Below are positions 1 through 38,463 of a DNA stretch of 38,463 nt, in pieces. Under the pieces are notes generated by a model that was not told the origin of the DNA, searched no databases, and saw only the letters and a program-made list of their open reading frames with translations. The stretch spans positions 1 to 38,463 of the forward strand of contig MGVC01000051.1 in NCBI GenBank assembly GCA_001800285.1, given 5' to 3'. Numbering within the stretch: the stretch's first letter is position 1; every line of letters begins with the position of its first letter. The translations under genes and the position numbers were made by a program. This DNA comes from Elusimicrobia bacterium RIFOXYA2_FULL_39_19. GTDB lineage: Bacteria; Elusimicrobiota; Endomicrobiia; CG1-02-37-114; XYA2-FULL-39-19.

Positions 1-2690
<2,690 letters not shown>

Positions 2691-2836
2691 CATTTCATCC
2701 CGTCTTTTGCAAGACGATTTTAAAAATATTTGACGAATTGACAACATAATTTCAAAGACCACAATTAAAATATTAGCTATATTTTATAATTCATAGTTCA
2801 AGGAAACTACGAACCATTAAACTACAAACTTACTTT

Positions 2837-2912
2837 TGGTGGAGATGAGGGGATTTGAACCCCTGACCTCCCGGGTGCAAACCGGGTGTTCTCCCAGCTA
2901 AACTACATCCCC
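2837..2912 (-). tRNA. tRNA-Ala (anticodon TGC)
   Basis: A full cloverleaf folds on the complement. The acceptor GGGGATG pairs with CATCTCC and includes the G3-U70 alanine identity pair. The D arm is GTTT/GAAC with a normal AGCTGGGA-type loop, the anticodon stem is CCCGG/CCGGG with loop TTTGCAC, and the T arm is AGGGG/CCCCT with loop TTCAAAT. The 3' CCA is encoded (2837-2839). It lies in the 16S-23S spacer, 2 nt after tRNA-Ile, as in many bacterial rrn operons. Confidence 0.97.
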
Positions 2913-2914
2913 CA

Positions 2915-2989
2915 TGGGCCTAAGAGGAATTGCACCTCTCACCTCTCCGTTATCAGCGGAGTGCTCTAAACTAACTGAGCTATAGGCCC
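2915..2989 (-). tRNA. tRNA-Ile (anticodon GAT), with unusual D and T loops
   Basis: The acceptor GGGCCTA pairs perfectly with TAGGCCC. The D stem is GCTC/GAGC and the anticodon stem is CTCCG/CGGAG with loop CTGATAA, giving GAT. The T stem is AGAGG/CCTCT. Two normally invariant features differ. The D loop is AGTTAGTTTA, without the G18-G19 pair, and the T loop is TGCAATT instead of TTCAATT (G at position 55). CCA is not encoded: the discriminator A is followed by TG and then the first base of tRNA-Ala. All stems are intact, so it is probably functional. Confidence 0.92.
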
Positions 2990-3021
2990 TCAAATAGGCC
3001 GTAAACAGAAAAAAAGAACTT

Positions 3022-3084
3022 CCGATAAAAATCGGCTTTTAGGATTTCGCAACCTAACAAGCATTCCAACGAATACTACATTCG
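3022..3084 (-). other. 16S-tRNA spacer: small hairpin and 3' arm of 16S processing stem
   Basis: The spacer between 16S and tRNA-Ile carries a small hairpin (CCGAT, 4-nt loop, ATCGG; 3022-3035). It also carries two blocks (3059-3069 and 3078-3084) complementary, in the transcript, to 4713-4723 and 4697-4703 upstream of the 16S. The 11-bp block is AAGCATTCCAA and the second is ACATTCG, offset by one base. Such a long stem enclosing the pre-16S is the usual RNase III processing substrate. Pairing is seen in the sequence; the processing role is inferred. Confidence 0.7.
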
Positions 3085-3120
3085 AACCGACCTGGAGAAT
3101 TAAACATCTTAAAACTCCTT

Positions 3121-4660
<1,540 letters not shown>

Positions 4661-4696
4661 TAATTTAGAAAGTTATCAATTTAAAACAAAAATGGC

Positions 4697-4723
4697 CGAA
4701 TGTTGAAATCCATTGGAATGCTT
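4697..4723 (-). other. 5' arm of pre-16S processing stem
   Basis: TTGGAATGCTT (4713-4723) and CGAATGT (4697-4703) are complementary in the transcript to 3059-3069 and 3078-3084 beyond the 16S 3' end. This forms a long stem enclosing the 16S precursor. Confidence 0.7.
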
Positions 4724-4763
4724 ATTAGAGTGCGAACAAAAAACAACAATCAAAGATCAAAAT

Positions 4764-4823
4764 GCAGCAAAAAATCCTCTTCTCTTTTTAAAACAACTTC
4801 AGAGGTTTTTTATTAATTACTGC
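4764..4823 (-). promoter_or_regulatory. rrn leader hairpin
   Basis: The leader transcript can fold GCAG plus AAAAAACCTCT against AGAGG-A-TTTTTT plus CTGC (plus-strand arms 4764-4780 and 4801-4823). The hairpin's 3' side ends in six Ts, so it resembles a weak intrinsic terminator inside the rRNA leader. It could be an attenuation or antitermination site or just a structural leader element. No clear boxA was found. Confidence 0.4.
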
Positions 4824-4868
4824 TTGAATTTTTAAAGATGTAATTTTATGAGCTTTTAAGTATTGATG

Positions 4869-4897
4869 ATTATAACACAACTTTATATTTTTGTCAA
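4869..4897 (-). promoter_or_regulatory. rrn promoter, consensus sigma70 type
   Basis: Reading the complement, TTGACA (4892-4897) and TATAAT (4869-4874) are separated by exactly 17 bp, a perfect consensus. Transcription would begin near 4862, giving a leader of about 200 nt before the 16S. The -35 begins about 20 bp after the stop codon of the co-directional glycosyltransferase gene. Confidence 0.85.
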
Positions 4898-4918
4898 GGG
4901 CTTTTTAAAAATATTTTT

Positions 4919-6058
4919 TTAGAGCAAGCCTTCATATATTTTTTTCGTCTGAGAAGCGATGCGGGTCCAGCTAAAATATTTTTCCACCCTCGCCCTTCCG
5001 TTATCTCCAAATTTCTTTGCAAGTGTTGAATCTTTAAAAATTCTGTTAATCGAATTTGCTATTTGATTTGGTTTAGCTGGCTCAACTAATATTCCTGTTT
5101 CTTCAGGCACAACTACCTCTTTTATACCTCCAACTGCACTTGCAATTACTGGAGTTTTACATGCCATGGCTTCAAGATTAATAATTCCAAATGGTTCATA
5201 AATTGATGGACAAATAAAAGCCTTTGCGGAACTATATAATTGTATATATTCTTCTTCTTTTAATAACTTATTTATCCAGTTTATATTTTTCTTTGTTTTC
5301 ACTTTTTCCTTCATTCTATTTTCGTAATCTTTTGTATCTGCCCCAACAGCTCCAAAGACTATCTGAATATTCGGATCTATTAAGTCAGCAGCATCAACCA
5401 AATATTCCATGCCTTTTTGGGGGGTTGGTCTTCCTACAAATAACACATAATCATCTTTTATATTATATTCTTTCTTTAATGAATTGCTTAATGGGGTTGG
5501 CTTCCATTTATTAAGATCTATCCCGTTATGCACTACAACAACTTTTTCTTCAGGCACTTTAAAATACTTCAATATATCTTCTTTCATCATTTTTGACACA
5601 GCCACAATTCTGTCTGCGCCTTCTATAGCTGTCTTTTCTATCCAGGTACTCAAATGATAGCCTCTTCCAAGCTGATCTTCTTTCCATGGCCTTAATGGTT
5701 CCAAACTGTGAGAAGTTGCTATAAAAGGAATATTATAAAGTTTTTTTGCTAAAAACCCAGCATAGTGGCCATACCAAGTATGAGAATGTACTACTTGTGA
5801 ATCAATACCCTCTGCTAACATAGCTAAATTGGTTGTAAAAGTGTCAAATATTGGATTAAATTTGGGATCTGTTTTTGATTTTAATCCAAGAGGCTTAAAC
5901 CCCTTTACTTTAGGATTTCCTGATAAATCTTGATCACCAAAACACCTAATCTCAACATCCATTATTTTACTTAGTTCTTGGGCCAGATATCTCAGATGAA
6001 CACCTGCGCCACCATATACATATGGGGGATATTCTTTTGCAATCATTGTTACTTTCAT
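4919..6058 (-). CDS. glgM: GT4-family glycosyltransferase, GlgM/GlgA (Corynebacterium-type) maltose-1-phosphate or glycogen synthase
   Basis: 379 residues, typical of the short actinobacterial-type GlgA/GlgM group (GT-B fold, GT4). The N-terminal donor/acceptor half begins KEYPPYVYGGAGVH, followed by HSHTWYGHYAG and ATSHSLEPLRPWK, which are characteristic of this group. The C-terminal nucleotide-sugar half has VGRPTPQKG and EPFGIINLEAMAC..TPVIAS..GG with the retaining-GT E-x7-E. Members transfer glucose from ADP-glucose either to glucose-1-phosphate (making maltose-1-phosphate) or to glucan. The start overlaps the preceding nucleotidyltransferase stop (AAATGA) and has a GAGGGG RBS. It is the last gene of the glgE operon. 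That context favours the maltose-1-phosphate role, but the sequence alone does not distinguish GlgM from GlgA. It could also use UDP-glucose. Confidence 0.85.
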   Translation of the reverse strand: MKVTMIAKEYPPYVYGGAGVHLRYLAQELSKIMDVEIRCFGDQDLSGNPKVKGFKPLGLKSKTDPKFNPIFDTFTTNLAMLAEGIDSQVVHSHTWYGHYAGFLAKKLYNIPFIATSHSLEPLRPWKEDQLGRGYHLSTWIEKTAIEGADRIVAVSKMMKEDILKYFKVPEEKVVVVHNGIDLNKWKPTPLSNSLKKEYNIKDDYVLFVGRPTPQKGMEYLVDAADLIDPNIQIVFGAVGADTKDYENRMKEKVKTKKNINWINKLLKEEEYIQLYSSAKAFICPSIYEPFGIINLEAMACKTPVIASAVGGIKEVVVPEETGILVEPAKPNQIANSINRIFKDSTLAKKFGDNGRARVEKYFSWTRIASQTKKIYEGLL

Positions 6059-6804
6059 TTACTGCCCCTCATATGTTTATAGTCTTCATCGGCTTCCTTA
6101 TATTGTCCTAAGTCACCAATATCATACCAGTTATCTTTAAAAACATATCCATAAACATCATCAACTTTATGCAACCATTGAATATATCGGCCGGGTTGAT
6201 CAGGATTGTTTCCTTCATTTATGTATTTGTGTATCAAGTTCAACTTGTTTTTTGGAAATAAGTATATACAAATTGCCGCAAGAGTTGTTTTAGGATCTGT
6301 AGGTTTTTCCCTAAAGCTTAATACTTTTTCATTATTATCCAGCTCTACTTCACTATATTTTTTAATTAACTCAAAATCCTCAACATCCTTAAGACATATT
6401 GAGTTAGATTTTTTAGTTTCAAAAAAATGTATAAAATTTTTAAGATTTAAAAGGAAAAGGTTATCTCCTGCCAAAACCATTAAATCATCGTTCATTTTTG
6501 TGTTATCCAGAATAAACTTCATGTCTCCAACAGCGCCAAGCTTTGTCTGATCTGAAAGAGTGCCGTCATTAAATACCTTGATTGTTTTCTTTGTTTTAAG
6601 TGTTTTGCTCCAATCAAAAAATGTTTTGTAAAACTTATTGTTTGTAACTAAATAAATCTCATCTATCTCATCTATTTCTGACAATTGATCTATCGTATAA
6701 TCAAGCATAGGGCGCCCGGCTATTAACAACAACTGTTTAGGTTGATTTAATGTCAAAGGATAAAGCCTTGTGGCATAACCAGCACATAATAACAATGCTT
6801 TCAT
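6055..6804 (-). CDS. Sugar-1-phosphate nucleotidyltransferase (probably glucose-1-phosphate)
   Basis: 249 residues, nucleotidyltransferase (RmlA/GlmU N-domain/GalU-like) fold. The signature CAGYATRLYPLT (residues 7-18) with PK at 22-23 binds the NTP. AGDN (112-115) supplies the Mg2+-binding Asp114, and NWYDIGDLGQY near 228-238 is the family's C-terminal substrate motif. It lacks the C-terminal beta-helix of GlgC and GlmU, so it is a minimal catalytic domain. It has an AAGGAGAT RBS 5 nt before ATG, starts 11 nt after glgE and overlaps glgM by 4 nt, so co-translation is likely. By context it would activate glucose-1-phosphate to the nucleotide sugar used by the next gene. Base preference (ADP, UDP or dTDP) cannot be read from sequence. 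Confidence 0.85.
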   Translation of the reverse strand: MKALLLCAGYATRLYPLTLNQPKQLLLIAGRPMLDYTIDQLSEIDEIDEIYLVTNNKFYKTFFDWSKTLKTKKTIKVFNDGTLSDQTKLGAVGDMKFILDNTKMNDDLMVLAGDNLFLLNLKNFIHFFETKKSNSICLKDVEDFELIKKYSEVELDNNEKVLSFREKPTDPKTTLAAICIYLFPKNKLNLIHKYINEGNNPDQPGRYIQWLHKVDDVYGYVFKDNWYDIGDLGQYKEADEDYKHMRGSK

Positions 6805-6815
6805 TTCAAATCTCC

Positions 6816-8513
6816 TTATAATTCAACTTTAAATATTTGAGCCGGTTCTATCTGAGGGTTAATAATGACATTATTTTCCCTACCCTGCCAAGTATAAACC
6901 TTATCTGTCAAAAGTTCACGCACTTTATATTTTTCATTTGAAGCTACCCCAAATTCTTCTACTGGGACCGTTACCCTTGCTTTTTGGGTGCTATAAGGAT
7001 CAAGATTAACTGCAATTAATATGATATTTTTCCTATCTTCGGTCATTTTCCCGTAAAACAATATTTTATCATCTGTAGAATTATAGAATTTCAAATTATC
7101 ATATAGCTGCAAAGCAGGATTTTCTTTTCTGATTCTATTTAATTTTGCTATTAAGTCTTTAATATTCCCCGGTCTGTTCCAATCCCATGCTTTATACTCA
7201 AATTTTTCCGAGTTTAAATATTCTTCTTTTCCATTGATTGGTGTACCTTCGCATAACTCAAATCCATTGTAAATACCGTACACGGATGAAAGGGTAGTAG
7301 CAAGCACCGCTCTCATTTTAAAAGCGGGCCTTCCGCCAACTTGTAAGATTTTAGGTAAAATGTCGGGTGTATTGGCAAAAAAGTTTGCCCTTAAGAAATT
7401 TTTCAAATAGCTACCTGTTAACTTTGAAACATATTCGATTATTTCATTTTTTTCATTTCTCCAGGTAAAATAGGTATATGACTGCGAAAAACCTACTTTC
7501 GCCAGAAGTTCCAGCTTTTCATAAAAAGTAAAAGCCTCGGAAAGAAATATTGTTTCAGGATGATCCTTCTTTATTTCCCTGATAACCCATTCCCAAAATT
7601 CTTCAGGTTTTGTATGAGGATTATCAATTCGGAATATTTTCACTCCCTGTTTTATCCAAAAAGTGAAAATACTTTTCATTTCCTTCCACATTTCTTCTCT
7701 GTCTTTTGGATAAAAATTCAAAAATACTGTATCCTGATACTTCTTTGGAGGATTTTCAGCAAATTTCACAGTACCGTCTGGATTATAAAAAAACCAACCA
7801 GGATGTTCTTTGATATAAGGATGATCGTAAGAACAAGTTAAAGCAATATCCAGAGCAACATCCATACCGTGTTCTTTGCATTTTTTTACAAAAGATTTAA
7901 AATCACTCAATGTTCCAAAATTTGGGTTTATTGCCTTGTGACCACCGAATTCATTTCCTATTGACCACGGGCACCCCGGGTCATCTGGACCGGCAACTAA
8001 TGAATTATTAGGACCTTTTTTATTTGTTTTTCCTACGGGGTGAACTGGGGGCAGATACAATACATCAAAACCAAGACTTTCTATTTCAGGAAGTCTTTTT
8101 TCCATATCTTTAAAAGTGGCACATTTTCCCTGGACGGTGCCCTGCGACCAGTGAAACATCTCATACCATGCGGCATATCTTGCATTAACTGGCTCAACCC
8201 ACACTTCAAGATTTTTATCATAAGTAACTATTGTTTTTGTTTCCTGAAAAAGTGCTTCAACGGTATATTCATACAAACCAATTCTTTCAAAATTAATTGA
8301 TCCTTGCCATTCAGTAGAATTAAAGAACATTTCGCTCTTTTTCCAGGTTTTTGTACCTTTTTTCTTAAAATTCAGGGTAACCTTATCAGGTTTTTCACCG
8401 TATATATAAGCAGACACAAAAAAAGGACGGTCAATCTCTGTTTTTACAGGAAATCGGCCACCTTCAATTTCCGGATAAATACCTCGAATAATGGTTTTAT
8501 TGTTGTTTTCCAT
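6816..8513 (-). CDS. glgE: GlgE-type alpha-1,4-glucan:maltose-1-phosphate maltosyltransferase (GH13_3)
   Basis: 565 residues, shorter than actinobacterial GlgE (about 650-700). Residues 8-110 are a reduced GlgE-type N-terminal domain (GRFPVKTEIDRP...). The GH13 barrel follows with YLPPVHPVGKTNKKGPNN, NPPKKYQD, FRIDNPHTKP (nucleophile Asp297) and FLSEAF (acid/base Glu326). The 29-residue Asp-Glu spacing equals that of the Streptomyces GlgE pair D394/E423 (recalled numbering). A C-terminal beta domain ends the protein. GlgE extends alpha-1,4-glucan with maltosyl units from maltose-1-phosphate in the cytoplasm. First gene of a three-gene operon. No Shine-Dalgarno sequence precedes its ATG; the upstream 25 nt are nearly pure A/T. 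Family call is strong; substrate is inferred. Confidence 0.92.
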   Translation of the reverse strand: MENNNKTIIRGIYPEIEGGRFPVKTEIDRPFFVSAYIYGEKPDKVTLNFKKKGTKTWKKSEMFFNSTEWQGSINFERIGLYEYTVEALFQETKTIVTYDKNLEVWVEPVNARYAAWYEMFHWSQGTVQGKCATFKDMEKRLPEIESLGFDVLYLPPVHPVGKTNKKGPNNSLVAGPDDPGCPWSIGNEFGGHKAINPNFGTLSDFKSFVKKCKEHGMDVALDIALTCSYDHPYIKEHPGWFFYNPDGTVKFAENPPKKYQDTVFLNFYPKDREEMWKEMKSIFTFWIKQGVKIFRIDNPHTKPEEFWEWVIREIKKDHPETIFLSEAFTFYEKLELLAKVGFSQSYTYFTWRNEKNEIIEYVSKLTGSYLKNFLRANFFANTPDILPKILQVGGRPAFKMRAVLATTLSSVYGIYNGFELCEGTPINGKEEYLNSEKFEYKAWDWNRPGNIKDLIAKLNRIRKENPALQLYDNLKFYNSTDDKILFYGKMTEDRKNIILIAVNLDPYSTQKARVTVPVEEFGVASNEKYKVRELLTDKVYTWQGRENNVIINPQIEPAQIFKVEL

Positions 8514-8544
8514 AATTAAATTATTAATTTATATGAGGGATTAT

Positions 8545-8573
8545 CTTATACTAAAAATATGCTTATTTGTCAA
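8545..8573 (-). promoter_or_regulatory. glgE operon promoter
   Basis: On the complement, TTGACA (8568-8573), 17-bp spacer and TATAAG (8545-8550). Predicted start near 8538, giving a leader of about 25 nt without an obvious RBS. The -35 lies 2 bp from the divergent panC -35. Confidence 0.75.
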
Positions 8574-8575
8574 GA

Positions 8576-8604
8576 TTGACTTAAACCCTAAAAAATAGTA
8601 GAAT
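8576..8604 (+). promoter_or_regulatory. panC operon promoter (leaderless start likely)
   Basis: TTGACT (8576-8581), 17-bp spacer and TAGAAT (8599-8604). The normal start site, 6-8 nt downstream of the -10, falls at 8611-8612, which is the ATG of panC. The stretch before the ATG (AATTTTTTCC) has no RBS. The transcript is therefore predicted to be leaderless. Confidence 0.7.
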
Positions 8605-8611
8605 TTTTTCC

Positions 8612-9463
8612 ATGAAAGTTGTTAAAAATGTCTTAGAAATGCAAAAAATAGCTTTAAAATTGAAATTGTCATGTAAAACAATCGGATTAATACCAACCAT
8701 GGGTGCTCTTCATGAAGGTCATTTATCACTGCTAACCAGGTCAACCCTTGAAAATGATGTTTCAATTGTTTCAATATTCGTTAATCCTGCCCAATTCGGA
8801 CCTGGTGAAGATTATTTGAAATATCCAAGACCATTTAAAAAAGACCAAAACTTCTGTAAAAAAAACAATGCTGATTACCTGTTTGCCCCTTCAGTTAAAG
8901 ATATGTATGCTGAAAGTTATCTTACTTATATAAAAGTAGAAAAATTATCTGAGTTCTACTGCGGTAAATTCAGGCCCGGACATTTCAGGGGTGTAACTAC
9001 CGTTGTTGCAAAATTATTCAACATTTCCCAGCCAAATAATACATATTTCGGAGAAAAAGATTTTCAACAACTTGCTATAATAAAAAAAATGGTCAATGAT
9101 TTGAATTTTCCAGTAAACATTATATCTTGTCCCACAATAAGAGAAACAGATGGGCTTGCAAAATCAAGCAGAAATGTATATCTTAATCACAACGAAAGAA
9201 AAGATGCAAACAAAATACACCTTATTCTAAAAAAAACCGCAAACAAGATACAAACAAAACAAATAACCTTTGCTGCTAAGGCTGTTAAATTTATGAAAAT
9301 ATCCTTGTTAAAAATCCCAAAAATGTCTGTACAATATGCAGAAATATGTGACCCGTTTACGTTGTGTTCCATGAAGAAGAATATTAAATTACCTGCAAGG
9401 ATTCTTTTTGCTGGCTTGCTTGGAAAAACAAGATTGATAGACAATATAGAAATAAGAAAATAA
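8612..9463 (+). CDS. panC: Pantothenate synthetase
   Basis: 283 residues, the family's normal size. It joins pantoate and beta-alanine with ATP to make pantothenate (cytoplasmic, nucleotidyl-transferase HIGH superfamily). Visible motifs: PTMGALHEGHLSL (residues 28-40, with the HxGH ATP-binding His34/His37), FVNPAQFGPGEDYLKYPR, GHFRGVTTVVAKLFN, the GEKDFQQ loop and the RETDGLAKSSRN KMSKS-like loop. First gene of a plus-strand operon: nadX follows after 13 nt. panB and panD are not in the window. Start chosen because the only upstream promoter delivers transcripts exactly at this ATG. Confidence 0.96.
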   Translation: MKVVKNVLEMQKIALKLKLSCKTIGLIPTMGALHEGHLSLLTRSTLENDVSIVSIFVNPAQFGPGEDYLKYPRPFKKDQNFCKKNNADYLFAPSVKDMYAESYLTYIKVEKLSEFYCGKFRPGHFRGVTTVVAKLFNISQPNNTYFGEKDFQQLAIIKKMVNDLNFPVNIISCPTIRETDGLAKSSRNVYLNHNERKDANKIHLILKKTANKIQTKQITFAAKAVKFMKISLLKIPKMSVQYAEICDPFTLCSMKKNIKLPARILFAGLLGKTRLIDNIEIRK

Positions 9464-9476
9464 TAAGGATAATTTT

Positions 9477-10232
9477 ATGAAAAAAATTGCATTAATCGGC
9501 TGTGGGACAATCGGAAAAGAAATTGCTCTTGCTATTGATAAAAAGAATATCAACGCTACCATAACAGCAATCTATGATGTAATACCTGAGAAAGCCGAAG
9601 ATTTAAAGAATATTCTTAAGAACAATTTTCCCATTATTACAGGAACAATAAAAGAAGCTGTGGGAACATGCGATTTGATAGTTGAATGCGCAAGCCAAAA
9701 CGCAGTAAACGAAATATCAAAAACCGCTTTTCCGTCTAAAAAAGATGTTTTTATACTCAGTGTCGGAGCTTTGATCGCTTATCCACAAATTATGAAATCA
9801 GCTCGAAGATTTAACGTTAAAGTGTTATTCCCTTCAGGGGCAATCGCAGGGCTAGATGCAGTCCGCGCAGCAAAACTAAGCGGAATAGTAAGCTCAACAT
9901 TAACAACAAGAAAACCACCGGTTGCTTTGGGTTTGAATTTAAAAAAAGAAAAGATAATTTTCAGAGGCAGCGCTAAAGATGCCATAAAAAAATTCCCTGC
10001 CAATATTAATGTTGCCGCAGCTTTATCTATTTGCTCCATAGGCCCTGAAAACACAAAGGTAATAATTATTGCAGACCCTAAAATTAAAAGAAACACTCAT
10101 GAAATTGAAGTTATAAGCAAGTCAGGAAGAATACTTGCAAGAACAGAAAATATGCCTTCTCCTGATAATCCAAAAACCAGCTATTTAGCTTCACTTTCAG
10201 CAATTGCCAATTTAAGGGAACTATGTCAATAA
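9477..10232 (+). CDS. nadX: L-aspartate dehydrogenase, NadX family
   Basis: 251 residues. An N-terminal Rossmann nucleotide-binding motif IGCGTIGKEIA (residues 7-17) is followed by the family block SGAIAGLDAVRAAKLSG and TTRKPP. The C-terminal catalytic region includes NVAAALS, RNTHEIEV (candidate catalytic His) and ENMPSPDNPKTSYLASLSAI. It oxidises aspartate to iminoaspartate with NAD(P)+, feeding quinolinate for de novo NAD synthesis, or runs in reverse to make aspartate. RBS AAGGA lies before the ATG. The 3' end overlaps the next gene by 10 nt. Neither nadA nor nadC is nearby. Aspartate also leads to beta-alanine, panC's substrate, via PanD, so the pairing may reflect aspartate metabolism. 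Confidence 0.9.
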   Translation: MKKIALIGCGTIGKEIALAIDKKNINATITAIYDVIPEKAEDLKNILKNNFPIITGTIKEAVGTCDLIVECASQNAVNEISKTAFPSKKDVFILSVGALIAYPQIMKSARRFNVKVLFPSGAIAGLDAVRAAKLSGIVSSTLTTRKPPVALGLNLKKEKIIFRGSAKDAIKKFPANINVAAALSICSIGPENTKVIIIADPKIKRNTHEIEVISKSGRILARTENMPSPDNPKTSYLASLSAIANLRELCQ

Positions 10233-11224
10233 CTAAAGAAGAAAGAATACTTTTTGTTGATGATGATAAAATGCTTCGTGAATTAGCAAAAAAAATTCTT
10301 ACCAGGGAAGGTTACGAAGTACAGACAGCATCAAATGGCGCCGATGCTGTAAATTACCTAAGAAAACTGCCCTTTAATACTGTTGTAACAGATATTCATA
10401 TGCCTATAATGTCCGGCGATGAACTTCTAACAATCATAAAGTCAGATTATCCTGAAACTGAGGTCATAATCATTACTACATTTCCAACCATTGATACCGC
10501 TGTATCAACAATGAAACTCGGTGCCTACGATTATATTATTAAACCTATCAACTTTGACCTTTTATTAACCACCATTGCAAAAGTAAATGAAAGAAAAAAA
10601 CTTTTAAATGAACTAAAAAATGAAAAACAACTCCGTGAAACCATTATGTCTCTTTTTGAAAGCACCCAGGACCTGTTTATTTCTACAATAAAATCTCTGG
10701 CAGAAGTGATAGAAGCCAAGGACGCTTACACTTACGGCCATTGCGAAAGAATCAGGGATAACTCCCTTTTGATAGGAAAAACCTTTAACTTCTCAACCGA
10801 TGAAATGAGAGATCTTGAATACGCAGCTTTACTACATGACGTTGGCAAAATAGCCATCCCAGAAGCTATATTAAATAAACCCGGAATATTAAATGAAACA
10901 GAAAGCGAAATTTTCAAAACTCATACCACCAAAGGCGTCAGTATACTCAGCCATATCAAACAACTAAAAGGCGCGCTTCTTGGAATTAAGTATCATCACG
11001 AAAGGTTTGACGGTAGAGGATATCCTGAAAAACTTAAAGGAACCGAAATACCTCTGGTTGCGAGAATTATTGCAGTTACAGATTCTTTTGATGCCATGAC
11101 TTCAGACAGAGCTTACAGAAAAAGCATTCCGTTAGCCACCGCAAAAGAAATTTTAATTCAGGAAAAAAACAGGCAGTTTGATAGTGAGGTTGTAGACAGG
11201 TTTTTAAAAATACTAACTATTTGA
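10223..11224 (+). CDS. Response regulator with HD-GYP c-di-GMP phosphodiesterase domain
   Basis: 333 residues, RpfG-like. Residues 8-122 form a receiver: acidic pocket DDD (13-15), phospho-acceptor Asp57 (VTDIHMP) and Lys107 (IKP). A helical linker leads to an HD-GYP domain from about residue 150, with HD at 205-206 (LLHDVGKIAIPEAILNKPG), KYHHERFDGRGYP (256-268) and the following TDSFDAMTSDRAYR. All expected metal ligands appear present, so c-di-GMP hydrolysis is plausible. RBS AAGGGA precedes the ATG inside the nadX 3' end. Third gene of the panC operon; its stop overlaps the convergent atpC stop region by 8 bp. No cognate kinase is adjacent, but two histidine kinases occur at 28-38 kb. Confidence 0.93.
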   Translation: MSITKEERILFVDDDKMLRELAKKILTREGYEVQTASNGADAVNYLRKLPFNTVVTDIHMPIMSGDELLTIIKSDYPETEVIIITTFPTIDTAVSTMKLGAYDYIIKPINFDLLLTTIAKVNERKKLLNELKNEKQLRETIMSLFESTQDLFISTIKSLAEVIEAKDAYTYGHCERIRDNSLLIGKTFNFSTDEMRDLEYAALLHDVGKIAIPEAILNKPGILNETESEIFKTHTTKGVSILSHIKQLKGALLGIKYHHERFDGRGYPEKLKGTEIPLVARIIAVTDSFDAMTSDRAYRKSIPLATAKEILIQEKNRQFDSEVVDRFLKILTI

Positions 11225-11633
11225 TGTTACTTTTTCTCTTGCCGATTTTATCAATAACTTTCATTCTTGCTAAATCACGCTGCATCTGAGCCCGGGCCTG
11301 AGACAAATTTTTCCCTTCGGTAATCTGAGACTTGGCTCGCTCAACCGAAAGCCTGACTCTTTCCGGATCAATTTCTTCGGCCATTTCCGCTGTTTCAGCA
11401 AATATTTCTACCTTATCCGGGTGAATTTCCACAAATCCTCCGGAAATAGCCAGATACTTTGTTTCTCCATTTTTTTTCAATCTTATTTCACCCGGCACTA
11501 ATAAACCAAGCAGATTTGCATGCCCCGGAAGTATACCTAGTTCTCCCTCATATCCCGGAACCGAAATATATTCCATTTCTTCTTTTATGATTAACTTTTC
11601 CGGTGTGATAATTTCTACTGGCACTGTTTTCAT
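11217..11633 (-). CDS. atpC: F1 ATP synthase epsilon subunit
   Basis: 138 residues. An N-terminal beta-sandwich (VEIITPEKLI, then the signature GYEGELGILPGHANLLGLL and LAISGGFVEI) is followed by a two-helix C-terminal domain (residues 88-138) that can inhibit ATP hydrolysis. Last gene of the atp cluster, 9 nt after atpD. It is slightly shifted from the classic order only in that its 3' end overlaps the convergent HD-GYP gene by 8 bp, leaving no room for a terminator between them. Confidence 0.95.
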   Translation of the reverse strand: MKTVPVEIITPEKLIIKEEMEYISVPGYEGELGILPGHANLLGLLVPGEIRLKKNGETKYLAISGGFVEIHPDKVEIFAETAEMAEEIDPERVRLSVERAKSQITEGKNLSQARAQMQRDLARMKVIDKIGKRKSNIK

Positions 11634-11642
11634 GACGATTTA

Positions 11643-13073
<1,431 letters not shown>

Positions 13074-13092
13074 TTAGTTTATTTGTTTACAC

Positions 13093-13983
13093 TTATTTTA
13101 AAGCTTCAATCGTTCCTACTATATCAGCCAAGTCTCTTGTTATATTTGTCTGACGAATTTTATTCATATACAGCGTCAGGTTATCTATCATCTCTCCTGC
13201 GTTTTTTGAGGCATTATCCATAGCTGTCATCCTGGCAGAAAGCTCAGCAGCATAAGACTCAAGCAACACCCTGTAAATCCGGGCTTTAACAAATCTTGGC
13301 AAAAGAGAACTTAATAAAATTATTTTATCCGGTTCATAAATATAATTGGTTTTATACTTTTTATTTGTTTTTTCCTGGTTTTCAATTGGGAGCAATTGTT
13401 CCTCTATTAAGTTTTGTTGTATGGCTGACTTGAATTCGTTATAAACAAGTACTATTTTTGACAATTTATCGTTTTTGTAGACTTTCATTAAATCATTGCC
13501 TATAAGCTCAGCATGAACAAACCCAAGCTTACTAAAAATATTAATATATTCGTTTTCAACTTTTAGTCCCAGTCTTTTAAAATACTCCTGTGCTTTTCTG
13601 CCAACCACATACAACTTAAATTCTTTATCTTTATTCTGAGTTATTATCTCCGATGCTTTTCTTAACACATTATTATTAAAAGCGCCGCACAAACCTTTAT
13701 CTCCCGCTACTACCAGCAGGCCTATTCTATTTGTATTGTTTCTTTCAAGGAGAAAATGAACGGAATCATTTTTCCAGTTTTTATTAATCTTATTTTGAGT
13801 ACTTAGTTTTTCTGTCAGTCCAGCAAGCAGTTCGTTTAATTTTACAGCAAAAGGCCGTGCATTCAATATATTGCGTTGGGCTTTGTAAAGACGTGCACCG
13901 GCAATCATTGTCATTGCTTTGGTAATCTGCTTTGTAGATTTTACACCCTTTATTTTTCTTCTTAAACTGCTTATTGAAGGCAT
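13093..13983 (-). CDS. atpG: F1 ATP synthase gamma subunit
   Basis: 296 residues. The N-terminal coiled-coil helix begins RRKIKGVKSTKQITKAMTMI (residues 7-26) with KTTKQITKAM-type signature. GDKGLCGAFN marks the Rossmann-like core. The C-terminal helix ESYAAELSARMTAMDNASKNA is the rotor shaft contacting beta. Located 17 nt after atpA. Confidence 0.97.
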   Translation of the reverse strand: MPSISSLRRKIKGVKSTKQITKAMTMIAGARLYKAQRNILNARPFAVKLNELLAGLTEKLSTQNKINKNWKNDSVHFLLERNNTNRIGLLVVAGDKGLCGAFNNNVLRKASEIITQNKDKEFKLYVVGRKAQEYFKRLGLKVENEYINIFSKLGFVHAELIGNDLMKVYKNDKLSKIVLVYNEFKSAIQQNLIEEQLLPIENQEKTNKKYKTNYIYEPDKIILLSSLLPRFVKARIYRVLLESYAAELSARMTAMDNASKNAGEMIDNLTLYMNKIRQTNITRDLADIVGTIEALK

Positions 13984-14000
13984 TTGCTAACCCCTGAAAT

Positions 14001-15515
14001 CTACAAACTAGCTAAAAAACTGGCTTTAAATTCTTTTATTATTGCATCCAGTTTGAGTTTCAACTCATCATCAAGTATTTTTTTTTCTTTTATTTCTTTG
14101 GCTACATCCTGATATTTTTCGTCAAAATACTTATAAAACTTATTTTCAAAATCCTTGATTTTATTTATCGCAACATCATCAAGGTATCCATTAATTACTA
14201 CATAAATAATCACCACTTCTTTTTCTACCGGCAGCGGTTTATATTGATTCTGCTTCAGCACTTCTATGGTTCTTTCCCCTCTGGCTAACTGCTGCTGGGA
14301 AGATTTATCAAGCTCGGAACTAAACTGTGCAAAAGCCGCCAGATCGTTATACTGAGCCAGTTCAATTCTCATGCGCCCCGCCACCTGGCGCATAGCCCTT
14401 ATCTGGGCACTGCCGCCGACTCTTGAAACAGACAGTCCGGGATTAATTGCCGGGCGTATACCGGAGAAAAACAAATTGCCTTCCAGATAAATCTGGCCGT
14501 CTGTAATAGATATCACGTTTGTTGGAATATAAGCTGAAATATCTCCTGCCTGAGTTTCAATTATAGGAAGCGCGGTTAAAGAACCACCGCCATTTTTATC
14601 TGAAAGTTTGCAGGCGCGCTCAAGCAGCCTGGAGTGAAGATAAAAAACGTCGCCGGGATAAGCTTCTCTGCCTGGCGGCCTTCTTAAAAGCAAAGATAAC
14701 TGCCTGTAAGCCTGAGCGTGTTTTGAAAGGTCATCGTAAATACATAACACGTCTTTTCCCTGCCACATGAATTCTTCACCGATTGCACAACCGGAATAAG
14801 GTGCAATATATTGAAGAGGCGCAGAATCGCTGGCGGTAGCAGAAACAACTATTGTATATTCCATAGCCCCATGATCTTGGAGTGTCTGGACTATCTGGGC
14901 AACTGTAGACTGTTTTTGCCCTATAGCCACATAAATACAAAGGGGGCGCTTAGGTTCGTTTTTCTGGTTAATTATAGTATCAATAGCTATGGCTGTTTTA
15001 CCTATCTGTCTGTCGCCTATTATCAGTTCGCGCTGGCCTCTGCCTATGGGTATCATGGCATCAATGGTTTTTATACCCGTCTGCAAAGATTCTCTTACTG
15101 ACTGTCTTTCTATTACACCTGGAGCAATAACTTCTATAGGCCTTGTTTTAGATGATTTTATAGGGCCTTTGCCGTCAAGTGGTTCGCCTAGAGGATTTAC
15201 AACCCTGCCTAAAAGTTCCGAACCTACCGGAATTTCCATAACTCTTCCGGTTCTTTTAACCTCATCACCTTCTTTAATTAATGTCTGATCTCCGAAAAGA
15301 ATACAGCCTACGCTGTCATTTTCAAGATTCAGAATCATTCCAAACACATTGTGCGGAAAAAGGACCAGCTCTCCATACATGGCTTTTTCAAGGCCGTATA
15401 CCTTGGCTATTCCATCGCCTACCTGCAATACGTAGCCAACTTCTTTTAACTGAAGTTTTGACTGGTAGTTTTCCAGCTGTTTTTTAATTACCCCTGTGAC
15501 TTCTTTTGTTTCCAT
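14001..15515 (-). CDS. atpA: F1 ATP synthase alpha subunit
   Basis: 504 residues. Non-catalytic nucleotide-binding subunit: [16 protein letters not shown], Walker [10 protein letters not shown] (usually GDRQTGKTA, so Thr to Ile inside the loop), [26 protein letters not shown] and the arginine-finger region [15 protein letters not shown]-type ([10 protein letters not shown]). C-terminal helical domain complete. It lies 29 nt after atpH and 17 nt before atpG. Confidence 0.98.
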
Positions 15516-15544
15516 AGTAATTCCTATTCCTATTTGTAGTATAT

Positions 15545-16084
15545 TTAGATTGCACTGCTAAGCATAGTTTCTTTCAAGTCTTTTATTTGCGAACTGACGC
15601 TGTTATCAATTATATTCCCGCTGTATTTAATGGTTAAACCAGCAATTAATTTTTTGTTTACAATAAATTCTGTAATAACTTTTTTATTCAGGTATCCTGC
15701 AATTTTACCTTCAAGATTATTTTTTTCTTCCGCAGTAAGATCGAAAGCGGTTTCAACCATAACGTTTTCTGTATTAGTTTTACCGGCATGTATGGAAGAT
15801 AATTCATCCGTTATTTCGCCAAGCAGCTCTATCCTGCGCTTTTCAATAAGCATCTCCAGGCATTGGATTGCATTTTTGTTAATGTTGTTTTTTAAAAAAT
15901 CAGACAATAGAGCTGTTTTCTCTTTTACGTCTATAAAAGGATGGTTAAACACATCGCTGATTTGAGCTGTTGTAAAAATATATGCATGTACCTTTCTAAG
16001 CAATGCAATGGAAGCATCAAAGTTATTTTCAATGCTGGGATAAAATGCTTTCGCGTATTTTTTTGAAATAAAGTAATTTCTCAT
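15545..16084 (-). CDS. atpH: F1 ATP synthase delta subunit (OSCP)
   Basis: 179 residues, normal for the family. The N-terminal six-helix domain begins [14 protein letters not shown]. The C-terminal region ends with [26 protein letters not shown], matching the family signature for the stator connection. It overlaps atpF by 4 nt (ATGA), so translation is probably coupled. Position between atpF and atpA supports the call more than residue identity does. Confidence 0.93.
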
Positions 16085-16593
16085 TGCAATTTTTGTTTTG
16101 TGTTCCCTGGTCGTACATCCAGTTGTTCCAGCATTTCCTTAAGCAAGTTGTCGTGCATTTTTTTATCCACTGACTGCTGAAGGATTTTTTCTGCAATATC
16201 AAAAGATAAACCTGTTATTTCAAAACGCAGGGCTTTTATTACCTTGGACCTCTCATCGGCAAGCTGTAACTGGGCTTTTTTCCGCAATTCTTCAGCTTCC
16301 TGATGCGCACTGCGAAGTATTTCTTCTTTTACTTTCTGACTTTCGTTTTTTGCTTCTGCAATTATTTCACTTGCCTTTGCCTGAATTTCTTCAAGTTTTG
16401 CAGTATATTCTTTCTGCAGATTTTCTACGGCCTGCTTTGCCTGCTCGGCATAATCCAGATCTTTTTTAATCTTATCCTGCCGTTGGGAAATCATATTATT
16501 AAGCGGGCCCCAGGCAATTTTCCATAATATCGCCATAGCAATAAGAAACGTCAAAATCTGTACAAAAAGTATTCCCGGATTAATATCAATCAT
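16081..16593 (-). CDS. atpF: Fo ATP synthase b subunit
   Basis: 170 residues. One N-terminal membrane helix (residues 5-25, PGILFVQILTFLIAMAILWKIAW) followed by a long charged coiled coil (about 30-150) rich in A, E, K and Q; this is the peripheral stalk. It sits 26 nt after atpE and overlaps atpH by 4 nt. Only one b-type subunit is encoded in this cluster. Confidence 0.95.
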   Translation of the reverse strand: MIDINPGILFVQILTFLIAMAILWKIAWGPLNNMISQRQDKIKKDLDYAEQAKQAVENLQKEYTAKLEEIQAKASEIIAEAKNESQKVKEEILRSAHQEAEELRKKAQLQLADERSKVIKALRFEITGLSFDIAEKILQQSVDKKMHDNLLKEMLEQLDVRPGNTKQKLQ

Positions 16594-16619
16594 TTTTTTA
16601 ACCTGTTTGGTTTAAATTT

Positions 16620-16991
16620 TTATTGAATAAAATATTTCATAAACGGATTTACAAAAAGCAGTACTATGCCGATGAAAAGGGAGTAAAGAACCAATGATTC
16701 GATAAACGCCAATCCAATAATCAAAGCCTGCTGTATCTGAGAAGTAGCTTCCGGCTGGCGTGAAATTCCCTCTACTGCCCGGCTTACTGCAATTCCCTGG
16801 CCTATTCCGCATAATCCTGCAGCTATTGCTAGGCTGATACCCGCTACTACAACAGTCCAAATAAGGTAACTAGCATGAGCCGGTGCAATGTTTTGCGCCT
16901 GAGCCACGGCTGTTGCTGCCGCTTTTTCTGATGCCCACACAATTCCTGCCTGAAACAAAAACAAACCCGTGCCAAAAACTTTTTTAAACAT
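16620..16991 (-). CDS. atpE: Fo ATP synthase c subunit, long N-terminus, Na+-type ligand residues
   Basis: 123 residues, against about 80-90 in most c subunits. The extra N-terminal stretch of about 40 residues resembles a cleavable or insertion signal (MFKKVFGTGLFLFQAGIVWAS). The two-helix hairpin follows: helix 1 about 42-70 with GIGQGIA, loop SRQPEA, helix 2 about 86-116 with IESLVLY. Aligned by spacing to the Na+ c ring of Ilyobacter tartaricus (recalled residues), Gln65, Glu98, Ser99 and Tyr103 match Q32, E65, S66 and Y70, while T67 is replaced by Leu. This predicts a Na+-binding ring, with lower certainty because of the Leu. The RBS AGGAGGAG (16996-17003) is the strongest in the cluster, as expected for a multi-copy subunit. 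Confidence 0.94.
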   Translation of the reverse strand: MFKKVFGTGLFLFQAGIVWASEKAAATAVAQAQNIAPAHASYLIWTVVVAGISLAIAAGLCGIGQGIAVSRAVEGISRQPEATSQIQQALIIGLAFIESLVLYSLFIGIVLLFVNPFMKYFIQ

Positions 16992-17032
16992 TTTACTCCT
17001 CCTACGGTTAATTTTTGAAAACTCTTAAAAAA

Positions 17033-17764
17033 TTAATGTTCCTGTGAACTTACAGCTCCGGAAACATATACTATTGATAATACCAGAAATATGAGAGCCT
17101 GCACGGCAGCAATCATGACACCTAATAAGATAATCAGCGGCCGTAATATTAAAGGACACAACGTTAATCCTTTTTCAAACAATGTTTCACCAAAGAAAAA
17201 TTTGATTAATAGTAATGCCAGAACTCCCAGTAAAATTTCTTTTGACAAAATATTACAGAATAAACGCACGGCAAGTGAAAAGGGTCTGGCAATACTACTT
17301 ATAATTTCAATAACAAACATCAGCACATTAACCGGTGCAAGATACCAGGGAAGTTTAGGGCCAAAAAAATGTTTAATATAACCCAGCCCGTTTTTTCTGA
17401 ATCCTTGAAAGTTATAATAAACAAAAACTATCAAAGCCAAGGCTATTGTTACATTCAGGTCTGATGTGGGTGAAACGAACCCGGGAATAAGACCAATTAT
17501 ATTGCTTACCAGAATGAAAAGAAACAAGCTGATAAATAACGGGTAGTACCTGTAGGCATGCGGGCCTATGGCATCATCAGATAACTTATGAACAAACTCA
17601 AAACACATTTCAAATACTACCTGCAATTTGCCTGGTATATGCTTATAGGCCTTTAATGTTATAAATGAAAGAACAAATAAAATACCCCAGACCAGCCAGG
17701 TCATGGCTAACGTTGTTGGTATTGCGCCTAAATGGTATTCTATACTTTCCGGGACAACTGACAT
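17033..17764 (-). CDS. atpB: Fo ATP synthase a subunit
   Basis: 243 residues with 5-6 membrane helices. The ion-channel helix contains SLAVRLFCNILSKEILLG with the essential Arg167 (E. coli R210 equivalent). Upstream signature GLIPGFVSPTSDLN is typical, and the C-terminal helix contains IAAVQALIFLVLSIVYV. It overlaps the upstream atpI-like gene by 25 nt and uses an AGGA RBS about 11 nt before ATG. With the c ring it forms the ion path. Confidence 0.96.
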   Translation of the reverse strand: MSVVPESIEYHLGAIPTTLAMTWLVWGILFVLSFITLKAYKHIPGKLQVVFEMCFEFVHKLSDDAIGPHAYRYYPLFISLFLFILVSNIIGLIPGFVSPTSDLNVTIALALIVFVYYNFQGFRKNGLGYIKHFFGPKLPWYLAPVNVLMFVIEIISSIARPFSLAVRLFCNILSKEILLGVLALLLIKFFFGETLFEKGLTLCPLILRPLIILLGVMIAAVQALIFLVLSIVYVSGAVSSQEH

Positions 17765-18114
17765 GATTTTGATATCCTAAATATACCTGCTATTGATCCG
17801 ACTATCAGCCCTGCCATAAAGCCGGGAAGATTTACTTTTACAATAAGAAACAAAAATAACAAAAATAAAACAATCAGAGGGATTCTAAAAAAAAATGTTC
17901 TCCAGACATAGTTCCAGATTTTAGGTTTTGCAACACTTAAAAACATCTTCTCTGTAGTTAAAGCCATTACAAACAGATTTATAAGCCCTGTAAAAACACC
18001 CGCAACGATGGAAGACCAAACACTGCTTTTACCAAACACAAAAATTAAAATAAGCCAGAGAACAAATACAACGAAAGTAATTTTAAAAACTTTATTTCTT
18101 AAATTTTGAAACAT
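17740..18114 (-). CDS. atpI: AtpI-like small membrane protein of the ATP synthase cluster
   Basis: 124 residues with four predicted hydrophobic helices (near 10-30, 35-55, 75-95, 97-115). Position between atpZ and atpB and overall pattern fit the ATP synthase I family, proposed to assist c-ring assembly and possibly Mg2+ or Ca2+ supply. Sequence identity with the family is weak by eye, so the name rests on context. A longer reading frame starts at 18168, but the ATG at 18114 has AAGGG five bases upstream and is preferred. It then overlaps atpZ by 23 nt. Confidence 0.7.
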   Translation of the reverse strand: MFQNLRNKVFKITFVVFVLWLILIFVFGKSSVWSSIVAGVFTGLINLFVMALTTEKMFLSVAKPKIWNYVWRTFFFRIPLIVLFLLFLFLIVKVNLPGFMAGLIVGSIAGIFRISKSCQLSRKV

Positions 18115-18343
18115 CGGAACCCTTAAAAACTTCCCTGAAAACCTGAATAAATCCCGCAAAAATACCAACTATTAAAAAAACAATAATCAATACTCCGCCG
18201 GAATTAAAGAATCTGTCAAGATAATAACCAATTACCAGCCCTACTATGGTTGATACTACTAAATTTATTCCGATTAATGAGGCAGACAGCATCTGCGGGT
18301 AAGAGTTTTTTGTTTTGGAAACTTTTTGATCCTTCTCAGGCAT
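18092..18343 (-). CDS. atpZ: AtpZ/AtpI-type F1Fo ATP synthase accessory protein (two membrane helices)
   Basis: 83 residues. Two membrane helices (about 18-40 and 48-70) with a GYYLDRFF connector and a charged C-terminus, matching the ATPase_gene1/AtpZ family that precedes atp operons in many bacteria. AtpZ and AtpI together have been linked to Ca2+/Mg2+ transport for the synthase. It begins 22 nt after hom with a weak AGGT RBS and no visible separate promoter. Confidence 0.8.
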   Translation of the reverse strand: MPEKDQKVSKTKNSYPQMLSASLIGINLVVSTIVGLVIGYYLDRFFNSGGVLIIVFLIVGIFAGFIQVFREVFKGSDVSKFKK

Positions 18344-18365
18344 TATGATTTTACCTATGCAGATA

Positions 18366-19688
18366 TCAAACAGCCATTTCTTCTATGCGGATGAGAACTG
18401 TTTTGGATTTTATAATGGGCAGTTTATCTATTTCATCGACAGCTTTTCTTAAATCGCTTTCTTTTAGTTTATGAGTAATCATTAAAATAGGAACGTAAGC
18501 TTTTTTGCTGGTAATGGGGTCTTTCTGAAAAACGCCCGCAATAGAGATATTGTATTTAGCCAGAATGCTTGATATTTTTGCAAGCACACCGGGTTTATCT
18601 ACCGCTGTTACCCTGATATAAAATCGGCCGTAACGCTCCTGCTGTGAAGCAAAAGACAGCAGATTGCAGGAAGTATTATTGACATCCGGAACCTGGCCCG
18701 CAGTACCTGCCGCCACCTGTCGCGCCAAATACATTAAATCGCTTACCACTGCGCTGGCAGCAGGGCCGCTGCCCGCACCTTTTCCATAAAGCAGTATTTC
18801 ACCGCTGGCATCCCCGTGAAGCAGGATAGCATTATATTCATTTTCTACAGCGGCAAACATATGATCTTTTTGTATTAAAGACGGCCGCACAGAAAGCTCT
18901 ACCTTGTTATTAATGCGTTTTGCCACACCCAGCAGTTTTAATACATAACCAAACTCTTTATAGGCAAACTTTATATCAATGGGGTCAATATGGCTTATCC
19001 CTTCGCGGTTAATTTTTTCCGGCCGTATCCAGTAGGACCAGGCCAGGGATGAAAGAATGGAAAGTTTATGAGCAGTATCCACGCCTTCAATATCAAATAC
19101 GGGGTTCACTTCGGCAAACCCGCTTGCCTGCGCCTGGCTTAAAGCTTTTTCAAAAGAAATATTTTCCTTGAACATTTTGGAAAGAATATAATTGGTGGTA
19201 CCGTTAAGAATACCAACTATATAGTCCACCCTATTGGCAGCCAAGCCTTCATTTAATGCCTGCACTACCGGTATCCCGGCGCCTACGGAAGCTTCAAAAT
19301 ATACAATTTTGCATTTCTTTCTTGCCAGATTAAATATTTCATCCCAGTTTTCTGCCAGCACTGCTTTATTTGCTGTTACTACGTTTTTACCGTTTTCCAA
19401 AGACTGTATTATAACGGTTTTTGCTATACCTTTCCCGCCAATAAGCTCTACTACTATATCCACATCTGGGTCTTTTACAACACTTTCCCAGGAAGATGAG
19501 GTTTTTACTTTCAGACCTTTTGAACTTTCTTTTAACCGCGCCACAGAACTGTCGCAAATATGCGTAATCTCAATAGCTGAACCCGTTTTCTGCTCTATGT
19601 TTTTCTTGTTATTCAGGAATAGTTCAAGCACTCCTGAACCTACCACACCAAGGCCTACCAATCCAACATTTACTTTATTTTTTTTCAT
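18366..19688 (-). CDS. hom: Homoserine dehydrogenase with C-terminal ACT domain
   Basis: 440 residues, the long monofunctional form. N-terminal Rossmann NAD(P) site GLGVVGSGV (residues 11-19), TANKAVLAEN, then the catalytic domain signature ILNGTTNYILSKM and FDIEGVDTAHKLSIL with the catalytic Lys. The C-terminal ACT domain (about 352-430, FYIRVTAVDKPGVLAKISSIL) suggests feedback control by threonine or another amino acid. It reduces aspartate semialdehyde to homoserine. It is 1 nt from the upstream aminotransferase stop, a clear co-transcribed pair, and the atp genes follow 22 nt downstream. Confidence 0.96.
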   Translation of the reverse strand: MKKNKVNVGLVGLGVVGSGVLELFLNNKKNIEQKTGSAIEITHICDSSVARLKESSKGLKVKTSSSWESVVKDPDVDIVVELIGGKGIAKTVIIQSLENGKNVVTANKAVLAENWDEIFNLARKKCKIVYFEASVGAGIPVVQALNEGLAANRVDYIVGILNGTTNYILSKMFKENISFEKALSQAQASGFAEVNPVFDIEGVDTAHKLSILSSLAWSYWIRPEKINREGISHIDPIDIKFAYKEFGYVLKLLGVAKRINNKVELSVRPSLIQKDHMFAAVENEYNAILLHGDASGEILLYGKGAGSGPAASAVVSDLMYLARQVAAGTAGQVPDVNNTSCNLLSFASQQERYGRFYIRVTAVDKPGVLAKISSILAKYNISIAGVFQKDPITSKKAYVPILMITHKLKESDLRKAVDEIDKLPIIKSKTVLIRIEEMAV

Positions 19689-19689
19689 T

Positions 19690-20871
19690 TTATTTTAATA
19701 CCTTCTTAAGGCGTAAAGCCGCATCATGAAACCTGTTATCGTGGGTTACCAGTGAAAACCGGACATAGCCTTCACCATATTCGCCAAAAGCTACCCCTGG
19801 CGAACACACTACGCCCTGGTCTTTTATCAGCATTTCAGAGAATTTAAGAGACCCCATGTCCTTCACCTTTTTAGGTAATTGAGCCCAAAGATACATAGTG
19901 GCTTTAGGTTTTTCTACGTCCCAGCCGATTTTTCCCAGTTCAGCTACAAATTTGTCTCTTCTTCTTTTGTAAGTGTTTATGGTTTCTTTTATACAATCCC
20001 GGGAACCGGTTAATGCCTGCACCGCAGATAACTGTATGAATGTAGGCACACCGTAATCTACAAAAGATTTAAACTTTTCAAGTGGTTTTATGATATCTTC
20101 ATTGCCTACCACAAAACCTACACGCCAGCCGCACATGGAAAACGTTTTTGAAAATGAATGAAATTCCACACAAACATCTTTTGCTCCCGGAAACTGCAAG
20201 ATTGTCGGGCTTACGTAATCGTCAAAGGTAAGCTCTGAATAGGCATTATCATGCACCAGAATAATATTGTATTTTTTTGCAAAAGCAATTGCTTCTTTAT
20301 AGAAATTATTATCTTCCACTATTGCCGCAGTGGGGTTATTAGGATAATTAAGGAACATTATTTTTGCTTTTTTTGCCACGCTTGCAGGTATTTTAGAAAA
20401 ATCCGGAAGAAATTTGTTTTCTGAAAGCAGAGGCATTCTATGCACTACGCCGCCAGCCAGTATAACACCATTGTAATAAACAGGATACCCCGGGTCAGGC
20501 ACCAGGGCAACATCACCTGGATTAAGATAGGTCATACACAGGTGTGCCACCCCTTCTTTTGAACCGATAAGGGCCAATACTTCAGTATTTGGGTTTAGTT
20601 TTACATCAAATCTGCCGGCAAACCATTCGGCTACCGTATTTCTAAATTTCGGCATACCTTTTGCCTGCGGATAGCGGTGCGTTTTTGAATGATTTTTTAT
20701 AGTATCACAGGCACGTTCTACGACATGATTTGGTGTAGGAATATCCGGGTTGCCCATACCCAGGTCAATAACATCAAGTTTTTTAGCAAAAGCCTCTATT
20801 TTAAGCTGGTTTATTCTTGAAAAGATATAGGGAGGCAGTTTATCAAGTTTTTCTGATGGTATTATTTTCAT
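19690..20871 (-). CDS. Class I/II PLP-dependent aminotransferase (AlaC or LL-diaminopimelate aminotransferase-like)
   Basis: 393 residues, aspartate-aminotransferase fold type I. Motifs: DLGMGNPDIPTP, GSKEGVAHL, PDPGYPVYYN, YPNNPTAA (178-183), VHDNAYSEL and the PLP lysine in SFSKTFSMCGWRVGF (Lys242), followed by a conserved Arg. The whole resembles the AlaC/DapL-like group that sits beside hom in many genomes. Substrate could be alanine-glutamate exchange, LL-diaminopimelate or another amino acid, and cannot be chosen from sequence alone. Own promoter at 20907-20935. RBS AAGGA lies about 12-13 nt before the ATG, which is long. Confidence 0.88.
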   Translation of the reverse strand: MKIIPSEKLDKLPPYIFSRINQLKIEAFAKKLDVIDLGMGNPDIPTPNHVVERACDTIKNHSKTHRYPQAKGMPKFRNTVAEWFAGRFDVKLNPNTEVLALIGSKEGVAHLCMTYLNPGDVALVPDPGYPVYYNGVILAGGVVHRMPLLSENKFLPDFSKIPASVAKKAKIMFLNYPNNPTAAIVEDNNFYKEAIAFAKKYNIILVHDNAYSELTFDDYVSPTILQFPGAKDVCVEFHSFSKTFSMCGWRVGFVVGNEDIIKPLEKFKSFVDYGVPTFIQLSAVQALTGSRDCIKETINTYKRRRDKFVAELGKIGWDVEKPKATMYLWAQLPKKVKDMGSLKFSEMLIKDQGVVCSPGVAFGEYGEGYVRFSLVTHDNRFHDAALRLKKVLK

Positions 20872-20906
20872 TTTGTATATTATCCTTAATTATAATTATT
20901 AAGCAA

Positions 20907-20935
20907 ATCATATAATATTTTGCCCTTTTAGTCAA
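20907..20935 (-). promoter_or_regulatory. Promoter for aminotransferase-hom-(atp) transcript
   Basis: On the complement, TTGACT (20930-20935), 17 bp and TATGAT (20907-20912). Start near 20900, leader about 29 nt. No other convincing promoter was seen before atpZ, so this may also feed the atp genes. Confidence 0.7.
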
Positions 20936-21013
20936 ACAAAGGGGTTTTATGGGCGTTTTGAGCTATTTTCCTGAATTTTTATTCCTATTTCAATGCCTGG
21001 CAAGCAGAAATAC

Positions 21014-21047
21014 AAAAAAAGAAGCAGGGTCTTTAAAGCCCTGCTTC
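21014..21047 (-). terminator. Intrinsic terminator of the outer-membrane protein gene
   Basis: Perfect 9-bp stem GAAGCAGGG/CCCTGCTTC (21021-21029 and 21039-21047) with a 9-nt loop, followed in the minus direction by seven Ts (21014-21020). It lies 29 nt past the stop codon of the minus-strand gene at 21076. Confidence 0.92.
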
Positions 21048-21075
21048 TTTGATTTCTCTTTAAATCTGCTGACGT

Positions 21076-22560
21076 TTAGAAGTGATACCTTATTGAAGCC
21101 CTGGAAATAAGATTATTGAATGCGTATGCTCCGGTTACTATTGCAATGTCAATATCAAAATTTTCTGCAGGGACAATTCCAATACCCATGGTAACTGTTG
21201 CTGGCTGAGTATTCGGGTTGGTAGTAACTTCATTTGAAGTGTCTACATCCGCTTCATCACGTGTTGTACCGCCATCAGCATCAGCAATAGCATCAATATC
21301 ACGGAAATTGTGGTAAAGGGTTTTTGTAGTTGTCTTTGAATAAAAGTCTCTCTGTACACCTATTCTGGTACAGACTTTTGACCAGGTCTGGTGTTCTACT
21401 GCTACTGAAATAGGAATAGTTAAAGTGTTGATTTCTTCTTTTTCATAGCAAAAAGGGCCGGTTAAAGTACCTGCAGCGGCACCACGACCAAGAGACAAAT
21501 CTGTTTCAAGAATTTCGTTTGTACGTGAAGTTGAACGGATACCTGCCGTATAAACAACCTTGAAAGGTTTTGCCGGGGTTGTATGCATAGCAGCATCAAG
21601 TATAATTGATGTTGTTTTATCGTTATACGTAATTTCTTTGTTTAAATCTAAACCAGTGGCTGTTGGAGTATCATCAGCATAAGTTGATCTTTTTGAAGAT
21701 GCATCCGCTGAAACAAAACCAACTGTTGTAAAGAGTTTCTTGCCTCCCATATCCATAATTCCTCTGGCAAGAAGACCAATATTTGCTGAATTATTTGCTT
21801 TAAGTTCATCAGTTGCTGTTTCTTTATCTGTGGTATTGCTTGTTTCAATTCTTGATTGTGTATACTTATTATCTACTTTTGGCATTGCTATAGTTAAAGC
21901 AACATCAAGTTTCTGGAACGGACCAACTTGTTTAAGTAATGCTCCGGCTCCTATCTGTATTTCACTAGTCGCTCTTTTAAGGCTTACTGTACCATCTCCT
22001 AATGTAGAATCAGATCCAAGTCCATCTGGATTCTGATAAGAAGCTGATTGATCACTTGAATTATCAGCCATTGATAAACGGAAACCAAGAGACATATTGC
22101 TGCCCATTTGTAAACCATAAATAATATCTATATTATTGTTTGTGATTGCAAGAGGAGCCATATTGTCAGCAATATTGTTAGCAGTTAAATTTAAAGTTTG
22201 AGGGTTATTAGTAAGAGCTCTTATATTACCTACTGATGTAACATCTGCAAAACCATTTGCTGCGCCTGTATACGGTCTTCCTACAAATACACCTAAATGG
22301 CCTGATGGAATTCTGAAATTCGCACCACCCCATGTGTTTGCATTTAAAACTTCAGCGTATACTGTTTTCCATTCAGTAACCTGTGCAGGGTTCATCCAGA
22401 TGTTAAATGAATTTTCAACCTGGAAGTTCTGCAAACCTAAAGACTGATTCTGCGTGTCTACTACACCTGCTAATCCTTCATCTACTGCTGAACTACAAGA
22501 TGCAAAACTTGAACCTGCGGCTACTGCTAAAACCAAAACTAAACTTAAAAACTTTTTCAT
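21076..22560 (-). CDS. Putative major outer-membrane beta-barrel protein, family not recognised
   Basis: 494 residues. N-terminal signal MKKFLSLVLVLAVAAGSSFA; the following SCSS leaves a lipobox-like FASC, so a lipoprotein cannot be excluded. The body alternates polar and hydrophobic residues, is rich in N, T, S, G and D, and has few Lys clusters, as in porin-type barrels. The last residues SRASIRYHF end in an aromatic, the C-terminal beta-signal used by BAM. NIWMNPAQVTEW near residue 53 resembles the N-terminal part of some uncharacterised barrels. It stands alone between a consensus promoter, a strong AGGAGG RBS (22571-22576) and its own terminator, indicating a highly expressed structural or transport protein. 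Substrate unknown. Confidence 0.75.
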   Translation of the reverse strand: MKKFLSLVLVLAVAAGSSFASCSSAVDEGLAGVVDTQNQSLGLQNFQVENSFNIWMNPAQVTEWKTVYAEVLNANTWGGANFRIPSGHLGVFVGRPYTGAANGFADVTSVGNIRALTNNPQTLNLTANNIADNMAPLAITNNNIDIIYGLQMGSNMSLGFRLSMADNSSDQSASYQNPDGLGSDSTLGDGTVSLKRATSEIQIGAGALLKQVGPFQKLDVALTIAMPKVDNKYTQSRIETSNTTDKETATDELKANNSANIGLLARGIMDMGGKKLFTTVGFVSADASSKRSTYADDTPTATGLDLNKEITYNDKTTSIILDAAMHTTPAKPFKVVYTAGIRSTSRTNEILETDLSLGRGAAAGTLTGPFCYEKEEINTLTIPISVAVEHQTWSKVCTRIGVQRDFYSKTTTKTLYHNFRDIDAIADADGGTTRDEADVDTSNEVTTNPNTQPATVTMGIGIVPAENFDIDIAIVTGAYAFNNLISRASIRYHF

Positions 22561-22633
22561 CTACTAAATTCCTCCTTTAATTAAGAATTTAATGACTTAT
22601 GACGGTTTAATCCCGCCAATTTTTACTTAATGA

Positions 22634-22662
22634 ATTATAATCAAAAACGTCTATTTTGTCAA
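22634..22662 (-). promoter_or_regulatory. Consensus promoter of the outer-membrane protein gene
   Basis: On the complement, TTGACA (22657-22662), 17-bp spacer and TATAAT (22634-22639), a perfect consensus. The -35 lies just upstream of and overlaps the stop region of gatB. The leader is about 70 nt and contains AAAGGAGGAA before the ATG. Confidence 0.88.
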
Positions 22663-24123
22663 TATTTCCTGCAATAGTTTATTGACTATCTGCGGGTTTG
22701 CTTTACCGGAAGTTTTTTTCATTACGGCACCCATTATTGCGCCAAGGGCCTGCTTTTTGCCGGCTTTGAATTCATCTGCGGCTTTCGGGTTTTCTCTTAC
22801 TGCTTCTTCAACTACTTTTATAATTTCACTTTCATCGGATATCTGTACCAGGCCTTTTTCTTTGACAATATCCGTTGGTTTTTTGCCCGTTAAATACATA
22901 TCGTTAAATACGTCTTTTGCGGTTCTGCCGGAAATGGTATTTTTTTCAATAAGCCCTATTAGTGCAGACATATTTTCCGGACCAACCCGGGATTGTTCTA
23001 TGGTTTTATTTTCAGCGTTTAACTTCCCCAAAAGTTCTGTGGTTATCCAGTTTGCCAGCAGTTTGGATATGGCGGATAAATTTGATTCTGTTTTAATGTA
23101 AGAAAGGCTTTTTTCAAAATAATCTGCCAGCGGTTTTTCCTTTACCAGTACTTCCGAATCATAATCTGAAAGTTTATATTCACTTATAAAGCGTTCTTTA
23201 CGTTTTCCCGGAAGTTCCGGTATTTCTTTTTGAAGGCTTTGTAACAAATCATCAGTAAAAATAAATGGTGTGAGGTCCGGTTCTGGGAAATATCTGTAAT
23301 CATGCGCTTCTTCTTTTGAACGCATGGAGCTGGTCTGTTCATGTCTTTCATCCCATAGGCGTGTTTCCTGTACTATTTTCCCGCCTTCATTTAACAAATT
23401 TATTTGACGGGCTATTTCATAGTTTATAGCTTCTTTTACTGCCTTAAAAGAATTCATGTTTTTTACTTCTGCCCTGGTGCCGAACTGTTTATCGGTTGTT
23501 TTCATTACAGATATGTTTGCATCACAGCGCAGTGAACCTTTTTCCATATCGCAGTCTGATACATCCAGATACTGCAATGTCTTTTTTAAGGTAGACAGGT
23601 ATTCATAGGCTTCTTCTGCAGAGGCTATTTCTGGTTCAGAAACAATTTCTATTAAGGGCACACCGCTGCGGTTATAATCAACCAGCGAATAATCAAGTTC
23701 CCTTGAGCCCAGGGCATGAAAAAGTTTGCCGGGGTCTTCCTCAAGATGCACCCTTGTTATACCGATTTTTTTATTTATTCCCGTTTCTTTGAGTTCTATG
23801 GTTATTGCACCGTTTACAGCTACCGGTTCTTCATACTGGCTTATCTGATAGTTTTTCGGCAGGTCCGGATAAAAATAGTTTTTTCTGGCAAAGACAGAGT
23901 TTTTGCTTATTGTGCAGTTCAAGGAGAGTGCTGTTTTTAAGGCAAGCTCTACGGCTTTTTTATTTACTACCGGCAAAGTTCCCGGCTGACCGGTGCAGAC
24001 CGGGCAGATATTTGTATTAGGCGCAAGCCCGAATTCTACGGGGCAGCTGCAAAACATTTTTGATTTGGTTTTCAGTTGTACGTGTACTTCAAGGCCTATA
24101 ATTGGTTTATATATTTCGTTCAT
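22651..24123 (-). CDS. gatB: Asp-tRNA(Asn)/Glu-tRNA(Gln) amidotransferase subunit B
   Basis: 490 residues, full length. Begins with IIGLEVHVQLKTKSKMFC, then NTNICPVCTGQPGTLPVVN and ARKNYFYPDLPKNYQISQYE, the GatB/GatE hallmarks, with the zinc-site cysteines and the kinase-like cradle. The C-terminal YqeY-like tail domain (about 345-490, including GAVMKKTSGKANPQIVNKLL) contacts tRNA. GatB phosphorylates misacylated tRNA and GatA supplies ammonia. It is separated from gatC-gatA by three other genes and follows the Nudix gene after a 180-bp gap containing a palindromic element. Confidence 0.97.
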   Translation of the reverse strand: MNEIYKPIIGLEVHVQLKTKSKMFCSCPVEFGLAPNTNICPVCTGQPGTLPVVNKKAVELALKTALSLNCTISKNSVFARKNYFYPDLPKNYQISQYEEPVAVNGAITIELKETGINKKIGITRVHLEEDPGKLFHALGSRELDYSLVDYNRSGVPLIEIVSEPEIASAEEAYEYLSTLKKTLQYLDVSDCDMEKGSLRCDANISVMKTTDKQFGTRAEVKNMNSFKAVKEAINYEIARQINLLNEGGKIVQETRLWDERHEQTSSMRSKEEAHDYRYFPEPDLTPFIFTDDLLQSLQKEIPELPGKRKERFISEYKLSDYDSEVLVKEKPLADYFEKSLSYIKTESNLSAISKLLANWITTELLGKLNAENKTIEQSRVGPENMSALIGLIEKNTISGRTAKDVFNDMYLTGKKPTDIVKEKGLVQISDESEIIKVVEEAVRENPKAADEFKAGKKQALGAIMGAVMKKTSGKANPQIVNKLLQEILTK

Positions 24124-24140
24124 ACGTGTCCAATTTTGCC

Positions 24141-24213
24141 GGTTCTCGACTTCGCTCGAACACTAAAAAACATTATTCTTCGAGTGATCCCGCTTAGCGG
24201 GAGAATCGAGAAG
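24141..24213. repeat. Nested palindromic intergenic element
   Basis: Three nested complementarities lie in 73 bp. TTCTCGA (24143-24149) pairs with TCGAGAA (24206-24212). CTCGAA (24155-24160) pairs with TTCGAG (24179-24184). CCCGC (24189-24193) pairs with GCGGG (24197-24201) around a TTA loop. It is more G+C-rich than the flanks. It resembles a dispersed REP/MITE-like palindrome but has no coding content. Only one copy occurs in the window. Confidence 0.6.
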
Positions 24214-24303
24214 CTAAAAACTTAAGTTTGAAAAACGAAACCTTAGACAATTAATATTTTCGTAAAACTAAATACTAATTTGAACAACAATGAGTTTCGT
24301 TAT

Positions 24304-24720
24304 TCATTTTTCAAGAGCCTTACAGGCTTTTTTTAATAATTCCTTATCTGATTCATAACCAAGCAACTTATCCGCTTCTTCTACATCAAGCCATTTAACT
24401 GCCAGAACCTCGTTATCCGGTTCTTTTATTTTGGCCAACGGTTTCATGAGAAACCATTTTACGTTTTTCTTTATGCGCTTTTCTTTGTGATTAAAGAAAT
24501 ATTCAATATTGTCGATTTCTTCCAAGATTTCGCACTCATACCCAGCTTCTTCAACTACTTCCCTTAAAGCGGCTTGGGTGCAGGTTTCCCCTTTTTCTAT
24601 GTGGCCTTTAGGAAAAGTCCAGACTTTGGTACCGCTTAGGTTTTCTACGTAAATTAAAAGAACTTTATCATTTTCTAATATTATGCCGCCGGAAGAAAAT
24701 TCACAGGTATGGTTTTCCAA
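24304..24720 (-). CDS. Nudix hydrolase (MutT/Ap4A hydrolase-like)
   Basis: 138 residues. Complete Nudix box G-H-I-E-K-G-E (x7) R-E-V-V-E-E-A-G-Y at about residues 39-61, preceded by the strand VWTFPKG. SSGGIILENDKVLLIY opens the fold. The FPKGHIEKGE form and the following DNIEYFF resemble the diadenosine polyphosphate hydrolase-like subgroup. It starts 7 nt after uppP, so both are probably cotranscribed. Substrate not determinable; could be nucleotide-sugar, Ap4A or RNA 5' pyrophosphate. Confidence 0.88.
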   Translation of the reverse strand: MENHTCEFSSGGIILENDKVLLIYVENLSGTKVWTFPKGHIEKGETCTQAALREVVEEAGYECEILEEIDNIEYFFNHKEKRIKKNVKWFLMKPLAKIKEPDNEVLAVKWLDVEEADKLLGYESDKELLKKACKALEK

Positions 24721-24727
24721 GTCCGCC

Positions 24728-25492
24728 TCAGGCCTTTCCTGCCGAAATCAAAATAAGCATTATGGTTCCCACTATCCAGCAATAATAACTAAACCAGCTC
24801 AGTCTTGCTTTTTCCAGGGCTTTGCGCAGAATGTACAGTGCCATCAGTCCGCAAATAAAAGCCGCTATCATGCCGGCAATGTTCTGGAGTGAAAAAATAT
24901 TTATTGTTGATTCAATTTTTCTTAGTTCAAGCAATCCAGCTCCTGCTATGGCGGGAATGGCAACAAGAAAAGAAAACTTCATGGCATCTGTTCTGTTGCA
25001 GCCTACAAGCAAGGATGCAGTTATGGTAGAGCCTGAGCGTGAAATACCCGGCAACACCGCTAAACCCTGAACTATGCCTATTATAAATGCATCGGTTTTT
25101 TTAAGAGTTCTAAGGTTTTTTGTTTCTTTTGAATAATACTGCCCCACATACAGCAGGACTCCGGAAACCAGCAGAAAAGCCGCAGGATAAACGTTTGAGC
25201 TGAACAATTCATCAATAAAATCTTCCAGGAAATACCCTATCAATCCGGTAGGGATTGTAACAATAATCACAAGAAACATAAGTCTTGGTGATTTAAGTAA
25301 ATTTATAACATCCTTTCTAAAAAAAACCAGGATTGCCAGCAATGTAGCAAAATGAAGGAGCACATCAAAAGCGACCATGTTTTTCATGTTAAAATAATTT
25401 TGTAAAAAAATAAGGTGGGCTGAACTGGATATAGGCAGGAATTCCGTGAATCCCTGGACTATTCCTAAAATTACAGGTTTTAAATATTCCAT
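24728..25492 (-). CDS. uppP: Undecaprenyl-diphosphatase (BacA family)
   Basis: 254 residues, 7-8 membrane helices. Conserved motif 1, QGFTEFLPISSSAHL (residues 13-27, E/QxxxE plus SSSAH), and motif 2, GISRSGSTI (about 148-156), form the active site. The enzyme recycles the undecaprenyl carrier used for peptidoglycan and surface polysaccharide. The C-terminal helices end at about 250. It lies 44 nt after the serine hydrolase gene and 7 nt before the Nudix gene, consistent with a small envelope block inside the gat operon. Confidence 0.95.
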   Translation of the reverse strand: MEYLKPVILGIVQGFTEFLPISSSAHLIFLQNYFNMKNMVAFDVLLHFATLLAILVFFRKDVINLLKSPRLMFLVIIVTIPTGLIGYFLEDFIDELFSSNVYPAAFLLVSGVLLYVGQYYSKETKNLRTLKKTDAFIIGIVQGLAVLPGISRSGSTITASLLVGCNRTDAMKFSFLVAIPAIAGAGLLELRKIESTINIFSLQNIAGMIAAFICGLMALYILRKALEKARLSWFSYYCWIVGTIMLILISAGKA

Positions 25493-25536
25493 TTTTTATA
25501 TTCCTTTTGCGTTTTCATACTGACATTTACAGATTT

Positions 25537-26415
25537 TTAGTAACAGCGGTAAGTAATATAAGCCACTTCACCAATAAAATTTTTTGCTAACTTGTATGAG
25601 CCGAAATCTCTGGTTAATACGCATACAATAAAATCACCTTTATCTGTAAAAACAATTCCCGCATCATGGCAGATGCCTCTAAGCAAACCTGTTTTATGCG
25701 CAACGTTCAGGCCATTGGGCAAAAACCGGGGTATTCTGTCATTATGTTTCTGATGTGCCAGCACATCAAGCATTTTGTTTGAAGATTCTTTTGAAACAAG
25801 TTTTTTGTTATACATTTTTTCCAGCAAGTCGCCCATTTCTTTTGCTGTTGTGTAATTTTCTATTCCCTTGTTACGGAGCCTTAAATCCATTATTCCCCTA
25901 TCAAAACGCGTTACTTCAAGCCCCAGCTTCTGGCTGAAAACCCAGTTTATATATCCAAAACCCAGTTCATAAGTAAGCATATTGGTGGCGGTATTGTCGC
26001 TGTCTGTTATCATGTTGTAAACCAGTTGTTCTACGGTATATTTTGTACCTTTTCTGTTTCTTTTCATACTACCAGACCCTGCCGCTTTATATTTCCTTAG
26101 CATGGTCATCTTTGAAGAAAGCGACATATTGCCGTCTTCAACGGCCTGAAAGGTTGCCGCCATGATAGGAATTTTCACCAGACTGGCGCTGGCAAAGGGC
26201 TTGCTTTCGTTATAGGATAACACTACTCCGGTTTTTAAATCTTTTATATAAATCCCAACTTCGCCGGGAAATTTATTTATATTTTCCATCATCTCGTTAT
26301 TAAGTTTTTCATAAACCATTTTTTTCTGAATATAATGGATTTTTATAAAAGATACAACCAGCAGAAAAACAAAAATTGAGACCTGCAGAAATATTTCTCT
26401 TTTTCTTACGTACAT
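25537..26415 (-). CDS. Membrane-anchored class A beta-lactamase-fold serine hydrolase
   Basis: 292 residues. One N-terminal hydrophobic helix (about 10-27) without an obvious cleavage site, so it is probably anchored with a periplasmic domain. Catalytic motifs are SLVK (Ser78, Lys81), SDN (139-141) and HKTG (KTG at 241-243), in correct order and spacing. The omega-loop ExxLN of true class A enzymes is not visible: the region reads FDRGIMDLRLRNKGIENYTTA. Deacylation of penicillins may therefore be poor, so a cell-wall peptidase or penicillin-binding role is as likely as resistance. Its start abuts the gatA stop (no gap), and uppP follows, which supports an envelope role. Confidence 0.85.
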   Translation of the reverse strand: MYVRKREIFLQVSIFVFLLVVSFIKIHYIQKKMVYEKLNNEMMENINKFPGEVGIYIKDLKTGVVLSYNESKPFASASLVKIPIMAATFQAVEDGNMSLSSKMTMLRKYKAAGSGSMKRNRKGTKYTVEQLVYNMITDSDNTATNMLTYELGFGYINWVFSQKLGLEVTRFDRGIMDLRLRNKGIENYTTAKEMGDLLEKMYNKKLVSKESSNKMLDVLAHQKHNDRIPRFLPNGLNVAHKTGLLRGICHDAGIVFTDKGDFIVCVLTRDFGSYKLAKNFIGEVAYITYRCY

Positions 26416-27879
26416 TTATCCCTCCGGATACTTCAAATGCCAATCTGTAATTTTCTGGTATTCATAGCCTGCTTTTAAAACAGTTAATTCATCAAATTGT
26501 TTTCCCAGTATCTGAAACCCTATAGGTAGATTATTTTTTGTAAACCCGCACGGAATACTTATACCCGGCAATCCGGCTAAATTGCACGAAATGGTAAAAA
26601 TATCAGACAAATACATCTGTAACGGGTCATCTGTTTTTTCACCGAACTTAAACGGCGGTGTTGCTGTGGTAGGTGTCACTATAACATCAACTTTTTTGTA
26701 AACATCATCAAAATCTTTTTTTATGAGTGTTCTTACTTTCTGGGCTTTTGCATAATAAGCATCATAATAGCCAGAGGAAAGTGCATAGGTACCAAGCATT
26801 ATTCTTCTCTTTACTTCCGGGCCAAACCCAGCACCTCTGGTTTTCTTATACATTTCCATAAGGTCAATTGCATCATTACTGCGGTATCCGTATCTTATAC
26901 CGTCATATCTTGCCAGGTTTGCACTGGCTTCAGAAGGAGCGATTATATAATAAACTGCCACGGCATATTCAGTATGAGGCAGGGATACATCAATAATTTC
27001 CGCACCCAGGCTTTCAAGTTTTTTTATGGCTTCTTTTACAACCTTGTCTACTTCTGCATCAATGCCGGGTATAAAATACTCTTTAGGCAAGCCGATTTTC
27101 AGGCCTTTTATGTCACCGTTCTGTATTAGGCTTAAAAAATCCTGTTTCGGACAATTTACAGAAGTAGAATCTTTTTTATCATATCCCGACAATGCAGTTA
27201 AAAGCAGAGCCGCATCTTCTACGGTTTTTGCAAAAGGCCCTATCTGGTCAAGAGAAGAAGCAAAAGCCACCAGCCCGTATCTGGACACTGTGCCGTAGGT
27301 AGGTTTCATTCCTACTACACTGCAGCAGCTTGCCGGCTGGCGTATACTGCCTCCGGTATCTGAACCTATGGCAAGGGGCACCATTGCGCTTCCTACGGCT
27401 GCTGCGCTGCCTCCGGAAGACCCGCCGGGCACATAATCCGGATTCCACGGGTTTTTTGTTTTCATAAATGCAGAATTTTCTGTTGATGACCCCATGGCAA
27501 ATTCGTCCATGTTGGTCTTGCCTATTATTACGGCACCGCTTTCTTTAAGTTTGTCTATTACTGCAGCATCATAAGGGCTGCTATAGTTTTGAAGTATTTT
27601 TGATCCGCAGGTGGCTGGTTTGTTTTTTATGCAGATGTTATCTTTAATGGCAACCGGTATCCCTGCCAGCGGGCCTACAGGCTGTCCGGAAGATATTTTT
27701 TTATCTATTTCTTTTGCAGCATCCAGGGCTTCTGATTCAAAAACATTCAGAAACACGGATAATTTTTCATTTTTTGTTTTTATTCTATTTATAAATGAAC
27801 TGACAACTTCCAGTGAGGTTATTTCTTTATTTTTTATTTGTTTTGCCAGGTTTGAGGCAGTTGTTTTGAATATTTCCAT
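26416..27879 (-). CDS. gatA: Asp-tRNA(Asn)/Glu-tRNA(Gln) amidotransferase subunit A
   Basis: 487 residues, amidase-signature family. The Ser-cis-Ser-Lys triad is visible at the reference positions: Lys79 (VAIKDN), Ser154 (PGGSSGGSAAAVG) and Ser178 (SDTGGSIR). It hydrolyses glutamine (or asparagine) and passes ammonia to GatB for transamidation of Glu-tRNA(Gln) or Asp-tRNA(Asn). Located 2 nt after gatC. The presence of GatCAB suggests at least one of GlnRS or AsnRS is absent from the genome. Confidence 0.98.
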   Translation of the reverse strand: MEIFKTTASNLAKQIKNKEITSLEVVSSFINRIKTKNEKLSVFLNVFESEALDAAKEIDKKISSGQPVGPLAGIPVAIKDNICIKNKPATCGSKILQNYSSPYDAAVIDKLKESGAVIIGKTNMDEFAMGSSTENSAFMKTKNPWNPDYVPGGSSGGSAAAVGSAMVPLAIGSDTGGSIRQPASCCSVVGMKPTYGTVSRYGLVAFASSLDQIGPFAKTVEDAALLLTALSGYDKKDSTSVNCPKQDFLSLIQNGDIKGLKIGLPKEYFIPGIDAEVDKVVKEAIKKLESLGAEIIDVSLPHTEYAVAVYYIIAPSEASANLARYDGIRYGYRSNDAIDLMEMYKKTRGAGFGPEVKRRIMLGTYALSSGYYDAYYAKAQKVRTLIKKDFDDVYKKVDVIVTPTTATPPFKFGEKTDDPLQMYLSDIFTISCNLAGLPGISIPCGFTKNNLPIGFQILGKQFDELTVLKAGYEYQKITDWHLKYPEG

Positions 27880-27881
27880 TG

Positions 27882-28169
27882 TTATCCGATAATTTTTTTT
27901 ACTTTAAAAAGCCCTTCTTCCTGTTCCGGGGCATTATTCATGATTAATGCTGATTCCTCATACCGTACCGCTTCATCTTCACGCCAGCAATTATCAGTGC
28001 GCACAGCAACAGAAGTAGGCGCAACACCAGAAGTGTCTACTTTTTGAAGTGTGTCCATATATTTCAGGATGTTTTCCAGCTGTCCTGTATAGGTATCTTT
28101 TTCTTGTTCAGAAAGCTGCAACCGTGCCAGATTGGCCACGTATTCAACATCTTTTCTGGTAATACTCAT
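27882..28169 (-). CDS. gatC: Asp-tRNA(Asn)/Glu-tRNA(Gln) amidotransferase subunit C
   Basis: 95 residues. Starts MSITRKDVEYVANLARLQLSE, the classical GatC N-terminus, and threads around GatA/GatB. The ATG at 28169 has GGAG six bases upstream. A TTG start 12 bp earlier (28181) would place the RBS inside the gene and is rejected. First gene of the gatC-gatA-hydrolase-uppP-Nudix-gatB run. Confidence 0.95.
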   Translation of the reverse strand: MSITRKDVEYVANLARLQLSEQEKDTYTGQLENILKYMDTLQKVDTSGVAPTSVAVRTDNCWREDEAVRYEESALIMNNAPEQEEGLFKVKKIIG

Positions 28170-28198
28170 AACGAGCTCCAAATATTTTAAGGTGTGAT

Positions 28199-28227
28199 AT
28201 TTTATAAATATTTTAAATAAAAGACAA
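28199..28227 (-). promoter_or_regulatory. gatC operon promoter
   Basis: On the complement, TTGTCT (28222-28227), 17 bp and TAAAAT (28199-28204). Start near 28192, leader about 23 nt with GGAG RBS. Confidence 0.6.
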
Positions 28228-28275
28228 CTTTATGATTATGAATTAAGATTATCTTTGTTTGTTTTTTGGTATTTT

Positions 28276-29826
28276 CTATATCGGAAGGGTAAAAATAAAT
28301 CTGCTGCCTTTGCTTAATTCGCTTTCAACCCAGATTTTGCCCCCATGGGCCTCTATAATGTTTTTTGATATGGAAAGTCCTAAACCAATGCCTTTCATAG
28401 CATCCTTCTTTTCAGCAGTTACCTGGAAAAACTTCTTGAAAATATTATCAAGATTTTCTGGCGACACACCAATCCCGGTGTCAATTATAGATATTTTACA
28501 ATGATCTCCTGATTTTAAAGCCTCTACTGTTATCATTCCTGAAATAGGCGTAAATTTTGCGGAATTTCCTATCAAATTTATAAGCACCTGTTTAATTCTG
28601 TCGCTATCAATATTAATTGCCGGTAGTTTTTTTTCAATATTCATCTTCAATTCTATTTTTTTCACATCAAGCACAGGCCTGATTTCATCGCAAGATTCTA
28701 TTATTAACTCTTCTATTGCCACCGGAACTTGTTTTATTTCAAAAGTTCCGGATTCTATTTTAGAAAACTCAAGCAATTCTCTTATTAAATTACCCATTCT
28801 CACACCATTTCTTTGGCACACAGCAAACAGCTTATTCATGTTTACATCCAGTTTGTTTTTAATATCATCTTCCATGATGTCAAACGAATTCACAATAGCT
28901 GTTAGGGGTGTCCTTATTTCATGAACAACATTTGATAAAAATTCGTTTTTTAAAATATCCAGCTCCTTCAATTTATCATAATTGATGCTATCATTTATGA
29001 CTAATGCCGCATTATTAACAAACAACATTGTGAGTTTTAAATCTCTTTCACTGAATTCTTTTATTTTTTCAAATAAATCAATTACCATTATTCCAAGAAC
29101 TTTATCTTTTATTTTCAGCTTGAACACCAGGGAATTTTTATTACCTGTAATTGAATCCTTTATCTGATAATCAAGCATTTTATGGCTTGCGTAATCTATC
29201 ATTAAAGGCGATAATGTTTCAGCCTTAAGCCATACATTGACTGTATCTTCATTCTTAGCTAAAACAGCTTTTAACTCTGAAACATTTTCCGCATTTGATA
29301 TAAATAATTTCATATTATTTTTTTCATACAGAAAAACCGAACCGCTTTCTGAACGTGTTACACCGCAGGATAACTTTACTATCAAATCAACCAGCTGGGT
29401 GAGCCCCATGGTTGAATTCATAGCCTTACTGACTTCGTAAAGAACAATCATTTCTTTGTACCGTTTTCTTTCCAGAGCTCTTTCAATGACAATGGCTATT
29501 TCATCAATATTGAATGGTTTTGTTATATAATCAAAAGCCCCTTTGCGCAAACTATCCATTACTGTTTCCACGGCAACAAAACCCGTTACCATGATAACTT
29601 CAATATCAGAATCAATTTTTTTAACTTCACCTAAAACTGCTATACCATCCATATCAGGCATTTTAATATCAGTTATGACTAAATCTACTTTTTTCTGCTT
29701 TAGCTTTTCAATACCCTCTATGCCTCCGCTTGCTGTATCAACTTCATAGCCCTGCTGGGCAAGCGAAAATTGCAGCATTTCCCTCATTCCTCTTTCATCA
29801 TCAATAATAAGTATTTTCTCTTTCAT
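28276..29826 (-). CDS. Receiver-GAF-histidine kinase hybrid (kinase 1)
   Basis: 516 residues, no membrane helix. The receiver at 1-120 has phospho-acceptor Asp53 (ITDIKMP) and Lys103 (TKPFN). A GAF-like sensor at about 138-282 follows. HisKA has phospho-accepting His302 ([12 protein letters not shown]). HATPase_c has N box [10 protein letters not shown]1 DTGIGV and G2 GIGLGLSI (about 415-516). Receiver-first order implies it is itself controlled by phosphorylation from another kinase. It is the last gene of the six-gene surface/signalling operon and starts 22 nt after the TPR protein. It shares domain order with the kinase at 36782, so the two may be paralogues. Confidence 0.93.
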
Positions 29827-29848
29827 TGTTTAATATCCTCAATGCCGT

Positions 29849-31129
29849 TTAAAACACCCACTCGCCTTTTTCAATTTCTTTATGCAGCAAATCCTTGATC
29901 TTCATAATATATTCTTCCGGAAGGGCGATTTCCGAATCCCTGATTTTTGAACTTAAATACCTCAAGGATTTTATAACTTCTCTTCGTACGCTTTCTTCCT
30001 TGTCTTCATTCATCTTAAACAAAATGTCTATGGTTCCCGGAACAGCTATAACAGCTAATGCTTTAATTATATTTGATCTCACTGAAGGGTTATTATTGCA
30101 CGCCATTTCATTTATAAAATTCATTGCCGCATCAGGAGATTGTTCAAATAAACTGCGGCTTCTTGCGGCAATTCTGTCGCGCAGCATCTCTAAGGAAGGG
30201 TTAGTGTTAAAAATATTAACATTTCCTTCAATGTTTGAGTCAACAGTATATTTTGACAATTTCTCCTGCTCTGCATTAATAAATTTTTCCCTTACTAATT
30301 CCACCTGATTTGCTTCCGGGCCGGCGTTCTTTTTTGCCAACTCGGTATATTTTACTTCTAACTCCTGCCGGATTCTCTTTTCTATTGCCAGTTTTTCAAT
30401 TTCCAGTTCTTTCTGCTGCAATAAAACCTTATCTTTTTCCAGTTTTTCCAACAAAGTCAATTTTTCAGATTCATAAATTATCTGCTGCTGGTCAACTGAC
30501 AAGGTTTTTTTTATCAGCTTTTCCTTTAACGATTTTATCATTAAAAGAAAAACCAGATTCAAAATTAACAAAACAAATGAAAACACAGAAAGGAAAATAA
30601 AATAAATTTTACTGCCAGGCTTTTCCTGTATTATCTTTACAGCAGGTACCGGCTGTTTTTCCAGTAATACTACTTTTGTTTCTGCTGCTTTGACTGCTTC
30701 TGTTGGTTTAATTTCTTCTTTTTGTGTTTTAACCTGGCGTTTTTGTTCGGCAATAATTATAGGGTTCTCTTGTTCAACGGGCTTATTGCTTGAAATCATG
30801 GCATTTGTTACTTCATATAATTCTTTGATTTTCTTATTGCCAGGTTCTAATTTTAACCCCTTTTCAAGAAATTTTATTGCTTTTTTATAATCTCGGGTTA
30901 AATTATAATTTGTGCCGGCGTCTATTATTACCCTAATGAGCAAATCTTTTGCTTTTTGATCATTAGGGTTTATTTCCAGGGCTTTCTCAAAATTTTCAAC
31001 GGCCGAAACATATTCTCCTTTTAAATATTTCTCTGTTCCAGCATTAAAATAGACATCAGTCATTTCCCCGGAAAATACATCTAATGGATTCAACATCAGA
31101 CAAAATAGCAGAAATAAACTTTTCTTCAT
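29849..31129 (-). CDS. TPR, membrane helix, coiled coil and HEAT-like repeat protein
   Basis: 426 residues from the ATG at 31129, preferred over one 39 bp upstream because GAGG lies 9 nt before it and a signal peptide follows at once (MKKSLFLLFCLMLNPLDVFS). Residues 24-105 hold two TPR units (KYLKGEYVSAVENFEKALEI and YKKAIKFLEKGLKLEP). Residues 110-172 are a charged Lys/Pro/Val-rich linker. A membrane helix spans 175-197, a coiled coil 198-280, and the C-terminus (about 310-426) contains helical HEAT-like repeats. TPRs would be periplasmic and coiled coil/HEAT part cytoplasmic, a possible envelope-to-cytoplasm connector. No known family recognised. It sits 10 nt after the PorV-TPR gene. Confidence 0.7.
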   Translation of the reverse strand: MKKSLFLLFCLMLNPLDVFSGEMTDVYFNAGTEKYLKGEYVSAVENFEKALEINPNDQKAKDLLIRVIIDAGTNYNLTRDYKKAIKFLEKGLKLEPGNKKIKELYEVTNAMISSNKPVEQENPIIIAEQKRQVKTQKEEIKPTEAVKAAETKVVLLEKQPVPAVKIIQEKPGSKIYFIFLSVFSFVLLILNLVFLLMIKSLKEKLIKKTLSVDQQQIIYESEKLTLLEKLEKDKVLLQQKELEIEKLAIEKRIRQELEVKYTELAKKNAGPEANQVELVREKFINAEQEKLSKYTVDSNIEGNVNIFNTNPSLEMLRDRIAARSRSLFEQSPDAAMNFINEMACNNNPSVRSNIIKALAVIAVPGTIDILFKMNEDKEESVRREVIKSLRYLSSKIRDSEIALPEEYIMKIKDLLHKEIEKGEWVF

Positions 31130-31139
31130 TTTATTAACC

Positions 31140-32630
31140 TCATTGTTGTGCCGGGCCCATAATGTCAATAACCGCCTGTATTCGTTTAAGAAGTGTTAAG
31201 GCCTCGCTGTTGCTTGAATCTATGCCAAGCAATTCCATAAGTACATTTTTTGCTTCCAGGTATTTTTGCTCTTTAAGCAAAAGCTGTGCTTTTATCAGAT
31301 AAGCCAATATATTTGCGCCTTTATGGTTTTTATCTACAATTATAATCTTTTTAACTGCATCCTGGGCTTCATCAAACCGGTTTTGTTTGTATAAATCCAT
31401 AGCTTCCAGATATTTTTGAGCGGCATAATTTATTTGGCCTTTCTTCTCAATTTCGTTTTCAAGCTCTTTTGCTGAAACGTTGTCTGGATCTTTTTGAAGC
31501 AACTCTTGCAAAAGCTGGTTTGCGGCCGAATAATTTCCGTCTTCATAATTTTCTCTGGCCAACATTAATTTTATATTTATCCATTCTTCAAACTTTAGTT
31601 TCTCCCGCTCTGCCTTCAGGCTTTCTTCTCTTTGATTTCTTTCGTCTAAAAAAGATGCCTGCCTTTTGTATAATTCTTCTGTTTTCTTCTTTAAAAGCAA
31701 TTCCTGTCCTGTGGGGGTATAGCCAAACCTATAGGAAACACTGAATCTGTGTACCATATCTATAGGATGGAAGCTTGCGCTGTAGTCAAAATCCATTTTA
31801 TCTGCGTTTATACCCAGCCCGGCAGAAACCTCCCTGGAATTTATACCCGCTCGTATCCATAATTGTTTTATTATTTTATACTCAACACCCAGGCCCCACC
31901 TTATCAAATTACTTTGGGTTCCCTTGTTAATATTTAGTATTGATACATCTAAAAATGCGTTTAACCGGTCTTTAATAAATTTGTTCTCTATACCGGTTTT
32001 AAGATTTATGCCGGCCGTGTCCGGGCCGATAGTTATAGGGACCATGTTCTGGACTGTCAAACCGTATGAAGTTTCTTCGGTATTGTTACGAATAACGCCA
32101 AAATCCACGCTTTGTCCCTGCCCGAATACAGTATCAATTGCCTGGCTGACAACCTTGAAATTAATTCCAATATAAGTTTTGCTGTTTAACTTTCTTGAAA
32201 AAGTTATAAACGAAGCCGTTTGAGTTTCGTTGAATGTATACCCCCGGCTGTCGCCGACAGAATCTGTTTTCAGGGCATTGCCGGAAATCAGCTGCAAGGA
32301 ACTAAACCCGAACACATAGTCATCATTGAGTGGATGCGCAAAACTGATACAATTTTGCTGTGTTTGTGAAAACAAGACAGCATTTGAAACCGTAAATTCC
32401 GTATAATTTACTTCTGAAATTCCTGCAGGATTCCAGTAAGAACACACAGCCCTGGAATTTTTCGCGGTAAAAGCATTACCCAAAGCAGAGGCCTGCGCAT
32501 TATTGGTATAATCTGATAAATACTCAAAAGGCTGTCCGCCGGTTTGTCCTGCCGGAAAATAATCAAATTCATAACCATGCAGGCTTGAAACCATGAACAA
32601 AGCGCTTGATAAAACTATTAATATTCTCAC
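31140..32630 (-). CDS. PorV/UPF0164-like outer-membrane barrel fused to C-terminal TPRs
   Basis: 496 residues. Signal peptide (1-19), then a barrel region of about 280 residues with the family pattern: ALGNAFTAKNSRAVCSYWNPAGIS near residues 50-73 and repeated amphipathic strands. The last barrel strand ends near residue 305 (FSVSYRFGYTPTGQE). A coiled Lys/Glu-rich linker (310-350) leads to TPRs at 355-490 (NYEDGNYSAANQLLQELL, KYLEAMDLYKQNRFDEAQDA, KYLEAKNVLMELL). PorV proteins shuttle or hold type IX secretion substrates. The TPR tail is an addition, probably periplasmic. It overlaps the preceding receiver gene by 4 nt. Confidence 0.8.
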   Translation of the reverse strand: MRILIVLSSALFMVSSLHGYEFDYFPAGQTGGQPFEYLSDYTNNAQASALGNAFTAKNSRAVCSYWNPAGISEVNYTEFTVSNAVLFSQTQQNCISFAHPLNDDYVFGFSSLQLISGNALKTDSVGDSRGYTFNETQTASFITFSRKLNSKTYIGINFKVVSQAIDTVFGQGQSVDFGVIRNNTEETSYGLTVQNMVPITIGPDTAGINLKTGIENKFIKDRLNAFLDVSILNINKGTQSNLIRWGLGVEYKIIKQLWIRAGINSREVSAGLGINADKMDFDYSASFHPIDMVHRFSVSYRFGYTPTGQELLLKKKTEELYKRQASFLDERNQREESLKAEREKLKFEEWINIKLMLARENYEDGNYSAANQLLQELLQKDPDNVSAKELENEIEKKGQINYAAQKYLEAMDLYKQNRFDEAQDAVKKIIIVDKNHKGANILAYLIKAQLLLKEQKYLEAKNVLMELLGIDSSNSEALTLLKRIQAVIDIMGPAQQ

Positions 32631-32995
32631 TTTTTTATTAATTCTTCAATTTTCTGGATTATGAGTTTTATAGTAACGGGTTTTTCAAAATAGCCCGCCA
32701 CTGAAACACCTTCCTGAATATTCAAAAGCTCTTTTAAATTACCTCTGCCGGTTACTACGATAACCGGTATAAGGGCTGTTTCAGGATTTTCCTTTAATCT
32801 GATATTGACGCTATGGCCGTCTATTTTTGGTATCATAAGGTCCAGCAAAATCAGGTCCGGTTTTTGGGCAACTGATTTTTCCAATGCCTCCTGCCCGTCG
32901 TAAGCGACAGCAATTTCAAAACCTCTTTTTTCCAATGCAATAGAGAGCACTTCCACGATATCTTTGTCATCTTCTACAATTAGTATTTTTGCCAT
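32627..32995 (-). CDS. Single-domain response regulator
   Basis: 122 residues: receiver only. Acidic pocket EDD (8-10), phospho-acceptor Asp52 (ILLDLMIP), a conserved Thr in VTG and Lys in FEKP. No output domain, so it must act by protein contact or as a relay intermediate. It lies 16 nt after the Kelch gene and overlaps the PorV-TPR gene by 4 nt (ATGA), which ties it to the envelope genes. Confidence 0.94.
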   Translation of the reverse strand: MAKILIVEDDKDIVEVLSIALEKRGFEIAVAYDGQEALEKSVAQKPDLILLDLMIPKIDGHSVNIRLKENPETALIPVIVVTGRGNLKELLNIQEGVSVAGYFEKPVTIKLIIQKIEELIKK

Positions 32996-33011
32996 TGCTA
33001 CCTCCGTTTCT

Positions 33012-36000
33012 TTATTTTATAACTCCGATATTAATTGACTCCTGCTGCTTTTCTGAACCATTTGCTGCTTTAATTATACATAAATACATTCCATTTGAAA
33101 CCAGCGCATCATTGCCGTTTTTACCATCCCACTGTATTTCATTTAAACAACCGTTTATTACCCCTGTTGATTTACCATCAAGGCCCGGGTCAAAATGCCA
33201 ATGCCTGACTAATTCGCCTATGAGAGTAAATATTCTTATATCAACAGCGGAATCCTTATTCAACACATATCTTATCTTTATGTTTTCTGTGCCGGCATTA
33301 AATGGATTAGGAAAAACATTTAAATTACCCAGTAGTTTATTTGGAATGTTTACGCCAAAAACAGCAACAGGCTCTAAAAATATAAACTGAGCTGTAATTT
33401 TCTTTTGAGCGTAATCAACGCTTTGCCTGTCTTCTGAAAATTTCCATTTGCTTTTTTCCTCATCCAAGCAGGCAATTCTTAGTTTTTCTACCGGTACATT
33501 TGTGCCATCATAATAATTATCAGAATCATCATCGTTGTATAGGAAAGCCATATTTAATATTATGCCCGCGGGATGCAAAACCGTTTCATTAACGTCCATA
33601 ACAACCGGCCTATAAACATCCTGCGTAATTGTTTTTAAAAGCCTGTCTCCCGCAGTATTGGCTGCCATCTTCTGCATTGAAAGGCTTTCGTTTGCTGCTA
33701 TTTTAGAAATATACAAATACCCGCCGGCAGGAAGCCCCCCCGTTATTTCCCCTGATACCTTTTGATCTTCTGATACTGCCTTACTGCGTTCAAGGACTTT
33801 GAAATTGAATACCTTTTGGGCATATCTCTCGTAGCCCAACTGATCATAAGCCTTAACTTTCCAATAATATTCTTTCCCTTCGCTGATTATGCCTGATGGA
33901 AATAAATAATTGCTTTGATCTGTGTTAATTATCAAAGCAGTGGTAAACACTGAATCGGTGGCCAAATAAATCGTATAATTAATATTATCCCCGCTGTTAG
34001 GATCACCTTTATTTTCCCATGCTAAATATAACTTTAAAACTGATACGTAACATCCGTCTGCCGGATGCGTCAAAGAAAATGCATAAGGGAATTCATTGTT
34101 GTTATCAACAGAAAATTCATTATTTGAAATGTCCATAGATTCATATTTCTCTGAAGTATTATTTTCAGAAGCATTAATTCTTATTAGGTAGTTAGTGCCA
34201 TTTTTAAGTAAAGCGGAATCTATCAAATAAAAGGTAGTATTCCCGGGCAATTCAACCATTTTCAAAAACCCCGCACCATTATTGCTTGACAGATATACAC
34301 TTATAATATGAGTGTCTGCAGAATTAACATCTGTCAATTGCCATGTAACATTCATAGTTCCTGATATGATTTCAAAACCATTTGGGGTTATTAAAGTTAA
34401 TTCGGGAGGCTCATTCGTATTAAAAATGGTAAAAGTTGACAAAGAAACAGCTTCTCCGGGCAACCCGCGCCAATCAGTAACAATTACTTTTATTTTATAA
34501 TTTGTTCCATTAGAAACTTTTCTCGTATTCCAAAAATAACACGTTGTTTTGTCCGGTAATCCCGAAGTAATGAGAACCCCATACGAAACGCCCGAATCCG
34601 TTGATAAGCTGACTGAAACCGATACTGAGTCGCCCTCGTTTTGGTCTTGATAACCCCAGGATATTTCTTTAACTTTTGAAAAAACACCGTAATTATCAGG
34701 CTCAAGCAGATTAACAGAAGGCCTGGCATTAGTAAAAGCCCGGGGGCTTAATGATGATAAGGTAGAAGTGTTGCCGGCCCGGTCCCTTATTTTAACAGCA
34801 AAATAATAAGTTGTTTCATCCTGCAGGTTAAAAACCGAATTTGCTGAAGCTTTGTTTGAAAGAACGCTCAATGGTTGGATAGACTCATTCATTGTATTCT
34901 GCCAGGCAATTTCAGTATTTATCGGCCCGGTACTTGAATACCTTACAATAAAGCTTCCATTTACTATTTCACCGGTATTCCTGTCATCTCCCGGTGATAT
35001 CCAGCTCAAATCAATACTGCCGTTTTCATTGCCTGTACGGGCTGAAAGCTCCGTTATATTGTTTGGCGGCGTGGTATCTACAGTAAATGAATAGGCGTCT
35101 GACCAGGCGCTGGTGCTATTGTCCTGAGAATAAATTCTGTAATACCATAACCCCTCGTTTAAATTTGACGGGCACAACTGGGAGACTACAGCGGTGGAAT
35201 TTTCAGCTATAAAATTCTGGTCAATATATGGTGTTGAAAATGAAGAGTTATTAGAAATCTGCATCCTGTATGTCAGTGGATAGTCATGATCGTCATCAAC
35301 ACCTTTTTCCCAAACAAAAACAGGCCTTTGCGCATTAATTCTGTCATAATTTTCAGGATAAACCAGTTGGGGAGGCCGGGGCCTTATGTTATAAACAATT
35401 TTCAATTCCGGCAATTCAGGTGTTTTTGGCAAAATATAAGAAAGCATTTCACCTTTAACTCTCAAATAATTCCTATCCCAGTGGCCATTCCAGATATTAT
35501 GAGGGCCTGCACCGTTATAATACGAAGAAACGGACCCGTCCGGGCCCCGGAATGCATCAAATGATATACCGTCATCTGAATGAGCTGTCTGAAACCTGAT
35601 AGTAGTTGAAGAAGAATATATCCCTGCAAAATTTGTCAGTATTTTTCTCCAAACCTTGGAAGTAAACACGGCGGTGGTCACAGTCACGGTAAATGTGCCG
35701 GAAGATTTTAAAATATATTTAAAAGTTTCATTACTGGCATTGCCTGTATCTCCGCCAAATATAAACGGCAAATAGCCGTTATAGACAAACCCGGCAGATT
35801 TGTCTCTGGCGGAAGGATTTACCGGATAATCCGCAGTCAGCCATTCATTGTTTTCATAGCTGTACAGATAGGTGAAATACTCATAAATGGACGAGCTGCC
35901 GCCAAAAAGAATACATTTATCAATGGAAGACATATATTCAAACACAAAATCAGAAACGGGGCTGGGCCTTTCAACAGAAGGCTGCGGTATATTGCTCCAG

Positions 36001-36785
36001 TTAGCCAAACCAAATGAATAAACCCATAAATCACTGGTTTTCCCTCCGACCGTATTGGATCTTCCCCCAAACACAATAAGCACGTTGCTGTTTGAATCAT
36101 AGCACATACCATGCGCATACCTTGCTGAGGGCGTAGATGCGGAAATTATGTAAGACCAGGAACCGTTTGTTACATCATAAACCCAAAAATCTCCAAAAAG
36201 TTGGGGCCCCGAAACACCGCCAAATAAATAAACTTTATTAGTGGACTGTACATAACTCATTGAAAAGTATGCCCTTGACGAAGGTTCTATGGCAAAATTC
36301 TGCCTGGCCCATACATTTGTATTCCTGTTGTATATCCAGGTATCATTAAAAGTATCTCCGGTATTATTCTGGCCCCCAAAAAATAAATATTGGCCCGAAC
36401 CCATACTTACAACCTTATGGCCATACCGGACACCAGTGCCCATGGCCCCTACCTGTGACCATTTATTTCCAACCACCTCATATATCCAGAAATCCTGAAG
36501 TGCATTATTCCCTGCATCTCTGCCGCCGAAAAGCATTGCGCTGGAACCTGAAACATCATAAGCCAGCGCAGCTGAATGCCTGGCAGAAGGATAGGTTACA
36601 CCCGTCTCATCCTGCCAATTTCTTTGAATTACTAATTTTGCATTTTCACCGGTACCATTTATATCTATATTTTCTCTTTCAATTGCCATAAAATCACTAT
36701 CGGTAGTATACGTTTTCGTACTCCATGCATAAGCAGTAATATCAATAAACATAACAACGATAATTAAAGCAAATACTTTTTTCAT
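33012..36785 (-). CDS. Large secreted Kelch-propeller, Fn3/Ig-repeat protein with FlgD-like C-terminal domain
   Basis: 1257 residues. Signal peptide (1-20). Six Kelch motifs (each with an FGG core: MLFGG, FFGG, LFGG, VFGG, LFGG, IFGG) between about 60 and 345, enough for one six-bladed propeller. A sandwich-like segment (about 360-450) follows. Then come four to five Fn3/Ig-like units, one beginning PPNNITELSA, others around RPSVNLLEP and NEPPELTLITP. The last 90 residues match the FlgD-like/type IX sorting Ig domain: VFPNPFN, IRIFTLIGELV, IQWDGKNGND and SNGMYLCIIK. It is presumably exported to the surface; propeller and Ig units suggest binding of a glycan or protein. It overlaps the upstream kinase by 4 nt. 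Confidence 0.87.
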   Translation of the reverse strand: MKKVFALIIVVMFIDITAYAWSTKTYTTDSDFMAIERENIDINGTGENAKLVIQRNWQDETGVTYPSARHSAALAYDVSGSSAMLFGGRDAGNNALQDFWIYEVVGNKWSQVGAMGTGVRYGHKVVSMGSGQYLFFGGQNNTGDTFNDTWIYNRNTNVWARQNFAIEPSSRAYFSMSYVQSTNKVYLFGGVSGPQLFGDFWVYDVTNGSWSYIISASTPSARYAHGMCYDSNSNVLIVFGGRSNTVGGKTSDLWVYSFGLANWSNIPQPSVERPSPVSDFVFEYMSSIDKCILFGGSSSIYEYFTYLYSYENNEWLTADYPVNPSARDKSAGFVYNGYLPFIFGGDTGNASNETFKYILKSSGTFTVTVTTAVFTSKVWRKILTNFAGIYSSSTTIRFQTAHSDDGISFDAFRGPDGSVSSYYNGAGPHNIWNGHWDRNYLRVKGEMLSYILPKTPELPELKIVYNIRPRPPQLVYPENYDRINAQRPVFVWEKGVDDDHDYPLTYRMQISNNSSFSTPYIDQNFIAENSTAVVSQLCPSNLNEGLWYYRIYSQDNSTSAWSDAYSFTVDTTPPNNITELSARTGNENGSIDLSWISPGDDRNTGEIVNGSFIVRYSSTGPINTEIAWQNTMNESIQPLSVLSNKASANSVFNLQDETTYYFAVKIRDRAGNTSTLSSLSPRAFTNARPSVNLLEPDNYGVFSKVKEISWGYQDQNEGDSVSVSVSLSTDSGVSYGVLITSGLPDKTTCYFWNTRKVSNGTNYKIKVIVTDWRGLPGEAVSLSTFTIFNTNEPPELTLITPNGFEIISGTMNVTWQLTDVNSADTHIISVYLSSNNGAGFLKMVELPGNTTFYLIDSALLKNGTNYLIRINASENNTSEKYESMDISNNEFSVDNNNEFPYAFSLTHPADGCYVSVLKLYLAWENKGDPNSGDNINYTIYLATDSVFTTALIINTDQSNYLFPSGIISEGKEYYWKVKAYDQLGYERYAQKVFNFKVLERSKAVSEDQKVSGEITGGLPAGGYLYISKIAANESLSMQKMAANTAGDRLLKTITQDVYRPVVMDVNETVLHPAGIILNMAFLYNDDDSDNYYDGTNVPVEKLRIACLDEEKSKWKFSEDRQSVDYAQKKITAQFIFLEPVAVFGVNIPNKLLGNLNVFPNPFNAGTENIKIRYVLNKDSAVDIRIFTLIGELVRHWHFDPGLDGKSTGVINGCLNEIQWDGKNGNDALVSNGMYLCIIKAANGSEKQQESINIGVIK

Positions 36786-38347
36786 TTCTTTTTCCGTAAA
36801 GACACAAAAAACTTTGACCCCGAACCTGCCTCTGACTCAACCCAGATTTTACCATTGTGCGCTTCTATTATATCCTTTGATATAGTCAACCCCAGCCCTA
36901 CGCCCCCTGCATTCCTGGTTGATGAGCCGTCGGCCTGATAAAACCTGTTAAAAATCCTTTTTTTCTCAAAATCCGAAATACCCACTCCGTTATCTTTTAC
37001 TTGAATTACAATATTTTCATCTTGTTCATAAACCGAAATCCTGAGCTTCCCGGATTCTGGCGTAAATTTACATGCATTGGAAACAAGATTTGTTATCACC
37101 TGCTTTATCCTGTAAGGGTCAATATTGATGTCCGGAATGTTTTCCGGATAATCTGTTTTAAGCTGTATTCTCTTGGCGCTTATTTCACCCGAAAGGTCTG
37201 CCACTGATTCTTTTACACAGGCAACGATATTTGAGTTTACAAAACGATATTTTAACTGGACCGAATCCATTTTTGAAAAATCAAGCAAATCCACTACAAG
37301 CCTGTCTAACCTTTTGGCGTTGCGCACAATCAGGTCTATAAGCCTCGTTTCACTCTGATCATGATCTGCTTCCTTAATAATTTCTATGGCTCCCATCATA
37401 GACATGAGAGGAGTACGCAGTTCGTGGCTTACATTTCCTAAAAATTCAAATTTAATTTTTTCCATTTCGTTTGATTTTTTCAAAATCTCTATTTGTATCA
37501 TAATTGCTGATATTTGCGATACAAAAAACTCCATTGAACGTTTTTCATTTTCTGTAAATCTATACGGAAATGAACTGAACCTGTTTAGCGTAAGCACACC
37601 AATCACCTTGCCATAAGCATATAAAGGAATTATCATGGAAGAAATAATTTCATCCCGTTTAATGTGGGCTTTAAATTCCTCATACTCTTTTAACCCGCTA
37701 TGCAGAATAATTGCCTTGCCTTCTGAGCAAACTCTTCCGGAGATCCTTTCACCCATAGGGATTTTTCTGTCTATATCATCCCTGAGGCCTAAAGATGCAA
37801 CCATTTCCAACACATTTCCCTTTTCATTCAATAAAAGAATGGACCCGCTATTTGAACTGGTTATTTCACAGGCAGTTTCCAGAATTAATAGGGGAAATTT
37901 ATTAATATCAGGAGCCTCCGGGCCGCAGCTTAACAGCTCATACAGCGGAATACACTGTTTGAGAATGTTTAACTCAAGATTTTTTTTTGACTCACTCAGG
38001 CATCTCTCAACAATCATTTCAAGTTCATCAACATTAAACGGCTTAGTAACATAATTGTACGCACCCATCTTCATTGTTTCAACGGCATCTTCTATTTTTC
38101 CGTAGCCAGTCATCATTATCACCGGCAGAGCCAAAAATCTTATTTTGATTTCTTTAAGCAATTCAACACCATCCATTTCGGGCATGCGCATATCAGAAAT
38201 AACCAAATCATACAAAGAAGTATTCAGTTTTTCTAAAGCATTCAACCCATTGGAGGCAAAATCCAACTCATATTTATCTTTAAAAATCTTAGATAATAAC
38301 ATACGCTGTTCAGAATTGTCTTCCACAATTAGGACTCTTTCTTTCAT
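36782..38347 (-). CDS. Receiver-GAF-histidine kinase hybrid (kinase 2)
   Basis: 521 residues from the ATG at 38347, which has GGAG five bases upstream; a start 33 bp earlier has none. Receiver 1-120 with Asp52 (ISDMRMP) and Lys102 (TKPFN). GAF domain about 140-288 (GSILLLNEKGNVLEMVAS, then IPLYAYGKVIGVLTL). HisKA His308 (NVSHELRTPL). HATPase_c with NLVSNACKF, DNGVGIS and GVGLGLTIS. No membrane helix, so a cytoplasmic kinase. First gene of the six-gene operon, overlapping the Kelch gene by 4 nt. Its order of domains mirrors kinase 1 at 28276. Confidence 0.94.
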   Translation of the reverse strand: MKERVLIVEDNSEQRMLLSKIFKDKYELDFASNGLNALEKLNTSLYDLVISDMRMPEMDGVELLKEIKIRFLALPVIMMTGYGKIEDAVETMKMGAYNYVTKPFNVDELEMIVERCLSESKKNLELNILKQCIPLYELLSCGPEAPDINKFPLLILETACEITSSNSGSILLLNEKGNVLEMVASLGLRDDIDRKIPMGERISGRVCSEGKAIILHSGLKEYEEFKAHIKRDEIISSMIIPLYAYGKVIGVLTLNRFSSFPYRFTENEKRSMEFFVSQISAIMIQIEILKKSNEMEKIKFEFLGNVSHELRTPLMSMMGAIEIIKEADHDQSETRLIDLIVRNAKRLDRLVVDLLDFSKMDSVQLKYRFVNSNIVACVKESVADLSGEISAKRIQLKTDYPENIPDINIDPYRIKQVITNLVSNACKFTPESGKLRISVYEQDENIVIQVKDNGVGISDFEKKRIFNRFYQADGSSTRNAGGVGLGLTISKDIIEAHNGKIWVESEAGSGSKFFVSLRKKK

Positions 38348-38370
38348 ACTGTCTCCTGTTTTGTCACAAC

Positions 38371-38423
38371 GTAATGTCAAAAATCTTTTGACATTATTAT
38401 GCTTTTTTATATAATCTATTGTC
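38371..38423 (-). promoter_or_regulatory. Candidate promoter with 10-bp inverted repeat at the start site
   Basis: On the complement, TCGACA (38418-38423), 18 bp and CATAAT (38394-38399). The predicted start, near 38387, falls inside a perfect inverted repeat AATGTCAAAA-N3-TTTTGACATT (38371-38393). This fits an operator or a 5' UTR hairpin for the six-gene operon beginning at 38347. The bases up to 38463 contain no recognisable gene. Confidence 0.5.
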
Positions 38424-38463
38424 GATACTTTGCTAAAGTTACTGTTTTATTCGTGTCCTCCCC

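Follow-up and report, generated by a model that had tools for sequence, protein, structure and literature searches.

A conserved gene core that may link two-component signalling to a large surface protein across the cell envelope of Elusimicrobiota

The sequences and gene neighbourhoods described here indicate that the real unit within a six-gene operon of an Elusimicrobia genome is a four-gene core, comprising a Kelch protein with a C-terminal domain (CTD), a lone receiver, a TPR-tailed PorV-type barrel and a TPR-TM-HEAT connector, together with a kinase as input. We propose, tentatively and with a little less than even confidence, that this core forms a conserved module spanning the envelope, through which two-component signalling acts on a single large surface protein from the inside out. 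To our knowledge, few routes are known by which the bacterial cytoplasm directly instructs an outer-membrane surface protein, and the recurrence of the module in two phyla suggests an undescribed mode of cell-surface control or sensing. If the proposed wiring is true, a receiver would be connected to a T9SS-like surface protein by a direct protein line, in deep-branching uncultured phyla, and the receiver-HEAT pair would be a new type of two-component output.

The window, i.e. the whole stretch of DNA analysed (38,463 nucleotides), is the entire contig C51 of a 3.09-Mb genome. Six co-directional genes had been recognized in the initial annotation, and all six ORFs indeed lie on the minus strand between 28276 and 38347, in the following order from upstream to downstream:

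HK1, 36782-38347, minus strand: soluble hybrid kinase with an N-terminal receiver, REC-GAF-HisKA-HATPase (Pfam)
Kelch protein (core 1), 33012-36785, minus strand: predicted secreted surface protein with a Kelch propeller, Ig/Fn3-like domains and a FlgD/T9SS-like CTD (Pfam/NCBIfam)
REC (core 2), 32627-32995, minus strand: lone receiver of 122 aa, of its own subfamily (Pfam, alignments)
PorV-TPR (core 3), 31140-32630, minus strand: predicted outer-membrane barrel of 14 strands (PorV/FadL type), plus a 58-residue helix and a TPR tail in the periplasm
TPR-HEAT connector (core 4), 29849-31129, minus strand: predicted signal/anchor helix, periplasmic TPR, linker, one TM with a long cytoplasmic helix, and C-terminal HEAT (Pfam, orthologues, AlphaFold2)
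HK2, 28276-29826, minus strand: REC-GAF-HisKA-HATPase kinase at the 3' end of the operon (Pfam)

The intergenic spacing of -4 to +22 nt reported earlier was reproduced from the ORF coordinates: HK1/Kelch and REC/PorV-TPR each overlap by 4 nt, and gaps of 16, 10 and 22 nt separate Kelch from REC, PorV-TPR from TPR-HEAT (taking ATG 31129, not TTG 31168, as the start) and TPR-HEAT from HK2, respectively. HK1 most likely starts at ATG 38347 instead of TTG 38380, where the longest frame begins. From this spacing we infer that the six genes probably constitute a single transcription unit. The genes gatC/gatA follow ~0.1 kb downstream in the same direction, and no terminator-like site was found on the minus strand between them and the operon. 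At the other end, the window stops 116 bases upstream of HK1, within a repeat, and genes farther upstream are therefore out of sight.

Searches with Pfam and NCBIfam bore out the domain content that had been assigned, including three receiver-bearing proteins (HK1, HK2 and REC), and none of the six proteins has a DNA-binding output domain (Pfam), as also noted before. The Kelch protein has 1257 aa, of which the last ~110 (33012-33344) constitute the CTD; this region matches FlgD_ig and Por_Secre_tail, both below cut-offs (Pfam/NCBIfam), and a profile made from it gave weak matches to the PorU CTD and FlgD. Orthologues of the Kelch protein share 31-42% identity over the full length. In the lone receiver, the phospho-acceptor D52 as well as T82 and K105 are conserved in alignments. 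Conserved patches are also present in its alpha4 stretch (GKGxLKELL), in HEAT and at the C-terminal W.

PorV-TPR matched PorV_fam with an E-value of 3.8e-24 and 85.9 bits (curated cut-off 90) in addition to TPR, and its alignment profile matched the solved PorV structure 6h3i_F (E 1.6e-6). The AlphaFold2 model (mean pLDDT 83.7) consists of 14 strands, the 58-residue helix and a TPR domain, and the best PDB matches in Foldseek were TodX/FadL barrels, in keeping with a 14-strand barrel of the FadL type. Such barrels have both termini on the periplasmic side, and the TPR tail is thus expected in the periplasm. The connector matched TPR and HEAT_2 in Pfam, and its single TM is consistent both with hydrophobicity in the orthologues and with the AlphaFold2 model, where a signal/anchor helix and TPR are followed by a disordered 57-residue linker, a TM running into a long helix (186-281) and HEAT; the individual domains of this model are confident, their mutual arrangement is not (pTM 0.36). 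Since lysines follow the TM, the positive-inside rule favours a cytoplasmic HEAT domain.

Conservation of the neighbours in related genomes, which the initial annotation had put forward as a test of its operon, was found to be strong, as the core is kept across the phylum and recurs in another one (Firestonebacteria/FCPU426). The unit itself had to be redrawn: instead of all six genes, what is conserved is the four-gene core with the upstream kinase, while the place of HK2 is not conserved and is held in relatives by unrelated PAS/GAF/Cache kinases or by none. Orthologues of TPR-HEAT were found in 13 of 60 relatives and in 34 of the 341 genomes of the phylum, and profiles of the four core proteins, applied around these orthologues, gave a complete core in 25 Elusimicrobiota genomes, a number that includes the window and one genome in which the Kelch gene is truncated by a contig end. 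Contig ends interrupt the cluster in G002, G004, G218 and G337, with the visible genes in place; G230, G235 and G237 have a TPR-HEAT match, and their surroundings were left out of the core count. The Kelch profile likewise retrieved Elusimicrobia/Endomicrobia MAGs. A scan of genome contigs for close relatives with PorV-TPR as the sole query gave no match; the Kelch alignment succeeded. According to the TPR-HEAT ortholog search, the module is absent from the small genomes of family f4 of the same class. In the second phylum, two Firestonebacteria-like genomes have the complete core, and FCPU426-like genomes have a version with other surface proteins in the place of Kelch. Four gene orders were seen:

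Kelch-REC-PorV-TPRHEAT: the class of the window, families f27/f29
REC-Kelch-PorV-TPRHEAT: families f16-f18 and f22
REC-PorV-TPRHEAT-Kelch: Firestonebacteria-like, L063 and L177
surface protein-PorV-TPRHEAT-REC: FCPU426-like, L163, L179, L180 and L181

As membership is kept over two phyla despite these four orders, a joint function of the core is strongly indicated. The lone receiver represents a separate subfamily: with the receiver profile, the Elusimicrobiota partner receivers reach 134-204 bits and most other nearby receivers only ~50-110. A kinase with an N-terminal receiver is found upstream of the core in most genomes, as REC-GAF-HK like HK1 in the class of the window and as REC-HK of 370-392 aa in other groups. 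Together with the Pfam assignment, this similar placement suggests that HK1 is the upstream input kinase of the module. In several relatives within the class, an extra small receiver separates HK1 from Kelch; it is missing from the window.

The most informative variants are found in family f10 (G038 and G058), where three loci encode the HEAT protein without adjacent Kelch and PorV. At these loci the protein has no periplasmic TPR, and its TM-HEAT part still adjoins a gene of the lone-receiver subfamily, which argues that TPR is paired with PorV and HEAT with the receiver. At two of the loci, from two genera (L036:8959-15348 and L038:7435-15168), REC and a short TM-HEAT are embedded in an ABC-transporter operon, flanked by the substrate-binding protein on one side and the permeases on the other; the transporter is assigned as Opp-type by Pfam at L036 and by matching layout at L038, and the arrangement suggests receiver control of the importer. 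Flagellar or pilus genes were considered as the identity of these neighbours and rejected on the Pfam result. At a fourth f10 locus (L040), TPR is retained and a PorV-like gene lies nearby on the opposite strand. These natural deletions are the best evidence for the wiring proposed here. The pattern also bears on a further reading, in which a PorV-cargo pair would stand next to two-component genes by coincidence and share no function with them: the genome abounds in PorV-CTD pairs and two-component genes are common near the module loci, but orthologous cores stand together in two phyla and four gene orders, and TPR is absent where PorV is absent, so that chance adjacency is highly improbable.

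Some copies in the second phylum (L164, L178, L182 and L183) comprise the CTD protein, PorV and TPR-TM-HEAT, with no adjacent receiver; a receiver nearby is thus not always required. In a second Firestonebacteria copy (L164:6616-7813), one of those with no adjacent receiver, TPR-TM and HEAT are in separate overlapping frames, reflecting either a split gene or a frameshift.

The description of the locus as 'type IX-like' is backed by the PorV-type barrel fold, by a divergent SprA and by numerous PorV-CTD pairs in the genome. The SprA/Sov homologue (1757 aa; L150:9313-14586 on contig C81 of the same genome, G000) is encoded outside the operon, beside lptF/lptG and a TraF_2-like gene, and matched TIGR04189 with an E-value of 5.4e-25 and 86.9 bits, below the curated cut-off of 200. 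SprA-matching stretches were detected in 19 of the 21 genomes of the class that were searched. GldL, GldM and C25 gave no match in 21 genomes, in searches that lacked a working positive control. The genome has 33 PorV-like places and 71 CTD matches; for 20 of the 33 PorV genes, a CTD end on the same strand is found no more than 1.1 kb upstream, where 0.4 would be expected. It is thus likely that the surface proteome is large and served by dedicated barrels; Kelch/PorV would be one cargo-barrel pair among many and is the only one found in the genome with a TPR-HEAT connector. These observations place a divergent SprA and, probably, a large PorV/CTD surface proteome in Elusimicrobiota; the T9SS literature compared here concerns the Bacteroidota system. 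The initial annotation had further suggested a phosphorelay that senses or controls envelope secretion or a surface structure. A link to one surface protein, and its direction, are proposed below; control of secretion itself is not supported, since SprA is encoded elsewhere and also occurs in relatives without the operon. For its part, the module is not claimed to be a T9SS core machine.

In the mechanism we favour, the surface protein would leave the cell via the divergent SprA and, through its CTD, be retained on the PorV-type barrel, whose TPR tail would contact the periplasmic TPR of the inner-membrane connector. The kinases would phosphorylate the lone receiver, which would then bind the cytoplasmic HEAT domain of the connector, and this binding would alter the connector and thereby how the surface protein is displayed, where it sits or how active it is. 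The output of the module would accordingly be a protein contact instead of transcription. All contacts, like the direction of signalling, are predicted from the genes and models. That the core is a trans-envelope module at all is supported by the recurrence of the complete set in 25 Elusimicrobiota and two Firestonebacteria-like genomes, and of the FCPU426-like version, in four orders, by conservation of the phospho-acceptor residues, by the frequent PorV-CTD pairing in the genome (20/33 vs 0.4 expected) and by the modelled topology of barrel, tail and connector, which would suit an envelope-spanning line. Inside-out control is preferred because a DNA-binding output is absent among the six proteins, because the receiver-HEAT unit persists at loci without the surface part, and because EpsW-EpsZ offers a precedent for a lone receiver acting by contact (PMC12802240). 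The core copies of the second phylum that have no adjacent receiver count against this mechanism, and so would kinase outputs that lie elsewhere in the genome. The detailed wiring is possible though open to considerable doubt: binding of the phosphorylated receiver to HEAT would be relayed by a periplasmic TPR-TPR contact to the PorV barrel, which would hold or let go of the surface protein, with receiver and membrane-HEAT serving as a general, reusable two-component output that also acts on ABC transporters.

The same anatomy and gene linkage would also fit the main rival, an outside-in sensor, in which Kelch binds a ligand or surface, PorV-TPR and the connector pass the change to HEAT, and HEAT either frees or binds the lone receiver or else gates the neighbouring kinases, with the final output elsewhere in the genome. 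The full-length conservation of Kelch would be expected of a receptor for a fixed ligand, and many soluble receiver-bearing kinases are encoded nearby; however, the receiver-HEAT pair is kept at loci without the surface part and a transcriptional output is absent from the cluster, and we regard the sensor as somewhat unlikely. Ranked third is a tether or positioning device, where the surface protein is tied to the inner membrane by way of PorV-TPR and the connector, and the receiver only sets the location of the assembly in the cell. It would account for core copies without an adjacent receiver, and it has a parallel in PorE-PorP-PG1035, where a barrel bearing a CTD protein likewise has a TPR partner (PMC9143113). 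It does not readily account for the conserved phosphorylation residues and kinase linkage of the receiver, or for receiver-HEAT in an ABC-transporter operon without an outer-membrane part, which leaves the tether clearly unlikely.

The nearest known arrangements to the inside-out module proposed here are PorE-PorP-PG1035 of Porphyromonas gingivalis and SprF-SprB of Flavobacterium johnsoniae, where a CTD surface protein likewise sits on its own outer-membrane barrel (PMC9143113, PMC12618676). Of the two, only the PorE case has a periplasmic TPR partner, as is predicted for the module, and there PorE links PorP, together with its cargo, to the cell wall (PMC9143113). PorE ends in a peptidoglycan-binding domain, whereas the TPR partner of the module is predicted to span the inner membrane and to end in a cytoplasmic HEAT domain; the module differs from both systems in its paired receiver and in a PorV-type barrel with its own TPR tail. 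A PorE-like anchor was rejected as its identity, as TPR-TM-HEAT has neither an OmpA-type peptidoglycan-binding domain nor a periplasmic beta-propeller (Pfam, AlphaFold2 model). With the T9SS translocon SprA-PorV and SprE/PorW (PMC10994853) it shares the PorV-type barrel, putative CTD cargo and TPR proteins, in a genome with a divergent SprA; by contrast, SprA lies outside the operon, and the connector carries HEAT and has no demonstrated lipoprotein role.

Two-component control is tied to the type IX system in PorY-PorX-SigP as well, where PorXY regulates gene expression through a sigma factor (PMC4800418). The receiver of the module, in contrast, consists of a single domain, with no output domain attached, and has a membrane HEAT protein as its linked partner; an identity with PorXY-SigP was discarded, as REC is single-domain (122 aa) and a sigma factor is absent among the six proteins (Pfam). 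In Myxococcus xanthus, the phosphorylated lone receiver EpsW binds the inner-membrane protein EpsZ and exerts post-translational control of surface delivery (PMC12802240). The module, as proposed from its genes, would resemble EpsW-EpsZ in a lone receiver acting post-translationally by contact (PMC12802240), although the target there is a sugar transferase, unconnected with any outer-membrane barrel or surface protein. In the open literature searched on Elusimicrobiota T9SS, PorV/SprA, Kelch, HEAT-receiver pairs and gliding, a coverage that mostly leaves out subscription papers, no description of the gene set came up.

The repeat in which the window ends occurs eight times in the genome, each time at the end of a contig (the others on C3, C15, C35, C48, C50, C59 and C70):

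Dispersed repeat, 38370-38463, minus strand: near-perfect palindrome at 38373-38395, directly upstream of HK1

The repeat is at least 40-94 bp long and terminates in the palindrome AATGTCAAAAGATTTTTGACATT plus ACG. At all eight loci the palindrome lies 25-26 nt before a start codon in the same orientation (the ATG on C59 was chosen by eye), and the genes that follow encode HK1, a ribH-like protein, lipoproteins and others. A 12/12 sigma-70 promoter-like site on the plus strand (38388-38415) points away from HK1, and a weaker one on the minus strand (38425-38396) points towards it. The palindrome was set aside as an HK1 operator, since it belongs to the repeat found at eight contig ends; the repeat could be a dispersed promoter/operator cassette, a mobile-element end or an invertible promoter.

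Elsewhere in the window, a 494-aa ORF (21076-22560) has no Pfam match at E 1e-5, and an rRNA operon occupies 1-4659 on the minus strand, with 16S (3123-4659), two tRNAs and a 23S gene truncated by the contig end. The gene at 10223-11224 encodes a REC-HD-GYP-type response regulator (receiver and HD_5), a possible c-di-GMP phosphodiesterase.
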